64,000 nucleotides of DNA, taken from NCBI RefSeq assembly GCF_001742165.1, contig NZ_CP016442.1:1550001-1614000 (forward strand), read 5' to 3'. This stretch comes from Burkholderia stabilis. Its GTDB lineage: Bacteria; Pseudomonadota; Gammaproteobacteria; Burkholderiales; Burkholderiaceae. A program made the position numbers and the translations under genes. The notes below the pieces were generated by a model. That model worked only from the letters and a program-made list of their open reading frames with translations, did no database searches and was not told the DNA's origin. Each line of letters begins with the position of its first letter. The stretch's first letter is position 1. This document shows, in pieces, positions 1 through 64,000 of the stretch.

Positions 1-219
1 CCGTTCGAATTCATGCTGAACACGCTGCGGCTCGTCGAGGGCTTCCCGGTGCACAGCTTCGTCGAACGCACGGGCCTGCCGATGAGCACGATCGAGCCGG
101 CGCTGAAGGAAGCGGAACGGCGCGGGCTGATCACGCGCGATTTCACGCAGATCGCGCCGACGCCGCTCGGCCAGCGTTTCCTCAACGACCTGCAGGAACT
201 GTTCCTGCGCGACGATTGA
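1..219 (+). CDS. hemW: HemW radical-SAM heme chaperone, C-terminal end only
   Basis: This is the last 72 residues of an open frame that enters from the left edge and stops with TGA at 217-219. It carries the winged-helix-like C-terminal region typical of HemW (formerly called oxygen-independent coproporphyrinogen oxidase-like): a LVEGFPVHSF segment, then a helix-turn pattern and the closing ITRDFTQIAPTPLGQRFLND stretch. HemW is a cytoplasmic heme-trafficking protein that binds heme and an iron-sulfur cluster. The radical-SAM cysteine motif lies outside the window, so the assignment rests on the tail alone. The family call is fairly secure; whether the rest is intact cannot be seen. Confidence 0.8.
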   Translation, partial: PFEFMLNTLRLVEGFPVHSFVERTGLPMSTIEPALKEAERRGLITRDFTQIAPTPLGQRFLNDLQELFLRDD

Positions 220-239
220 GGATGAGTGCGATGCCCGGG

Positions 240-339
240 AGCGGAGCAAGCGCTAAAGCACCCACTCCGGTCGACCGCGAAGCATGGGACCGCGAAGCAT
301 GGGACCGGAGTAGGCGCTGAAGCGCCAACTCCGGTCGAC
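240..339. repeat. Intergenic dyad repeat, two related units
   Basis: Between hemW and the tRNA are two copies of a roughly 36-base unit, at about 240-275 and 304-339. Each has a CGGAG arm, a GCGCT(A/G)AAGC centre and an ACTCCGGTCGAC arm, so each could fold into a hairpin. Between them a 15-base unit, ACCGCGAAGCATGGG, is repeated twice in tandem (about 275-304). The arrangement resembles REP-like dispersed intergenic elements. Copy number elsewhere in the genome cannot be judged from this window. Confidence 0.6.
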
Positions 340-374
340 AGACACTGCATTTCGGTTACAATGCCGCCTCGCGT

Positions 375-462
375 GGAAGCGTGGCCGAGCGGTTTAAGGC
401 ACTGGTCTTGAAAACCAGCGACGGGAAACTGTCCGTGAGTTCGAATCTCACCGCTTCCGCCA
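375..462 (+). tRNA. tRNA-Ser (anticodon UGA)
   Basis: The sequence folds as a class II tRNA. The acceptor arm GGAAGCG pairs with CGCTTCC, the anticodon stem CTGGT/ACCAG encloses the loop CTTGAAA with anticodon TGA, and there is a long variable arm. The T loop is GTTCGAATC and the CCA end is encoded (460-462). It is 88 bases long and reads UCA and related serine codons. A terminator hairpin follows immediately. Confidence 0.96.
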
Positions 463-473
463 GGAAATTCGCC

Positions 474-508
474 AAACCCCGTTCATTCGCAGAATGACGG
501 GGTTTTTG
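474..508 (+). terminator. Rho-independent terminator after tRNA-Ser
   Basis: AAACCCCGT-TCATTC pairs with GAATGACGGGGTTT (one bulged base), followed by a T-run. It begins 11 bases after the tRNA CCA end and is the obvious end of that transcript. Confidence 0.85.
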
Positions 509-603
509 TTTGCCTTCACGCCGCCCTCCCCAACGTTCCGACGCGTCGCGCCGGATGCCGTTACAATCCCGCGCTCCGATTCGCGAAACGGGAAATCCAC
601 GTC

Positions 604-996
604 ATGAAGCCCTTCATCGTCTCGTCGCTCGTCGCCGCGCTGGCCGTCGTCAGCACGCATGCGACGGCCGACACCGCCTCCGGCAGCGACGCGCCGGCGT
701 CGTGCGCGATCGCGTACGTGACCGGCGTCGGCGGCTCGCCGCGCGGCCTGAGCGAATACCTCGCGAGCCCGTCGCCCTACAACTACCTGAAGGACAACGA
801 TCTCCAGTGCAAGGTGTCCGACGACGGTCGCACGTCGAACTGCACCGGCGTGACCTACCTGCGGAACGAACAGGTCAGCGTGTACGACGACTCCGATCCG
901 GCGACGCTGACCGTCGTGGCGCGCGTGGAACTCGACCACGGGCAGAAGTACCCCGTGATCGTCGTCGTGCAACGCAAGGACGCCCGCTGCAAGTAA
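604..996 (+). CDS. Small secreted protein of unknown function
   Basis: A 130-residue protein starting with a clear Sec signal peptide: MKP, a hydrophobic core to about residue 20, and cleavage after THATA. The mature part of about 108 residues has four cysteines (in SCAI, LQCK, SNCTG and the terminal ARCK), which could form two disulfides in the periplasm. It is rich in Asp, Ser and Val and shows no enzymatic motif I recognise. The start follows GGGAAA about a dozen bases upstream, a weak ribosome site. It stands alone, 95 bases past the tRNA terminator, and probably has its own promoter. The function is unknown. Confidence 0.75.
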   Translation: MKPFIVSSLVAALAVVSTHATADTASGSDAPASCAIAYVTGVGGSPRGLSEYLASPSPYNYLKDNDLQCKVSDDGRTSNCTGVTYLRNEQVSVYDDSDPATLTVVARVELDHGQKYPVIVVVQRKDARCK

Positions 997-1208
997 TGAC
1001 GCGGCTCCGCGCGTGCCGCGGGTCAAGACGGCGCGCACGCTCGCGGCAGCGCACCACCGAATCCGTGCAGCAATCGCCGCCGCCCCGCGCCGGAAGCCTC
1101 CCTGCCGGCCGCGCCATCACCTAGAATTCGTTCAACACGGCGACACGACCGCCGCCGCGTACTCGATGCCGCACGCGCCACCCCTGCGCGCGGCACACGG
1201 AGATCGCC

Positions 1209-1502
1209 ATGACCGAACAGTCGACACCGACGGAACACGTCGATTACGAAGGCTTCGAGATCCATGTCGTGCCGGCCGCCGTACCCGGCAGCGACACGCG
1301 CTACACCTACACCGGCTACGTGTGCCATCCGGGCGCGAATCCCGCGCTGCCCGACCACGCGGTGCCGTTCCACGCGGACGGCGAGGAAAGCTTCGCGAGC
1401 GTCGACGAAGCGGTCCACGAAGCCGTGCATATCGGCAAGAGCATCATCGACGGCACGCACCCCGACCTGTCGGTGCTGTCGCTCGTCACGCACGGTTTCT
1501 GA
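1209..1502 (+). CDS. Small conserved-type cytoplasmic protein, unknown function
   Basis: A 97-residue acidic protein with no signal peptide or membrane segment. The ATG follows GGAGATC, a good ribosome site. The N-terminal half (DYEGFEIHVVP, YTYTGYVCHPG) looks like a small beta-rich fold. The C-terminal half has a helix (SVDEAVHEAVHIGKSIIDG). This sequence style is familiar from small families found mainly in Burkholderia, but I cannot name a domain with confidence and infer no function. Codon use and third-position GC match the neighbours, so it is very likely real. Confidence 0.7.
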   Translation: MTEQSTPTEHVDYEGFEIHVVPAAVPGSDTRYTYTGYVCHPGANPALPDHAVPFHADGEESFASVDEAVHEAVHIGKSIIDGTHPDLSVLSLVTHGF

Positions 1503-1836
1503 ACCGGGCAGACGACATCGCCTGCGATGGCGTGGACGCAGGTCGCGGCGCTGCTTGCGGTGACCGCTGCGCGGTCGCACGATCGTCGCGAGCCTGCATG
1601 CGCGTCGCTCGCCGCGCCTTTCAATCCTGCAACAGTTGCGTCGGCATGCGCTGCCGCAACGCGAGCCCGTCGCGCACACTGTCACATGTCGCGTCACATC
1701 GCGATGCGCGGGCGCCGGACCGCGCCACCATCATCAGCGATCGCAACGCCCGGCATCGCGCGTTATGCGTTTCTCCCGATATCGGCTTGCGCGCGGACGC
1801 CTATCATTTTTTTATAGTCACTTCTGGCTATCTCCC
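1503..1836. other. Intergenic stretch, no gene recognised
   Basis: These 334 bases hold no credible coding frame on either strand. An AT-rich patch at about 1806-1818 (a T-run followed by TATAGT) sits 18 bases before the next gene and may be its -10 region; no good -35 box accompanies it. I see no hairpin with a T-run for the preceding gene. Confidence 0.5.
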
Positions 1837-2328
1837 ATGCGCCCCGTTCTCCGTCCGCACGTCGACCGGTTGCCTGTTGCTGCGCTGGCCGTCGTCGCCA
1901 TGCTTGCCGCGTGCACGATCACACCGCCGTCGTCCATGCATTCGGTCCTGACGATTCCGTCGATCACGCGCAGCGCGAGCCGCGACCAGTATCGCGTCGA
2001 GATCGCGCAACGCGTGGCCGAGCGCAACCCGTCCGGCCTGCTGCGCGGCACCCCGCAGGCGATGCTCCGTTCGCTCGTCGTCGTCGCATTCACCGTCGAT
2101 CGCAACGGCCGCCTCGTCAACGCTTCCATCTATCGCAGCAACGGTGACAGCGAAGCGGAAGCGCTCGCGCTCGCGTCGCTGCGACGCTCGGCGCCGCTGC
2201 CGGCGCCGCCGTCGCGACTGCTCGACGGCAACGGCCAGATCGAAATGATGGAAGGCTGGCTCTTCAACGACGACGGCCATTTCCAGTTGCAAAGCACCGC
2301 GTCCGCACAAGCGCAATCGCTCGACTGA
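1837..2328 (+). CDS. TonB C-terminal-like lipoprotein
   Basis: A 163-residue protein with a lipoprotein signal: a basic start (MRPVLRPHVDR), a hydrophobic core and the lipobox LAAC at about residues 23-26. The rest resembles a TonB C-terminal or TonB-like energy-transducer fold: MLRSLVVVAFTVDRNGRLVNASIYRSNGD is the usual 'V.F.ld.dG.v....v..SSG....D.aAl..v' pattern, followed by ALASLRRSAPLPAPP. It lacks the N-terminal membrane anchor and proline-rich spacer of true TonB, so it is probably a periplasmic lipid-anchored protein rather than an energy transducer. The reading frame stays open for about 200 bases upstream; the ATG at 1837 was chosen because the signal peptide begins there. Confidence 0.65.
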   Translation: MRPVLRPHVDRLPVAALAVVAMLAACTITPPSSMHSVLTIPSITRSASRDQYRVEIAQRVAERNPSGLLRGTPQAMLRSLVVVAFTVDRNGRLVNASIYRSNGDSEAEALALASLRRSAPLPAPPSRLLDGNGQIEMMEGWLFNDDGHFQLQSTASAQAQSLD

Positions 2329-2346
2329 CCGCCCGCCGTGCCGCGA

Positions 2347-2376
2347 TTGCCGGTGTGCGGCGGCGCTGGCTATAAT
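2347..2376 (+). promoter_or_regulatory. Putative sigma-70 promoter
   Basis: TTGCCG (2347-2352) and a perfect TATAAT (2371-2376) are separated by 18 bases. It lies about 250 bases ahead of the MFS gene and points toward it. Confidence 0.4.
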
Positions 2377-2622
2377 TTTCCGCAATCGCGCGGCCATCAC
2401 GCCACGCGCGCGCTCGCGCGCCCCACCCGGCATGCGAGCCGACCACGCCGGCACCGGGCGGCGGCGACATACCCGTCTCCATCGTCGACCGGCGGGTGAC
2501 GTCCGCGCCACGGCGCGCGTCCACGCCGCCACCGCATCATCCGCTCGGCCGCCCTCCGGCAGGCATCCGCCTGCCTGACCGCACGCACAGCCGACCGCCC
2601 CAACGACAAAACGGAGACATCC

Positions 2623-3932
2623 ATGTCCGCATCCCCCCGACCGTTGCACACGCAACCGGTTCGGCCGGCGCCGTCAGCCACCGGCGCATCGTGTTCGCGA
2701 GCTTCATCGGCACCGCGATCGAGTTCTACGATTTCTACGTGTACGCAACGGCCGCCGCGCTCGTCATCGGCCCCGTATTCTTCCCGCACGGCTCCGCGAC
2801 CGCGCAGGCGCTGTCCGCGTTCGTCACGTTCGGCATCGCGTTCATCGCACGCCCGATCGGCTCGTTCCTGTTCGGGCACTTCGGCGACCGCATCGGCCGC
2901 AAATCGACGCTCGTCGCATCGCTGCTCGTGATGGGCGTGTCCACCACCGCGATCGGCTTCGTGCCAGGCTACGACGCGATCGGCGCGCTCGCGCCGGTGC
3001 TGCTGTGCGTGCTGCGCTTCGGCCAGGGGATCGGCCTCGGCGGCGAATGGGGCGGCGCGGCGCTGCTCGCGACCGAACACGCGCCGCAGGGCAAGCGCGG
3101 CTGGTTCGGGATGTTCCCGCAGCTCGGGCCCTCGGTCGGCTTCCTGATGTCGAACGGCCTGTTCTTCGCGCTTGCGCTGTCGCTGTCCGACGAGCAGTTC
3201 CGAAGCTGGGGCTGGCGCATCCCGTTCCTGGTCAGCGCGGTGCTCGTCGCGCTCGGCCTGTACGTGCGGCTCAAGATCACCGAAACGCCGGCGTTCCAGG
3301 CCGCGCTCGACCGCAACGAGCGCGTGCGCGTGCCGGTCGCGACGCTCGTCACGCAACACTGGCAGCCGACGCTGCTCGGCGCGCTCGCGATGGTCGTCTG
3401 CTACACGCTGTTCTACATCTCGACGGTGTTCTCGCTGTCGTACGGCGTGTCGGCGCTGCATATTCCGCGCCAGAGCTTCCTCGGGCTGCTGTGTTTCGCA
3501 GTGGTATTCATGGGGCTCGCGACGCCGCTTTCCGCGTGGGCATCGGACCGTTTCGGCCGCAAGCCGGTGCTCGTCGTCGGCGCGATCGCCGCGCTGCTGT
3601 CGGGTTTCGCGATGGAACCGCTGCTCGGCAGCGGCTCGATGCCGCTCGTCGCACTATTCCTGACGATCGAGCTGTTCCTGATGGGCGTGACGTTCGCGCC
3701 GATGGGCGCGCTGCTGCCCGAACTGTTCCCGACCAACGTCCGCTATACGGGCGCGGGCGTCGCGTACAACCTCGGCGGGATCCTCGGCGCGTCGATCGCG
3801 CCGTATATCGCGCAACTGCTGGCTGCGCGCGGCGGGCTGTCGTGGGTCGGCGGGTACGTGTCGGTCGCGGCGGCGATCAGCCTGATCGGCGTGCTGCTGA
3901 TGCGCGAAACGCGCGACTCGTCGCTCGTCTGA
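2623..3932 (+). CDS. MFS metabolite:proton symporter, apparent frameshift near the start
   Basis: The body (about 430 residues) is a 12-helix MFS carrier of the metabolite:H+ symporter type (ShiA/ProP-like). It has IEFYDFYVYATAAALV in helix 1, GHFGDRIGRKSTL in the helix 2-3 loop, GEWGGAALL in helix 4 and ASDRFGRKPVL in the central loop. The only good start is the ATG at 2623, preceded by CGGAGACATCC. It is one base out of frame with the body because a run of six C at 2633-2638 would need seven. One extra C would give MSASPPTVAHATG joined to the carrier, about 436 residues. As written, initiation at 2623 stops near 2931. An in-frame GTG at 2691 could start the carrier but has no ribosome site. 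This is either a sequencing indel, slippage at the C-run, or inactivation. Substrate unknown; an organic acid or osmolyte is usual for the group. Confidence 0.75.
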
Positions 3933-4036
3933 GCCTCCGGGGCGACCCGGGTTGTGCGGCGGCCGGCGCTGCCTATACTCGATCCTGGGCGCGCGGCCGC
4001 GCGCCCCCGGGATCCCTCCCCGAAGGAGCCGCCGCC

Positions 4037-4216
4037 ATGAATATCCGCCTTGGTAATGCCGACCTCGTTCTGACCCTCGCGCTCGCGCTGGGCGGCGCGT
4101 TGCTGCTCGCGCTGCGCTTCCGGCCGAAGACGTGGCGCGGCCTCGTGTTCGAGGCGCTGCTGGCGAATCTGGCGGCCATCGCCGCCGTCATCACGGTCGA
4201 GGCGCTGCTCGCCTGA
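4037..4216 (+). CDS. Small two-helix membrane protein
   Basis: A 59-residue protein starting at an ATG preceded by AAGGAG (4023-4028, eight bases away), a strong ribosome site. It contains two hydrophobic helices, about residues 9-27 (LVLTLALALGGALLLAL) and 40-58 (LLANLAAIAAVITVEALLA), separated by a basic loop RFRPKTWRG. This suggests a small inner-membrane hairpin protein. No named family is recognised. It is convergent with waaC, whose stop lies 20 bases downstream on the other strand. The gene call rests on the ribosome site and the clear membrane pattern. Confidence 0.65.
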   Translation: MNIRLGNADLVLTLALALGGALLLALRFRPKTWRGLVFEALLANLAAIAAVITVEALLA

Positions 4217-4235
4217 GCCGCCCCGCCCCGTTCCG

Positions 4236-5258
4236 TCAGGCGGACAGCCGCGCGCGCAGCGCGCCGTAGGCCGGGACGACGGCGTCGATCGCGTCCAGCG
4301 CCTGCCGGACGGACGGCATCGCACCCGGCTCCCCGATCGACAGCGCATTCGGCGTACCGCCGATGCCGCAGTGGTGGCGCGACGTCGCGACGAAAATCAT
4401 CACGGTCGGGCGCTGCAGCGCGTGCGCCATGTGCACGAACCCCGTATCGACGCCCACCACGAGCGCGGCCCGGCCAAGCGCCGCGCCGAGTTCGCGCACC
4501 GTCATCGCGGGCAGCACGACCGCCCCCGGTGCGCGCGCGGCGATGTCCTGCGCGTCGTCGTGTTCGGCAGCCGATCCCCACGGCAGCAGCACACGCACGC
4601 CGCGCGCCATCATCTGCGTGGCGAGCGCGGCCCAGTGGTCGGCCGGCCATTTCTTGTCGGGATTGGACGTCGCGTGGAACAACAGCATGAACGGTGCGCC
4701 GTCGGTCACGGCGGCCGGCAGGTTCGCGTCCTGCGGCGGGACGACCCCGTACGTGGCAACGCCTTCGGGCACGTAGCCGAGCGCCTCGCCCGCGCTCACG
4801 CGCATCCCGTGCCATGCGTCGCAGTCCGGCCGCGGGCCGAAGCGATGCGAATACGCGAAGCGCGCGCCCGTTTCGCCGAGATCCTGCGTCTGGTAGCCGA
4901 CGCGGCGCGCGGCACGCGCCAGCGCCGAAATGATCGCGCTTTTGTAGACCCCGTGCAGGTCGATCACCGCGTCGTAGCGGTGCGCACGCAACGCGCCGAT
5001 CGACGCCGAGATCGCCTTCAGGTCGCCGGCATTCCGGAGTTTCTTGAAACGGCGCAGCGGCGCGCACAGGACGCTGCTCACGCCCGGATGCCAGCGCACG
5101 ACCTCCGCGCACGATTCGTCCACGGCCCAGTCGACCGTCACGCCGGGAAAGGCGCGATGCAGATCCGCAACGACAGGCAGCGTCTGGACGACGTCGCCGA
5201 GCGACGTCACTTTCACGATGAGGATGCGTTTCACGATGTGTGGGGGTTGGCCTGCCAT
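4236..5258 (-). CDS. waaC: Lipopolysaccharide heptosyltransferase I
   Basis: A 340-residue GT9-family glycosyltransferase. WaaC adds the first L-glycero-D-manno-heptose to Kdo in the LPS inner core at the cytoplasmic face of the inner membrane. The N-terminal Rossmann half begins ILIVKVTSLGDVVQTLPV, the hallmark of heptosyltransferases. The C-terminal half has FMLLFHATSNPDKKWPADHW, the ADP-heptose-site region, and GVDTGFVHMAHALQRPTVMIF, the conserved DTG.xHlA motif. The length is typical. The ATG at 5258 was taken; a GTG at 5232-5234 (giving VKRILIVKV) is an alternative and matches the usual family N-terminus better, but neither has a strong ribosome site. It lies alone here rather than in a large LPS cluster. 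Confidence 0.9.
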   Translation of the reverse strand: MAGQPPHIVKRILIVKVTSLGDVVQTLPVVADLHRAFPGVTVDWAVDESCAEVVRWHPGVSSVLCAPLRRFKKLRNAGDLKAISASIGALRAHRYDAVIDLHGVYKSAIISALARAARRVGYQTQDLGETGARFAYSHRFGPRPDCDAWHGMRVSAGEALGYVPEGVATYGVVPPQDANLPAAVTDGAPFMLLFHATSNPDKKWPADHWAALATQMMARGVRVLLPWGSAAEHDDAQDIAARAPGAVVLPAMTVRELGAALGRAALVVGVDTGFVHMAHALQRPTVMIFVATSRHHCGIGGTPNALSIGEPGAMPSVRQALDAIDAVVPAYGALRARLSA

Positions 5259-5404
5259 TTCGGCATGCTAATGACGGATGTCGTCGTTAGCATTACCTCA
5301 AGATTACTTTTGTAACAGAATGCGTCGTTTTTGTGAAAATGTGTCACCCCCCGCTGGCATCCGGTTCTTTTTATAATGCGCTCTTTGCCTCCCGGCCCGC
5401 GTCG

Positions 5405-6928
5405 ATGCCACGCCCAGCCCTTCCCGCCCTGTTTCCCGCCCTCACCCGTCGTTCGTTGCGCATCTGGCGCCAATACGGCGTTTTCTGGCTCGGTGCGATC
5501 GTCGTCGGCCTCGCGGCCGTGCTTTATGCGCGGCTGATCGACTGGGGCTACGACACCTTCCGTACGATGCGCGATCACGCCGCGTGGCTGCCGCTGCTGC
5601 TGACGCCCGCGATCTCCGCCTTGTCCGTGTGGATCACGCGCCGGTTCTTCCGCGGCGCCGAGGGCAGCGGCATCCCGCAGGTGATCGCGACGCTGCATGC
5701 GAGCCCGAGCGCGTTCGGCGCGCGGCTGCTGACGCTGCGCATCCTGTTCGGCAAGGTGCTGGTGTCGTTCCTCGGCATCCTGGGCGGCTTCACGATCGGC
5801 CGCGAAGGGCCGACCGTGCAGGTCGGCGCGGCGCTGATGTTCAACCTGCGGCGCTTCTACCCGCGCTCGAATGCGCAGATCGAACGCCAACTCGTGCTGG
5901 CCGGCGCGGCGGCCGGGCTGTCGGCCGCGTTCAATACGCCGCTCGCCGGGATCGTGTTCGCGATCGAGGAGCTGACCCGCAGCTTCTCCGCACGCGCAAG
6001 CGGCGTGCTGATCACCGCGATCATTCTCGCCGGCGTCGTCGCGCTCGGCCTGAACGGCAACTACACGTATTTCGGCACGATCGATGCCGGCCCCCATTTC
6101 CCGAAGCTGCTGGCGCTCGCGGTACTGGTCACCGCGATCGTGACGGGCATCGCGGGCGGCCTGTTCTGCTGGCTGCTGCTCAACACCGGACGCTGGCTGC
6201 CCGCGCGACTGCTGGGCCTGTACCGCGAGCGGCCGATCGCGTTCGCCGCGCTGTGCGGCTTCGTGATCGCCGTCGTCGGCCTCGTGTCCGGCGGCACGAC
6301 GTTCGGCAGCGGCTACGCGGAGGCGCGCGGCCTGCTCGACGGCCGCGAGCACCTGTCGGTGTTCTATCCGTTCCTGAAAATGGTGTCGATGGTCGCGTCG
6401 TACCTGCCGGGCATCCCTGGCGGGATCTTCGCGCCGTCGCTGTCGATCGGCGCCGGGTTCGGCAACCTGCTGCACGTCGTGTTCGGCAACATGAGCCTGC
6501 CGATGCTGATCGCGCTCGCGATGGTCGGCTATCTGGCGGCCGTCACGCAGTCGCCGATCACGTCGTTCGTGATCGTGATGGAGATGATCAACGGTCATGC
6601 GCTGGTGATTTCGCTGATGGCCACCGCCCTGGTATCGAGCCGTGTGTCGCGCTTTTTCGCGCCGCCGCTGTACGAAACGCTTGCGCAGCGCTATCTCGCG
6701 CCGCCGGTCGCGGCCGCGACGGAACCGGCTGCAGGCACGGCTGCGGCTACGACCGGCGTCACCGAGCCGCAGGATGCGGCCGCCGCGCCCGCCGATCCGC
6801 TCGACACGCTGCGTGACGAAGGCAGCGGCGAGCCGGACACCGCAGCGCCGGACGAACCCGCAGCGCACGCGCCGGCGGCATCGCACGACGACGAGCCGGC
6901 TGCGCCCGGCCCGCGCGACGCTCAGTAG
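5405..6928 (+). CDS. ClC-family chloride/proton exchanger
   Basis: A 507-residue integral membrane protein of the ClC family. Chloride-site motifs are present in order: GSGIPQ (residues about 87-92), GREGPT (132-137, with the gating glutamate E134), and GIPGGIFAP (336-344). The internal-gate region PPLYETLAQ lies near residue 420. The pair IEEL at 187-190 supplies the second glutamate corresponding to the E. coli ClC-ec1 proton glutamate (E203), so H+/Cl- antiport is more likely than a pure channel. The last 90 residues are an Ala/Pro/Glu-rich cytoplasmic tail with no CBS domain. The ATG at 5405 was chosen over one at 5333, because the upstream 24 residues are not membrane-like. Confidence 0.9.
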   Translation: MPRPALPALFPALTRRSLRIWRQYGVFWLGAIVVGLAAVLYARLIDWGYDTFRTMRDHAAWLPLLLTPAISALSVWITRRFFRGAEGSGIPQVIATLHASPSAFGARLLTLRILFGKVLVSFLGILGGFTIGREGPTVQVGAALMFNLRRFYPRSNAQIERQLVLAGAAAGLSAAFNTPLAGIVFAIEELTRSFSARASGVLITAIILAGVVALGLNGNYTYFGTIDAGPHFPKLLALAVLVTAIVTGIAGGLFCWLLLNTGRWLPARLLGLYRERPIAFAALCGFVIAVVGLVSGGTTFGSGYAEARGLLDGREHLSVFYPFLKMVSMVASYLPGIPGGIFAPSLSIGAGFGNLLHVVFGNMSLPMLIALAMVGYLAAVTQSPITSFVIVMEMINGHALVISLMATALVSSRVSRFFAPPLYETLAQRYLAPPVAAATEPAAGTAAATTGVTEPQDAAAAPADPLDTLRDEGSGEPDTAAPDEPAAHAPAASHDDEPAAPGPRDAQ

Positions 6929-7032
6929 ATCACGACCGGTGCCGGCCGGTAGTAGACCGGCCGCGCCGGCACGACGATGCACCCGGCCAGCGTGATGGCG
7001 ACGAGCGCGATGGCGATGGCGGTTCTTTTCAT
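6922..7032 (-). CDS. Tiny 36-residue lipoprotein
   Basis: The reading frame encodes MKRTAIAIALVAITLAGC followed by IVVPARPVYYRPAPVVIY. It has a perfect lipoprotein signal (basic start, hydrophobic core, lipobox LAGC), leaving an 18-residue mature lipopeptide rich in Tyr, Pro and Val. The start has an excellent ribosome site (GGAGGT seven bases upstream). It lies 12 bases after the YXWGXW gene, so the two are very probably co-transcribed. Its stop overlaps the stop of the convergent ClC gene by a few bases. It is easily missed because of its size. Function unknown; an envelope-associated lipopeptide is inferred. Confidence 0.7.
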   Translation of the reverse strand: MKRTAIAIALVAITLAGCIVVPARPVYYRPAPVVIY

Positions 7033-7044
7033 CACGCACCTCCA

Positions 7045-7446
7045 TCAGGCCCAGTGGCCACGCGTCCAGAACCAGTTCGGACCGCGCTGGTCCCAGTGGC
7101 CCGGCACCCATTGCATGCCGACGCGCTCGGCTTCCCAGTGACCGCCGATCCACACGTAGCGGCCATGGTCCCAGTGCCAGTGGCCGCGCTCCCACACGTA
7201 GCCCACTCGCGCAGTCGGCACGACCTCGTAGCGCACGGGCGGCGGCGCGTTCGGCGCGACGATGACGACTTCCTCGGTACGCACGGCGACCGGCTCGGCG
7301 ACGATCACGCGGCCCTGCGGCGCGATCACGGGCGTACCGACGAGAATCTCGTCCGCATGTGCGGCAAACGGCGCGACGACGGCTGACAGGCCCGCGGCAA
7401 ACAGCGCGAGCGAAACGATACGACGTTGAACAATAGAGACAGCCAT
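7045..7446 (-). CDS. YXWGXW-repeat secreted protein
   Basis: A 133-residue exported protein. The ATG at 7446 follows AGGAGG at ideal spacing. A signal peptide ends at about residue 31 (FAAHA). The mature protein contains Trp/His/Gly-rich repeats at the C-terminus: YVWERGHWHWDHGRYVWIGGHW, WVPGHWDQRGPNWFW and TRGHWA. This is the YXWGXW/WxxGHW type of repeat found in many proteobacterial periplasmic or outer-membrane proteins of unknown function. The first mature half is Val/Pro-rich. It is the first gene of a likely two-gene unit with the tiny lipoprotein that follows. Confidence 0.8.
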   Translation of the reverse strand: MAVSIVQRRIVSLALFAAGLSAVVAPFAAHADEILVGTPVIAPQGRVIVAEPVAVRTEEVVIVAPNAPPPVRYEVVPTARVGYVWERGHWHWDHGRYVWIGGHWEAERVGMQWVPGHWDQRGPNWFWTRGHWA

Positions 7447-7560
7447 CACAACCTCCTGGTTGAACAAGTTACGCGAGCGTATTCGTTCAATGCGGGAGGA
7501 CCGATAACGGCCGACAGACGCCGTGTTACGGCGTGCCCGAAAGTGCAACAGGGCGTAAGA

Positions 7561-7586
7561 CGCGCACGGCGGCGGGCGCCGCCGTG
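7561..7586 (-). terminator. Strong hairpin downstream of minE
   Basis: A perfect 11-bp inverted repeat, CGCACGGCGGC / GCCGCCGTGCG with a four-base loop, lies 20 bases past the minE stop. On the minus strand it is followed only by TCTTA, so it is a GC-rich hairpin with a poor T-tract. It probably ends or stabilises the min transcript. Confidence 0.45.
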
Positions 7587-7605
7587 CGGGGGACACCGGC
7601 AAGGG

Positions 7606-7860
7606 TCAGGCTTGCGGGATCTCGATCTTCACTTCGAGGACTTCGAGATCGTCCTGGCGCTCGAGGCTGACGCGGATGTCATCGTTCGAAATATGGACGT
7701 ACTTCGAGATGACCGCGACCAGCTCCTTCTGCAGCGCCGGCAGGTAATCGGCCGGCGGCCGGCCGCCGACCCGCTCGTGCGCGATGATGAGCTGCAGGCG
7801 CTCCTTCGCGACCGATGCGGACTTTTTCTTCTCGCCGAGGAGAAACGAAAGGATGGACAT
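7606..7860 (-). CDS. minE: Cell division topological specificity factor MinE
   Basis: An 84-residue protein, the usual size of MinE. The N-terminal amphipathic membrane-targeting and MinD-binding segment ([30 protein letters not shown]) is followed by the dimerising C-terminal beta domain ([20 protein letters not shown], then [10 protein letters not shown]). MinE stimulates the MinD ATPase and drives pole-to-pole oscillation, so that division is restricted to mid-cell. It is the last gene of minC-minD-minE, 12 bases after minD. Confidence 0.97.
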
Positions 7861-7872
7861 GGGCGGCCTCCG

Positions 7873-8688
7873 TTACTTGCTGCCGAAGAGGCGCTGCAGC
7901 AGGCCCGGCTTCTGGTAATCGGTGAAGCGCAGCGGCTTGTCTTCGCCGAGAAAGCGCGCAACGACGTCCTTGTACGCTTCCGCGACGTCGGTGCCGTCGA
8001 TGTGCACGGCGGGCAGGCCCTGGTTCGATGCGTGCAGCACGGCTTCCGACTCCGGCACCACGCCGATCAGCTTGATGCGCAGGATTTCGCTGATGTCTTC
8101 CAGCGACAGCATCTCGCCCTCGCTCACGCGCTTCGGGCTGTAGCGCGTGATCAGCAGGTGTTCCTTGATCGGGTCCTTGCCTTCGGTCGCGCGCTTCGTC
8201 TTCGACGACAGGATGCCGAGAATGCGGTCCGAGTCGCGCACCGACGACACTTCCGGGTTCGTGACGATCAGCGCTTCATCCGCGAAGTACATCGCGTGCA
8301 GCGCACCGGCTTCGATACCGGCCGGCGAATCGCAGACGATGTATTCGAAGTCCATCGCCGCGAGGTCGTTCAGCACCTTCTCGACGCCGTCGCGGGTCAG
8401 CGCATCCTTGTCGCGCGTCTGCGACGCCGGCAGGATGAACAGGTTCTCGCACTTCTTGTCCTTGATCAGCGCCTGGTTCAGGTTCGCTTCGCCCTGGATC
8501 ACGTTCACGAGGTCGTACACCACGCGCCGCTCGCAGCCCATGATGAGATCGAGGTTGCGCAGGCCGACGTCGAAGTCGATCACGGCCGTCTTGTGGCCGC
8601 GCAGCGCGATACCCGACGCGAAGCTCGCGCTCGTCGTCGTCTTGCCCACGCCGCCCTTGCCCGAGGTCACCACGATGATTTTTGCCAT
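7873..8688 (-). CDS. minD: Septum site-determining ATPase MinD
   Basis: A 271-residue ParA/MinD-family ATPase. The deviant Walker A KGGVGKTTT is at residues 11-19, the switch I region DFDVGLRNLD near 38-47 and the Walker B-like IVCDSPAGIE near 117-126. The C-terminus ends GLLQRLFGSK, the amphipathic membrane-targeting helix. ATP-bound MinD recruits MinC to the membrane and is released by MinE. Length and gene order are standard. Sixty bases separate it from minC. Confidence 0.98.
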   Translation of the reverse strand: MAKIIVVTSGKGGVGKTTTSASFASGIALRGHKTAVIDFDVGLRNLDLIMGCERRVVYDLVNVIQGEANLNQALIKDKKCENLFILPASQTRDKDALTRDGVEKVLNDLAAMDFEYIVCDSPAGIEAGALHAMYFADEALIVTNPEVSSVRDSDRILGILSSKTKRATEGKDPIKEHLLITRYSPKRVSEGEMLSLEDISEILRIKLIGVVPESEAVLHASNQGLPAVHIDGTDVAEAYKDVVARFLGEDKPLRFTDYQKPGLLQRLFGSK

Positions 8689-8747
8689 TTACCCAATACC
8701 CTGTGTTCGTCAATGAGAGCCGATCGATCCGGCGTGCGCCGCGTGCT

Positions 8748-9527
8748 TCACGTCAGGCGCAGCGGTTCGATCATCAGTTTTTCCTCTTCGAGCCGGATCT
8801 GCACCGATTTGCCCAGTACGTCGGCGGGCAGCGGGTTCTCGGTTGTTCGATAGATACCCGCGATCGAAATCAGTTCCGGTTCGAGACACGTGCAGAAAAT
8901 GCGCGCGTCGTGATTGCCGTGCACGCCCGCGAGTGCGCGGCCGCGCAACGGCGCGTAGATGTGGATATTGCCTTCCGCGATGATTTCCGCGCCGTGACTG
9001 ACCGGCGCGAGCACCACGAGGTCTCCTTTCGCGTAAATCTGCTGCCCCGAACGCAACGGCCGGTCGATCACCAGCGTCTGGTTGCCGGCCTGGATCGATG
9101 CCGGCGCCGGCTCGGATGCCTGCTCGGGCGCCACGGCGGCTGCCGCAGCGACGACCGCCTCTGCAATGGCCGACGGCTCCGACCCCTCGGCCGGTTTCGC
9201 CGCCGGCGCGCGGCGATCGCGCGCCTCGAGCAACGGCAGGCCGGCTTCCCCCGCCCAGCCCTGCGTTGCCAATGCGACGACGCCGACCGGGCGCATCCGC
9301 ACGTCGTTCAGCATCTGTCGGATGTCGGCGAGCGCGACACGTTCGCCGTCAGCCAGGCGGCGGACGTCGATCGCGACGACATCGTCGGCGAAAAACTCGG
9401 GAGTCGCTTCGAAGCGCTTGACCAGTTCGGCACGCAACGCATCGAGATCGGTCGTCTTCACGGTGAACAGCAACGTATCGACCGATCCGCTGCGCAGCTC
9501 GAAGAATGGCGATTTTTTAAGCGACAT
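8748..9527 (-). CDS. minC: Septum site-determining protein MinC
   Basis: A 259-residue FtsZ-assembly inhibitor. The N-terminal domain (residues about 1-105, from [13 protein letters not shown]) disrupts FtsZ polymers. An Ala/Pro/Glu-rich linker covers about 110-150. The C-terminal beta-helix domain (from [22 protein letters not shown]) binds MinD and mediates dimerisation; it includes the conserved [19 protein letters not shown] region. The linker is longer than in E. coli MinC (231 residues), as is common in Burkholderiales. The ATG at 9527 was chosen; a GTG six bases upstream is possible. It heads the minCDE operon. Confidence 0.96.
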
Positions 9528-9536
9528 GGACACTCT

Positions 9537-9551
9537 GCAAAAATTTTTTGC
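9537..9551. promoter_or_regulatory. A/T-run palindrome in the minC leader
   Basis: GCAAAAATTTTTTGC, an inverted repeat of 7-base arms around one base, sits 10 bases upstream of the minC start in an otherwise GC-rich context. It could be a DNA-bending or protein site, or a small RNA hairpin near the ribosome site. A possible -10 (TAAAAT on the minus strand) lies just upstream of it. Confidence 0.3.
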
Positions 9552-9696
9552 GTATTTTACAGGCGTCCACGCGTGCGGCCATTATTTTTGGGAAACCGGG
9601 TTGCGACGACCCGGGCGGGCGCGCAACCGGCAGGCGGACAGGCAAGCGGGCGACCGGACCTTCATCGCGCCGCGCGGCCCGCGTTCTGACGTCGCG

Positions 9697-10209
9697 TCAG
9701 TGCTTCACCTGCGACACGAACAGCGATTTCATCGCGCCGGGCATCCGCGCGATCGGCGCGTGTTCGCCGGTGTTGCCGAAACCGGCACGTTCGTAGAAAC
9801 GGATCGCGTTGCGGTTCGCATCGGCGATCCATGCATAGACGTCCTGCGCGCCGCGCTCGGCGAGCCATGCGGTGGCCGTCTCCAGCAGCAGCACGCCGCC
9901 GCGCAGATGACGCACCGCGTGCGCGACCCACAGCTCGCTGACGAACGCACGCCGCTCGGCCGTGTTGTCGAAATACGCGCCGATCATGCCGGCCGGATGG
10001 CCTTCGGTGTACAGCAGGAAAGTCGTCGACTCGTCGGACACGGCGCGCTGCGCGGCAATCGCCGACGCTGCGTCCGTCTCGACGTTCAGCAATTCGGCCT
10101 CCGGCGCTTCGCCGGGCGCGTAGGGCTCACGCAGCGATGCGGCGCGGAGTTCGCGATACACGCCGCCCTGGTTGGCAACGATACGACGAACGGTCAAGGT
10201 CGAACTCAT
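9697..10209 (-). CDS. GNAT-family N-acetyltransferase
   Basis: A 170-residue acetyltransferase. The GNAT core is visible: a beta strand with an acidic turn (PAGMIGAYFDNTAERRAFVSELWVAHAVRH), the acetyl-CoA loop and helix (RHLRGGVLLLETATAWLAERGAQ, a variant of Q/RxxGxG/A), and the ending DANRNAIRFYERAGFGNTGE, the classic N..A...Y...GF motif. Substrate unknown; small molecules or protein N-termini are both possible. The ATG at 10209 was chosen at the point where protein-like sequence begins, with a GGGGGC purine stretch upstream. It is divergent from alkB across a long gap. Confidence 0.85.
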   Translation of the reverse strand: MSSTLTVRRIVANQGGVYRELRAASLREPYAPGEAPEAELLNVETDAASAIAAQRAVSDESTTFLLYTEGHPAGMIGAYFDNTAERRAFVSELWVAHAVRHLRGGVLLLETATAWLAERGAQDVYAWIADANRNAIRFYERAGFGNTGEHAPIARMPGAMKSLFVSQVKH

Positions 10210-10870
10210 GCAGGCACAGCCCCCTTCGGACAGCAAGCTATTAGCTTCAACCGAAAGCGGGGCATGAGTCAAATCGTTATTTTCAAATGGCGGCGCGAAC
10301 CGAAAGGCGGCAGACGCCGCCGGCAGCGGCCCGCGCCAGCCGGTGTGCAGGTGCAGCATCGGCGCATCGATGCGTGCCGTCGGGCGACTGCCTTGGCCAC
10401 GTCGTTCGGCGCATCGCGCCACGCGCCTTGCGATGCGCGGCAGTCGCGTTTCGGGCCGCGCGCATTTCATCGCGCAAACCGTAATGGTACGTAATATAGG
10501 TAACCCAAAAAGCGCCCGGCCGACATCCGTTTCGCAGCGCTTATTGCACCGCAACATTTGTTGTGGGCCGGCAAGATCGATGTCCGCGCGCGTCACATCG
10601 CGCCATTCGTCCGACAAACGACCGGATCGCATCGGTCGATCCGGCCTCGGCCGCATGTTTCAATCGGCGCGCGCCGCCCCTTCCGCGCATGCGTGGCACG
10701 CCGCCCGCCGTTTGGAGCGCCGCGCCTAGCGCCGGGGTTTGGCAAGCGCGCGCGCGGGTCGTATAACAGGCAGAACCGGACCACGATCCAGTGCCACCGC
10801 GCGTGCGTCGCGGACCCACGAGGATTCGAACAACCTGCATGCGGCCGTCCCGGCCCCCAGGAGGGAGACA
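10210..10870. other. Long divergent intergenic region between the GNAT gene and alkB
   Basis: These 661 bases carry no convincing gene. The open frames in it are compositional shadows rich in Arg, Ala and Ser. The part near 10480-10560 is less GC-rich (GTAATGGTACGTAATATAGG) and may hold promoter elements. A possible alkB promoter is TTGGCA (10739-10744) with TATAAC (10760-10765), spacing 15, slightly short. I see no riboswitch or tRNA. Confidence 0.45.
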
Positions 10871-12031
10871 ATGGCAATGAACGACGAATCGGCTTCGAGC
10901 TGGTCGGATGGCAAGCGTTACCTGTGGCTGCTCGGCGCGCTGACGATCACGCTGCCGATCCTCGCCGCCCAGCTCGCGCTGTCGACGGGCCTTCACGTGT
11001 TCTGGTGGTTCGGCCCGCTGTTCGCGTTCGGCGTGATCCCGATCCTCGACACGCTGATCGGCGACGATCGCGACAATCCGCCGGACGCCGTCGTGCCGCA
11101 TCTCGAACGGGAGCGCTATTACCGGTTCATCGTCTACCTCGCGACGCTCGTCGAATACGTCGCGTTCTTCGCGTGCGTATGGATCGTCGGCACGCACGCG
11201 CTCGCGTGGTACGACTATGTCGGCTTCGCGCTGTCGCTCGGCGCGGCCACCGGCATCTCGATCAACACCGCGCACGAACTCGGGCACAAGACGAACCGCT
11301 TCGAGCGCTGGCTCGCGAAGATCACGCTCGCGCCGGTCGCGTACGGTCATTTCTACGTCGAGCACAACCGCGGCCACCACGTGCGCGTCGCGACGGCCGA
11401 CGATCCGGCCAGCGCGCGCTATGGCGAGTCGTTCTGGGCATTCCTGCCGCGCACCGTCATCGGCAGCATCCGCTCGGCGTGGCGGCTCGAGAAAACGCGC
11501 CTCGAACGGCTCGGGCATTCGCCGTGGACCTGGCGCAACGAGGTGCTGCATGCCTGGGCAATGACCGTCGTCGTGTGGGGCATCGCGATCGCGATGGCCG
11601 GCAAGGTCGTGATCCCGTTCCTCGTAATTCAGGCGGTGTACGGCGCGTCGCTGCTCGAAGTCGTGAACTACGTCGAGCACTACGGGCTCGGCCGCCGCAA
11701 GCTGCCCAGCGGCCGCTACGAGCGCTGCACGCCGCAGCATTCATGGAACAGCAATCACGTCGTGACCAACCTGTTCCTGTATCAACTGCAGCGGCACGCC
11801 GACCATCACGCGAACCCGACACGCTCGTACCAGGCACTGCGTCACTTCGACGATTCGCCGCAACTGCCGGCCGGCTACGCGACGATGATCCTGTTCGCGT
11901 ACGTGCCGCCGCTCTGGTATCACGTGATGAACCCGCGCGTCGTCGCGCACTATCACGGCGACATGGCGCAATCGAACATCAAGCCGTCGATCCGCGCCCG
12001 GGTGCTCGCGCAATATCCGGCTGCAGCGTGA
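10871..12031 (+). CDS. alkB: Alkane 1-monooxygenase, membrane di-iron
   Basis: A 386-residue integral-membrane non-heme di-iron hydroxylase that oxidises the terminal methyl of n-alkanes to 1-alkanols, with electrons from rubredoxin. The eight-histidine signature is complete: HELGHK (135-140), EHNRGHH (164-170) and LQRHADHH (306-313), plus the AlkB-specific NYVEHYGL (266-273). Hydrophobic helices alternate as expected (residues 18-60, 88-130, 225-262). The ATG follows AGGAGGGAG. No rubredoxin or rubredoxin reductase gene adjoins it, so electron partners must be encoded elsewhere. The upstream neighbour is divergent and the downstream gene is on the other strand, so it is a single-gene unit. 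Confidence 0.95.
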   Translation: MAMNDESASSWSDGKRYLWLLGALTITLPILAAQLALSTGLHVFWWFGPLFAFGVIPILDTLIGDDRDNPPDAVVPHLERERYYRFIVYLATLVEYVAFFACVWIVGTHALAWYDYVGFALSLGAATGISINTAHELGHKTNRFERWLAKITLAPVAYGHFYVEHNRGHHVRVATADDPASARYGESFWAFLPRTVIGSIRSAWRLEKTRLERLGHSPWTWRNEVLHAWAMTVVVWGIAIAMAGKVVIPFLVIQAVYGASLLEVVNYVEHYGLGRRKLPSGRYERCTPQHSWNSNHVVTNLFLYQLQRHADHHANPTRSYQALRHFDDSPQLPAGYATMILFAYVPPLWYHVMNPRVVAHYHGDMAQSNIKPSIRARVLAQYPAAA

Positions 12032-12033
12032 TC

Positions 12034-12089
12034 GCGGGTAGCGGGTAGCGGGTAGCGGGTAGCGGGTAGCGGGTAGCGGATGGCGGATG
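12034..12089. repeat. Heptanucleotide tandem repeat after alkB
   Basis: Six exact copies of GCGGGTA run from 12034 to 12075, then two variant copies GCGGATG (12076-12089). The array starts three bases after the alkB stop, in the convergent gap before the chemoreceptor gene. Such arrays are prone to slippage; this one does not alter a reading frame. Confidence 0.9.
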
Positions 12090-12197
12090 GCGGACCGGCG
12101 TGATTCGACGTTCGCGCGCCGCGAGGCGCGCCGTTGAAAACCATCGACGCGCCGGCACCCCGCGACTCCGCCGGAATCCAGCGCGCCGGCCGCGCGA

Positions 12198-13733
12198 TCA
12201 CGCCATTTCCGGCAGCCTGAACACTGCCACCGCGTGCCGCAGCGCGCTCGCCTGCTCGGCCAGCGCCTGCGTCGCGGCCGACGCCTGTTCGACGAGCGCC
12301 GCGTTGCGCTGGGTCGCTTCGTCCATCTGCGTGACCGCGATGTTCACCTGCTGGATGCCGCCGCTCTGCTCCTGCGACGCGGACGAGATTTCGCCGACGA
12401 TCGTCGTGACCCGCTGCACCGCGCCCACGATCTCGTGAATCGATTCGCCCGCGCGGCCGATCAGCACGGCGCCCTCGTCGACCCGCTTCGTCGACTGCTC
12501 GATCAGCCTCTTGATCTCCTTCGCGGCGGCCGCGCTGCGCTGCGCGAGCGTGCGCACTTCCGCCGCGACGACCGCGAAGCCGCGCCCCTGCTCGCCCGCG
12601 CGAGCCGCCTCGACTGCCGCGTTCAGCGCGAGGATGTTGGTCTGGAACGCGATGCCGTCGATCACCGCGATGATTTCGCCGACCTTCGCCGCGCTGTCGG
12701 CGATGCCGTTCATCGTGTCGACGGCGTCCGTCATCACGCCGCCGCCCGCTGACGCGATGGCCGACGCGTCGCGCGCAAGCTGCGCCGCGTGCTGCGCGTG
12801 TTCGGCCGACTGGCGCACGATGCCCGTCAGTTCGGTCATGCTGGCGGCGGTTTCCTCGAGCGACGCGGCCTGCGCCTCGGTACGCGACGACAGATCGTGA
12901 TTGCCCGATGCGATCTGCGCACTCGCCGTCGCGACGGCTTCGGCATGCGTGCGCACTTCGAGCACGACGCCCGACAGGCTCATCTGCATCGTCTGCAGTG
13001 CACGCAGCAGATCGGCGATCTCGTCGCGGCCAGCCGTGTCGACGTCGCGCGTCAGGTCGCCGCCGGCGACGGCCTGCGCGCACGCGACCGCACGATCGAG
13101 TGGCCGAAGAATGGCGCGGCTGAACAGGAATGCGCCGACCATCGCGACGCCGAGCACGACCAGCATCAGCACGAGGCTCGCGACGGTCGCGCGCTGCGCG
13201 TCGCGGCTCGCCTGCGCCGATACGGCGGCACTTTCGTCGGCGATCGATTTCGCGGCCCGCTCGAGCAGCGCCGCGGGTTCGCGGTCGACGCCAGCCACTG
13301 CCGCATCGCCGGCCGCCGGCTCGAAACCGGCCGCCTTGAATGCATCGAAGCCGCGCCGGTAGCCGTCGCCCATCGTCGTGTGCGCACGCATGAACTGTTC
13401 GACGAGCGCGCGGCTCTCGCCGGGCGGCAATTGGCGAACGAGCTGCGCGGCGAGCGTATCGACCGTACGCTCGCGCGTCTGAAACGCCTGCCAGTACTGG
13501 TCGAGCTTGTCGGGCTGTTTGCCGCGCAGCAGCGTGTCCTTCCATTCCTGCACCTGCAGCTTGAACTGCACGAGCGTGGCCGACACGAGGCGTTCTTCGC
13601 CGACGTTCGTCTGCACGTCTTCGGCGAACGTGTCGATCGACCGGTTGAGGATGTGGATACCGTACAGCGCGCCACAGAACATCAGCAGCAACGCGACGGC
13701 GAATGCGAGGGGAATCTTGTAGCTCAGCTTCAT
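12198..13733 (-). CDS. Methyl-accepting chemotaxis protein
   Basis: A 511-residue chemoreceptor with standard topology. Transmembrane helix 1 covers residues 8-30, and a periplasmic ligand domain of about 155 residues is predicted helical (four-helix bundle type, with [20 protein letters not shown]). Transmembrane helix 2 is near 188-210, followed by HAMP ([22 protein letters not shown]). The long cytoplasmic coiled coil has the hairpin tip ([20 protein letters not shown] ... [23 protein letters not shown]) that contacts CheA and CheW. Glu/Gln-rich methylation segments flank it. There is no C-terminal NWETF-like pentapeptide. Ligand unknown. It is an orphan: no che genes are nearby. Confidence 0.93.
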
Positions 13734-13862
13734 GGGACCTTGAATCGACGGGGAACGACACGGCTCGGCACGGGCGCCGGCCGCCGCACCGTGTTAACGG
13801 CGCGGAAAGCGCGGGCTTAAAGCTGAGGAAAGCGGCGAAGGCCGGCGCGGCGCGCGGGCTGG

Positions 13863-14819
13863 TCAGGTCGTCGGATGCGTGGCGCGCGGCCCGTCTGCCG
13901 CGGTCGTGCGCGAGCGTGCCATCCAGCGGCGCACAACGACGATCGACAACACGCCGAATACGACCCCGGCGACCACGTCGGCCAGGTAGTGGCCGCCCTG
14001 CGTCGGCGTCGACACGATCATCGCGACATTCAGCACGATCGCGGCGGGAAACACGTAACGCACGTGCCGCACCGCATGCGCGAGCAGCAGCGCCAGCATC
14101 ACGTGGAACGACGGCAGCGACACGAGCCCCTGCGATTCGGACAGGCTGAATTGCCGAAGCTGCCCGCTGCGCAGCAAGTCGTAGTGAGACACGGTCGACG
14201 CCGTGCCCGGATCGGTGATGCCGAAATGGACGAATGCGCTTTGCGCGGGAAACAGTGTCGAGATGGCGACGACGACGAGCAGCGCGAAGGCGAACAACGC
14301 GATGAATTCGGCGAGATCGTCAAGGCGCCGCGTGGTCGCAAGGATGAACGGCACGGCCACGAGCTGAACGATGCTGCTGCGATACGCGAGTTCGAACGTG
14401 CGATGTAGTTCGGTATGTGCGCTCACCCAGCGATACAGGCCGGGCCAGTGAAAACCGAACAACGCATCGAACCGGACGAGATGGGCTTCGATCGACGGTG
14501 GCGCGAGCGCGACGCACAGATAGTCGAGCACGACGACGGACTGACTGAACGCGGCAATCGCCGCGATACACAGCAGGGCCAGCGCCGATTCGCGCAATCG
14601 CCACACATGTGCGCGGTCGCGGTGTCGCCGTGCATGCGACAGCGCAATCAATATCATCGCCAAGCCAATCGCGGCGCTTGCCGCCAGACCCGCGACAGAT
14701 GCAGCCTTGCCGAGCGTCAACGCAATGCCGGCGCGATGCGCGCCGCGGATGTCCACGGCTGCGATGACGGTAGTCAGCAGCGCAATGCCTGTCAGGACTT
14801 TCGGCAGTCGGTTCGTCAT
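13863..14819 (-). CDS. PAP2-superfamily membrane phosphatase or transferase
   Basis: A 318-residue polytopic membrane protein with about six hydrophobic helices. The C-terminal half carries PAP2 motifs of the AUR1/inositolphosphotransferase-like subgroup: SLPSFHVMLALLLAHAVRH (motif C2) and STPTQGGHYLADVVAGVVFG (motif C3, with the catalytic His and Asp). The classical KX6RP motif C1 is not obvious. Such proteins dephosphorylate or transfer lipid-linked phosphates at the periplasmic face of the inner membrane. The substrate cannot be deduced. It is on the same strand as the chemoreceptor but 129 bases upstream of it, so co-transcription is uncertain. Confidence 0.8.
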   Translation of the reverse strand: MTNRLPKVLTGIALLTTVIAAVDIRGAHRAGIALTLGKAASVAGLAASAAIGLAMILIALSHARRHRDRAHVWRLRESALALLCIAAIAAFSQSVVVLDYLCVALAPPSIEAHLVRFDALFGFHWPGLYRWVSAHTELHRTFELAYRSSIVQLVAVPFILATTRRLDDLAEFIALFAFALLVVVAISTLFPAQSAFVHFGITDPGTASTVSHYDLLRSGQLRQFSLSESQGLVSLPSFHVMLALLLAHAVRHVRYVFPAAIVLNVAMIVSTPTQGGHYLADVVAGVVFGVLSIVVVRRWMARSRTTAADGPRATHPTT

Positions 14820-14969
14820 TGGGTCGTCGTGTTCGCAATGCAGCGCGGCTGCACCGAAGGCGCGACACGATCGTGCGCGCAGTTCGCCGCCATCGTATCA
14901 GCAGGACCCGACGCGCCGAGCTGTTGCTGCTCCATCGAACATCGACGCGCGCTTCGCAAACCCAAAACG

Positions 14970-15004
14970 AAAAACCCCTTGATTCTTCCGAATCAAGGGG
15001 TTTC
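14970..15004 (-). terminator. Rho-independent terminator after tRNA-Ser(CGA)
   Basis: Read on the minus strand, AACCCCTTGATTC pairs perfectly with GAATCAAGGGGTT over a four-base loop and is followed by T-rich sequence. It lies immediately past the 3' end of the minus-strand tRNA. Confidence 0.88.
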
Positions 15005-15008
15005 GCAT

Positions 15009-15101
<93 letters not shown>

Positions 15102-15217
15102 GTTTTTACTGCATTTCCCGGTTGGTCGTTTCCGGGAAAGAAAAGATTATAAGACGATCTTTTCTAAGCTGACAAGCCCTTTTTGCAAATTTTTTGCGAG
15201 GGCTTCGAGAGCCGGTT

Positions 15218-17033
<1,816 letters not shown>

Positions 17034-17039
17034 CGCGAT

Positions 17040-17073
17040 CGGCGAGCGCGCCGGCCAGCCGGCGCGCTCGCCG
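17040..17073. terminator. Perfect 16-bp hairpin between convergent stops
   Basis: CGGCGAGCGCGCCGGC pairs perfectly with GCCGGCGCGCTCGCCG around a two-base loop. It exactly fills the gap between the DUF2164 stop and the rarA stop. No T-tract follows on either side, so it is a symmetric barrier or RNA-stabilising hairpin rather than a textbook intrinsic terminator. Confidence 0.6.
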
Positions 17074-18384
17074 TCAGTCCTTCTTGCCGGCCTCGCGATC
17101 GAGCTCGCGCAACCATGCGAGCTTGTCGGCGATCTTCGATTCGAGCCTGCGCGGCACCGGCTTGTACCAGTGCGGCTCGCGCATCCCGTCCGGCAGGTAC
17201 GTCTCACCGGCCGCGTATGCATTCGGCTCGTCGTGCGCGTAACGGTACGCGTGGCCGTAGCCGAGTTCCTTCATCAGCTTGGTCGGTGCGTTGCGAAGGT
17301 GCACGGGCACTTCGCGCGACTTGTCCTGCTTCACGAACGCCATCGCCTGGTTGAACGCGTTGTAACCCGCGTTGCTCTTCGCCGCGCACGCGAGATAGAT
17401 CACCGCCTGCCCGAGCGCGAGCTCGCCCTCCGGCGAACCGAGCCGCTCGTAGGTTTCGGCCGCGTCGTTCGCCATCTGCAGCGCGCGCGGATCGGCGAGA
17501 CCGATGTCTTCCCACGCCATCCGCACGATCCGCCGCGCGAGATACTTCGGGTCCGCGCCGCCGTCGATCATTCGGCAGAACCAGTACAGCGCGCCATCGG
17601 GGCTCGAGCCGCGCACCGACTTGTGCAGCGCCGAGATCTGGTCGTAGAAGTTGTCGCCACCCTTGTCGAAGCGCCGCGCGTTCAGCGTCATCGCGCTGCT
17701 GACGAACTCGGCGTCGATCGTCGCGATGCCGGCCGACGAGGCCGCCGTTTGCGCCTGCTCGAGCAGGTTCAGGAAGCGCCGCGCATCGCCGTCCGCATAG
17801 CCGACCAACGTATCGATCGCCTTGTCGTCGAACGCGAGGCCGTCGAGCGCGATTTCCTGCGCGCGCTTCAGCAACTGGCGCATCTCGTCGTCGTCCAGCG
17901 ACTTCAGCACGTACACCTGCGCACGCGACAGCAATGCCGAGTTGACTTCGAAACTCGGGTTCTCGGTCGTCGCGCCGATGAAGGTCACGAGCCCCGACTC
18001 GACGAACGGCAGCAGCGCATCCTGCTGCCCCTTGTTGAAACGGTGGATCTCGTCGACGAACAGGATCGTGTGGCGGCCGGTACGGTTCAGCGTGTCCTTC
18101 GCCTGCTCCATCGACTCGCGGATGTCCTTCACGCCGCCGAGCACCGCGGACAGTGCAATGAATTCGCAGTCGAACGCAAGTGCGGTGAGCCGCGCGAGCG
18201 TCGTCTTGCCGACGCCGGGCGGCCCCCACAGGATCATCGAATGCGGCTTGCCCGATTCGAACGCGAGCCGCAGCGGCTTGCCTTCGCCCAGCAAATGCGT
18301 CTGGCCGATCACCTCGGCGAGTGTCTTCGGCCGCAGCGCCTCGGCGAGCGGCCGGCGCGGCTCGACTTGAAACAGGTCGGACAT
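17074..18384 (-). CDS. rarA: Replication-associated recombination ATPase RarA (MgsA)
   Basis: A 436-residue AAA+ ATPase related to the clamp-loader and RuvB group, acting at stalled replication forks. The N-terminus carries a short zone before RPKTLAEVIGQTHLLG. Walker A is ILWGPPGVGKTTLARL and Walker B is ILFVDEIHRFNKGQQDALLP; sensor 1 (FIGATTENPSFEVNSALLSR) follows. The C-terminal tetramerisation domain includes DGALYWFCRMIDGGADPKYL and ends in the YLPDGMREPHWYKP segment. The ATG at 18384 was chosen, because MSDLFQ is the usual start; a second ATG lies 15 bases upstream. It follows lolA in the conserved ftsK-lolA-rarA order. Confidence 0.96.
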   Translation of the reverse strand: MSDLFQVEPRRPLAEALRPKTLAEVIGQTHLLGEGKPLRLAFESGKPHSMILWGPPGVGKTTLARLTALAFDCEFIALSAVLGGVKDIRESMEQAKDTLNRTGRHTILFVDEIHRFNKGQQDALLPFVESGLVTFIGATTENPSFEVNSALLSRAQVYVLKSLDDDEMRQLLKRAQEIALDGLAFDDKAIDTLVGYADGDARRFLNLLEQAQTAASSAGIATIDAEFVSSAMTLNARRFDKGGDNFYDQISALHKSVRGSSPDGALYWFCRMIDGGADPKYLARRIVRMAWEDIGLADPRALQMANDAAETYERLGSPEGELALGQAVIYLACAAKSNAGYNAFNQAMAFVKQDKSREVPVHLRNAPTKLMKELGYGHAYRYAHDEPNAYAAGETYLPDGMREPHWYKPVPRRLESKIADKLAWLRELDREAGKKD

Positions 18385-18493
18385 GAACCCTCGCTCCACA
18401 TCAAACGGTAGCGGCCGAACCGGCCGCCGGAGCCGACATTATGACAGCCGCGCGACGCCGCCGTGCCCGGTGCGCGCGCCCGGCGCCCGTAAA

Positions 18494-18529
18494 CGACACG
18501 GGCCTGCCGTCGCCGGCAGGCCCGTGTCG
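18494..18529 (-). terminator. Rho-independent terminator after lolA
   Basis: A 16-bp perfect stem (CGACACGGGCCTGCCG with CGGCAGGCCCGTGTCG) with a four-base loop lies 22 bases past the lolA stop. On the minus strand it is followed by TTTACGG. It separates lolA from rarA, so rarA may depend on read-through or its own promoter. Confidence 0.7.
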
Positions 18530-18551
18530 GGAGAGCGGCGCGCGGCGCCGG

Positions 18552-19241
18552 TCAGCCGGTAATCACGTCGGCACCCTTCGGCACGACGAATTTGAACGTA
18601 TCGCCCTTCAGCGGCGGATTCGTCTGGATGTTCGTAAACGTCAGCAGCGTGACGTTGCCGAACACGTCGTGCAGTTCCATCGCGGCGAGCGTGCCGTTCC
18701 GGAAGCCGATGCCGATGCGCTGGAACTGCGTGTCCTGCGCCTTCGGCAGCATCTCGAGCCATTCGATACCGCCCTTCTCGCCGGCGTCGCGCAGCGTGTA
18801 GTTCTTGTCGAGATCGTTGCTGCCGAACAGGATCGCGGCCGGGCTCGCGCCCAGCGCGCCGTTCAGCTTGCGCTCGGTGACCTGGTTCAGGTCGCGGTCG
18901 TACACGTAGAGCTTTTCACCGTCGGCCTGCAGCACCTGCTGGTACGGCTTCTGGTACGTCCAGATGAACTTGCCCGGACGCGCGAACACGAACGTGCCGC
19001 TCGAATTGTCGGTGGGCTTCGGCATCGCCTGCACGGCGCTCGCACCCTTCGCCGGCGCCTTGACGATCTGCTGCGTGAATTCGCCCTTCGCCGAACGCAC
19101 CTGCGCCACGAAGGCCTTCAGCTGCTCGGTGCCGCCCGCGAACGCGTGCGTCGCCGCGAGCATCAGCGATGCGCCGGCGAGCGCCGCGCCGAGCCAGCGT
19201 CGCGTCGAACGAAGGGACATTGCGAACGAATGTTGCTGCAT
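18552..19241 (-). CDS. lolA: Outer-membrane lipoprotein carrier LolA
   Basis: A 229-residue periplasmic chaperone that carries lipoproteins from the LolCDE ABC transporter to LolB at the outer membrane. It has a long signal peptide ([35 protein letters not shown]). The half-barrel LolA fold follows, with [51 protein letters not shown] and a C-terminal [10 protein letters not shown] strand. The ATG at 19241 was taken, with GGGAGA upstream; ATG at 19220 (MSLRSTRR) is an alternative that would leave a more typical signal peptide. It is 46 bases downstream of ftsK, hence probably the same operon. Confidence 0.95.
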
Positions 19242-19287
19242 ATTGCGGTTTTCTCCCTGGGTGGCCGGCGCTGCGGGCGCCGCGGAC

Positions 19288-21597
19288 TCATTCCGCGTCG
19301 CGCGCCGGCACAAGAATTTCGCGGTTGCCGCTCGACGACATCGCCGACACGAGCCCCGACTGTTCCATCTGTTCGAGCAGCCGCGCCGCGCGGTTGTAGC
19401 CGATCCGCAGATGGCGCTGCACGAGCGAGATCGACGCGCGGCGATTCTTGATGACGATCTCGACCGCCTGGTCGTACAGCGGATCAGACTCGCCGCCGCC
19501 TTCACCGGTTCCCGCACCGGCCGAGCCCTCGTCGCCGTCGGCGGTGCCGCCTTCGAGCAGGCCTTCGACGTAGTTCGGCTCGCCCTGCTCCTTGAGCTTC
19601 TCGACGACGCGATGCACTTCGTCGTCGCCGACGAACGCGCCGTGCACGCGCACCGGCAGCCCGCTGCCGGGCGGCAGGTACAGCATGTCACCCATGCCGA
19701 GCAGCGATTCGGCGCCCATCTGGTCGAGAATCGTGCGCGAATCGATCTTCGACGACACCTGGAACGCGATCCGCGTCGGCACGTTCGCCTTGATCAGGCC
19801 CGTAATCACGTCGACGGACGGACGCTGGGTCGCGAGGATCAGGTGGATGCCGGCCGCACGCGCCTTCTGCGCGATCCGCGCGATCAGCTCTTCCACCTTC
19901 TTGCCGACGACCATCATCAGGTCGGCCAGTTCGTCGATCACGACGACGATGTTGGGCAGGCGGCCGAGCGGCTCCGGATCGTCCGGCGTCAGACTGAACG
20001 GGTTCGGGAGCTTCTCCTCTCGCTTGGCCGCATCGTCGATCTTGTTGTTGTAGCCCGCGAGGTTGCGCACGCCGAGCTTGCTCATCAGCTTGTAGCGGCG
20101 CTCCATCTCCGCGACCGTCCAGTTCAGCGCGTGGCCGGCCTGGCGCATGTCGGTGACGACCGGGCACAGCAGGTGCGGAATGCCTTCGTAGACGCTCATT
20201 TCGAGCATCTTCGGATCGATCAGGATCAGGCGCACCTGCTCGGCGGTCGCCTTGTACAGCAGCGACAGGATCATCGCGTTGATCCCGACCGACTTGCCCG
20301 AACCGGTCGTGCCGGCGACGAGCAGGTGAGGCATCTTCGCGAGATCCGCGCACACGGGCTTGCCGCCGATGTCCTTGCCGAGGCTCAATGTGAGCGCCGA
20401 CGACGCGGCCGCATACACCTCGGAGCCGATGATCTCGGACAGGTGGACCGTCTGGCGGCGCTGGTTCGGCAACTCGAGCGCCATGTAGTTCTTGCCGGGG
20501 ATCGTCTCGACCACGCGGATCGACACGAGCGACAGCGAGCGCGCGAGATCCTTCGCGAGGTTGACGATCTGGCTGCCCTTCACGCCGGTGGCCGGCTCGA
20601 TCTCGTAGCGCGTGACGACCGGGCCCGGATACGCGGCGACGACGCTCGCCTCGACGCCGAAGTCCTTCAGCTTCTTCTCGATCAGGCGCGACGTGAATTC
20701 GAGCGTATCGGCGGAAATCGCTTCCTGGGTTTTCGGCGCGGGATCGAGCAGCGACACCGGCGGCAGCGTCGAATCGCCCGGCAGGTCGGTGAAGAGCGGC
20801 ACCTGGCGCTCGCGCTCGACGCGCTCGGACTTCGCCGGCGTGACGACCGGCGGCACGATCGTCACGGGCTCGTGATCCTCGATGCGCACGCGCTCCTCTT
20901 CCACCTTGCCTTCGCGGCGCACGGCCGCGGCCTCGCCGAGCTTGCGGTCGCGCTCGGCCTCGCGGCGCAGCTTCGCGACGTTGACGGCGGACAGGATCGC
21001 GCCGCCGACGCGCTCGGCGACCGACAGCCACGAGAAGCGGAAATACAGCGACAGGCCGATCGAGAGCGCGATCAGCAGCAGCAGCGTGCCGCCCGTGAAG
21101 CCGAACGCATGCGACATCGCGCCCGCGACCGCTTCGCCGACGACGCCGCCCGGCGCACGCGGCAACTGCACCTTCAGCGACCACATGCGCAGCGCCTCGA
21201 TGCCGTCGCACGCGAGCACGACGAGTACGAACGCGAAGATTTCCGTGAGCCAGCCGATCGGCCGCTCGGGTTCGTCGGGAATCGCCTCGTGGCGCGTGAT
21301 GCGGCGGTAGTTGACGGCGATGCGCCGTGCGAGCGGCACGATCAGCCAGTAGGCCGACAGGCCGAACAGCAGCAGGATGATGTCGGCTGTCCACGCGCCG
21401 ACACGGCCGGCCCAGTTCGAGATGTGGTCCACCTGCGCGGCGTGTGTCCAGCTCGGGTCGCGCCGGCTGTAGCTCAGCAGGGCCATCACCAGAAATGCGC
21501 AGAGCGCGACCTGGAGAATCCAGCGGATCTCCGTGAGGAGCTTCGACATCCGGTGCGGCAACGCCTGTGCCTGGGCGGAATAAGGAGCTTTTGCCAT
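19288..21597 (-). CDS. ftsK: DNA translocase FtsK
   Basis: A 769-residue septal DNA pump coordinating chromosome dimer resolution with division. Four transmembrane helices lie in the first 200 residues. The linker is short and charged (about 210-300), and the alpha/beta motor follows. Walker A is [17 protein letters not shown], Walker B is [15 protein letters not shown], and the RQ/arginine region is [20 protein letters not shown]. The C-terminal gamma winged helix ([20 protein letters not shown] ... [17 protein letters not shown]) recognises KOPS and activates XerCD. The linker is far shorter than in E. coli FtsK (1329 residues), as is normal for betaproteobacteria. It heads the ftsK-lolA operon. 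Confidence 0.97.
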
Positions 21598-21650
21598 GAA
21601 TCCGTATAAAGAGGACGGGCCGCGCGCCCGCCTGTCGTTCGATCCCGCTT

Positions 21651-21678
21651 ATTGTAAACGCTGCACCGGGCCGCCAAG
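21651..21678 (-). promoter_or_regulatory. Putative ftsK promoter
   Basis: On the minus strand, CTTGGC (21673-21678) and TACAAT (21651-21656) are 16 bases apart, about 54 bases before the ftsK start. It lies in the divergent ftsK/trxB intergenic region. Confidence 0.4.
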
Positions 21679-21863
21679 TGTAAATGACGGTTACATAACA
21701 GGGCCGGGGTGCCGAACCGGGCGCCGCAAGCGACCAAAACGGCCGACCGCGCCGTGGCCCGACCGTGCGGCAACGCGCCGCCGCATGCCGGCCGGACGCG
21801 CTGCCTGCCGCGCCGGCACGCGAAGCCCGCCGCGAAACGCTATCGCCGCGATTGAAACTCTCG

Positions 21864-21894
21864 TTCGGCAACGCAGCAACGGGGCCTTTATAAT
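21864..21894 (+). promoter_or_regulatory. Putative trxB promoter
   Basis: A perfect TATAAT at 21889-21894 lies about 98 bases before the trxB start. The -35 region is weak (TTCGGC at 21864-21869, spacing 19). The rest of the 394-base divergent region contains nothing else recognisable. Confidence 0.4.
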
Positions 21895-21904
21895 GCGCGT
21901 CTGA

Positions 21905-22954
<1,050 letters not shown>

Positions 22955-23011
22955 GCAAGCCTTCCCGCGCCGGGCGCTACAATGGCGTCCGCTGCCGCGA
23001 AGCTGGCCGGA

Positions 23012-23042
23012 AAGCCGCTGCCGTCGCGCAGCGGCTTTTTTT
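23012..23042 (+). terminator. Rho-independent terminator after trxB
   Basis: AAGCCGCTGC pairs with GCAGCGGCTT over a six-base loop and is followed by seven T. It lies about 60 bases past the trxB stop and 40 bases before the smr start. Confidence 0.9.
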
Positions 23043-23082
23043 GTGCCCGCGCGCCCGAACGCGCCTGCCCTGCTACCGAATC

Positions 23083-23862
23083 ATGGCAAAGAACCAGCCC
23101 CATCCGAGCGATCCCGCGAAGCGTCAGATCGCCGCCCGCCCCGCGAACCCAACGCCCGCCACGCCGCCGCCCGCGCCCGATCCGGCCGCCTTGCGCGGCC
23201 AGGGCCTCGCCGGCCTCGGCGCGTTGCGCGCGAACCTGAAGGGCGAAGCCGAACGCCGCGAGCGCACACGCATCGAAACCGCGAAGGCCGAGCGCAAGGC
23301 CGAAGCCGACGCGAACCTGTTCCGCAACGAAATCGGCGCGATCCAGCCGCTGAACGCGCCGCCGCGCGCGGCAGCCGGCCGGACCCCGCCCGACCCGGTG
23401 CCGAAGCAGACGCAGCGCGACGAGGAAGCGGTGTTGAACGCGACGCTGTCCGACGAATTCGATCCCGAGACGCTGCTCGACACCGACGAGTCGCTGTACT
23501 ACCACCGCCCCGGCATCAGCCGCGACGTCGTGCGCAAGCTGAGAAGCGGCGCGTGGATCGTGCAGGCGCAGATCGACCTGCACGGGATGCGCCGCGACGA
23601 AGCGCGCGACGCGCTCGCCGAATTCATCCGCGAAGCCGGCAAGAAGGGGCTGCGCTGCCTGCGCGTGATCCACGGCAAGGGGCTCGGCTCGATCGGCAAG
23701 GAGCCCGTGCTCAAAGGCAAGGTGCGCGCATGGCTCGTGCAGAAGGAAGAAGTGATCGCGTTCTGCGAGGCCCGCGGCAACGACGGCGGCGCGGGCGCGG
23801 TGCTCGTGCTGCTGCAGCCGCCCGCGGCGCCCGGCGACCGGGGGACGCGTGCCGCATCCTAG
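23083..23862 (+). CDS. Smr/MutS2 C-terminal domain protein
   Basis: A 259-residue protein with a disordered Pro/Ala-rich N-terminus and a charged helical middle (about residues 55-100). The C-terminal Smr domain begins near residue 165: IDLHGMRRDEARDALAEFI, then RVIHGKGLGS and KVRAWLVQKEEVIAFCEA. Smr domains bind or nick branched nucleic acids or structured RNA. The LDLHG and HGKG motifs are intact (here IDLHG and HGKGLGS). The specific role of stand-alone proteobacterial Smr proteins is unclear. It overlaps the following channel gene by 14 bases, implying translational coupling. Confidence 0.9.
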   Translation: MAKNQPHPSDPAKRQIAARPANPTPATPPPAPDPAALRGQGLAGLGALRANLKGEAERRERTRIETAKAERKAEADANLFRNEIGAIQPLNAPPRAAAGRTPPDPVPKQTQRDEEAVLNATLSDEFDPETLLDTDESLYYHRPGISRDVVRKLRSGAWIVQAQIDLHGMRRDEARDALAEFIREAGKKGLRCLRVIHGKGLGSIGKEPVLKGKVRAWLVQKEEVIAFCEARGNDGGAGAVLVLLQPPAAPGDRGTRAAS

Positions 23863-24472
23863 GCTGACGCTCGCGATCGCCATCCTCGAGGCGATCGCCA
23901 CGCTGGCCTTCGCGATCTCCGGCTTCATCGAGGCGCGCAAGAACCGCCTCGACTCGGTCGGCACGTTCGTCGTCGCGCTCGCCACCGCATTCGGCGGGGG
24001 CACGCTGCGCGACATCCTGCTCGAACGCCGGCCGTTCTACTGGGTCGTGCACGACGACTACGTGATCGCGATCTTCGTGCTCGCGTTGTTCGCGCCGTTC
24101 GTGCTGCGGATGCTGTCGCGGATATCGGCCGAGCGGCTGCTACTGGTGGCCGACGCGATCGGGCTCGGGATCTTCAGCATCTCGGGCACGGCGATCGCGC
24201 TCGATGCCGAGATGCCGCGCTTCATCGCGGTGATGATGGGCGTGATCACCGGCGTGGTCGGCGGGATCGTGCGCGACGTGCTGTGCAACGACATCCCGCT
24301 GATCCTGCGCGATTCGCGGCCTTACGCGACCTGCGCGTTCGTCGGCTGCTGGTTCTACTTGCTGCTCGTGTGGCTGCAGTTCGACTCGGTGTACAGCGTG
24401 CTGCTCGCGACCGGCTTCATCCTCGTCGCGCGGCTGGCGACGTTCAAGTTCGACGTGCGGCTGCCGCACTGA
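23849..24472 (+). CDS. TRIC-type (YadS/UPF0126) cation channel family protein
   Basis: A 207-residue membrane protein with about seven hydrophobic segments. It contains two related repeats, each with a conserved glycine-rich kink: ATAFGGGTLRDILLERRPFYWV in the first and GVITGVVGGIVRDVLCNDIPLIL in the second. This is the trimeric intracellular cation channel fold of prokaryotic TRIC proteins (YadS, UPF0126). The start is a GTG at 23849, inside the end of smr; no better in-frame start with a full first helix is available. It is the end of the smr unit, with a terminator after it. Confidence 0.88.
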   Translation: MPHPRLTLAIAILEAIATLAFAISGFIEARKNRLDSVGTFVVALATAFGGGTLRDILLERRPFYWVVHDDYVIAIFVLALFAPFVLRMLSRISAERLLLVADAIGLGIFSISGTAIALDAEMPRFIAVMMGVITGVVGGIVRDVLCNDIPLILRDSRPYATCAFVGCWFYLLLVWLQFDSVYSVLLATGFILVARLATFKFDVRLPH

Positions 24473-24517
24473 GCGCCGCCGCACCACTCACTGCATCGCC
24501 AGAAACTCGCCAGAAAC

Positions 24518-24546
24518 AAAAGGGGCCGTTCGAGACGGCCCCTTTT
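24518..24546. terminator. Bidirectional terminator between TRIC and ugpC
   Basis: AAAAGGGGCCGT pairs with ACGGCCCCTTTT, flanked by A-run and T-run on both sides, in the gap between two convergent transcripts. Confidence 0.88.
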
Positions 24547-24571
24547 TCTTTCGTTCAGCGCATCCGCCGCA

Positions 24572-25690
24572 TCACGCGATCCGCTCTTCCGACGCCGGAT
24601 CGAACAGCACGGCCTTCGACACGTCGAACAGCAGCGACTGCGTCTGCCCCGGCTGCGGATTCGCGGCCGGATGCACGCGGCTCACGATGCGCTTGCCGTT
24701 CACCTGCGCGAACACGTGCGTGTCGGGCCCGGTCGGCTCGGTCACGTCGACGCGCACGTCGACCGGCTGCAGCTGCGACGTCTCGCCGTTGTGCGCGCTG
24801 CGCGCATCGGTGATGCGCTCCGGACGCAGGCCGAGAATCACCTCGCGGCCGACGTGGCCGTTCATCCGCGTCGCGTCGAACGGCAGGTTCAGCACGCCGC
24901 GCGTCGCGCCGGTGTCGATCTCGATGCCGACGCCGCTGCCCTGCCCGACCAGCCGGCCGTTGATGAAGTTCATCGGCGGCGCGCCGATGAAGCCCGCAAC
25001 GAACAGGTTCGACGGCGAATCGTAGATGTCCTGCGGCGCGCCGAACTGCTGGACGACGCCGTCCTTCATCACCGCGATCCGGTCGCCGAGCGTCATCGCC
25101 TCGATCTGGTCGTGCGTCACGTAGACGATCGTCGTGCCGAGGCGCTGGTGCAGCAGCTTGATTTCGGCGCGCATTTCGATGCGCAGCTTCGCGTCGAGGT
25201 TCGACAGCGGCTCGTCGAACAGGAACAGCGCGGGATCGCGCGCGAGCGCGCGGCCCATCGCGACGCGCTGGCGCTGGCCGCCCGACAGCTGGCCCGGCTT
25301 GCGGTCGAGCAGGTGCTCGATCTGCAGCATCGACGACACGCGCTCGACGATCTGCTTCTGCTCCTGCTTCGGCACCTTGCGGATGTTCAGGCCGAACGAG
25401 ATGTTCTCGCGCACCGTCATCGACGGATACAGCGCGTACGACTGGAACACCATCGCGATGTCGCGATCCTTCGGCGACAGGTCGTTGACGACCTTGCCGT
25501 CGATGCTGATCTCGCCGCTCGTCACGGTCTCGAGCCCGGCGATCATGTTGAGCAGCGTCGATTTCCCGCAGCCCGAACCGCCGACCAGGATCAGGAACTG
25601 TCCGTCCTCGATCTCGATGTCGACACCCTTCAGGACCGGCACCCCGTTCGGGTAGGTCTTGTACACGTCACGGATGGAAAGGCTTGCCAT
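24572..25690 (-). CDS. ugpC: Sugar ABC transporter ATPase (UgpC/MalK type)
   Basis: A 372-residue ATP-binding subunit that powers the neighbouring permeases. Walker A is [16 protein letters not shown] (about 37-52), the Q-loop VFQSYALYP, the signature [19 protein letters not shown], Walker [17 protein letters not shown] and the switch histidine in [15 protein letters not shown]. The C-terminal 130 residues form the regulatory OB-fold (TOBE) domain typical of MalK/UgpC. In Pseudomonas glucose operons the equivalent gene is gtsD. It is the last gene of the gts operon, 105 bases after the second permease. The gap to its neighbour contains no terminator. Confidence 0.93.
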
Positions 25691-25795
25691 GCTGTGAATC
25701 CTCAGTCTCGCGCAGCGCGCACAGGCGCCGCGTCGGGTTCGTTTCGATGCGCCGCGCGTCGCGCGGCCGGTTCGTCGTGTTTCGCGTTGCCGCGC

Positions 25796-26653
25796 TTACC
25801 CCTTCACCGCGCCTGCCGTCAGCCCGCGCACGAAGTAGCGGCCGGCGACGATGTAGACGAGCAGCGTCGGCAGCGCGGCGATGATCGCGCCGGCCATGTC
25901 GACGTTGTATTCCTTCACGCCCGTCGACGTGTTGACGAGGTTGTTCAGCGCCACCGTGATCGGCATCGAATCGACGCCGGAGAACACGATCCCGAACAGG
26001 AAGTCGTTCCAGATCTGCGTGAATTGCCAGATCAGGCACACCATGAAGATCGGCAGCGACACCGGCAGCAGGATCTTCGTGAAGATCGTGAAGAAACCCG
26101 CGCCGTCGATGCGCGCGGCCTTCACGAGTTCGGCCGGCACGCTCACGTAGAAGTTGCGGAAGAACATCGTCGTGAACGCGATCCCGTAGACGACGTGCAC
26201 GAACACGAGGCCGGGTATCGTATTGGCGAGGCCGAGCATCCCCTGCAGGCGCGCCATCGGCAGCAGGATCACCTGGAACGGGATGAAGCAGCCGACCAGC
26301 ATCATCGTGAACAGCGCATCCGCGCCGCGAAAGCGCCAGTGCGTGAGCACGTAGCCGTTGAACGCGCCGATCAGCGACGAGATCAGCACGGCCGGGATCA
26401 CCATCTCCAGCGAGTTCAGGAAGAACGGCTTCATGCCGTCGCAGCGCACGCCGGTACACGCCCCGCTCCACGCCTTCACCCACGGATCGATGGTCCAGCT
26501 CGTCGGCGGCGTCAGCAGGTTGCCGGTGCGCAGCTGGTCGAGATCCTTGAACGACGTCGACAGCATCACGTAGATCGGGAACAGGAAATACAGCGCGAAC
26601 AGGATCAGCGCCGCATAGATCACTGCCCGGCTGATCGTCATCTTAGGCTGCAT
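25796..26653 (-). CDS. gtsC: Sugar ABC transporter permease, GtsC/MalG type
   Basis: A 285-residue inner-membrane permease with six helices. The EAA loop that docks onto the ATPase is AELVKAARIDGAGFFTIFTKILLPVSLPI. The first helix (YAALILFALYFLFPIYVMLS) and the ending (RYFVRGLTAGAVKG) are characteristic of MalG-like subunits of sugar importers. Its start overlaps the end of the upstream permease gene by 11 bases, so the two are translationally coupled. Together with GtsB it forms the membrane channel for glucose (or mannose). Confidence 0.92.
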   Translation of the reverse strand: MQPKMTISRAVIYAALILFALYFLFPIYVMLSTSFKDLDQLRTGNLLTPPTSWTIDPWVKAWSGACTGVRCDGMKPFFLNSLEMVIPAVLISSLIGAFNGYVLTHWRFRGADALFTMMLVGCFIPFQVILLPMARLQGMLGLANTIPGLVFVHVVYGIAFTTMFFRNFYVSVPAELVKAARIDGAGFFTIFTKILLPVSLPIFMVCLIWQFTQIWNDFLFGIVFSGVDSMPITVALNNLVNTSTGVKEYNVDMAGAIIAALPTLLVYIVAGRYFVRGLTAGAVKG

Positions 26654-27581
26654 TGCGGGTGCTCCTCGATTCCATATACATCAGCGGCACCAGCACCGCG
26701 ACCACGGTCGCGAGCATCATCACCGACGACGCCGCGCCGAGCCCCAGCTGGCCGCGGTTGAACGAAAACGTATACATGAACATCGCCGGCAGCGACGACG
26801 ACGTGCCCGGGCCGCCCGCCGTCAGCGCGACGACGAGGTCGAAGGTCTTGATCGTGATGTGGCAGAGAATCAGCAGCACCGAGAAGAACACCGGACGCAT
26901 GCTCGGGATCACGATCTTGCGGTAGATGGTCGGCAGCGTCGCGCCGTCCACCTGCGCAGCCTTGAAGATCTCGGCGTCGACGCCGCGCAGCCCCGCGAGG
27001 AACAGCGCCATCACGAAGCCGGTCGATTGCCACACGGCCGCGATCACCACGCAGAAGATCGCCTTGTCCGGATCGTCGAGCCAGCCGAACGAGAAGCTCG
27101 TCCAGCCCCAGTCGTGCATCACCTTCTCGAGGCCGAGGCCCGGGTTCAGGATCCACTGCCACGCGGTGCCCGTGACGATGAACGATAGCGCCATCGGGTA
27201 CAGGAAGATCGCGCGCAGCGCGCCTTCGTTGCGGATCCGCTGGTCGAGCAGGATCGCGAGGAACAGCCCGAGCGCGACGCAGATCACGATGAACGGGATC
27301 CCGAACCAGCCGAGGTTCGCGGCGGAGGTCCACCACACGTCGTTCTGGAACAGGTCCGAGTAACGGCCGAAGCCGTCGAATTCGTAGTTCGGCAACAGCC
27401 GCGAGTTGGTCAGCGACAGATAGCCGGTAATCAGGATGAAGCCGTAGATGAACACCACGGCGATCGCGACGCTCGGCGCAAGCACGAGCTTCGGAATCCA
27501 GCGATCGGCGAAGGCCGACATCGGCGACGTGCGCCGTGCATCGGCAGCGCCGGATCCGTTTCCGCTAAGAGGGGCAGCCAC
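26643..27581 (-). CDS. gtsB: Sugar ABC transporter permease, GtsB/MalF type
   Basis: A 312-residue permease with six main helices. It includes a periplasmic loop (NSRLLPNYEFDGFGRYSDLF) and the EAA loop AEIFKAAQVDGATLPTIYRKIVIPSM. The GTG at 27579-27581 was chosen because AGGAG precedes it at nine bases; an ATG further upstream lies in non-conserved sequence. The gene is preceded by an attenuator-like hairpin after gtsA, so it is expected to be expressed less than the binding protein. It is homologous to MalF-like subunits of glucose/mannose importers. Confidence 0.9.
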   Translation of the reverse strand: MAAPLSGNGSGAADARRTSPMSAFADRWIPKLVLAPSVAIAVVFIYGFILITGYLSLTNSRLLPNYEFDGFGRYSDLFQNDVWWTSAANLGWFGIPFIVICVALGLFLAILLDQRIRNEGALRAIFLYPMALSFIVTGTAWQWILNPGLGLEKVMHDWGWTSFSFGWLDDPDKAIFCVVIAAVWQSTGFVMALFLAGLRGVDAEIFKAAQVDGATLPTIYRKIVIPSMRPVFFSVLLILCHITIKTFDLVVALTAGGPGTSSSLPAMFMYTFSFNRGQLGLGAASSVMMLATVVAVLVPLMYMESRSTRNAA

Positions 27582-27671
27582 TTGATTCGACTCCTGGAAC
27601 GAGGGCGACGCAGGCCGGGCCGGCGCCGGGTACGGCACGGGCCCGCGGGCGAGCCCGTTTGCTGCACATGC

Positions 27672-27708
27672 AAAAACGCCCGGCCGATGAAGCGTTTCCG
27701 GCCGGGCG
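27672..27708 (-). terminator. Intra-operon attenuating terminator between gtsA and gtsB
   Basis: On the minus strand, CGCCCGGCC pairs with GGCCGGGCG around a 14-base loop and is followed by TTTTTG. It lies 12 bases after the gtsA stop. Such partial terminators keep binding-protein levels above permease levels. Confidence 0.75.
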
Positions 27709-27719
27709 CCTGTCGCGCG

Positions 27720-28967
27720 TTACTTGACCTTCGCGGCCTTCGCGAGCGCGGCGACCGCGCTCTTCGAATCCTGCTGCGAGTTCATGAACTTCGTCACGAC
27801 GTCCGTGATCGCGCCGGCGGTCGCATCGCTTTGCGCCATCCCGTGCGCGAGCGACGGCACGAAGCCGCCCGACTTGATTGCGGTCTGCTCGTCGGCGTAC
27901 GACTTCTTCGCGCAGTCGTCGAACTTGTCCATCTTCACGCCGAGGCGCACCGGCACCGAGCCCTTCAGCAGGCTGAACTGCTCCTGGAAGTCCGGCGTCA
28001 TGATGGTCTTCGCGAGCGCGAGCTGGCCCGGCGTCGCGGCCTTCTCGCCCTTCTGCTGGAAGAACACGAACGAATCGACGTTGAACGTGTACGCATTCGC
28101 CGTACCCGGCACCGCCGCGCAGATGTAGTCCTTGCCCGCCTTCTTGCCCGCGTTCTCGAACTCGCCCTTCGCCCAGTCGCCCATGAACTGCATGCCGGCC
28201 TTGCCGTTGATCACCATCGCGGTCGCGAGGTTCCAGTCGCGGCCGTTGCGGCCGGTATCGAAGTAGCCCTGGATCTTGCGCACCGTGTCGAACACGGACA
28301 GCATCTGCGGCGACGTGAGCGTCGCCTGGTCGAGGTCGACCAGCGCCTTCCGGTAGAACGCCGGGCCCTGCGACAGCACGACGTCTTCCCACAGCGTCAG
28401 GTCCTGCCACGGCTGGCCGCCCATCGCGACCGGCTGGATGCCCGCGGCCTTCAGCTTGTCGGCCACCGCGAAGAATTCAGGCCAGGTGGTCGGCACCTTC
28501 GCGCCGACCTTGTCGAGCGCGGCCTTGTTGATGTACAGCCAGTTCACGCGGTGCACCGAGAACGGCGCAGCGACGGTGTGGCCCTTGTACTTGATGATCT
28601 TGTCGATTTCCGGCGGCAGGTTCTGCTTCCAGTCGCCTGCGGCGGAATCGATGTTGACGAGCACGCCCTGGTCGGCCCAGTCCTGGATCAGCGGACCCTT
28701 GATCTGCGCGGCCGACGGTGCGTCGCCGCTGATCACCTTGGTCTTCAGCGCGGTCATCGCCGCCGCGCCCGCGCCGCCCGCCACCGCGAAGTCCTTCCAC
28801 ACGTAGCCCTGCTTCTGCAGGTCGTCCTTCAGCACGCCGACGGCCTTCGACTCGCCGCCCGAGGTCCACCAGTGCAGCACCGTGACATTCTCGGCTGCCT
28901 GCGCCGCCACGGCGCCAGCCATCAGACCTGCGGCGCAGAGCGCACCCATGATCGAGCGAACTTTCAT
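27720..28967 (-). CDS. gtsA: Glucose/mannose ABC transporter substrate-binding protein
   Basis: A 415-residue periplasmic binding protein (family 1 extracellular solute-binding) with a Sec signal peptide cut after about residue 25 (VAAQAAE). Features typical of glucose-binding GtsA proteins include NVTVLHWWTSGGESKAVGVL at the mature start, NWLYINKAAL, the WQDLTLWEDVV region, and NAYTFNVDSFVFF. A pair of cysteines (CAAV and DDCAKK) is present. Residue-level ligand contacts cannot be confirmed here. The link to glucose is inferred from the adjacent zwf-pgl-glk genes and overall resemblance. It heads the gtsABC-ugpC operon. Confidence 0.9.
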   Translation of the reverse strand: MKVRSIMGALCAAGLMAGAVAAQAAENVTVLHWWTSGGESKAVGVLKDDLQKQGYVWKDFAVAGGAGAAAMTALKTKVISGDAPSAAQIKGPLIQDWADQGVLVNIDSAAGDWKQNLPPEIDKIIKYKGHTVAAPFSVHRVNWLYINKAALDKVGAKVPTTWPEFFAVADKLKAAGIQPVAMGGQPWQDLTLWEDVVLSQGPAFYRKALVDLDQATLTSPQMLSVFDTVRKIQGYFDTGRNGRDWNLATAMVINGKAGMQFMGDWAKGEFENAGKKAGKDYICAAVPGTANAYTFNVDSFVFFQQKGEKAATPGQLALAKTIMTPDFQEQFSLLKGSVPVRLGVKMDKFDDCAKKSYADEQTAIKSGGFVPSLAHGMAQSDATAGAITDVVTKFMNSQQDSKSAVAALAKAAKVK

Positions 28968-29105
28968 TACTTATCTCCTCCAGACTGAATCAACTCGTGA
29001 GGTTCCCTCACCGGGAACCGGCTTCTTGATAAACGACGGGGAAATCGAGCCGCGGGACGCATGCAGCGTACGGGCCGATGACCGGCCGGGCTCTTACAGA
29101 AAGCG

Positions 29106-29119
29106 TGAATCGAGATTCA
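29106..29119. promoter_or_regulatory. Palindrome in the gts/zwf divergent region
   Basis: TGAATC-GA-GATTCA, a perfect 14-base palindromic arrangement, lies about 140 bases upstream of gtsA. It could be an operator for the gts operon; the cognate regulator is unknown. Confidence 0.35.
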
Positions 29120-29312
29120 ACGGCGTGTCTCCTCTTTGTGTTTCTGGCCCGCCGCGATGATGCGGCGCGAGCCCGGGGCAGACGGCGCGCCGACGATGCG
29201 CGCTGTCAATGTCCGATAACATTCGGCACATGGCATTCCCGAAGGCGAAGCTCGCGCAGTTCATCGACCGCACTTCTTTTTTTCTTCACCCAGGTGCTAC
29301 CCCTTGCGGCGG

Positions 29313-29331
29313 ATTGTAGTTAAACTACAAT
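29313..29331. promoter_or_regulatory. HexR-like operator upstream of zwf
   Basis: ATTGTAGTTAAACTACAAT is a perfect 19-bp palindrome with a single central base. Its core TGTAGTTAAACTACA is nearly the same as the HexR consensus known from gamma-proteobacteria (TGTAATTAAATTACA). It is 66 bases before the zwf start. The RpiR-type domain that would bind it is the C-terminal half of the glucokinase fusion in the same operon. A HexR-type repressor is released by KDPG, so the prediction is induction by glucose catabolism. Confidence 0.8.
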
Positions 29332-29397
29332 TCAGTGTCAAAAATATTTTTATCGCACTACGGATCGCTTCCCAGCACCCCAACCCGGCGGAGACAC

Positions 29398-30867
29398 ATG
29401 CATACCGATTCCAGCTTTACCTTCGTACTTTTCGGCGGCACCGGCGATCTGTCGATGCGCAAGATCCTGCCCGCGCTGTTCGAAGCGCACCGCGCGAACA
29501 TGCTGGCGGAGAGCGGCCGGATCGTCGCCGTGGCGCGGCACGAATCGGACCGGGCGGGTTATCTCGAGTGGGTCGACACGCATGTGAAACCGCACGCGGT
29601 CAAGGCGGCCGCCAAGGCATTCGACGAGACCGCGTGGAAGTCCTTCCTCGAGCGCATCGAGTACGTGAAGCTCGATCTCGGCCGCGCGGAAGACTACGTC
29701 GTGCTGCGCGACGCGATCGCGTCGCTGCCGGGCATCCGCGTGTTCTACCTGGCGACGGGCCCGTCGCTGTTCGTGCCGATCTGCAAGGCGCTCGCGTCGG
29801 TGGGCCTGAACGAAGGCTCGCGCATCGTGCTCGAGAAGCCGCTCGGCTACGACCTGCGCTCGTCGAATGCGATCAACGACGCGGTCGGCGAGATCTTCGC
29901 GGAAGGCCAGATCTACCGGATCGATCACTACCTCGGCAAGGAGCCGGTGCAGAACCTGCTCGCGCTGCGCTTCGGCAACGCGCTGTTCGAGCCGCTGTGG
30001 CGCCGCGAATGGGTCGAGAGCATCCAGATCACGATCGCCGAGGAGCTCGGCGTCGAGGCGCGCGGCGATTTCTACGACAATACGGGCGCGCTGCGCGACA
30101 TGGTGCAGAACCACCTGCTGCAGTTGCTGTCGATCGTCGCGATGGAGCCGCCGCACTCGATGGATTCCGACTCGGTGCGCGACGAGAAGCTGCGCGTGCT
30201 GCGCGCGCTGAAGCCGGTCGATCCGCGCGACATCGGCAAGGTCGCCGTGCGCGGCCAGTATCATGCGGGCGTGATCAAGGGCGCGCAGGTGCCGGCCTAC
30301 GCGACCGAGCCGGGCGTGAAGCCCGACAGCCAGACCGAAACCTTCGTCGCGCTGAAGGTCGAGATCGAGAACTGGCGCTGGGCCGGCGTGCCGTTCTTCC
30401 TGCGCACCGGCAAGCGTCTCGCCGACCGCGTCGCGGAGATCGTCGTCAACTTCCGCCCGGTGCCGCACTCGGCGCTCGGGCCCACTGCGCTGCGCCCCGG
30501 CTCGAACCGCCTCGTGATCCGGCTGCAGCCGAACGAGACGATCCGCCTGTACTGTCTCGCGAAGCAGCCCGGCGAAGGGATGAACCTCGCGAGCGTGCAC
30601 CTCGACCTCGCGTTCGACCAGTTCTTCAAGGAAGGGCAGATGGAGGCGTACCAGCGCCTGCTGCTCGACGTGATCAACGGCCGGCTCGCCCTTTTCGTGC
30701 GGCGCGACGAACAGGAAGCCGCATGGCGCTGGGTCGAGCCTATCCTGAACGAATGGGCGCGCTCGCTGAAGCCGCCGAAGCCGTACGCGGCGGGTACTTG
30801 GGGGCCGGCCGCGGCGAGCGCGATGCTCGCGCAGCACGACACCTGCTGGCTCGAGGAAGAAAACTGA
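29398..30867 (+). CDS. zwf: Glucose-6-phosphate 1-dehydrogenase
   Basis: A 489-residue cytoplasmic enzyme oxidising glucose-6-phosphate to 6-phosphogluconolactone with NADP+ (or NAD+). The nucleotide-binding FGGTGDLSMRK is at residues 12-22, EKPLGYD at 146-152, and the active-site RIDHYLGKEPVQN at 174-186, with the catalytic His in the DHYLGKE signature. The length is standard. The ATG at 29398 follows GGCGGAGACAC. The upstream palindrome probably controls it. It starts the zwf-pgl-glk unit feeding the Entner-Doudoroff pathway. The gap to pgl is 88 bases with no clear terminator. Confidence 0.97.
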   Translation: MHTDSSFTFVLFGGTGDLSMRKILPALFEAHRANMLAESGRIVAVARHESDRAGYLEWVDTHVKPHAVKAAAKAFDETAWKSFLERIEYVKLDLGRAEDYVVLRDAIASLPGIRVFYLATGPSLFVPICKALASVGLNEGSRIVLEKPLGYDLRSSNAINDAVGEIFAEGQIYRIDHYLGKEPVQNLLALRFGNALFEPLWRREWVESIQITIAEELGVEARGDFYDNTGALRDMVQNHLLQLLSIVAMEPPHSMDSDSVRDEKLRVLRALKPVDPRDIGKVAVRGQYHAGVIKGAQVPAYATEPGVKPDSQTETFVALKVEIENWRWAGVPFFLRTGKRLADRVAEIVVNFRPVPHSALGPTALRPGSNRLVIRLQPNETIRLYCLAKQPGEGMNLASVHLDLAFDQFFKEGQMEAYQRLLLDVINGRLALFVRRDEQEAAWRWVEPILNEWARSLKPPKPYAAGTWGPAAASAMLAQHDTCWLEEEN

Positions 30868-30955
30868 TACAAACCGTTGCCGCGCACGCCACCGCGTCCG
30901 GCAACGTGCCCCACGATTCGTACGATTTGAACAGACAAAGCAGTCCGGAGGAGAT

Positions 30956-31636
30956 GTGATCGAGATCCACGCTTTCGACACCCAGGAAGCGCAAAGCGAA
31001 GCGCTCGCGCGCGCCGTCGGGGATGCGCTGCGCACCGCGCTCGCCGGCCCCGCGCGCCCGACGCTCGCGGTGTCCGGCGGCACGAGCCCGCGCCCGTTCC
31101 TGCAAACGCTGTCGCATGCGGCGCTCGACTGGGCCGGCGTCGACGTCACGCTGGTCGACGACCGCTGGGTGCCGGAAGGCGACTCGGCCAGCAACGCGCA
31201 CCTCGTGCGCGACACGCTGCTGCAGCACGCGGCGGCCCCCGCCCGTTTCCTGCCGCTCGTCGACACGCGCGCCGCGCTCGACGCGCACGTCGCCGCACTC
31301 AACGCGAACGCCGACTACCGCGTGCCGAACGTCGCCGTGCTCGGCATGGGCGAGGACGGCCACACCGCGTCGATCTTCGCCGACGCGCCCGAATGGGACC
31401 ATGCGATCACGACGCCCGAGCGTTTCGTCGCCGTGCATCCCGGCGCCGCGCCGCATGCGCGCGTGAGTTTTTCGCTCGATGCGCTCAAGCGCGTCGACCG
31501 GCTGTTCCTGCTGATCGCGGGCCCTGCCAAGCGCAACGTGCTCGACGCCGCGGCCGCGTCGCTGCAGAAGAACGCGATTTCCCAACTGGCCAACGACAAG
31601 GGGACCCAGCTCGATGTCTACTGGTGCGCAAAGTAA
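30956..31636 (+). CDS. pgl: 6-phosphogluconolactonase
   Basis: A 226-residue lactonase of the glucosamine-6-phosphate isomerase/DevB fold. It hydrolyses 6-phosphogluconolactone to 6-phosphogluconate, the step after Zwf. Motifs include [14 protein letters not shown] (phosphate-binding), [21 protein letters not shown], and [20 protein letters not shown], which carries the catalytic region. It starts at GTG 30956, preceded by CGGAGGAG. It overlaps the following glk gene by 23 bases, which implies coupled translation. Confidence 0.95.
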
Positions 31637-33542
31637 GGCCGCCGTCGCGGGCCAGCATGCCGACGGCCCGCGCCTGCTCGCGGACGTCGGCGGCACCAAC
31701 GCGCGCTTCGCGCTGGAAACCGGCCCCGGCGAGATCACGCAGATCCGTGTCTATCCCGGCGCCGACTATCCGACGCTCACCGACGCGATCCGCAAATATT
31801 TGAAGGACGTGAAGATCAGCCGCGTGAACCACGCGGCGATCGCGATCGCCAATCCGGTCGACGGCGATCAGGTCACGATGACCAACCACGACTGGAGCTT
31901 CTCGATCGAGGCGACGCGCCGCGCGCTCGGTTTCGACACGCTGCTCGTCGTCAACGATTTCACGGCGCTCGCGATGGCGCTGCCGGGCCTCACCGACGCA
32001 CAGCGCGTGCAGATCGGCGGCGGCGCGCGCCGCCAGAACAGCGTGATCGGGCTGCTCGGGCCCGGCACGGGGCTCGGCGTGTCGGGGCTGATTCCGGCCG
32101 ACGACCGCTGGATCGCGCTCGGCAGCGAAGGCGGCCACGCGTCGTTCGCGCCGCAGGACGAACGCGAGGACCTCGTGCTGCAGTACGCGCGCAAGAAGTA
32201 TCCGCACGTGTCGTTCGAACGCGTGTGCGCCGGCCCCGGCATGGAGATCATCTATCGCGCGCTCGCCGCGCGCGACAAGAAGCGCGTCGCCGCGACCGTC
32301 GACACCGTCGAAATCGTCGAGCGCGCGCATGCGGGCGACGCGCTCGCGCTCGAGACGGTCGAATGCTTCTGCGGGATTCTCGGCGCGTTCGCCGGCAGCG
32401 TCGCGTTGACGCTCGGCGCGCTCGGCGGCGTGTACATCGGCGGCGGCGTCGCGCTGAAGCTCGGCGAACTGTTCACGCGCTCGCCGTTCCGCGCGCGCTT
32501 CGAGGCGAAGGGCCGCTTCACGCACTATCTCGAGAACATCCCGACCTACCTGATCACCGCCGAATACCCGGCGTTCCTCGGCGTGTCGGCGATCCTCGCG
32601 GAGCAGTTGTCGAACCGCTCGGGCGGCGCGTCGTCGGCCGTGTTCGAGCGGATCCGCCAGATGCGCGACGCGCTGACGCCGGCCGAGCGTCGCGTCGCCG
32701 ATCTCGCGTTGAACCATCCGCGCTCGATCATCAACGACCCGATCGTCGACATCGCGCGCAAGGCCGACGTGAGCCAGCCGACCGTGATCCGCTTCTGCCG
32801 CTCGCTCGGCTGCCAGGGGCTGTCGGACTTCAAGCTGAAGCTCGCCACCGGCCTCACCGGCACGATCCCGATGAGCCACAGCCAGGTGCATCTCGGCGAC
32901 ACGGCCACCGACTTCGGCGCGAAGGTGCTCGACAACACGGTGTCCGCGATCCTGCAACTGCGCGAACACCTGAACTTCGAGAACGTCGAGAACGCGATCG
33001 AGATCCTGAACGGCGCGCGGCGCATCGAGTTCTACGGGCTCGGCAATTCGAACATCGTCGCGCAGGACGCGCACTACAAGTTCTTCCGCTTCGGGATTCC
33101 GACGATTGCGTACGGCGACCTGTACATGCAGGCCGCATCGGCCGCGCTGCTCGGCAAGGGCGACGTGATCGTCGCAGTGTCGAAGTCGGGGCGCGCGCCC
33201 GAGCTGCTGCGCGTGCTCGACGTCGCGATGCAGGCCGGCGCGAAGGTGATCGCGATCACGTCGAGCAACACGCCGCTCGCGAAGCGCGCGACCGTCGCGC
33301 TCGAGACCGACCACATCGAGATGCGCGAGTCGCAGTTGTCGATGATCTCGCGGATCCTGCATCTGCTGATGATCGACATCCTCGCGGTCGGCGTCGCGAT
33401 CCGCCGCGCATCGACGAACGGCGAGCTGCCCGAGGCCGTCGCCCAGGCGAAGGCGCGCGCGAACGACGACGAGACGGCCGACGTACTCGACTGGCTGAGC
33501 CACGGCGCGTCGCCGGCGACGAAGGACGTCGCGCGGGACTGA
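31614..33542 (+). CDS. glk: Glucokinase fused to an RpiR/HexR-type regulator
   Basis: A 642-residue fusion. Residues about 20-335 are an E. coli-type glucokinase: ATP-binding [15 protein letters not shown] (21-35), [12 protein letters not shown], the catalytic [13 protein letters not shown] and [13 protein letters not shown], then [11 protein letters not shown]. Residues about 343-415 are an RpiR helix-turn-helix ([20 protein letters not shown] ... [20 protein letters not shown]). Residues about 455-595 are a SIS sugar-phosphate-binding domain ([35 protein letters not shown]). The enzyme makes glucose-6-phosphate; the regulator half is inferred to act like HexR on the zwf palindrome. This fusion is characteristic of Burkholderia. 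A bidirectional terminator follows. Confidence 0.96.
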
Positions 33543-33583
33543 CGCACGCGGCGCGGCGGCAGTTGCTTCCCGCGCCCCAAAGA

Positions 33584-33620
33584 AAAACGCCACCGGCGCA
33601 TCGCGCGCGGTGGCGTTTTT
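33584..33620. terminator. Bidirectional terminator between glk and the Bcr-type gene
   Basis: AAAAACGCCACCG pairs with CGGTGGCGTTTTT over a loop of about 11 bases. A-runs and T-runs on both sides serve both convergent transcripts. Confidence 0.88.
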
Positions 33621-33643
33621 CATTCTGCCGCCTGTCGGCCGGT

Positions 33644-34860
33644 TCAGGCGCCCGCTTTCACGGGCCGCCCGTGCCAGCGCAGCACGAGGTAGCGTCCGGC
33701 GAAACACAGCACGCCCGATACCCCGATCGTCACGCCCATCGCGAACGGCGTGCCGTCGGCGAGTGCGCCGATCACGACGCTCGCGAGCGCGCCGAGCGCG
33801 AGCTGCATCGCGCCGAACACGGCCGCCGACGCGCCCGCGTTGTGCGGATAACGATGCATGAGGTCGGTCGTGCAGTTCGCGGACAGGATCCCGACCACGC
33901 CGACCACGAAGAACAGGCACACGACGATCGACCACAGCCCGCCCCACCCCGTCAGCGCGACGAGCGCGACCGCGAGCGACGCGATGCTGCTCACGAGCGA
34001 CGCGGCCGCGATGATGCGCAGCGAGCCGATGCGGCCGACGAGCCGCGTGTTCGCGAAGTTGCCGATCATGATCCCGACGACGTTCAGGCCGAACAGCAGC
34101 CCGTAGTGCTGCGGCGACACGTGGAAATACTCGATGTACACGAACGGCGTCGCGGTGATGTACGAGAACATCGCCGCAAACGCCATCCCGCCGCACAGCA
34201 TGTGCCCCATGCGACCGGGTCGGACAGGATGCGCCCGTACGACGCGAACGAGGCGAGCACGGCCGTGCTCTTGCGCCGCTCCTTCGGCCAGGTTTCGGGC
34301 ACGCGCAGGTAGGCGGTCGCCGCGCACACCGCGCCGAACACGGCCAGCACGACGAACACGCCGCGCCAGCCCGAGAAGCGCAGGATCTGGCCGCCGATGA
34401 GCGGTGCGAGCAGCGGCCCGACCGCGGTGACGATCGCGACCATCGACAGCACCTTCGCCGCGTCGGTCGGCTCGTGCGCGTCCCGCGCGATCGCCCGCGC
34501 CAGCACCGACGCGGCGCCGGCGCCGAGCGCCTGCAGGAAGCGCACGAGAATCAGCATGTCGATCGACCCGGCGACGAAGCAGCCGATGCTCGCGAGCGTA
34601 AACAGCGCGATGCCGCCGAGCAGCACGGGACGGCGGCCCCATGTGTCGGACAGCGGGCCGTACAGCAGCATGCCGATCGAGAAGCCGGCCATGAAGCTCG
34701 TCAGCGTGCGCTGCGCGGCGCCGGGGCTGACGGAGAAGCCGTCGGCGATCGACGGCAGGCTCGGCAGGTACATGTCGGTGGCAATCGGCCCGCAGGCTGC
34801 GAGCGCGCCGAGCAACAGGATCAGCCGGGCATCGGGCCGGCGCCGGACGGCGTGAGACAT
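33644..34860 (-). pseudogene. Bcr/CflA-family drug efflux transporter, frameshifted
   Basis: The sequence encodes a 12-helix MFS drug exporter in two frames. The N-terminal part (from ATG 34860) runs through ATDMYLPSLPSIADGFSVSP, MLLYGPLSDTWGRRPVLLGG and RILSDPVAWG, then shifts. The C-terminal part continues in another frame from HMLCGGMAFAAMFSYITATP to WHGRPVKAGA. One base is missing near 34206-34212, next to a run of four G on the minus strand; restoring it gives one protein of about 405 residues. As written, translation leaves the transporter frame at about residue 217 and stops at 34084, losing helices 7-12. It may be a real inactivating mutation or a sequencing indel. Substrates of the family include bicyclomycin and chloramphenicol; the specificity here is unknown. 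Confidence 0.85.
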
Positions 34861-35082
34861 GGGTATCCGGAATGGAGCCCGCACGCTTCGGGGCGCGCGT
34901 GGCGGTGAAGACGGGGAACGCGCCGCACGCGGCGCGCCCAGGCCCATGATTGTACGCGCAACTTTTTCGCGCAGCCCGGGCCGCTTGCGGTACAAGGCCG
35001 GGAGACGCCGGCGGCGCGATGGCATGCGGATTCGATTAAGCTTGCCCCCGTTGCCAGCCTCATTCGTCATACGACAAAACCG

Positions 35083-35535
35083 ATGACCGCATTCCTGCTG
35101 ATCTGGAGCCCCAAGAAATGGCCGTGGCCCGAGCTGCCCGACGTCGCCGCGCGCGTGAAGACCGGCGAGGCCGTGCATGACGTGTGGGGTTGCGGCTTCG
35201 CACGCGGCATCCTGCCGGGCGACCGCGTATTCCTGAACCGCGTCGCGAAGGAGCCCAAGGGCGTGTTCGGCTCCGGCTACGTGACGCGCGCGCCTTACGA
35301 GGTGCCCGACCCGGCGACGAAGCGCGGCTACCGGCTGTGCATCGACTTCGTATACGACTGGCTGGTCGACGCGCACCAGGAGGTCGTGATCCCGCGCGAC
35401 GCGCTGCGCGTCCATCCGTACTCGGTACAGACCTGGGATGCGCAATCGTCCGGCACGTCGATCAAGCCGATGGTCGAAGGCCCGCTCGAGAAGCGCTGGG
35501 CCGAGCTGACCGGCAAGCGCAAGCCGCCGCGATAA
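35083..35535 (+). CDS. EVE/PUA-like domain protein
   Basis: A 150-residue soluble protein. The start ([18 protein letters not shown]), the [25 protein letters not shown] segment (a GD-turn followed by a glycine-rich strand) and the aromatic content look like an EVE/ASCH-type PUA-like fold. Such folds bind modified bases in RNA or DNA. I cannot place it in a precise family. There is no strong ribosome site, but the coding character is good. It is divergent from the frameshifted transporter and about 200 bases ahead of hemL. An alternative reading is simply an uncharacterised conserved protein. Confidence 0.6.
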
Positions 35536-35732
35536 CCACGCAGATAAGCGGGCCGATAACCGGGACACATCCGGACCGCCTTTGCGGCCCGCGCGCTCCC
35601 CCGCGCGCCGAAAGGCCGCAGACCGCCCGGCAGGCCCGCCGCGCGCGTCTCCGGTACAATCAGACGATCGTTCCGCCCAGGCGCCGCGGCCCGTGCACAG
35701 GCCCCCGCGCCGTTCTCTCGCAGGTTTCGTCC

Positions 35733-37016
35733 ATGTCCAACAATCAGATCCTCTTCGAACGCGCCCAGAAGACCATTCCCGGCGGCGTCAATTCGCCGGT
35801 GCGCGCATTCCGTTCGGTCGGCGGCACGCCGCGTTTCGTCGCACGCGCGCAAGGCCCGTATTTCTGGGATGCCGACGGCAAGCAGTACATCGACTACATC
35901 GGCTCCTGGGGCCCGATGATCGTCGGCCACGTCCATCCGGAAGTGCTGTCGGCCGTGCAGAACGTGCTCGCCGACGGCTTCTCGTTCGGCGCGCCGACCG
36001 AAGCCGAGATCGTGATCGCCGAGGAAATCTGCAAGCTCGTGCCGTCGATCGAACAGGTGCGGATGGTGTCGAGCGGCACCGAGGCCACGATGAGCGCGCT
36101 GCGTCTCGCGCGCGGCTTCACGGGCCGCAGCCGCATCGTCAAGTTCGAGGGCTGCTACCACGGCCACGCGGACAGCCTGCTCGTGAAAGCCGGCTCCGGC
36201 CTGCTCACGTTCGGCAACCCGACGTCGGCCGGCGTGCCCGCCGACATCGCTAAACACACCACCGTCCTCGAATACAACAACGTCGCCGCGCTCGAAGAAG
36301 CATTCGGCGCGTTCGGCGACGAGATTGCCGCGGTGATCGTCGAGCCCGTCGCGGGCAACATGAACCTCGTGCGCGGCATGCCCGAATTCCTGAACGCGCT
36401 GCGCGCGCTGTGCACGAAGCACGGCGCCGTGCTGATCTTCGACGAAGTGATGTGCGGTTTCCGCGTCGCGCTCGGCGGCGCGCAGGCGTACTACGGGATC
36501 ACGGCCGACCTCACCTGCCTCGGCAAGGTGATCGGCGGCGGGATGCCGGCCGCCGCGTTCGGCGGCCGCCGCGACATCATGGCCCACCTCGCGCCGCTCG
36601 GCGGCGTCTACCAGGCCGGCACGCTGTCGGGCAACCGGATCGCGGTTGCAGCGGGGCTCAAGACGCTGCAGCTGATCCAGGCGCCGGGCTTCTACGACGC
36701 GCTCACCGCGCAGACGAAGCGCCTCGCCGACGGCCTCGCGGCCGAAGCGCGCGCCGCCGGCGTGCCGTTCGCGGCCGATTCGATCGGCGCGATGTTCGGC
36801 CTCTATTTCGCCGAGCGCGTGCCGACGAGCTTCGCGGAAGTGACGAAGAGCGACACCGAGCGCTTCAACCGTTTCTTCCATCTGATGCTCGACGAGGGCG
36901 TGTACTTCGCGCCGTCCGCGTACGAAGCCGGCTTCGTGTCGAGCACGCACGACGACGCGGTGATCGACGCGACGCTCGCGGCCGCGCGCCGCGCGTTCGC
37001 GGCACTCGCCGCCTGA
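35733..37016 (+). CDS. hemL: Glutamate-1-semialdehyde 2,1-aminomutase
   Basis: A 427-residue PLP enzyme of the class III aminotransferase fold making 5-aminolevulinate, the first committed tetrapyrrole precursor, in the C5 pathway. Recognisable parts are the N-terminus ([19 protein letters not shown]), [42 protein letters not shown] and the PLP-lysine segment [17 protein letters not shown] (Lys about residue 265). The length is standard. It is followed 15 bases later by ribD, so read-through into riboflavin synthesis is likely. Confidence 0.97.
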
Positions 37017-37031
37017 CCCGGGTCCGCGCGC

Positions 37032-38153
37032 ATGTTTTCGGACATCGACTTCGCCCACATGGAGCGCGCGCTCGCACTCGCGGCGCGCGGCATGTATACG
37101 ACGGCGCCGAACCCGCGCGTCGGCTGCGTGATCGTCAAGAACGGCGACGTGATCGGCGAAGGCTTCACGCAGCCGGCCGGCCAGGACCACGCGGAAGTGC
37201 AGGCGCTGAAGGACGCGCGCTCGCGCGGCCACGACGTTGCGGGCTCGACCGTCTACGTGACGCTCGAACCGTGCAGCCATTTCGGCCGCACGCCGCCGTG
37301 CGCGAACGCGCTGATCGAAGCGCGCGTCGCGAAAGTCGTCGCGGCGATGGAAGACCCGAACCCGCAGGTGTCGGGGCGCGGCCTCGGAATGCTGCGCGAC
37401 GCGGGCATCGACGTGCGCTGCGGGCTGCTCGCGCATGAAGCCGGCGAGTTGAACATCGGCTTCGTGTCGCGGATGACGCGCGGCCGCCCGTGGGTGCGGA
37501 TGAAGACCGCCGCGTCGCTCGACGGCCGCACTGCGCTGCCGTCCGGCGAAAGCCAATGGATCACCGGCGAGGCTGCGCGCCTCGACGGGCACGCATGGCG
37601 CGCACGCGCCTGCGCGATCCTCACCGGCATCGGCACCGTGCGCGAGGACAACCCGCTCCTGACCGTGCGCGGCATCGATACGCCGCGCCAGCCGCAGCGC
37701 GTGCTGGTCGACAGCCGCCTCGACCTGCCGCTCGACGCGCGGCTGCTCGAAGGCGCGCCGCTGCTGATCTTCTGCGGCCGGCTCGATGCAGCCGGCGAGG
37801 TGCGCGCGAACGTGCTGAAGTCGCGCGGCGCGGAAATCGTGCCGCTCGCGAATGCGCACGGCAAGGTCGACCTGCCGGCGATGCTCGCGGCGCTCGGCGC
37901 GCGCGGCGTCAACGAGCTGCACGTCGAGGCCGGCCACAAGCTGAACGGCTCGCTGCTGCGCGAACAGTGCGTCGACGAATTGCTCGTCTATCTCGCGCCG
38001 AGCCTCTTGGGCGCTGACGCAGCCGGCATGTTCGACCTCGCCGCGCCGGCGAATCTTGAAGCACGCACGCGACTGTCGTTTCACGGGTTCGAGCGGGTCG
38101 GCGACGATTTGCGGATCCTGGCGCGCTTCACGCCGCCCGACGCCGCTCACTGA
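37032..38153 (+). CDS. ribD: Bifunctional riboflavin deaminase/reductase RibD
   Basis: A 373-residue enzyme performing the second and third steps of riboflavin synthesis. The N-terminal deaminase (about 1-145) has the zinc site HAE (53-55) and PCSHFGRTPPC (80-90). The C-terminal NADPH-dependent reductase (about 150-370) includes RMTRGRPWVRMKTAASLDGR, LTGIGTVREDNPLLTVR and ELHVEAGHKLNGSLL. The product is 5-amino-6-ribitylamino-uracil phosphate. It is 14 bases upstream of ribE in the same operon. Confidence 0.97.
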   Translation: MFSDIDFAHMERALALAARGMYTTAPNPRVGCVIVKNGDVIGEGFTQPAGQDHAEVQALKDARSRGHDVAGSTVYVTLEPCSHFGRTPPCANALIEARVAKVVAAMEDPNPQVSGRGLGMLRDAGIDVRCGLLAHEAGELNIGFVSRMTRGRPWVRMKTAASLDGRTALPSGESQWITGEAARLDGHAWRARACAILTGIGTVREDNPLLTVRGIDTPRQPQRVLVDSRLDLPLDARLLEGAPLLIFCGRLDAAGEVRANVLKSRGAEIVPLANAHGKVDLPAMLAALGARGVNELHVEAGHKLNGSLLREQCVDELLVYLAPSLLGADAAGMFDLAAPANLEARTRLSFHGFERVGDDLRILARFTPPDAAH

Positions 38154-38167
38154 ACGGAACCGCCACG

Positions 38168-38797
38168 ATGTTTACCGGAATTGTCGCGGCCGTCGGCCGC
38201 ATCGAATCGATCAAGCCGCTGGGCACGTCGGCCGATGCGGGCGTGCGCCTGACCGTGCTGGCCGGCGGGCTCGACCTCGACGACGTCGCGCTCGGCGACA
38301 GCATCGCGATCCAGGGTGCGTGCATGACGGTGATCGAAAAGACCGACGCCGCGTTCGACGTCGATGTGTCGCGCGAAAGCCTGAACCGCACGGTCGGCCT
38401 CGCGCAGCCGAGCGAAGTGAATCTCGAAAAGGCGCTGCGCGCGCACGACCGCCTCGGCGGGCACATCGTGTCGGGCCACGTCGACGGCCTCGGCACCGTG
38501 TCGCGCTTCGCGCCGGTCGGCGAGTCGCACGAACTGCGCGTCATCGCGCCGCGCGAGCTTGGCCGTTATCTCGCGTACAAGGGGTCGATCACGGTCAACG
38601 GCGTGAGCCTGACCGTCAATACCGTCGACGATCGTGCCGACGGCTGTGAATTCTCGATCAACCTGATTCCGCATACGGTCGAGGTGACGACGCTGCGCCA
38701 TCTGAAGGCCGGCGACAAGGTCAACCTCGAAATCGACATGATCGCGCGGTACGTCGAGCGGATGCTGTCGGCCTCCAACGGCGCGCACCAGGACTGA
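38168..38797 (+). CDS. ribE: Riboflavin synthase alpha subunit
   Basis: A 209-residue protein with two tandem lumazine-binding repeats. The first begins MFTGIVAAVGRI and includes GACMTVIEKTDAAFDVDVS. The second begins with HDRLGGHIVSGHVDGLGTV and includes KGSITVNGVSLTVNTVDD. It dismutates two 6,7-dimethyl-8-ribityllumazine molecules to riboflavin. (In some naming schemes this gene is ribC.) It follows ribD directly. The partner lumazine synthase, ribH, lies 3.5 kb downstream, separated by unrelated genes. Confidence 0.95.
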   Translation: MFTGIVAAVGRIESIKPLGTSADAGVRLTVLAGGLDLDDVALGDSIAIQGACMTVIEKTDAAFDVDVSRESLNRTVGLAQPSEVNLEKALRAHDRLGGHIVSGHVDGLGTVSRFAPVGESHELRVIAPRELGRYLAYKGSITVNGVSLTVNTVDDRADGCEFSINLIPHTVEVTTLRHLKAGDKVNLEIDMIARYVERMLSASNGAHQD

Positions 38798-38899
38798 TCG
38801 CGCCGACAGTCACCGAAGCGGCGGCCGGTACCCCGATGCGGGACGCGCGCCGCTTTTCTTCCGTCCCCCTGCTGTTGTCACCCACCGGCACTCAGCCGG

Positions 38900-39583
38900 T
38901 CAGGCATCCGCCCCCTCGTCGCCCGCGCGCGCCAGAATCGTGTCGAGCAACTGCCGCACATGCTCGCGCGCCGCACGCTCGGCCGCATCCGCATCGCGCT
39001 CCGCCATCCTGTCAAGCACCTGCCGATGTTCGGCGACATTGCCGCCCAGTCGTTGCCAGTCGTCCATCGGACTCGCGCCGCCGGCACACATCGTCTGCAC
39101 CTGCGCATACAGCGCCCTGAGCGACGTCTCGATCGTCGCGTTGCGCGCGGTCGCGAGCAGCCCGTGATGGAAATCGAGGTTGGCGATGCGATAGGCGTCG
39201 CCGTCGCGCGCGTCGACCGCGCGTGCCTGCCGCGACAATGCATCGTCCAGCGCCGCGTGGTCGTCGGGCGTCATGCGCTGCGCCGCCAGGCGCGCGGCCA
39301 TGCCCTCGAGCGCCTCCCGCGCCTCGAAGATGGCCACGATCCGCGCGCGATCGAACGCGATGACGAAGACGCCCTGCCGCGGCACGACCTGCAACAGCCC
39401 CTCGGCCTCCAGGCGCGAGACCGCAGCCCACACCGGCGAGCGACTGATGCCCAGATCGCGCGACAGCGCTTCGACGCTGATCTTCTCGCCCGCCGCGAAG
39501 CGCGCTTCGTCGACCAGCATCTCCCTGATCGCCCCGTATGCGTCGCGCCCCAGTGTCGTGCGCTCGAGCGTGACCCGCGTCAT
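38900..39583 (-). CDS. GntR-family (FadR/FCD) transcriptional regulator
   Basis: A 227-residue regulator. The N-terminal winged helix (about 10-75) contains EKISVEALSRDLGISRSPVW and LEAEGLLQVVPRQGVFVIAF. The C-terminal all-helical FCD ligand domain has FEAREALEGMAARLAAQRMTP, the metal-site histidine region FHHGLLATARN, and EHRQVLDRMAERDADAAERA. Ligands of such regulators are usually small carboxylates; the one here is unknown. Its ATG overlaps the stop of the upstream O-methyltransferase gene by four bases (ATGA), so the two are co-translated. Confidence 0.9.
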   Translation of the reverse strand: MTRVTLERTTLGRDAYGAIREMLVDEARFAAGEKISVEALSRDLGISRSPVWAAVSRLEAEGLLQVVPRQGVFVIAFDRARIVAIFEAREALEGMAARLAAQRMTPDDHAALDDALSRQARAVDARDGDAYRIANLDFHHGLLATARNATIETSLRALYAQVQTMCAGGASPMDDWQRLGGNVAEHRQVLDRMAERDADAAERAAREHVRQLLDTILARAGDEGADA

Positions 39584-40182
39584 GCCGGCCTCCGGCGACG
39601 CGCGATGTGGAGCCCCTTGCCGATCGGCACGATCGTCGTGTCGAACTGCCGTGATGCATCGACGGCGGCGAGATAGCCGGCGATCTCGTCCGGATGGGAC
39701 AGCGCGTTGTCCGCGACGAGCAGCGCGTCGGCCGTCAGCTTCGGCAACAGATGCGCGAATTGCTGCGGTGCGCTCACCCGGTCGGCATCGAAGAACACAC
39801 AGTCGAACGGGCCGGTCACGGCCGCGCAAACCTGCGTCGCGTCGCCTTCGATCACCTGGGCCCAGTCCTGCAGCGACGCCGCGCGCAGGTTGGCCCGCGC
39901 CTGCTCGGCCTTGTCGGGCGAAAACTCGACGGTGACGAGCGGCTGCCCGTCCGTTTCACGCAGCGCGTGGGCGAGCCAGATCGCGCTGTAGCCGTTGGAC
40001 GTACCGATTTCCAGTACGCGCCGGCGCTGCGCGCCAGTGACGAGCAGGTACAGCAGTTCGGCCGTAGGCGGCTCGAGGTTGAGCATCTTGTGGCTGCGCT
40101 CGGCCATCCGCGCGTCGTTTTCCTGGCCGAAGGACGCCATACGCGCGAGCACGGCCGATGCGGCGCTGTCGAGTTCGATCAT
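39580..40182 (-). CDS. Class I SAM-dependent O-methyltransferase
   Basis: A 200-residue methyltransferase of the catechol-OMT-like family. Motif I is RVLEIGTSNGYSAIWLAHAL, the acidic residue after beta-2 is in VTVEFSPDKAEQARANL, the motif II region is VIEGDATQ, and the metal-type aspartates are in FDCVFFDADR, with a following VADNALSHPDE. The natural acceptor is unknown. It is first in a two-gene unit with the GntR regulator. It lies divergent from the DUF1993 gene, and AT-rich sequence with a short heptamer repeat lies upstream. Confidence 0.88.
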   Translation of the reverse strand: MIELDSAASAVLARMASFGQENDARMAERSHKMLNLEPPTAELLYLLVTGAQRRRVLEIGTSNGYSAIWLAHALRETDGQPLVTVEFSPDKAEQARANLRAASLQDWAQVIEGDATQVCAAVTGPFDCVFFDADRVSAPQQFAHLLPKLTADALLVADNALSHPDEIAGYLAAVDASRQFDTTIVPIGKGLHIARRRRPA

Positions 40183-40203
40183 GCGAGTCTCCGTCGATTC
40201 ATA

Positions 40204-40224
40204 TTTCGTGTTTCGTGTTTCATG
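40204..40224. repeat. Short heptamer repeat upstream of the O-methyltransferase gene
   Basis: TTTCGTG occurs twice in tandem (40204-40217), followed by the variant TTTCATG (40218-40224). It lies 22 bases upstream of the minus-strand start, in its likely promoter or leader. Confidence 0.6.
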
Positions 40225-40454
40225 ATACGACGTTTTTCGAACCGGCACGCGGTGCCGGCGAGGTCCGGCATTCCGGCGCAATCTCGGCGAACGCAGCGCG
40301 CTCGTCGGCCGGTCGCTCAGCCGACACCTGGCCGAATAGCCAACGACGCGCACGGGCCATGCCGGCGCGCTAAGATGCGTCGACAGCGGTTTCAACGCCG
40401 CAACGCACGACGCGCCGCGTATCGGCCGCCCCTCTTCCCACAGGAGTCGTTCCC

Positions 40455-40973
40455 ATGTCCATCTCGATGTACCAGGCTTCGCTGCCCGTCCTGATCCGCG
40501 GTCTGACCAACCTGCAGCACATCCTCGGCAAGGCGCAGGCACACGCGGCCGAGAAGCAGGTCGATCCGTCGGTATTCGTCGGCGCACGCCTCTATCCGGA
40601 CATGCTGCCGCTCGTCCGCCAGGTCTACATCGCGACCGACACGGCCAAGGGTTGCGCCGCGCGGCTCGCCGGCGTCGAGATCCCGAGCTACCCGGACGTC
40701 GAGCAGACGTTCGACGAACTGCATGCGCGCATCCAGAAGACGATCGACTACCTGAAAAGCTTCGACGCCGCGCAGATCGACGGCAGCGAGGCGCGCCAGA
40801 TCGTGCTCAAGATGCGCGTCGGCCCGATCGAGTTCACCGGCGAGTCGTACCTGCTGAACTTCGTGCTGCCCAATTTCTTCTTCCACGTGACGACCGCGTA
40901 CGACATCCTGCGCCACAGCGGCGTCGAACTCGGCAAGCTCGACTACCTCGGCGGGCGCAACGAGCAAGCCTGA
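40455..40973 (+). CDS. DUF1993 family protein
   Basis: A 172-residue protein matching the DUF1993 pattern: MSISMYQASLPVLIRGLTNL at the start, LYPDMLPLVRQVYIATDTAK, and a C-terminal LPNFFFHVTTAYDILRHSGV. The family resembles the DinB four-helix-bundle group, with a histidine and acidic residues that could bind metal. The function is unknown. The ATG follows ACAGGAGTCGTTCCC, a good ribosome site. It separates the two riboflavin segments but is not part of that pathway as far as is known. Confidence 0.88.
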   Translation: MSISMYQASLPVLIRGLTNLQHILGKAQAHAAEKQVDPSVFVGARLYPDMLPLVRQVYIATDTAKGCAARLAGVEIPSYPDVEQTFDELHARIQKTIDYLKSFDAAQIDGSEARQIVLKMRVGPIEFTGESYLLNFVLPNFFFHVTTAYDILRHSGVELGKLDYLGGRNEQA

Positions 40974-41161
40974 CGCGACGGGTTTGCCCCGCCCGCAGCC
41001 GCCCGCGCCCGCGTGCAGGCAACGCGCGGCGGCCCGGCCTGGCCTGCCGCGCAGGCCGGCCGCCCCCCTTTCCGGAGCGCTTGCCGGCGGCCCGCGGCGC
41101 ATGCCAGCCGAAACGCCGTCCGGCTGGCGTAAAATACGCACTTTCCTCTTTCTCGCCCCTT

Positions 41162-42304
41162 ATGACGCTCGCCTCCACGCTCGACATCATCGCCGAGCTG
41201 AAAGCCGGCCGGATGGTGATCCTGGTCGACGAAGAAGACCGCGAAAACGAAGGCGACCTCGTGATCGCCGCCGAATTCGTCACGCCGGAAGCGATCAACT
41301 TCATGGCCAAATACGGCCGCGGCCTGGTTTGTCTGACGTTGACGCAGGAACGCTGCAAGCAGCTGCACCTGCCGCTGATGACCTACCGCAACGGCACGCA
41401 GTACGGCACCGCGTTCACGGTCAGCATCGAAGCGGCCGAAGGCGTGACGACCGGCATCTCGGCCGCCGACCGCGCACACACGATCGCCACGGCGGTCGCG
41501 CACGACGTGCGCCCCGAGCACATCGTCCAGCCGGGCCACGTGTTCCCGATCATGGCGCAGCCGGGCGGCGTGCTCGTGCGCGCCGGTCACACCGAGGCCG
41601 GTTGCGACTTCACCGCGCTCGCGGGCCTCACGCCGGCCGCGGTGATCTGCGAGATCATCAAGGACGACGGCACGATGGCGCGCCTGCCCGACCTGATCGA
41701 ATTCGCGAAGGAACACAACCTGAAGATCGGCACGATCGCCGACCTGATCCAGTACCGCAGCCGCACCGAATCGATCATCGAGCGGATCGCCGAGCGCACG
41801 ATGCAGACCGCGCACGGCACGTTCCGCGCGGTGCTGTACCGCGACCAGCCGAGCGGCTCGCCGCACATCGCGCTGGTGCGCGGCACGCCGTCGCCCGACG
41901 TCGATACGCCCGTGCGCGTGCACGAGCCGCTGTCGGTGCTCGACCTGCTCGAAACGGGGGTCTCGACGCACTCGTGGACGCTCGACGCCGCGATGCGCGA
42001 CATCGCGCAACGCGACCTCGGCGTGATCGTGCTGCTCAACTGCGGCGACACGAAGGAACACCTGATCGACGTCTTCAAGGCGTTCGACGAGGAAGAAAAG
42101 GCCGCTGCGCTCAAGCGCCGGCCGGTCGATTTCAAGACGTTCGGCATCGGCGCGCAGATCCTGCGCGATGTCGGCGTCGGCAAGATGCAGGTGCTGTCGA
42201 ATCCGCGCAAGCTGGGCAGCATGTCCGGCTACGGCCTCGAAGTCACGGGCTTCATCCCGATGCCCGGCGGCGAAGCCAAGTCCTGCCCGGCGTCCCACGC
42301 GTAA
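41162..42304 (+). CDS. ribBA: RibBA-type 3,4-DHBP synthase with degenerate GTP cyclohydrolase II domain
   Basis: A 380-residue protein. The N-terminal 3,4-dihydroxy-2-butanone-4-phosphate synthase (about 1-205) is intact: VILVDEEDRENEGDLVIAAE, the TGISAADRAHTI motif and VLVRAGHTEAGCD. The C-terminal GTP cyclohydrolase II-like domain (about 210-370) keeps its general shape. However, the segment that should carry three zinc cysteines (family pattern ECLTGD ... CDCG) reads HEPLSVLDLLETGVSTHSW, with none. The GCHII activity is therefore probably absent, and a separate ribA must exist elsewhere. The DHBP synthase makes the four-carbon precursor for RibH, which follows 53 bases downstream. No FMN riboswitch is visible in the 188 bases upstream. 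Confidence 0.92.
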   Translation: MTLASTLDIIAELKAGRMVILVDEEDRENEGDLVIAAEFVTPEAINFMAKYGRGLVCLTLTQERCKQLHLPLMTYRNGTQYGTAFTVSIEAAEGVTTGISAADRAHTIATAVAHDVRPEHIVQPGHVFPIMAQPGGVLVRAGHTEAGCDFTALAGLTPAAVICEIIKDDGTMARLPDLIEFAKEHNLKIGTIADLIQYRSRTESIIERIAERTMQTAHGTFRAVLYRDQPSGSPHIALVRGTPSPDVDTPVRVHEPLSVLDLLETGVSTHSWTLDAAMRDIAQRDLGVIVLLNCGDTKEHLIDVFKAFDEEEKAAALKRRPVDFKTFGIGAQILRDVGVGKMQVLSNPRKLGSMSGYGLEVTGFIPMPGGEAKSCPASHA

Positions 42305-42357
42305 CCCGCTACGGCGCTTTCGCCCTATAACCGTTCATCCACACCACGGACAAGATC

Positions 42358-42876
42358 ATGGAAATCGGACAATACCAACCGAATCTCGAAGGCGACGGCC
42401 TGCGTATCGGCATCGTGCAATCGCGCTTCAACGAGCCCGTGTGCAACGGCCTCGCCGACGCGTGCGTCGAAGAACTGGAGCGCCTCGGCGTCACCGGTGA
42501 AGACGTGCTGCTCGTGTCGGTGCCCGGCGCGCTGGAAATCCCGCTCGCGCTGCAAAAGCTCGCGGAAAGCGGCCAGTTCGACGCGCTGATCGCACTCGGC
42601 GCGGTGATCCGCGGCGAAACGTACCACTTCGAACTCGTATCGAACGAGAGCGGCGCGGGCATCACCCGCATCGGCCTCGACTTCAACCTGCCGATCGCAA
42701 ACGCGGTCCTGACGACCGAAAACGACGAGCAGGCCGTCGCGCGCATGACCGAAAAGGGTCGTGACGCCGCGCGCGTCGCCGTCGAGATGGCCAACCTGAC
42801 GATGGCGCTCGACCAACTCGGCGACGACGACGAGGACGAAGAAGAAGACGAAGACGACGAAGAGGAGCGCGCATGA
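42358..42876 (+). CDS. ribH: 6,7-dimethyl-8-ribityllumazine synthase
   Basis: A 172-residue lumazine synthase that condenses the ribitylaminouracil with 3,4-DHBP. Visible motifs are [38 protein letters not shown], and [20 protein letters not shown], which includes the active-site His. The last 18 residues are almost all Asp and Glu, a strongly acidic tail seen in some betaproteobacterial homologues. The stop overlaps the nusB start (ATGA), so translation is coupled. Confidence 0.96.
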
Positions 42877-43310
42877 AGAAGAGCGCCCGCCGACAATCGC
42901 GCGAGCTGGCGACGCAGGGCCTGTATCAGTGGCTGCTGTCGAACGCGCCCTCCGGCGAGATCGACGCGCAACTGCGCGGCGCGCTCGGTTACGACAAGGC
43001 TGACAAGGAACTGCTCGAAGCCATCCTGCACGGCGTGATCCGCGAGCACGCCACGCTCGTCGAAGCGCTGACGCCCGCGCTGGATCGCCCGATCGAACAG
43101 TTGTCACCGGTCGAACGCGCGGTGCTGCTGATCGCGACGTTCGAGCTCACGCACCACGTCGAAACGCCGTACCGCGTGATCATCAACGAAGCAGTCGAAC
43201 TCACGAAGACGTTCGGCGGCTCCGACGGCTACAAGTACGTCAACGGCGTGCTCGACAAGCTCGCCGCGACGCTGCGCCCCGCCGAAACGCAGGCGCGCCG
43301 CAACGGCTGA
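42873..43310 (+). CDS. nusB: Transcription antitermination protein NusB
   Basis: A 145-residue all-helical RNA-binding protein that with NusE (S10) binds BoxA in rRNA leaders and supports antitermination. The N-terminus has the arginine-rich [20 protein letters not shown], and the C-terminus has [20 protein letters not shown] and [17 protein letters not shown], both diagnostic. Linkage to ribH is widely conserved. A terminator 17 bases after the stop ends the ribBA-ribH-nusB unit. Confidence 0.97.
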
Positions 43311-43326
43311 TACCGTTGTTTGTCCA

Positions 43327-43349
43327 CGGGCGCGCAAGCGCCCGTTTTT
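43327..43349 (+). terminator. Rho-independent terminator after nusB
   Basis: CGGGCGC pairs with GCGCCCG over a GCAA tetraloop and is followed by five T. Confidence 0.9.
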
Positions 43350-43378
43350 CATTCCCCTTCCCCCGCTCCGCCCGACCG

Positions 43379-44575
43379 ATGAATACCACCGCCGATTCGC
43401 TCGTCACGCTCGCCGCACGCGTCGACGCGATCCAGCCCTTCTATGTGATGGAACTGATGAAGGAGGCACAGCGGCTCGAGTCCTCCGGGCGCGATGTTAT
43501 CCACATGGGCATCGGCGAGCCGGATTTCACTGCGCCGGAGCCGGTCGTCGAAGCGGCCGCGGCCGCACTGCGCCGTGGCGTCACGCAGTACACGGGCGCG
43601 CTCGGCATTGCGCCGCTGCGCGAAGCGATCGCCGCGCACTACGCGCACGCGTACGGCCTGACGATCAGCCCCGAGCGGATCGTCGTGACGGCCGGCGCGT
43701 CGGCCGCGCTGCTGCTCGCGTGCCTGGCGCTCGTCGGCCGCGACGACGAAGTGCTGATGCCCGACCCGTCGTATCCGTGCAACCGTCACTTCGTGGCGGC
43801 GGCAGAAGGCCGCGCGGTGCTCGTGCCGAGCGGCCCGGACGCACGCTTTCAGCTCACCGAGGACGACGTCCGCACGCGCTGGGGCGACCGTACGCGCGGC
43901 GTGCTGCTCGCGTCGCCATCGAACCCGACCGGCACGTCGCTCGAGCCGGACGAACTGAAGCGGATCGTCGAGGCCGTGCGCGAACGCGGCGGCTTCACGA
44001 TCGTCGACGAGATCTACCAGGGGCTCAGCTACGACGCGGCGCCCGTGTCGGCGCTGTCGTTCGGCGACGATGTCATCACCGTGAACAGCTTCTCGAAGTA
44101 TTTCAGCATGACGGGCTGGCGGCTCGGCTGGCTCGTCGTGCCGCCCGCGCTGGTCGGCACGTTCGAGAAGCTTTCGCAGAACCTGTTCATCTGCCCGTCG
44201 GCGCTCGCGCAGCACGCCGCGCTCGCATGCTTCGAGCCGGCCACGCTCGACATCTACGAAGCACGCAGGCTCGAATTCAAGCGCCGCCGCGACTTCATCG
44301 CGCCGGCGCTCGAACGGCTCGGCTTCACGGTTCCGGTGATGCCGGACGGCGCGTTCTACGTGTATGCGCATTGCGGTGGCGTCGCTCACCCGGCGGCCGG
44401 CGACAGCGACGCGCTCACGCAGGCAATGCTGCACGACGCGGGCGTCGTGCTGGTGCCGGGCATGGACTTCGGTGTCCATGCGCCGCGCGACTATATCCGC
44501 CTGTCCTATGCGACCGCCTACTCGCGGCTCGAAGAGGCTGTCGAACGGCTGGCGACGCTGTTCGGTCAGCACTGA
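43379..44575 (+). CDS. Fold-type I PLP-dependent aminotransferase
   Basis: A 398-residue aspartate-aminotransferase-superfamily enzyme. It shows IHMGIGEPDFTAPEPVVEAA near the N-terminus, GVTQYTGALGIAPLREAIAA, SPSNPTGTSLEPDELKRIVE, IVDEIYQGLSYD and the PLP-lysine motif NSFSKYFSMTGWRLGW (Lys about residue 240). The C-terminus supplies the substrate-carboxylate arginine (DYIRLSYATAYSRLEEA). The GEPDF and SKYFSMTGWR forms suggest a class I/II enzyme close to the AspC/alanine-transaminase-like group, but the exact substrate cannot be fixed. It is preceded by one terminator and followed by another, so it is a single-gene unit. Confidence 0.9.
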   Translation: MNTTADSLVTLAARVDAIQPFYVMELMKEAQRLESSGRDVIHMGIGEPDFTAPEPVVEAAAAALRRGVTQYTGALGIAPLREAIAAHYAHAYGLTISPERIVVTAGASAALLLACLALVGRDDEVLMPDPSYPCNRHFVAAAEGRAVLVPSGPDARFQLTEDDVRTRWGDRTRGVLLASPSNPTGTSLEPDELKRIVEAVRERGGFTIVDEIYQGLSYDAAPVSALSFGDDVITVNSFSKYFSMTGWRLGWLVVPPALVGTFEKLSQNLFICPSALAQHAALACFEPATLDIYEARRLEFKRRRDFIAPALERLGFTVPVMPDGAFYVYAHCGGVAHPAAGDSDALTQAMLHDAGVVLVPGMDFGVHAPRDYIRLSYATAYSRLEEAVERLATLFGQH

Positions 44576-44616
44576 CGCCACGGCCGGCACGCCGGCCTTT
44601 ACGCGCACCCAAAAAG

Positions 44617-44643
44617 AAAAGGCACCTGGATCGGGTGCCTTTT
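44617..44643. terminator. Bidirectional terminator
   Basis: AAAAGGCACC pairs with GGTGCCTTTT over a seven-base loop, between the aminotransferase and the convergent lytic transglycosylase gene. Confidence 0.88.
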
Positions 44644-44680
44644 TCATTTCCTGCCGACGGAACCGCGCGGTACGCGCGCG

Positions 44681-45808
44681 TTATGCGCCGAGCTCCGAAT
44701 GGTCGCCGTGCGATTGCTTCGCGGTGTCGACGCTCGCGTCATCCTGCGACGGTGCTTCCTTCGGCGTTGCCGTCTTCACCGACGTCGTGCTGTCGAGCGT
44801 CGCGTGCACGCGCTTCGCGCCGCCTGCCGCGGCCGTCACTGCCGCAGCCGTGACGATCGGCTTGGTCGGCTGCGCCGGTGCCTGCGGTGCGTTGACCGGC
44901 ACGCTGCGGCCGCGCGCCACATCGCGCAGGCGACCGCGCTCGGCCATCACTTTCGAGCCGTAGCCGTTGTCGTCCGGGTTCGTCGAGCCGTTGTACAGGC
45001 GCAGGCCGGTCGCGAGCGAGCCGCCGCGTGCGATGCAGTCCTTCAGCACGAGCGCGCCGACCTGGAGATTCGCGAGCGGCTGCAGCGCGGTGTCGGTGCC
45101 GCCGAAATACTCGAACTTGTCGGAGTGGACCTTCGACATGACCTGCATCAGGCCTTGCGCCCCGACGCCGCTTTCGGCGTACGGGTTGAAGCCCGATTCG
45201 ATCGCCATCACGGACAGCAGCAGCAGCGGATCGAGGCCGACGTCGCGGCCGGTCTGGAATGCCGCCTTGACGAGCTGGCCGAGCGGCTCCTGCGCAACGC
45301 GATAGCGGCGCGACAGGTAGGTCGCGACGAGCGCCTGTTCGCGGTTCGACGCAAGCGCACGATCGTCACGCGCATCGGCTGCCACGCGCTGGATCGGAAT
45401 CAGTTTCGCGAGCGCGACGGGCGACGGGCCGTTGCGGGCCGCGTCGGACGCATCGCCGCTCTGCGCGGCGGCAGCTTCCGGTGCGACGTCGAGGCCGACC
45501 GCAAGCGCATCCGTTTCGGGACCGTCTTCCTGCTGCGGCTGCACGCCGGCAGGCGCGAAGTTTGGCAGCGGATGACCGGACAGCAGACGAGCCGGTCCGG
45601 CCTGCACGGCCGCGGATACGACCGGCATCAGCTTCGCGGCGAGCGTGCCGCGCACGGTCGGCAGCAGCCACAGGGCAAGCGCAACCGCAACAGCGAAACA
45701 GCCGACAACGCTGAATAGGTGGTGACTGACACGCGTCCCCCGACGCAGCATGTTGCGCACGATTTGTGCATGCTGCTCAGTGGGACGCCACGATAACCAA
45801 GCGTTCAT
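44681..45808 (-). CDS. Lytic transglycosylase (SLT domain), membrane-anchored
   Basis: A 375-residue protein anchored by one N-terminal helix (about residues 31-52, LFSVVGCFAVAVALALWLLP). A low-complexity region of about 100 residues follows. The SLT domain covers about 160-290: LSVMAIESGFNPYAESGVGA contains the catalytic Glu (IES), then QGLMQVMSKVHSDKFEYFGG, ANLQVGALVLKDCIARGGSL and LRLYNGSTNPDDNGYGSKV. It cleaves peptidoglycan glycan strands with anhydro-muropeptide formation. The C-terminal 80 residues are Ala/Thr/Pro-rich. The ATG at 45808 follows GGAGATGATCTGA. A long leader of about 350 bases separates it from the nearest good promoter. Confidence 0.9.
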   Translation of the reverse strand: MNAWLSWRPTEQHAQIVRNMLRRGTRVSHHLFSVVGCFAVAVALALWLLPTVRGTLAAKLMPVVSAAVQAGPARLLSGHPLPNFAPAGVQPQQEDGPETDALAVGLDVAPEAAAAQSGDASDAARNGPSPVALAKLIPIQRVAADARDDRALASNREQALVATYLSRRYRVAQEPLGQLVKAAFQTGRDVGLDPLLLLSVMAIESGFNPYAESGVGAQGLMQVMSKVHSDKFEYFGGTDTALQPLANLQVGALVLKDCIARGGSLATGLRLYNGSTNPDDNGYGSKVMAERGRLRDVARGRSVPVNAPQAPAQPTKPIVTAAAVTAAAGGAKRVHATLDSTTSVKTATPKEAPSQDDASVDTAKQSHGDHSELGA

Positions 45809-45926
45809 TCAGATCATCTCCCATGAACATGACTCGTGCGGCTCGCTCAGCTCGATGGCGAGACAGAATACGCGCCGCGGAATCACGACGCCGCACGCCT
45901 TGGTTATGACGTGCAGGCATCGGAGA

Positions 45927-45944
45927 AACGGTATAAGTACCGTT
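45927..45944. promoter_or_regulatory. Palindrome upstream of the lytic transglycosylase gene
   Basis: AACGGTATAAGTACCGTT has perfect 7-base arms and a four-base centre. It lies about 120 bases before the minus-strand start. Read on the minus strand, the centre includes TTATAC, a possible -10 with TTACAC 18 bases upstream. It may be an operator over a promoter. Confidence 0.4.
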
Positions 45945-46013
45945 CGAGGCCACGGTGTAAGAGGGCCGGCGCCTTCGCACATTGGGCGAGGCGGGCATAC
46001 GCGGTGGCACCCA

Positions 46014-46157
46014 CGCAAAAAACCAGCGTCTGGTAGCGCTGGCTGAGACTACGACTAAGGCCGTCGGATACGCCGTGCAGGTTTCGGCGGACGGTGACGC
46101 GTTGCGTCAAAGATCGGTGATTGGCGGCTCGAAGCCTTTTACCCTGCAACCAATGTG
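46014..46157 (-). ncRNA. Candidate small structured RNA
   Basis: Downstream of a good sigma-70 promoter on the minus strand is a stretch of about 140 bases without a convincing coding frame. It could fold into a closing helix (TGCAGG at 46143-46148 with CCTGCA at 46076-46081 on the RNA strand). This would enclose two hairpins: GGCT-TCG-AGCC at 46126-46136 and GACGC-AAC-GCGTC at 46096-46108. It ends with CCAGCG-CTACCAGA-CGCTGG followed by six T (46014-46044), an intrinsic terminator. No known RNA family is recognised. It could be an independent small RNA or an attenuator for the downstream lytic transglycosylase gene. Confidence 0.4.
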
Positions 46158-46162
46158 AGCGG

Positions 46163-46190
46163 ATTCTAGCAGGGTTTTATAGATCGTCAA
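46163..46190 (-). promoter_or_regulatory. Sigma-70-type promoter
   Basis: On the minus strand, TTGACG (46185-46190) and TAGAAT (46163-46168) are separated by 16 bases, in a notably AT-rich island (46165-46235). It points toward the candidate small RNA and the lytic transglycosylase gene. The predicted start of transcription is near 46157. Confidence 0.65.
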
Positions 46191-46404
46191 CACTATAAAA
46201 CCGTGAAATTATAACAAAAAGTAATTTAAAACCGCTCTTCAGATCGGGATCCCCCTGCCGTAGGGGGTTTGCGCGCGGTCGACTTTTTTCTCCGCCGGGC
46301 GGGCACGCGGCGGCCCGGGTAAAATCGTCGGTCGATTCGGGGCCGCAGCCGGCCGCTGCGCCCGCCCATCGCTGCCCGCCTTGCGGGCGGCCCGGACCTT
46401 CTTC

Positions 46405-47961
46405 ATGAAATACAAAGACTTACGAGATTTCATCCAGCGCCTCGAGGCGCTCGGCGAGCTGCGGCGCGTGACGCAACCCGTGTCGCCGGTGCTCGAAATG
46501 ACCGAGCTGTGCGACCGCGTGCTGCGCGCCGGCGGCCCTGCGCTGCTGTTCAACGCTCCGCCCGGCCATGCGTTTCCGGTGCTCGGCAACCTGTTCGGCA
46601 CGCCGCGCCGCGTCGCGCTCGGGATGGGCGTCGATGCGGGCGACGACGCCGCGCTCGGTTCGTTGCGCGATCTCGGGCGGCTGCTGTCCGCGCTGAAGGA
46701 ACCCGACCCGCCGAAGAGCCTGAAGGACGCCGGCAAGCTGCTGTCGCTCGCGAAGGCCGTGTGGGACATGGCACCGAAGTCGGTATCGTCGCCGCCGTGC
46801 CAGGAGATCGTCTGGGAAGGCGCCGACGTCGACCTGAACAAGCTGCCGATCCAGACCTGCTGGCCCGGCGATGCGGGGCCGCTCGTCACGTGGGGCCTGA
46901 CGGTCACGCGCGGGCCGAACAAGTCACGCCAGAACCTCGGCATCTACCGGCAGCAGTTGATCGGCCGCAACAAGCTGATCATGCGCTGGCTCGCGCATCG
47001 CGGCGGCGCGCTCGACTTCCGCGAATTCGCGCTGCAGAACCCCGGCAAGCCGTATCCGGTCGCGGTCGTGCTCGGCGCAGATCCGGCCACGACACTCGGC
47101 GCGGTAACGCCAGTGCCCGATTCGCTGTCCGAGTATCAGTTCGCCGGGCTGCTGCGCGGCAGCCGCACGGAGCTCGCGAAGTGCCTGACGCCCGGCGTCG
47201 ACACGCTGCAAGTGCCCGCGCGCGCGGAGATCGTGCTCGAAGGCTTCATCCATCCGCAGGAAGGCGCCCCTGCCCCCGCGCCGGCCGGCGCACCGCCGCG
47301 GCCGGCCGGCAACGCGTCCGCCGCGTACGAACACGCGCTCGAAGGCCCGTACGGCGACCACACCGGCTACTACAACGAGCAGGAGTGGTTCCCGGTGTTC
47401 ACGGTCGAGCGCATCACGATGCGCCGCGACGCGATCTACCACTCGACCTACACGGGCAAACCGCCGGACGAGCCTGCGGTGCTCGGCGTCGCGCTCAACG
47501 AGGTGTTCGTGCCGCTGCTGCAGAAGCAGTTCACGGAGATCACCGACTTCTACCTGCCTCCCGAAGGCTGCAGCTACCGGATGGCCATCGTCCAGATGAA
47601 GAAGAGCTACGCGGGCCACGCGAAACGCGTGATGTTCGGCGTGTGGAGCTTCCTGCGGCAGTTCATGTACACGAAGTTCATCGTGGTCGTCGACGAGGAC
47701 GTGAACATCCGCGACTGGAAGGAAGTGATCTGGGCGATCACGACGCGCGTCGACCCCGTACGCGACACGGTGATGGTCGACAGCACGCCGATCGACTATC
47801 TCGATTTCGCGTCGCCGGTTGCCGGCCTCGGCTCGAAGATGGGGCTCGACGCGACGAACAAGTGGCCCGGCGAGACGAACCGCGAATGGGGCCGTCCGAT
47901 CGAGATGGATGCGGCCGTGAAGGCGCGCGTCGACCGGCTCTGGCAGGAGATCGGGCTCTGA
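46405..47961 (+). CDS. ubiD: UbiD-family prFMN-dependent decarboxylase
   Basis: A 518-residue decarboxylase, the length expected of UbiD (3-octaprenyl-4-hydroxybenzoate carboxy-lyase) in ubiquinone synthesis. The N-terminus [20 protein letters not shown] is typical. [19 protein letters not shown] and the following [19 protein letters not shown] form the central core, and the C-terminal half contains [20 protein letters not shown] and the trailing [14 protein letters not shown]. It needs prenylated FMN made by UbiX, which is not encoded nearby. An inserted Ala/Pro-rich linker (about residues 290-310) interrupts the middle domain. It is the only ubiquinone gene in the window. Confidence 0.93.
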
Positions 47962-48016
47962 CGCCACACGGCCGGCGCCCGCCGGCCCACGCACCCTACC
48001 CACCACAAGAACGACG

Positions 48017-48688
48017 ATGATGAGCTTTCCGCCCGCCGCCATGCTGTCCGATGGTTTCCTGCTGTCGCTTTCGCTTTGCCTCGACATCGGCCTCGTGAAC
48101 GTCGCGATGCTGTCGCTGACGCTGTCGCACGGCTTCCGGCCGGGCTTCTGGCTCGGCGTCGGCTCGTGCGTCGGCGATCTCGTCTACGCGGCGCTCGCGC
48201 TCGCGGGGATGGCCGTGCTGCTGCAGTTCGAGGCCGTGCGCTGGGTCGTGTGGATCGGCGGCGGCGCCGTGCTGCTGTTCCTCACGTGGAAGATGGCGCG
48301 CGAAGCGCTCGCGCCGGCCAAGGCGGCCGGCGGCGATGCCGACGATGCCCCGCAGCCGCGTGCGAGCGCGCGGCGCAGTTTCCTGCGCGGGATGCTGCTC
48401 GCGATGTCGTCGCCGAGCGCGATCCTGTGGTTCGCGGCGGTCGGCGGCGCGCTGATCGCAAAGGCCGGCGCGACTACACCGGTCACCGCGTCGGTGTTCC
48501 TGTCGGGCTTCTTCCTCGGCGGTCTCGCGTGGACGCTCTTCATGTGCACGCTCGCGAGCCAGGGCCGCAAGCGCGCAGGCGCGGGGCTGATGCGCGCGTG
48601 CCACGTCGCGTCGGCGCTGCTGTTCGCGTATTTCTCGTACAGCGTGATCGTCGGCGGCTACCGCGACCTGATCGTGCACGCGGTGTAA
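48017..48688 (+). CDS. LysE-family amino-acid exporter
   Basis: A 223-residue inner-membrane protein with six hydrophobic helices. The start (FLLSLSLCLDIGLVNVAMLS) corresponds to the family's usual 'PGP' entry helix but lacks the canonical proline-glycine pair. The following SHGFRPGFWLGVGSCVGDLV is the conserved helix 2 region, and SFLRGMLLAMSSPSAILWFA matches the second conserved block (usually NPKA). Export of an amino acid or derivative is inferred; the substrate is unknown. ATG at 48017 or 48020 could serve as start. A bidirectional terminator lies after it. Confidence 0.85.
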   Translation: MMSFPPAAMLSDGFLLSLSLCLDIGLVNVAMLSLTLSHGFRPGFWLGVGSCVGDLVYAALALAGMAVLLQFEAVRWVVWIGGGAVLLFLTWKMAREALAPAKAAGGDADDAPQPRASARRSFLRGMLLAMSSPSAILWFAAVGGALIAKAGATTPVTASVFLSGFFLGGLAWTLFMCTLASQGRKRAGAGLMRACHVASALLFAYFSYSVIVGGYRDLIVHAV

Positions 48689-48736
48689 TCGAAACCGAAC
48701 TGAACGGGCCGCGCACAAAGCGGCGGCCCAATGAAA

Positions 48737-48776
48737 AAAACGGCGCAGCGCCCCTCGCGGGACGTTGCGCCGTTTT
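48737..48776. terminator. Bidirectional terminator after the LysE gene
   Basis: AAAACGGCGCAGCG pairs with CGTTGCGCCGTTTT (one G-T wobble) over a 12-base loop, between two convergent genes, with T-runs available on both strands. Confidence 0.85.
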
Positions 48777-48806
48777 GCCACGCGCGGTCAAGCCGCGCGG
48801 GCCCAA

Positions 48807-49112
48807 TCAGCGACGCCAGTAGCCGTGATGGCCCCAGCCGCCGTAACCGTGACGCCAGTACGGACGGCCGTAGTAACCGCCGTAGCCGCCGACGACCACC
48901 GCAGGCGGCGGCGCATAGTAGGCCGGTGCCGGTGCGTAGTAGACGGGCGGAGGCGGCGGCGCGTAGTACACGGGCGGCGGCGGTGCATAAACGGGGTATG
49001 CGGGTGCGACCGGGATACCGATGCCGACCCCGATCGACACGTGAGCCTGCGCAGCGCTTGCGGCACCCAGGCCCAGCGCGGCGGCGGCGATGAACGGAAT
49101 GAGCTTTTTCAC
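48807..49112 (-). CDS. Secreted Pro/Tyr/Val-rich (PXPV-type) protein
   Basis: A 101-residue exported protein starting at GTG (49110-49112), which has AGGAG at good spacing; no in-frame ATG offers a signal peptide. The signal peptide is KKLIPFIAAAALGLGAASAAQA. The mature part is low-complexity: repeated PPPVYYAP units, then a Gly/Tyr/His/Trp-rich tail (GGYGGYYGRPYWRHGYGGWG). Such proteins are frequent in Burkholderiales and are presumed envelope components; function unknown. Confidence 0.78.
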   Translation of the reverse strand: MKKLIPFIAAAALGLGAASAAQAHVSIGVGIGIPVAPAYPVYAPPPPVYYAPPPPPVYYAPAPAYYAPPPAVVVGGYGGYYGRPYWRHGYGGWGHHGYWRR

Positions 49113-49627
49113 TTCGATTCTCCTGCTGGAGCGGTATTTTATGCGCTCCTGTCGGCAACGGCGGGCATGCACGTCGCATGGGACCAATGTAGCGAAAACC
49201 CGCCCCTCGCGTACCGCGCATTTGTTGCAAATTGCAATTGCACGCGGCCGCAGCCGCCGTGCGGCGCGGCTTCCCCCGCCGGCCGCGACCCTTGCCGGCC
49301 GCGCGATTCCGTCCGACGAGTCGGGTCGCGACACGGCGACCGGTCAGTCTTACCGGATCCGGCGCACCTGGCAGGCACGCGTGCGTAATGAACGATTACA
49401 AATTTGAGACAAGATGCCGACAATTCAAGCGGGATGTGCGCGCGATATGTTTCGGGGTCGGATTCCTCGATCGTGATTCGACCGGGCTGACGGACGCCGC
49501 GACGCGTACGGATCGCGCCGCGCACCGGTAATCCATACCTGCATCTGCGCGGAAATCGACCGCCCGCGACCACGCCTTCATTCCTGCGATACTGGCGGCT
49601 GCTCCGTTTTCGCATCTGTCCGCTGCC
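49113..49627. other. Divergent intergenic region, no firm gene
   Basis: These 515 bases separate the PXPV-type gene from the DUF2520 gene. A 47-codon frame at 49388-49531 (starting MNDYKFETRC) has less GC than its surroundings but no ribosome site and no recognisable relatives, so it is not called. An AT-rich segment near 49205-49240 (GCAAATTGCAATTGC) may carry promoter or binding sites. Confidence 0.45.
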
Positions 49628-50557
49628 ATGCCTCTCCCCGACCCACCCCGCCTCGGCTTCATCGGCGCCGGCCGTCTCGCGCGCTGCGTCGCGCAGCGCT
49701 TTGCGCAGGCCGGCTTTCCCGTCGTCGCGATCGCGAGCCGCACGCCCGAATCGGCCGCGGCGCTCGCTGCGCGCATCGACGGCTGCCAGGCGGTCGATAC
49801 GCCGCAGCAGGTCGCCGACACCGCCGACCTGATCTTCCTGACCGTCCCCGACGACCACCTCGCGTCGACCGCCGCGGCGCTCCGCTTCGACGCATCGCGC
49901 GCCGCGCGGCAGGCGGTCGTCCACTGCAGCGGCGCATCGGCCGTCGACCTGCTCGATCCGGCGAAACGGCAAGGCGCGGCCACCGGCGGCTTCCATCCGC
50001 TCTACCTGTTCGGCGGCACGGACGCCGACCTCGCGCGCATCGACGGCTGCTCGGTCACGATCGAGGCCGACGGCGCGCTGCACACGACGCTGATGCGACT
50101 TGCTGCCGCACTCGGCTGCCATCCGCTGTCGATTCCGGCCGGCGGCCGGATGCTGTATCACGCGGCTGCGCACTACGCGGCGAGCTTCGCGCTGTGCGGG
50201 CTGTCGGAAGCGGTCGAGCTGTGGCGCGGCCTCGGTTTCGACGAGGAAGCCGCGCTGCGCGCGCTGCTGCCGATGCTCGCCGGCACGATCGAAACCGCCC
50301 GCGACAAGGGGCTCTCGAACGCACTCTCCGGCCCCGTGTCGCGCGGCGATAAGGGTATCGTCGAGCGCCAGCTTGCGCTGCTCGAAGCGCGCGGCGGCGA
50401 TCACGCGACGCTGTACGCGCTGATGACGCGCCGTGCGGTCGCGCTCGCGGCGAAGCGCGCCGCGCCGCCGGCGTCGCTGCCGGCGCTCGCCGACGCCGTC
50501 GAAACGTCGCTCGCGCGCACGGCCGCGCACCCCTCCCCGCCGCGAGACGAGGCGTGA
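49628..50557 (+). CDS. Rossmann-fold/DUF2520 oxidoreductase-like protein
   Basis: A 309-residue protein. The N-terminal Rossmann domain begins PRLGFIGAGRLARCVAQRFA, an NAD(P)-binding GxGxxA-type loop, and continues to LIFLTVPDDHL. This is similar to ketopantoate reductase or pyrroline-5-carboxylate reductase N-termini. The C-terminal DUF2520 helical domain starts after HCSGASAVDLL and GGFHPLYLFGG. The combination is a known uncharacterised dehydrogenase-like family. Substrate unknown. It is 76 bases ahead of the YggT gene on the same strand. Confidence 0.88.
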   Translation: MPLPDPPRLGFIGAGRLARCVAQRFAQAGFPVVAIASRTPESAAALAARIDGCQAVDTPQQVADTADLIFLTVPDDHLASTAAALRFDASRAARQAVVHCSGASAVDLLDPAKRQGAATGGFHPLYLFGGTDADLARIDGCSVTIEADGALHTTLMRLAAALGCHPLSIPAGGRMLYHAAAHYAASFALCGLSEAVELWRGLGFDEEAALRALLPMLAGTIETARDKGLSNALSGPVSRGDKGIVERQLALLEARGGDHATLYALMTRRAVALAAKRAAPPASLPALADAVETSLARTAAHPSPPRDEA

Positions 50558-50633
50558 TAAGGTGTCGGCCGATGCGCCGCCATCCGGCGTTGGCGGCCGC
50601 GCGCTACTGACTGTATAAAAAAGGATGCCAACG

Positions 50634-51197
50634 ATGTTCGGCGAGATCGCCCGTTTTCTGCTCAATACCATCTTCACGCTGTTCGGCGCCGCGCTGATCC
50701 TGCGCGTCTGGATGCAGGCCGTTCGCGTGCCGCCGTACAACCCCGTCACGCAGGCCGTGCTGCAGGCGACCAACTGGCTGGTGCTGCCGCTGCGCCGCGT
50801 GATCGCGGGCGTGCGCGGCATCGACTGGGCCAGCGTCGTCGCCGCCCTGCTCACCGCGCTTGTCTACGTCGTGCTGATGGTCGTGATGGCCGGCTTCGAT
50901 CCGGCCGCGGTGATCGCGACGCTCGTCGTGGTCGCGCTGCTCACCGTCGTGAAGTGGGCGCTCAATCTCGTGATCTGGATGACGATCCTGATGGCGCTGC
51001 TGTCGTGGCTGAACCCGCGCTCGCCGGCGATGCCGATCCTCTACCAGCTCACCGCGCCGTTCCTGAACCCGCTGCGCCGCGTGATCCCGAACCTCGGCGG
51101 CATCGACCTGTCGCCGATCCTGCTGTTCGTGATCGTGCAGGTGCTGCTGATGATCGTCACGCGCGCCGCCGTGTCGCTGACGATGTTCGGTATCTAA
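50634..51197 (+). CDS. YggT family membrane protein
   Basis: A 187-residue protein with two YggT units, each of two helices and a conserved NP..P..R motif: NPVTQAVLQATNWLVLPLRR and PILYQLTAPFLNPLRRVIPN, plus the second-unit start WMTILMALLSWLNPRSP. YggT proteins are linked to cell division and osmotic responses in some bacteria. The ATG at 50634 was preferred over one at 50625 because AAGGA (50621-50625) then has an eight-base spacing. It is convergent with DUF190, with stops nine bases apart. Confidence 0.88.
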   Translation: MFGEIARFLLNTIFTLFGAALILRVWMQAVRVPPYNPVTQAVLQATNWLVLPLRRVIAGVRGIDWASVVAALLTALVYVVLMVVMAGFDPAAVIATLVVVALLTVVKWALNLVIWMTILMALLSWLNPRSPAMPILYQLTAPFLNPLRRVIPNLGGIDLSPILLFVIVQVLLMIVTRAAVSLTMFGI

Positions 51198-51206
51198 GAC
51201 GTTGCC

Positions 51207-51557
51207 CTATGCCGCCGGCCCCTGCGCCGGCGGTACGCCGAGCGTGTCGATCACGCCGAAGCACGCCGGAATCATCGCGTAACACACCCGCACCTTCTCG
51301 TGCGACAGCCGCTCGAGCAGCCGCTGCGCTTCGTCCTCGGTGACGATGAATTCGACCTCGATCGCGAGCGAACCCTGCAGTTCGAAGAAACGGTCCTCGT
51401 GCAGCACGCGATGCTGACCGAAACCAGCCATCGCGCGAAACGCGGAACCGCCCGCGACACCCATCCGGTTCGCCTCGTCGAGCAGCCATTCCCACAGCGG
51501 CTTCCAGTGCAGCCGATGCTGCTCGTGCACATAGAAACGCAAGAAAACCTTGTCCAT
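51207..51557 (-). CDS. DUF190 family protein, CrcB partner
   Basis: A 116-residue cytoplasmic protein of the DUF190 family: VFLRFYVHEQHRLHWKPLWE, FRAMAGFGQHRVLHEDRFFE, and the strand IEVEFIVTEDEAQRLLERLS. The fold is ferredoxin-like, related to PII-type signalling proteins. In many genomes DUF190 genes adjoin crcB, and a role in fluoride export or its regulation is inferred. Here it follows crcB by 24 bases on the same strand, supporting that link. Confidence 0.88.
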   Translation of the reverse strand: MDKVFLRFYVHEQHRLHWKPLWEWLLDEANRMGVAGGSAFRAMAGFGQHRVLHEDRFFELQGSLAIEVEFIVTEDEAQRLLERLSHEKVRVCYAMIPACFGVIDTLGVPPAQGPAA

Positions 51558-51581
51558 CGCGCCCTCCGATGGGCGGCACGC

Positions 51582-51968
51582 TCAAGCCGCCGCGAGCCAC
51601 GCGCGCGCGGTCCACATGCCGAGCGCCGTCAGCGTGAACGATCCCATCAAGTGTAGGGCAGCCACCGCAAACGCCCATCCGAATTCGCCCTGCAGCGCAT
51701 GCGTCATCACTTCGACCGAATAGGTCGAGAACGTCGTGAGACCGCCAAGGAAACCGGTGATCACGAACAGCCGCCACTCGGGCGGCAGCCCGACGCGGGT
51801 CGTGAACACGACGGCGGCCACGCCGATCACGTAGCCGCCGATCAGGTTCGCCGCGAGCGTGCCGAGCGGCACCTCGGGAAAGAATTCGTTGAGCGCGAGA
51901 CTCAGGAACCAGCGCAACAACGCGCCAAGGCCGGCGCCGACGAAGATCGCGACTATCGAATAGAACAA
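51582..51968 (-). CDS. crcB: Fluoride exporter CrcB (Fluc)
   Basis: A 128-residue four-helix dual-topology fluoride channel. The signature [17 protein letters not shown] is intact, as are [10 protein letters not shown] near the start and [15 protein letters not shown], which carries the conserved Asn. The start is uncertain: a TTG at 51966-51968 has GAGGAG at good spacing and gives the usual (M)[12 protein letters not shown], while a GTG six bases upstream overlaps the ribosome site. No fluoride-riboswitch motif is seen upstream. Confidence 0.92.
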
Positions 51969-52296
51969 GGGCACTCCTCGCTGACGACGCCGCGTGGCGG
52001 ATGCGGCCTACGCTGAACTGTATGCGGAATCGCGTCGCGGCCGCAATGCCGGTGAAACGGCCACCAGGGCTCGCTCCATGCTGTCGGAAAAACCGCGGAC
52101 GGCAGCGACGTTCACGGTGTGACGGCCGGGTTCAACGGCAGTTGCAGCAATGCCTGCAATGCTGCACGCTGCACGCAGCACGCAGCACGCAGCACGCAGC
52201 TGCGACCACGTGACGGAGATCGGTTCACCACAGGCGCCGTCGCTCGTGCAGGCGGGCGTCGCCCAGCTGTAACTGCACGCCCCCGGCGCGTGATGT
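51969..52296. other. Intergenic region between crcB and the sirtuin gene
   Basis: These 328 bases contain no recognised gene. The notable element is the GCACGCA repeat (52171-52198, listed separately), flanked by TGCAGC/GCTGCA words that could fold. It probably includes the crcB promoter, but I could not place one. Confidence 0.5.
52171..52198. repeat. Heptanucleotide tandem repeat upstream of crcB
   Basis: Four exact copies of GCACGCA lie in tandem, preceded by a related GCTGCACGCT. The array is embedded in a CTGCA-rich stretch from about 52140 to 52205. Confidence 0.85.
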
Positions 52297-53169
52297 TCAG
52301 CCGCCGCGCCACGCACGGTCGAGCGCGGTCAACGTCGCCAGCGCGCCGCCCTTCAGCCCGATCACGTCCGCCCGGCGCGCATGCGCTTCGCGCGCGTTGA
52401 TGCGGATCACGTCGGCGCCGAGCCGTTCGCTCAGCATCCGCACGGTCGGAATCGCGGTGCCCGCACCGATCTCGACCACGACGACGCGTCCGGCCTGCGC
52501 GATCCAGTCTTCCAGTGCGCGCTCCTGCGCGTCGTAGCGTTCGCCGAGCCAGCCGGTATCACCGAACATCAGGATGTTCGGCCGCGCGAGGCCGCCGCAG
52601 CGCGGACAGCGCGGTGCTTCGCCGACCAGCCGGCACGTGGCTTCGTCGACGTCCGGCACGAACGGCGCCGCGTCCCATGTGTCGTCCGAACAGGGACGCA
52701 GGCACTGCATCGCATGGATCGAACCGTGAATCTCGACGATGCGCGCCGGATCGAAGCCGGCTTTCTGGAACTGGCCGTCGACGTTGCTCGTCAGCACGAA
52801 ACCGCCGTTCGGCATCGCGTCGATCCAGCGGCGCAGGATCGCGAAGCCCGCATGCGGAACCGTCGCACGGTAGAGCGCGAGACGGTGCCCGTAGAACCCC
52901 CACGCGAGCGGCGCACGCGCACGGAACGCGTGCGGCGACGCGATCTCGTGGAATTCGAAACGCTCGTGGCGCAGCGCCGGATACGCACGCCAGAAACCGT
53001 CCGTGCCGCGGAAATCGGGCAACCCGGAATCGACGCCGATGCCTGCGCCCGCCGTCACGAGCAACGCGTCGGCGCGCGCGAGCGCATCGACGGCGGACGC
53101 GACGAGGTCGGCGGGAAGTTGCAAGGCGGCAGAGGAATCGTCGGAGTCGGCGGAATCGGAGAACGGCAT
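52297..53169 (-). CDS. Sir2-family NAD-dependent protein deacylase (atypical motifs)
   Basis: A 290-residue sirtuin. The NAD-binding loop GAGIGVDSGLPDFRG replaces the usual GAGIS with GAGIG. The TQN motif reads TSNVDGQF: Asn and Asp are kept, but the Gln is Ser and the usual following His is Phe. The catalytic His is in IVEIHGS. The zinc site is CLRPC and CPRCGG (four cysteines). The ending has GAGTAIPTVRMLSERL and a conserved-type INARE. An extended N-terminal tail precedes the core. Such proteobacterial sirtuins probably deacylate proteins, but activity is untested. It stands alone. Confidence 0.88.
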   Translation of the reverse strand: MPFSDSADSDDSSAALQLPADLVASAVDALARADALLVTAGAGIGVDSGLPDFRGTDGFWRAYPALRHERFEFHEIASPHAFRARAPLAWGFYGHRLALYRATVPHAGFAILRRWIDAMPNGGFVLTSNVDGQFQKAGFDPARIVEIHGSIHAMQCLRPCSDDTWDAAPFVPDVDEATCRLVGEAPRCPRCGGLARPNILMFGDTGWLGERYDAQERALEDWIAQAGRVVVVEIGAGTAIPTVRMLSERLGADVIRINAREAHARRADVIGLKGGALATLTALDRAWRGG

Positions 53170-53351
53170 GATCGGGCAGCGGTAACGTCAGGCGGTGTGC
53201 GGATGGCGTCGCGATCATACGCCGGTTCGGGCGTCGCGCCGCATGCGCAATGCCACGGCATGACGCTGCGCTCGTCCGGCCGCCGGTGATGCAGGCGTCG
53301 GCCGATGCGGGAAAGCGTCAGGCAACCATCACCCTGCGCCTCCCCGCCCGC

Positions 53352-53732
53352 TCAGCTATCCGAATCGTCTTGCGCGACCGGAATCTCGTCGACCGAGAAG
53401 TAAACCGGCTTGCCGAGGCGCCGCGCAAGGCTGACGTCGGCGTCGGCCCCACGCGACGCGCCGTCGATCCGCCATACCGCATCGCAGCGTCGCAGCAGCC
53501 GGTGCGCGGCCGGATACAGGAACGCCTCGCTGATTTCATCGCCGACCTGCCGCGACCCGGCCGCGACGGAAAGCGGCAACGACACCCATTCACCGATCAT
53601 CGGCACGTGCCCGCGGCGGTACACGTCGAGCGCCGCCGCTTCGAGCCGGTGCAGGTTCGCGGCGATGCGCGCGGAGTCGCCGTCGGTGCCGCTACGATAG
53701 GGGCCGGCGACCAGCACGAGCAGCGGCGTCAT
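53352..53732 (-). CDS. DUF4406-like small nucleoside-deoxyribosyltransferase-fold protein
   Basis: A 126-residue protein beginning MTPLLVLVAGPYRSGTDGD, the VAGPY start of the nucleoside 2-deoxyribosyltransferase/DUF4406 fold. A helix follows (IAANLHRLEAAALDVYRRGH), then VPMIGEW and a later acidic CDAVWRIDG strand. The ATG at 53732 overlaps the nudK stop (ATGA), so translation is coupled. The function is unknown. Pairing with a sugar-nucleotide Nudix hydrolase hints at nucleotide or nucleoside-sugar metabolism. Confidence 0.65.
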   Translation of the reverse strand: MTPLLVLVAGPYRSGTDGDSARIAANLHRLEAAALDVYRRGHVPMIGEWVSLPLSVAAGSRQVGDEISEAFLYPAAHRLLRRCDAVWRIDGASRGADADVSLARRLGKPVYFSVDEIPVAQDDSDS

Positions 53733-54328
53733 GCCGTGCCCGCGCATGCGGTTTCCCGCAGCGCGACGTACTGCAGCAGCATGATCGTCTTCGCATCGAC
53801 GATCTCGCCGCGCTCGATGGCGTCCAGCGCCGCCTGCAGCGGCATCTCGACGACCTCGAGATCCTCGCCCTCCTCCGCGACGCCGCCACCGTCGCCGGTG
53901 CGCAGCGACGCGTCGTATTCGCCGACGAAGAAATGCAGCTTCTCCGTCACCGAGCCCGGGCTCATGAACGCCTCGAACACCTTGCGCACGCCGCGCACGC
54001 GGTAGCCGGTTTCCTCCTCGGCTTCCGCGCGGATGCGCGCCTCGGGCGTCGCATCGTCGAGCAGGCCGGCGGCGGCCTCGAGCAGCATGCCGTCATGCCC
54101 GCTGACGAACGCCGGCATCCGGAACTGCCGCGTCAGCAGCACGTCGCCCGTGCCGGCATTGCGCAGCAGGATGGTCGCGCCATTGCCGCGATCGTAGGTC
54201 TCGCGGCTCAGGCGCTGCCACGTTCCGTCGCGGCGCAGGAAATCGAACGTCACCTTCTTCAGCACATACCAGTCGTCGGACAGCACCGTCGTGTCGACGA
54301 TGCGGACCCGGTCCCGCGTTGCAGCCAT
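53729..54328 (-). CDS. nudK: GDP-mannose pyrophosphatase NudK-type Nudix hydrolase
   Basis: A 199-residue Nudix protein that resembles E. coli NudK along its length: an N-terminal YVLKKVTFDFLRRDG, ETYDRGNGATILL, RQFRMPAF, the Nudix box region AGLLDDATPEARIRAEAEEE and ETGY, and SPGSVTEKLHFFVGEYDASL. NudK hydrolyses GDP-mannose to GMP and mannose-1-phosphate with Mg2+. The Nudix-box Arg is replaced by Ala (Lys in E. coli NudK). The start has GGAGG at ideal spacing. It is divergent from a DeoR regulator across two direct repeats, and overlaps the DUF4406-like gene that follows. Confidence 0.88.
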   Translation of the reverse strand: MAATRDRVRIVDTTVLSDDWYVLKKVTFDFLRRDGTWQRLSRETYDRGNGATILLRNAGTGDVLLTRQFRMPAFVSGHDGMLLEAAAGLLDDATPEARIRAEAEEETGYRVRGVRKVFEAFMSPGSVTEKLHFFVGEYDASLRTGDGGGVAEEGEDLEVVEMPLQAALDAIERGEIVDAKTIMLLQYVALRETACAGTA

Positions 54329-54371
54329 CGCAGCCTCCATTCGACAAAAGACGGTGCTCATGGTAACGTGC

Positions 54372-54403
54372 ATTTTCGTGCAACTTCAAGAATTTTCGTG
54401 CAA
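54372..54403. promoter_or_regulatory. Two direct repeats between nudK and the DeoR regulator
   Basis: ATTTTCGTGCAA occurs at 54372-54383 and again at 54392-54403, exactly 20 bases apart (about two helical turns). The TTTTCGT core resembles DeoR-family operators, which are often direct repeats. The second copy ends five bases before the regulator start. It probably serves both divergent genes. Confidence 0.7.
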
Positions 54404-54408
54404 ACACG

Positions 54409-55164
54409 ATGCTGACGACGCAACGCAAGAAAGCGATCCTCGACGCGCTCGCGCGCGACGGCCAGGTGCTGGCGGTCGAACTGAGCGCGCAATTCGACGT
54501 CTCCGAAGACACGATCCGCCGCGACCTGCGCGAGCTCGCGGCCGAAGGCCTGCTGCAGCGCGTGCACGGCGGTGCGCTGCCGGCGTCGCCGGCCGTCGCG
54601 CCGTTCGCGCAGCGCGAGGCGCTCGAAACGGCCGAGAAGCGGCGCATTGCGCGGCGCGCCGCGCAGATGATCGCGCCCGGGCAAGTCGCGATCGTCGACG
54701 GCGGCACGACGTCGGCGCTGCTCGTCAGCCAGTTGCCGGCCGACCTGCACGCGACGATCGTCACGCACAGCCCGAGCGTCGCGGTCGCGCTGGCTGCGCA
54801 TCCGTCGATCGACGTGATCCTGATCGGCGGGCGGTTGTACAAGCATTCGATCGTCGCGGTCGGCGCCGCGGCGATGGAAGGCATCGCGCGCATTCATGCG
54901 GACCTGTACTTCATGGGCGTCACGGGCGTGCATCCGGTCGCGGGATTGAGCACCGGCGATTTCGAGGAAGCGGCGATCAAGCGCGCGCTGGCCGAACGCG
55001 CGGCCGAGACGGTCGTGCTCGCGTCGCAGTCGAAACTGCGCGCGGCATCGCAGTTCGTGATCGGCGACATCACGCTCGCGCAGACCGTGGTGGTCGAGAA
55101 GGAAACCGAGGCCGCGCTCACGAAGCCGATCGAAGCGGCGGGGGTGACGGTCGTGCGCGCGTAG
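54409..55164 (+). CDS. DeoR-family transcriptional repressor
   Basis: A 251-residue regulator with an N-terminal helix-turn-helix (residues about 3-58: LTTQRKKAILDALARDGQVL, VSEDTIRRDLRELAAEGLLQ, RVHGGALP), the classical DeoR start. The sugar-phosphate isomerase-like effector domain has IVDGGTTSALLVSQLP, VILIGGRLYKHSIVAVGAAA and YFMGVTGVHPVAGLSTGDFE. The ligand is probably a phosphorylated sugar. It may repress nudK and its own gene through the direct repeats directly upstream. No ribosome site is seen: the operator lies where one would be expected. Confidence 0.9.
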   Translation: MLTTQRKKAILDALARDGQVLAVELSAQFDVSEDTIRRDLRELAAEGLLQRVHGGALPASPAVAPFAQREALETAEKRRIARRAAQMIAPGQVAIVDGGTTSALLVSQLPADLHATIVTHSPSVAVALAAHPSIDVILIGGRLYKHSIVAVGAAAMEGIARIHADLYFMGVTGVHPVAGLSTGDFEEAAIKRALAERAAETVVLASQSKLRAASQFVIGDITLAQTVVVEKETEAALTKPIEAAGVTVVRA

Positions 55165-55176
55165 CGACGCGACGGC

Positions 55177-55254
55177 GGGCTTGGGCTTGGGCTTGGGCTT
55201 GGGCTTGGGCTTGGGCTTGGGCTTGGGCTTGGGCTTGGGCTTGGGCTTGGGCTT
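55177..55254. repeat. GGGCTT hexanucleotide array, 13 copies
   Basis: Thirteen exact GGGCTT units in tandem, starting 12 bases after the DeoR-type regulator stop. Runs of three G separated by CTT would allow three-tetrad G-quadruplexes on the plus strand. The unit length allows slippage in multiples of six. Confidence 0.98.
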
Positions 55255-55338
55255 GGTTGCGGTTGCGGTTGCGGTTGCGGTTGCGGTTGCGGTTGCGGTT
55301 GCGGTTGCGGTTGCGGTTGCGGTTGCGGTTGCGGTTGC
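55255..55338. repeat. GGTTGC hexanucleotide array, 14 copies
   Basis: Fourteen exact GGTTGC units directly abut the preceding array, so two different hexamer arrays run back to back over 162 bases. The array ends about 130 bases before the first chromate-transporter gene and lies in its likely promoter region. It is purely intergenic in any plausible gene model. Confidence 0.98.
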
Positions 55339-55466
55339 GCGCCGGATCATACGCATCGAATCGGCTGCGGTTTTTCATCACACCCGCACCGATCCGATGT
55401 CAGCGTGCTGACAGGCACCGCTTGCTAACATGGGCGCCCGCCCAACCGTCTCGCACCGCCCGCCCG

Positions 55467-56078
55467 ATGCCTCCGCCCGCCGCCTCCATCCCGCCCGCGC
55501 CACCTGCGGGCGACGCGCCGCCACCCGGCGTCCTCGCACTGTTCATCGCGTTCTCGCAAATCGGCCTGACCAGCTTCGGCGGCGGCCTGAGCGGACGCAT
55601 GATGCGCGACTTCGTGCACGAGCGGCGCTGGCTCGACGAAGAGGCGTTCCTCAACGGCCTCGCGCTGTCGCAGGCGTTGCCGGGCGTCAACGTGAAGAAC
55701 CTCGCGATCTGGATCGGCTACCGGCTCGCCGGATGGCGCGGCGCGGTGGCCGGCTTCACCGGCATCATCGCGCCGCCGGCCGTGCTGATCGTGCTGTTCG
55801 GCGTCGCGTTCTCGACCCTCACACGCTTTCCGCTCACGCATGTCGCGCTCGCCGGCGCGGCGGCCGCGGCGATCGGGCTGTCGATCTCGATGGCGATCAC
55901 GGCCGTGCGCCGGCTGCCGCGCCGCGCGTTGCCGTTCACGGTGATGGCGCTCACCTTCGTGTCGGTTGCCGTGCTGCACTGGCCGCTCGTGTGGACCGTG
56001 CTGATCGGCGGCACGTTGAGCGTCGCGCTCGAATACCGCCGTGCGGCCGCGGCATCGGCCGGGAGCGACGCGCCATGA
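55467..56078 (+). CDS. chrA: Chromate transporter, first CHR domain protein
   Basis: A 203-residue protein with one CHR domain: FIAFSQIGLTSFGGGLSGRM is the amphipathic start with the FGGG motif, and FLNGLALSQALPGVNVKNLA contains the conserved PG segment. About six hydrophobic segments follow. Long-chain ChrA has two such domains in one protein; this is one half of a two-gene short-chain pair with the overlapping gene after it. It probably exports chromate or a related oxyanion. The role in chromate resistance is inferred from the family only. Confidence 0.85.
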   Translation: MPPPAASIPPAPPAGDAPPPGVLALFIAFSQIGLTSFGGGLSGRMMRDFVHERRWLDEEAFLNGLALSQALPGVNVKNLAIWIGYRLAGWRGAVAGFTGIIAPPAVLIVLFGVAFSTLTRFPLTHVALAGAAAAAIGLSISMAITAVRRLPRRALPFTVMALTFVSVAVLHWPLVWTVLIGGTLSVALEYRRAAAASAGSDAP

Positions 56079-56617
56079 CCGCGTCGCAACGCTACGCCGC
56101 GCTGTTCGGCGTGTTCGCGCCGCTGTCGATCGCGACGATCGGCGGCGGACAGGCGATCATCGCCGACATCCAGCGCCAGGTCGTCGACGTGCATCACTGG
56201 ATGACCGCCACGCAATTCGTGAACGACTTCGCGATCGCGCGGATGGCGCCGGGCCCCGGCTCGCTGCTCGCGACGCTGATCGGCTGGCAGGTGGCCGGCT
56301 TCTGGGGCGCGGTGATCGCGACGCTCGCGCTGTTCGGCCCGACCGCGTTCCTGATCTACGGCGTCGCGCATCTGTGGCGGCGGCATCAGGGTGCGCGCTG
56401 GCAGCTCGCGCTCGAAGCCGGCCTGCGACCGGTCGCGGCCGGCATGATCCTCGCATCGGTGTGGGTGCTGCTGCAGGCGCTCGATGGCGGCTGGGCCGCA
56501 CGCGCGATCGCACTCGTGTCGACGCTGTGCGTGATGACCACGCGCATTCACGCACTGCTGCTGATCGCGGCGGGCGCGCTGCTGCTCGTCGGCATGCACG
56601 CGATCGGCGGCGCATGA
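56075..56617 (+). CDS. chrA: Chromate transporter, second CHR domain protein
   Basis: A 180-residue protein with the second CHR domain: ALFGVFAPLSIATIGGGQAI has the GGG motif, and NDFAIARMAPGPGSLLATLI carries the PGPG segment. Its start overlaps the preceding stop (ATGA). The two proteins most likely form a hetero-oligomeric antiparallel transporter. No chrB regulator is seen nearby. Confidence 0.83.
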   Translation: MTASQRYAALFGVFAPLSIATIGGGQAIIADIQRQVVDVHHWMTATQFVNDFAIARMAPGPGSLLATLIGWQVAGFWGAVIATLALFGPTAFLIYGVAHLWRRHQGARWQLALEAGLRPVAAGMILASVWVLLQALDGGWAARAIALVSTLCVMTTRIHALLLIAAGALLLVGMHAIGGA

Positions 56618-56642
56618 CGCGCGCCGCCGTCACGCCCGGCAC

Positions 56643-57452
56643 CTAGACGCCGCGAAACACCGGCGCGCGCCGCTCCGCAAACGCGCGCAGCCCTTCGTCG
56701 AAATCCGCGCCCTCGCACGCTTGCCGGCGCAGCTCGGCAATTCGCTCGAACGCATCGGCCGGCAACGGCCGCGCGTCCTGCAACACGCGCAACTGCTCCT
56801 TCACGGCCTGCACCGCGAGCGGCGCCTTCGCGGCGATCGTGCGCGCCACGTCGAGCGCGGCATCGTCGACACCGCCCGCTTCCGCCAGCCGATTGACGAG
56901 CCCGTGATGCGCGGCGCGCTCCGCATCGAGCGGCTGCGCGCAGAAGAACATTTCCTTCAGCACGTGGATCGGCAGGTTGTCGTAGAAGCGCAGCAGGCCG
57001 CTCGTCGAATACGGCAGGCCGATGTTCGCGGGCGTCATCGCGAAACGCGCGTCGCGCGCGGCGACGACGAGGTCGCAGCTCATCACGAGGTCGACCGCCC
57101 CGCCCCACGCCGACCCGGCCACCGCCGCGATCACCGCGCCCGGGTAAGTGCGCACGCGCCGCAGCGCCCGTTCGAGCGGCTTGCCGTACGCAAGCGGATC
57201 GCGGTCGTCGGCCAGCTCGCGCAGGTCGTGCCCGGCGCTCCACACGTCGCCGCTGCCGTCGTTCGACAGGATCACGACCGGCGGCGGACGCAGCGCCGCA
57301 AGCGAATCGATGCACTCGACGAGCGCATCGAGCAACGGCGCGTCGAGCGCATGCCGCCGCGCCGGATTCGCGAACCGTACGCGTGCGATCCGCTCGCCGA
57401 TCAGGTCGACCGTCACGGGCGATCGGGTGTCGGGTGTCGTGATGTCGTTCAT
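56643..57452 (-). CDS. Methylmalonyl-CoA decarboxylase-type crotonase (ScpB-like)
   Basis: A 269-residue crotonase-superfamily protein that closely resembles E. coli ScpB (YgfG). It shares SAGHDLRELADDRDPLAYGK, VAGSAWGGAVDLVMSCDLVV, the MTPANIGLPY loop with the ScpB-type Tyr, ILKEM-like VLKEMFFCAQPLDAERAA, and KAPLAVQAVKEQLRVL. ScpB decarboxylates methylmalonyl-CoA to propionyl-CoA. The start overlaps the stop of the CoA-transferase gene (ATGA). It is the third gene of the MFS-CaiB-ScpB unit. An enoyl-CoA hydratase reading is less likely, because the hydratase glutamate pair is not apparent. Confidence 0.82.
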   Translation of the reverse strand: MNDITTPDTRSPVTVDLIGERIARVRFANPARRHALDAPLLDALVECIDSLAALRPPPVVILSNDGSGDVWSAGHDLRELADDRDPLAYGKPLERALRRVRTYPGAVIAAVAGSAWGGAVDLVMSCDLVVAARDARFAMTPANIGLPYSTSGLLRFYDNLPIHVLKEMFFCAQPLDAERAAHHGLVNRLAEAGGVDDAALDVARTIAAKAPLAVQAVKEQLRVLQDARPLPADAFERIAELRRQACEGADFDEGLRAFAERRAPVFRGV

Positions 57453-58672
57453 TGCACGGCCTCCGCCACCGCTTCCGCCTGGAAAATCGCGCGCTCGGCC
57501 AGCAGCGCGTCGATCGCGTCGTCGCCGTAGCCCGCTTCGCGCAGCACGTCGACCGTATGCTCGCCGAGCAGCGGCGGCGCATGGCGCGTGCGCGGCGCCG
57601 GCACGTCGTCGCCCATGCCGCCGAGCGGCGTGACGACCTGGCGCAGCGTGCCGAGCGTCGGATGCGCGACCGGTTCGACCAGCCCGCAGTGCGCGAGCTG
57701 CGGATCGGCGAACACTTCGTCGAGCGTATTGATCGGCCCGGCCGGCAACCCGGCCTCGACGAAACGCTGCGTCCATTCGCGCTTGCCGCGCGTGCGCAGC
57801 CGGCTTTCGAGCAGCACTTTCAGTGCGTCGCGGTGTTCGACGCGCGCATCGTTGGTCGCGAAGCGCGGATCGTTCGGCAGGTCGGGCAGGTCCAGCAACT
57901 GGCACAGGCGCAGCCACATGTCGGTCGTGATCGGGGCGAGATTGAGCGGCCCGTCGGCCGTCTCGAACACGCCGTACGGCGCGATCACCGCATGCGCATT
58001 GCCGGTGCGGCGCGGCACGTCGCCGAGGCTCAGGTAGCGTTGACCATGCACGCTCAGCAGCGAGACGAGACTTTCGAGCAGCGACGTGCCGACGTGCTGG
58101 CCGCGCCCCGTGCGCTCACGCTCGAACAGCGCGGCCATCACGCCGGTCGCGACCCACATCCCGGAACTGAGATCGCCGATCGCGGTGCCCGTGCGAGTCG
58201 GCTCGCCGTCCGGGAAACCGGTGAGGCTCATCAGCCCCGCATAACCCTGCGCGATCTGGTCGAAACCCGGCCAGTCGCGCAACGGGCCGCGCGGGCCGAA
58301 CGCGGTGACGCTGCCCATCACGAGCCGCGGATCACGCGCGCTGAGCGCGGCGTAGCCGAGCCCCATCGCGTCCATCGTGCCGGCCTTGAAATTCTCGATC
58401 ACGACGTCGGCCTGCGCGATCAGCCGCCGCACCACATCGATGCCGGCCGGCTGCCGGAAATCCACGCAGATGCCGCGCTTGTTGCGGTTGCAGGACAGGT
58501 AGTACGTGCTCACGCCGCGATCGAACGGCCCCCATGCGCGGCTCATGTCGCCGTTCGGCCCCGACTCGACCTTGATCACCTCGGCGCCGAGATCGGCGAG
58601 CACCATCGAGCAGAACGGCCCCGACAGCGCGCGACTCAGATCGACGACCCTGATTCCTTGTAATGCCTGCAT
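57449..58672 (-). CDS. CaiB/BaiF family (class III) CoA-transferase
   Basis: A 407-residue class III CoA-transferase. The N-terminus GIRVVDLSRALSGPFCSMVL and ADLGAEVIKVESGPNGDMSR is typical. Asp in the AIGDLSSGMW-type segment is in the position of the catalytic carboxylate, followed by TSLLESLVSLL and a C-terminal GPINTLDEVFADPQLAHCGL. It moves CoA between acyl-CoA and a free carboxylate. Coupled translation with the ScpB-like gene and proximity of the carrier suggest a dicarboxylic acid substrate. A ribosome site AGGAG is seven bases before the ATG. Confidence 0.9.
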   Translation of the reverse strand: MQALQGIRVVDLSRALSGPFCSMVLADLGAEVIKVESGPNGDMSRAWGPFDRGVSTYYLSCNRNKRGICVDFRQPAGIDVVRRLIAQADVVIENFKAGTMDAMGLGYAALSARDPRLVMGSVTAFGPRGPLRDWPGFDQIAQGYAGLMSLTGFPDGEPTRTGTAIGDLSSGMWVATGVMAALFERERTGRGQHVGTSLLESLVSLLSVHGQRYLSLGDVPRRTGNAHAVIAPYGVFETADGPLNLAPITTDMWLRLCQLLDLPDLPNDPRFATNDARVEHRDALKVLLESRLRTRGKREWTQRFVEAGLPAGPINTLDEVFADPQLAHCGLVEPVAHPTLGTLRQVVTPLGGMGDDVPAPRTRHAPPLLGEHTVDVLREAGYGDDAIDALLAERAIFQAEAVAEAVQ

Positions 58673-58733
58673 TCCCGACTCCTGATGGTGATGACTGGAT
58701 GTTGCGTATGACTGAGCGATGGTGTTGCCCCGC

Positions 58734-60056
58734 TCATTCGGGCAGCGTCTGGTGGCGTGTTTCGACCGCGAACGGCAGGATCAGGATGCCGAGCCCGAAC
58801 ACGGCCGCGGTCCATGCGACCGGCACGCCGAGCGATCCGTAGCCGTGAATCGCGGCGCCGAGCAGGAAGTTCACGCCCGCGCCGATGAAGCGGCCGACCG
58901 ATGCATTGAACGCGAACGCGGTGGCCCGCACGCGCGTCGGATACTGCTCGGGCAGCCACAGCGAGAAGATCGCGAAGTTGCCGCCGAAGAAACCGAGGAA
59001 CGCGAGCGACACCATGAACGCCGCGAGCCCGTTCGGCTGGTAGAACGCCCAGCCGAACGCGAACACGATCGAGCCGGCCATGCCCGCGAAATACACGCCG
59101 AGCGCCGTGCGCCTGCCGAGTCGCTCCGACAGCCACGGTGCGACCAGGCAACCGGCGATCGTCGCGCACGACAGGATCGCCGCGCCGACCGACGCGAGCC
59201 GCAGCGCGCCGATGTGATCGATGCCCGCACGCGCCGCCAGCGTGGTGACCGCGCTCGCCTCGTAGACGGAGCCGGCCCACAGCCCGACGATCGCGACACC
59301 GACGAGGCTCGCGCTCGTCAGCGTGCGGCGCAGGAAGGCCGGCGCGAAGATCTCGCGCAGCGGATGCGCGCGCTGCGCGTCGGCCACGTCGCCGTCGCGG
59401 GCATCGTGCCGGCGCCACTGCCCCGGCTCCTTCACGCGCATCACGGTGAACACCGCGAGCAGCGCGGGCGCCAGCCCGCACAGGAACATCGCGCGCCAGC
59501 CGTAGGTCGCGCCGATCGTGTAGTTCAGGCAGGCCGCGATGAAGAAGCCGAAGTAATAGCCCGTCTGCAGGTAGCCGGCGCCCATCTTGCGGCGGTCTTC
59601 CGGCCAGCTCTCGGCGACGTAGGTGCCCGCCAGCGCCCATTCGCCGCCGACGCCGATCCCGGCGATCAGCCGGCACGCGGCCAGCGCCCACACGTCGTGC
59701 ACGAACGCGGCCGCGCCGGTGAAGACCGAATAGATCAGGATGCTCGCGGCGAGCGTACGCACGCGGCCGAAGCGGTCGGCGAGCGGCCCCCAGATGAACG
59801 ACAGCCCCCAGCCGATCAGGAACAGCGCGAACAGGATCGAGCCGTACATCCCGAGATTCGCGGGCGTCGCCGCGATGCCGGACGCCGGCAGCAATTCGGT
59901 CAGTGCGGGAATCAGCACGAGCGCGTAGATCACCGAATCCACGCCGTCGAGCACCCAGCCCGCATACACGGCCCAGAAGCCCTTGACCTGCTCGCGCGTG
60001 AGCGGCGTGCGCCGCGGCTTCGCGCCGGCCGCCGGCGCGTCGATCGCCTTGAACAT
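58734..60056 (-). CDS. MFS transporter, aromatic or dicarboxylate acid symporter type
   Basis: A 440-residue, 12-helix MFS carrier of the AAHS/MHS-like type: AGWVLDGVDSVIYALVLIPA in helix 1 (D and D-type motif), GPLADRFGRVRTLAAS in loop 2-3, GIGVGGEWALAGTYVAESWP in helix 4, and APWLSERLGRRTALG in the central loop. The ATG at 60056 has AGGAGA at six bases. It is the first gene of a three-gene unit with a CoA-transferase and a decarboxylase, so it probably imports their substrate. Regulation is likely by the divergent LysR protein. Confidence 0.9.
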   Translation of the reverse strand: MFKAIDAPAAGAKPRRTPLTREQVKGFWAVYAGWVLDGVDSVIYALVLIPALTELLPASGIAATPANLGMYGSILFALFLIGWGLSFIWGPLADRFGRVRTLAASILIYSVFTGAAAFVHDVWALAACRLIAGIGVGGEWALAGTYVAESWPEDRRKMGAGYLQTGYYFGFFIAACLNYTIGATYGWRAMFLCGLAPALLAVFTVMRVKEPGQWRRHDARDGDVADAQRAHPLREIFAPAFLRRTLTSASLVGVAIVGLWAGSVYEASAVTTLAARAGIDHIGALRLASVGAAILSCATIAGCLVAPWLSERLGRRTALGVYFAGMAGSIVFAFGWAFYQPNGLAAFMVSLAFLGFFGGNFAIFSLWLPEQYPTRVRATAFAFNASVGRFIGAGVNFLLGAAIHGYGSLGVPVAWTAAVFGLGILILPFAVETRHQTLPE

Positions 60057-60137
60057 CTTCGTCTCCTTGCCGGCGGGGCCGGCGCTTTTGCCGCGTCCGG
60101 TCCGGGATGGCCGGCAGGCTGGCTCTTTTGTGAGACG

Positions 60138-60179
60138 AGTATAGAAACACCATCGATCGCCGAAAAATATGATATTCAT
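60138..60179. promoter_or_regulatory. MFS promoter and candidate LysR site in the divergent region
   Basis: On the minus strand a -10 (TATACT at 60138-60143) has a weak TTTTCG -35 at 17 bases. Next to it is ATGATATTCAT (60169-60179), an inverted repeat that fits the LysR-type T-N11-A pattern. The region contains two CGATCG words. No ligand can be inferred from the sites. Confidence 0.4.
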
Positions 60180-60226
60180 CTTGCTCGATCGGATTGGCTT
60201 ATGGCTTGAATCGGGAGACGGCGGCG

Positions 60227-61156
60227 ATGGACTTGAGACAGTTGCGCTACTTCGTGAAGGTCGTCGAATGCGGCAACGTCACGCATGCGAGCGAGGCGCT
60301 GCATGTCGCGCAGCCGGCGGTGAGCCAGCAGATGCGCAATCTCGAACAGGATCTCGGGATGCAGCTGCTCGAACGGAGCGTGCGCGGCGTCGCGCCGACG
60401 GCCGCCGGCCGCACGCTGTACCAGCACGCGCTCGAACTGCTGCGCCAGGCCGACGGCACGCGCGAGCTGCTGCGCCGCGACGCCGAAACGCCGCAAGGCC
60501 GCGTGACGGTCGGCATGCCGTCGAGCACCGCCCGCGTGCTGGCCATCCCGCTCGCCCGCGCCGTGCGCGATCGTTATCCCGGCATCATGCTCGAGCTGAT
60601 CGAGGCGCCGAGCGCCGATCTCGACACGCTGCTCGAACGCGCGCGGCTCGATCTCGCGATCGTCGTCGACGCGGTCGACACGCGCGGCATCGCGATCCAC
60701 CGGCTGCTGACGGAAACGCTGTACCTGATCACGTGGCCGGAGTTTCCGGTGCCGGACGATCCGGTGCCGCTCGACGCGATCGCGCAGATGCCGCTCGTGC
60801 TGCCGAGCGCGCCGAACACGATTCGCAACCGCGTCGACTGGGCGATGCGCGAGGCCGGGCTGTCGTACGGAATCAGCTTCGAGGCGAGTTCGACCGGGCT
60901 GCTGTTCGCGGCCGTGATGGCGCAACTCGGCGTGACGATCCTGCCGTGGACGGCCGCGCACGTCGAGATCGAGGAACGCAAGCTCAAGCTGTCGACGGTC
61001 GCGCACCGGCTGTTCGCGCGCGACCTGTCGCTGTGCTGGCACGATACGGCGCTCGTCAGCAACGCGGTGCAGAAGGTGAAGGCCGAGATCGTGCGGCTGT
61101 TCGACACGCTCGGGCGACGGCCGGAGTGGGCGGCCGGCGATGCCGGCCGCGCGTGA
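60227..61156 (+). CDS. LysR-family regulator of the divergent operon
   Basis: A 309-residue LysR-type regulator with an N-terminal helix-turn-helix (MDLRQLRYFVKVVECGNVTH, ASEALHVAQPAVSQQMRNLE, LLERSVRGVAPTAAGRTLY). The effector-binding domain begins GRVTVGMPSSTARVLAIPLA and runs to the end. The ATG at 60227 matches the family start; longer frames exist upstream but lack homology-like sequence. By position it should control the divergent MFS-CoA-transferase-decarboxylase operon, with the co-inducer probably a pathway metabolite. Confidence 0.92.
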   Translation: MDLRQLRYFVKVVECGNVTHASEALHVAQPAVSQQMRNLEQDLGMQLLERSVRGVAPTAAGRTLYQHALELLRQADGTRELLRRDAETPQGRVTVGMPSSTARVLAIPLARAVRDRYPGIMLELIEAPSADLDTLLERARLDLAIVVDAVDTRGIAIHRLLTETLYLITWPEFPVPDDPVPLDAIAQMPLVLPSAPNTIRNRVDWAMREAGLSYGISFEASSTGLLFAAVMAQLGVTILPWTAAHVEIEERKLKLSTVAHRLFARDLSLCWHDTALVSNAVQKVKAEIVRLFDTLGRRPEWAAGDAGRA

Positions 61157-61279
61157 CTTGCGCGATGCATGCCTTGTGCCGCCCCGCCGCGCGTACTAAG
61201 CTGCTCGCATCCCGGGTACCGCTACTCCCTCCTCTTCTCCTCGCCGCTCGGTATAAGCGTCGGGGGAAGGAGGCCGTTC

Positions 61280-61621
61280 GTGTCCCCGCTCCAGTCTGCC
61301 TGGCTTCTGCTCGGCGTCAGTGTCCTCGCCGAAGTGCTCGGCTCCGTCGGCCTGAAATTCTCGGCCGGCTTTTCCCGCCCGCTGCCGTCCGCAATCACGA
61401 TCGTCTGTTATGCGTGCGCCGTCTGGTTGATGGCGCTCGCGACGAAGCGTCTCGAACTGGGGCTCGCGTATGCGAGCTGGGCCGCCGCCAGCACGGCGGC
61501 CACAGCCGTGATCGGTATCGTCTGCTTCGATGAGTCGGTGTCGTCGCTGAAGCTCGCGGGCATCGCGCTGACCGTCTGTGCGCTCGTCGCACTCAACCTC
61601 GGCGATGCAGCGGCGCACTGA
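61280..61621 (+). CDS. Small multidrug-resistance (SMR) family transporter
   Basis: A 113-residue, four-helix membrane protein. Helix 1 carries the essential Glu: LLGVSVLAEVLGSVGLKFS is the SMR EVxGTxxLKxS pattern. LELGLAYASWAAASTAATAV matches the YAIW motif of the family in helix 3. It could be EmrE-like (polyaromatic cations) or Gdx/SugE-like (guanidinium); the sequence does not settle this. The start is GTG (61280-61282) preceded by AGGAGG at ideal spacing; longer upstream frames are not membrane-like. No second SMR subunit is adjacent. Confidence 0.85.
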   Translation: MSPLQSAWLLLGVSVLAEVLGSVGLKFSAGFSRPLPSAITIVCYACAVWLMALATKRLELGLAYASWAAASTAATAVIGIVCFDESVSSLKLAGIALTVCALVALNLGDAAAH

Positions 61622-61677
61622 CTTCGATCGGCGCCAACCGTCGGCGCGCGGATGTCGAGCGTCGGTGGCGGGAGGCA

Positions 61678-61706
61678 TTGACAACGCCCCCCGCCGCCCC
61701 TTAACG
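61678..61706 (+). promoter_or_regulatory. Putative promoter of the ArgO-like gene
   Basis: A perfect TTGACA (61678-61683) and TTAACG (61701-61706) are 17 bases apart, 54 bases ahead of the ArgO-like start. Confidence 0.45.
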
Positions 61707-61759
61707 TTGCTCGCATCGTAACCATCACCGGTTCAGCTTAAGAGGTTGTCGGCCCGCTC

Positions 61760-62404
61760 GTGCTCGACACCTCCGCCTTCCTCGAAGGCCTGCTGCTTGG
61801 CGCCGGCCTGTTCACGTCGGTCGGCCCCAAAGACGCCTTCGTCATCAAGCGCTCGATCTCGAGCCCCCATCTGCTCTCCATCGCCCTCGTCTGCGCCGGC
61901 AGCGACGCGCTGCTGATCGCGCTCGGCGCGCAGGGGCTGTCGGCGATGCTGGCACGGCATCCCGGCGTGGTATCGGCGGCGCTGTGGGCCGGCATCGCGT
62001 ATCTCGCCGGTTATGGCCTGCTCGCGCTACGCTCCGCGATCCGGCGGCGGCGGCCGGAGTCCATCGACCCTTCACGCGCGGACTGCAAAACCACGCTGTC
62101 ACGCACGGTGCTCGCCACCGCCGCCGTCTCGCTGCTCAATCCGTATGCGTGGATCGACACCGTGCTGCTGCTCGGCACCGTGACCGTGAGCCACGCGCCT
62201 GCTGCGCGCACGCCGTTCGCGATCGGTGCGATGACGGCTTCGCTCGCGTGGTTCCTGATGCTCGTCTACGGCGCACGTGCGTGCCGCGCGTGGTTCGCTC
62301 GCGCGCTCGCCTGGCGTGTGCTCGATTTTTTCGTCGCGGCGATGATGCTCGGCTTCGCGGCGCGTTTCGCGATCGACGCGCTTCAGGCGTCAGCGGGCCG
62401 ATAG
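61760..62404 (+). CDS. LysE/ArgO-family amino-acid exporter
   Basis: A 214-residue, six-helix exporter. The N-terminus FLEGLLLGAGLFTSVGPKDA is the LysE/ArgO helix 1 with the GP motif. AALWAGIAYLAGYGLLALRS is helix 3, and ATAAVSLLNPYAWIDTVLLL carries the conserved NP.A.D motif. The probable role is export of arginine or another basic amino acid. The start GTG at 61760 lacks a close ribosome site. Its 3' end overlaps the convergent dehydratase gene by 15 bases. Confidence 0.87.
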   Translation: MLDTSAFLEGLLLGAGLFTSVGPKDAFVIKRSISSPHLLSIALVCAGSDALLIALGAQGLSAMLARHPGVVSAALWAGIAYLAGYGLLALRSAIRRRRPESIDPSRADCKTTLSRTVLATAAVSLLNPYAWIDTVLLLGTVTVSHAPAARTPFAIGAMTASLAWFLMLVYGARACRAWFARALAWRVLDFFVAAMMLGFAARFAIDALQASAGR

Positions 62405-63550
62405 CGCGCGAAATGCGTCATGCGCCCCGGCATGAAGTTCGAAACCGATGCCCGGCGCTTGCGACACGCGGGCATATCCGGCGTCGACGGTTTCGCCATT
62501 GGCCAGCCCGCTGAACGGATGAAATGCAAATGGACTGACTTCCGCACCGCCGAGCCCGAGCGCGGCCACGACGTGCAGCGAGAACAGATGGCCGCCATGC
62601 GGCCAGAACGCATCGCGCCGCCAGCCCTGCGACACGAAGTGATCGACGATCTGCAGATAGCCGGGTACGCCATAGCAATGCACCGGATCGAACACGAGCA
62701 CGTCGCGGTCGCGGCGCAGGCCGCCGTAGCGGTCGAGCAGCTTCGCTTCCGCGAGCGAGAACAGCGCTTCGCCGGTCGCGATCGGCGGTGCGTATCGCGC
62801 GGCCAGGTCGGCGTGGAGCGGCAGGTCGAGCGGGTCGCATACGTCCTCGAACCACCAGAGATCGAACGGCGCGAGCATCATCGCGGCGGCTTGCACGGTC
62901 GTCGCGTCGTACGCGTTCATCGCGTCGACCGCCAGATGCGAGCCGTCGACAAGGTGCGCGGCGGCGGCTTCGATGCGTCGGCGATCCTGATCGAGATCCG
63001 CGCCGCCGATCTTGATCTTCGCGTGCGTGTAGCCGAGATCGGCGATGCGGCGCATCTCGTCGGACAGGCGTGCGAGATCGTCATGCGGATAGCAGTAGCC
63101 GCCGCCCGCGTACACGCGCACGCGCGGGGCGGCCGCGCGTGCGAGCCGGTCGGCGAGCAAGCGATGAAGCGGCAGGTTGGCGATCTTCGCGGCGGCGTCC
63201 CAGATCGCCATGTCGAGCGTGCCGACCGCGACGCAGCGTTCGCCGTGCCCGCCGGGTTTTTCGCCGGCCATCATCGCGCGCCATGCGCGAAACGGATCGA
63301 GGTTCGTGCCGGCTTCGTCGGCGAGCGTGTCGGTGGCGGCCAGCAGGCGCGGCGCGAACCGTTCGCGGATCAGGCCGCCCTGCGCGAAGCGGCCGACCGA
63401 TGCGTAGCCGTAACCCGTCACGGGGCGGCCGTCGCGGATGACGTCCGTGACGACTGCGACGATGCTCGTCGTCAGGCCACCGGATGGAATGGACGGGTCG
63501 GCGTAGCGGGAGACGGGAATCGCTTGTTCGTGGATGGCGGTGATGCGCAT
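62390..63550 (-). CDS. tarD: Enolase-superfamily dehydratase, D-tartrate dehydratase-like
   Basis: A 386-residue member of the mandelate racemase/muconate-lactonising group. Long stretches resemble the Bradyrhizobium D(-)-tartrate dehydratase: TTSIVAVVTDVIRDGRPVTG, GRFAQGGLIRERFAPRLLAA, MMAGEKPGGHGERCVAVGTL, THAKIKIGGADLDQDRRRIE (with the KxK acid/base lysine), LAVDAMNAYD with a metal ligand, FEDVCDPLD, and FWPHGGHLFSLHVVAALGLG, which carries the catalytic His. It would convert D-tartrate to oxaloacetate. Specificity is inferred; other acid sugars remain possible. No tartrate carrier adjoins it. The ATG at 63550 gives the usual MRI start. Confidence 0.82.
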   Translation of the reverse strand: MRITAIHEQAIPVSRYADPSIPSGGLTTSIVAVVTDVIRDGRPVTGYGYASVGRFAQGGLIRERFAPRLLAATDTLADEAGTNLDPFRAWRAMMAGEKPGGHGERCVAVGTLDMAIWDAAAKIANLPLHRLLADRLARAAAPRVRVYAGGGYCYPHDDLARLSDEMRRIADLGYTHAKIKIGGADLDQDRRRIEAAAAHLVDGSHLAVDAMNAYDATTVQAAAMMLAPFDLWWFEDVCDPLDLPLHADLAARYAPPIATGEALFSLAEAKLLDRYGGLRRDRDVLVFDPVHCYGVPGYLQIVDHFVSQGWRRDAFWPHGGHLFSLHVVAALGLGGAEVSPFAFHPFSGLANGETVDAGYARVSQAPGIGFELHAGAHDAFRALSAR

Positions 63551-63875
63551 GGTCGGGGTTCCGGTGGGGCGCCCGGCGCATGCGGAAGGGTTCACGCGCT
63601 GCAGCCGAAACGGTGGGCGGACCGCTGCATCATAGGGGTTTGGACGATGTCGTGCCGGGTGAAGCGACGGGTGTAATCACGCATTCGTCAGTGCCGGCAC
63701 ACGCCGGCATGCGTTGTCGCGTCGTTGCCGCCCTGAGCAGATTCCTCGTCGAGATACGCGTTCTGCGAGCGTCACCTTGTTTTTAATGGGTATGGGCCCT
63801 TGCACCATGCAAGGGCCGCGAACCGGAAAGGCATCCGGACGACAACGACATGCGCGGTCGACCCGACAGGCCCGC
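63551..63875. other. Intergenic stretch ahead of the tartrate dehydratase-like gene
   Basis: These 325 bases hold no recognisable gene apart from a hairpin at 63795-63817. They should include the promoter of the dehydratase-like gene, but I could not place one. Confidence 0.45.
63795..63817 (-). terminator. Perfect hairpin downstream of the cupin gene
   Basis: GGCCCTTGCA pairs perfectly with TGCAAGGGCC around CCA. On the minus strand it is followed after about eight bases by TTAAAA. It is about 60 bases past the cupin stop, a plausible but imperfect terminator. Confidence 0.5.
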
Positions 63876-64000
63876 TCAGGCGAAGACGAAGTACTTGCGC
63901 ACCGTCTCCACCACTTCCCAGGTCCCTTTCATGCCGGGCTCGATCACGAACACATCGCCGGCTTTCAGGTGCACCGCCTCCTCGCCTTCCGGCGTGATGA
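63876..64000 (-). CDS. Cupin_3 (DUF861) domain protein, C-terminal part
   Basis: The last 40 residues of a minus-strand frame that leaves the window on the right. The sequence ITPEGEEAVHLKAGDVFVIE, then PGMKGTWEVVETVRKYFVFA, is the second half of the small DUF861/cupin_3 beta barrel, close to EutQ-like and ureidoglycine-type cupins. Metal or ligand residues and the N-terminus are outside the window. Function unknown. Confidence 0.8.
   Translation of the reverse strand, partial: ITPEGEEAVHLKAGDVFVIEPGMKGTWEVVETVRKYFVFA

Follow-up and report, generated by a model that had tools for sequence, protein, structure and literature searches.

Organisation of the Locus

The gap between a DeoR/GlpR-type regulator gene (deoR) and a pair of genes for chromate-transporter half-proteins (the first being chrA) is occupied in Burkholderia stabilis by two perfect hexanucleotide arrays, which abut without a gap and comprise 162 bases in whole units (Table 1). 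The window, that is, the whole stretch of 64,000 nucleotides that was analysed, corresponds to bases 1,550,001–1,614,000 and lies inside a contig of 3,886,092 bases. The genome is that of a Burkholderia (8.53 Mb, in three contigs of 3.89, 3.32 and 1.32 Mb), and the relatives at the locus are Burkholderia as well. Tandem Repeats Finder places array 1 at 55177–55256 (period 6, 13.3 copies of GGGCTT) and array 2 at 55255–55339 (period 6, 14.2 copies of GGTTGC), each with 100% matches and no indels. Both the perfect, abutting structure described in the initial annotation and its placement between a DeoR-type regulator and a chromate-transporter pair are confirmed by the sequence, by Tandem Repeats Finder and by the protein domains found on either side.

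Table 1. Features of the deoR–chrA region (positions within the window).
Feature	Position	Strand	Remarks
NUDIX hydrolase gene (YffH/AdpP family)	53729–54373	−	Divergent from deoR
Direct-repeat pair TTTCGTGCA	54374–54402	+	Between deoR and the NUDIX gene; likely operator
DeoR/GlpR-type regulator gene (deoR)	54409–55164	+	PF08220, PF00455
Array 1, GGGCTT	55177–55254	+	13 exact units, 78 bases; AAGCCC on the other strand
Array 2, GGTTGC	55255–55338	+	14 exact units, 84 bases; GCAACC on the other strand
Palindrome TGTCAGCGTGCTGACA	55398–55413	.	−69 from the chrA ATG; probable operator
Conserved box CTTGCTAACATG	55421–55432	+	−46 from the chrA ATG; putative extended −10-like element
Chromate transporter, half-protein 1 (chrA)	55467–56078	+	PF02417
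Chromate transporter, half-protein 2	56075–56617	+	PF02417; 4-base overlap with the first

The tract is intergenic. It begins 12 bases past the stop codon of deoR (55164) and ends ahead of the ATG at 55467, which was our choice for the start of chrA. On the other side of deoR, a NUDIX hydrolase gene is transcribed divergently. A near-match search for plasmid relatives returned six records, none spanning 80% of the query: one from Paraburkholderia with deoR and the NUDIX gene as neighbours, and five that contain fragments of deoR or stretches without annotation. Since the two genes also occur together in the Paraburkholderia record, the NUDIX gene, rather than chrA, is probably the natural partner of deoR. 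The direct repeats TTTCGTGCA that separate them form the only exact pair with a gap of 4–20 bases in the whole genome, and are likely the operator of this divergent pair, recognized by DeoR.

Translation of the tract gives (GL)n(VA)n and (AW)n(LR)n in frames of the + strand, and (AT)n(KP)n and (NR)n(QA)n in frames of the − strand. The (AW)n(LR)n frame is that of chrA, open from 54291 to 56078 through the tract, and would encode an extended protein of 595 amino acids. This candidate was rejected because the frame reads deoR out of frame, and because two of the arrays in the same gap of other genomes have units of 8 bases. The openness of the chrA frame across both arrays and, out of frame, across deoR is probably due to chance in a G+C-rich genome. 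The remaining frames were also discarded as a coding repeat; they run antisense to deoR, or start within or beside the repeat.

Perfect Arrays in the Genome and in the Genus

The genome was sampled over 1.664 Mb, comprising 80 evenly placed 20-kb samples and the window, for perfect arrays with a period of 5–12 and a length of at least 20 bp. This sample contains 44 such arrays, and in 13 clusters, the locus included, a perfect array extends over 36 bp or more. Single arrays elsewhere reach 186, 137, 121, 118 and 87 bp, in comparison with 80 and 85 bp at the locus. Long arrays often have neighbours: 9 of the 13 clusters contain more than one array. Two other genomes, at 400 kb each, yielded five arrays apiece. 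By inspection, runs of 13 and 14 hexamers are plainly not a product of chance, and such runs are not rare for this genome.

A compound microsatellite consists of two different simple arrays without a gap between them. The tract shares this gapless joining of unlike arrays, but here they are long hexamer arrays in a bacterial chromosome.

The closest known counterparts are the VNTR loci used for MLVA in B. pseudomallei and B. mallei (U'Ren et al. 2007, PMC1853098). That report counts 285 arrays on one chromosome of B. pseudomallei and 324 on the other, with units mostly of 6–9 bp; 74.7% and 68.2% of the arrays are intergenic, and 36.3% are duplicated elsewhere, mostly as the motif alone without flanks. 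Against this description (6–9 bp perfect or near-perfect units, copy numbers of 4–21, a majority in intergenic positions), the tract has two 6-bp units at 100% identity, in 13 and 14 copies, between genes; GGTTGC is duplicated in the genome without its flanks, and GGGCTT is not. The unit size, the intergenic position and the abundance per genome are therefore shared. The differences are that B. stabilis belongs to another species group, that two unlike perfect units abut here, and that the published loci have a measured length polymorphism. In the same report, the B. pseudomallei loci that changed did so at 5.3 × 10−5 to 1.7 × 10−4 mutations; by analogy with these arrays of the same kind, the tract is likely hypermutable. 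A further counterpart is provided by the simple sequence repeats of B. mallei that change on passage, for which the passage study (PMC1574311) reports 49 indels, with 67.3% falling in non-coding DNA.

In the open-licence literature searched, none of the titles and abstract openings listed names the locus. It has the look of an ordinary, rapidly changing repeat, of a sort that is common and already known in Burkholderia. As a VNTR, it could provide a strain-typing marker for its species.

Neither unit is special as such. Exact (GGGCTT)4 is present in 12 of 65 Burkholderia genomes, with its backward-read control in 3; exact (GGTTGC)4 is present in 7 of the 65, with the control in 16. GGTTGC is not a favoured unit in the genus, because its backward-read control is the commoner of the two. 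No second exact (GGGCTT)4 was found in this genome, the copy in the window being the sole one. GGTTGC/GCAACC forms another long array on the second contig, at 2964438–2964574 (L002 1496–1634), where the flanks differ from those of the locus. That GCAACC array has two out-of-register parts and lies within an open frame; the frame entering it ends soon after, and the gene appears to be interrupted in this assembly. In the survey of the two units, covering 19 distinct array places (one of them, at a contig start, outside the assessment), a hexamer array of another unit lies within 30 bases in 10 cases, the deoR–chrA locus included.

A perfect repeat of 162 bases is difficult for short reads, and the true array length or unit order might differ from the assembled one. 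However, this assembly is resolved into the three contigs given above, and comparable abutting arrays are found in other Burkholderia assemblies, which makes an artefact hardly credible.

The Same Gap in Related Genomes

The locus was examined in 49 of the 65 Burkholderia genomes. In 39 of them deoR and chrA lie side by side; the other 10 do not have both genes in the stretch seen, at least one of them on account of a contig end. With a threshold of at least 20 bp and at least 2.5 copies, a perfect array is present in 5 of the 39 gaps and absent from 34. The units differ in length: 6 and 6 bases in the window species, 9 and 9 in L010, 8 in L011 (B. lata), arrays of 9 in L017 (Burkholderia sp. 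D-99) and arrays of 8 in L021 (B. aenigmatica). In all five genomes the first array is G-rich on the deoR strand and begins 4–23 bases past the stop codon. Among the 34 array-free gaps, those of L015, L024 (B. metallica), L025 and L179 were set apart by eye or by length as possible remnants; the gap of L179 is long, with no clear repeat.

A tree of joined genes places the window species with the array-free genomes L012–L014 (support 94/87, slightly below the 95/80 mark of the tool); the remaining four arrays fall, together with three remnants, into a single group of nine genomes (support 98/99). On this tree, the array label against all 34 other genomes takes five changes; counting all four remnants as arrays reduces this to four, and leaving out L179 to three. 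When arrays are compared with remnants alone, 311 of 500 shuffles reach as low a change count. Arrays are present in some species only, and the three genomes closest to the window species (L012–L014) have none, which supports a lineage-specific gain. We read this gain, short of proof, as separate from those that would have produced the other arrays.

The slot is reused, with arrays in four more genomes and possible remnants in a few, and this might exceed what neutral change would produce. Among neighbouring species, this orthologous gap is free of arrays in some, while others have possibly degenerate arrays or arrays built from different units; it thus offers a small natural series for the study of array birth, unit change and decay.

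Origin of the Two Arrays

Both flanks of the tract can be aligned between the window and the genomes L012, L013, L014 and L016. At the position where the array of the window ends in TGCGGTTGCGCGCCGGATC, L014 has TGCGGTTGCGCCGGATC and L013 has TGCGGGTGCGCGCCGGATC; L012 and L016 diverge more. L014 carries one exact copy of GGTTGC, with TGCG recurring six bases apart, and this single copy is a plausible starting point (seed) for slippage. The seed sequence, TGCGGTTGCG, occurs once at the same place in this close relative, and another relative has a variant of it. No GGGCTT seed was found at the left edge of the tract in the aligned relatives.

From this comparison, we infer an origin by slippage. 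Slipped-strand mispairing would have started at the short seed TGCGGTTGCG, a four-base direct repeat with a six-base step, and the seed would have grown into array 2. At the left edge of that array, a second hexamer would have expanded with the same six-base step. The resulting array would have been tolerated because the gap past the deoR stop codon is weakly constrained, with changes in copy number having little effect on chrA.

The initial annotation suggested, as another origin, the conversion of one unit into the other, which the comparison of the units speaks against. In register, GGGCTT and GGTTGC differ at four of six positions, which is the number most often found between unrelated hexamers (0.316 in the null). 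Of the 14 neighbouring pairs with a shared period in the genome sample, the remaining 13 match best in register, with one to three differences. Given the four differences in this pair and the one to three in the rest, two independent expansions are more probable here than a change from unit to unit through point mutations.

Neighbouring arrays of different units in the genome sample share their period in 14 of 15 pairs, compared with 0.22 for random pairs; this count omits two same-unit, out-of-phase pairs, and the 14 pairs come from 9 clusters, six of them from a single one. The pattern does not amount to a law, given this uneven distribution over the clusters and because decaying arrays yield in-register neighbours by construction. 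The two other genomes, at 400 kb each, contain zero and one different-unit neighbouring pair. In the pair of G011 the period is shared and the best match is not in register, with four of eight positions differing.

Altogether, the tract is most likely a lineage-specific compound VNTR in the untranslated gap past deoR, born by slippage and probably near-neutral. Some points count against this account: the seed is exact only in L014, a GGGCTT seed was not found at the left edge, the slot is reused in other genomes, and the folding of the sense RNA described below leaves room for an effect at the RNA level.

Spacing of the Putative chrA Promoter Region

Two conserved elements lie between the tract and chrA. 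The palindrome begins 59 bases past the end of the tract, and the array does not enter it; for TGTCAGCNNGCTGACA, 55398–55413 is the sole exact match in the genome. It is probably an operator. The box resembles an extended −10 element and may be part of the chrA promoter. As a scan for sigma-70 sites over 54200–56800 returned none, this reading of the box is an inference.

The exact palindrome TGTCAGCnnGCTGACA is present in 27 of the 39 genomes with deoR and chrA side by side (at −69 in 23 and at −68 in 4), while 12 lack the exact form. The box, as CTTGCTA(A/C)CATG, is found in 31 of the 39; its position is −46/−45 in 29 of these and −35 in the other 2. In each of the five array genomes, the palindrome is at −69 and the box at −46; among the 34 array-free genomes, the exact palindrome (−69/−68) is present in 22 and the exact box in 26. 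Core-promoter spacing is thus unchanged by the arrays, because neither element is displaced relative to chrA in any of the five genomes that have one. The proposal that the repeats tune chrA through such spacing finds no support in these equal distances, nor in the lack of any array in 34 of the 39 gene pairs. As the tract stops short of the conserved operator and promoter region, on its upstream side, a change in copy number probably has little effect on chrA, and nothing here gives good grounds for expecting a chromate-resistance switch at this locus.

A repeat can also act from a distance. In the report on the TAAA repeat of nadA in Neisseria meningitidis (PMC2791445), expression varies with repeat number through repressor operators that flank the tract, which lies upstream of the core promoter and not within it, as here. 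A contingency element of this type would alter, by copy number, the geometry of the DNA that links the chrA promoter to a distal site or to the end of deoR, and the palindrome downstream of the tract could be one of its partners. The nadA repressor binds operators on either side of its tract, whereas no second exact copy of the palindrome exists in this genome, and the DeoR-type direct repeats TTTCGTGCA stand only before deoR; a search for operators of one repressor on both sides therefore failed for exact copies of both elements. Furthermore, most of the gene pairs have no array at all, and units and lengths vary widely among the five that do. A contingency element is, for these reasons, unlikely, and near-neutrality of the tract remains the preferred reading.

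Folding and G-Quadruplex Potential

As DNA, the tract folds worse than its shuffles (z +2.5, in a model with no quadruplex term). The sense RNA folds better than shuffles (z −3.8); long G·U-rich hairpins are possible, and a mixed hairpin–quadruplex form is only about 1 kcal/mol better (−151.3 against −150.3). GGGCTT and GGTTGC each self-pair fully when G·U is allowed, and the region 54200–56800 has no intrinsic terminator-like site, compared with a mean of 1.7 in shuffles. These properties would suit an element acting at the RNA level, in which hairpins or RNA G-quadruplexes formed on read-through from deoR protect the end of its mRNA or block read-through into chrA. However, full self-pairing is expected in about 15–30% of random hexamers of such compositions, and the sense-RNA z in the other array slots is −2.7 in L010, −5.0 in L011, +3.0 in L017 and +1.6 in L021. 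No fold is kept across species, as the sign of z differs among the slots. An Rfam search of 54300–56700 with E up to 1 gave no match to a described family. An RNA-level element is accordingly rated as distinctly improbable, and a conserved RNA was rejected on the lack of both an Rfam match and a consistent fold.

The G-rich strand raises the related matter of G-quadruplexes. Array 1 contains three canonical G3 motifs (four G-runs of at least three, with loops of 1–7), and array 2 has GG runs only. Two canonical motifs each are present in the gaps of L010 and L021. A three-tetrad form of this strand could, in principle, act on transcription or replication as a regulator or a fragile site. Yet G4Hunter values are moderate (1.35 for array 1 and 0.67 for array 2) and are exceeded by 25-base stretches elsewhere in the window, which reach 2.04; canonical G3 motifs are not rare, with 27 in an 800-kb sample; and the property is not kept among the array genomes, as the gaps of L011 and L017 have no canonical motif. 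Of the quadruplex claim in the initial annotation, the part that stands is that the sequence permits such motifs, while a quadruplex that acts is very improbable. The likeness to eukaryotic telomere repeats noted there is coincidental: the arrays are internal, about 1.605 Mb into the 3.886-Mb contig, and a telomere or replicon end was rejected, as the tract is not at the end of a linear replicon.

Arrays at Gene Ends

Array clusters in this genome may often lie close behind genes. Eight of 14 clusters, including the locus and an array at 12034, lie no more than 51 bases from a predicted stop codon, with a ninth ambiguous, and one or two are equally near a predicted start. The 14 comprise the 13 long clusters and one at 52164, and the genes come from a rough caller based on G+C by codon position, without homology, which is visibly wrong in places, preferring an antisense frame over chrA. 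The proximity to stop codons is only a lead, because it was assessed without a position control and with these caller errors.

A broader and more tentative reading, which we regard as possible but doubtful, is that the gap past deoR is a recurrent birthplace of arrays, and that arrays prefer the 3´ ends of genes as tolerated nurseries, renewing their unit at a kept period. As part of that reading, separate gains in one part of the genus would have given units of 6, 8 and 9 bases. It also suggests that a running array can recruit neighbouring sequence into a new array with the same step length, since the in-register differences between the two units of the tract are too many for one to be a simple mutant of the other.

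Three further arrays were noted. The array at 12034–12079 (GCGGGTA, 6.6 copies) is G-rich, with one canonical G3 motif, and begins two bases past the stop of a predicted + strand gene (10739–12031), as at deoR. At 52164–52200, a GCACGCA array (period 7, 5.3 copies) lies between two predicted − strand genes. The longest array in the sample, a perfect CCGAAACA array of 186 bp (period 8, 23 copies; L253 9937–10122), is within a predicted open frame. As for replication-strand bias, the sign of the skew changes along the contigs and the strands of the arrays looked mixed.
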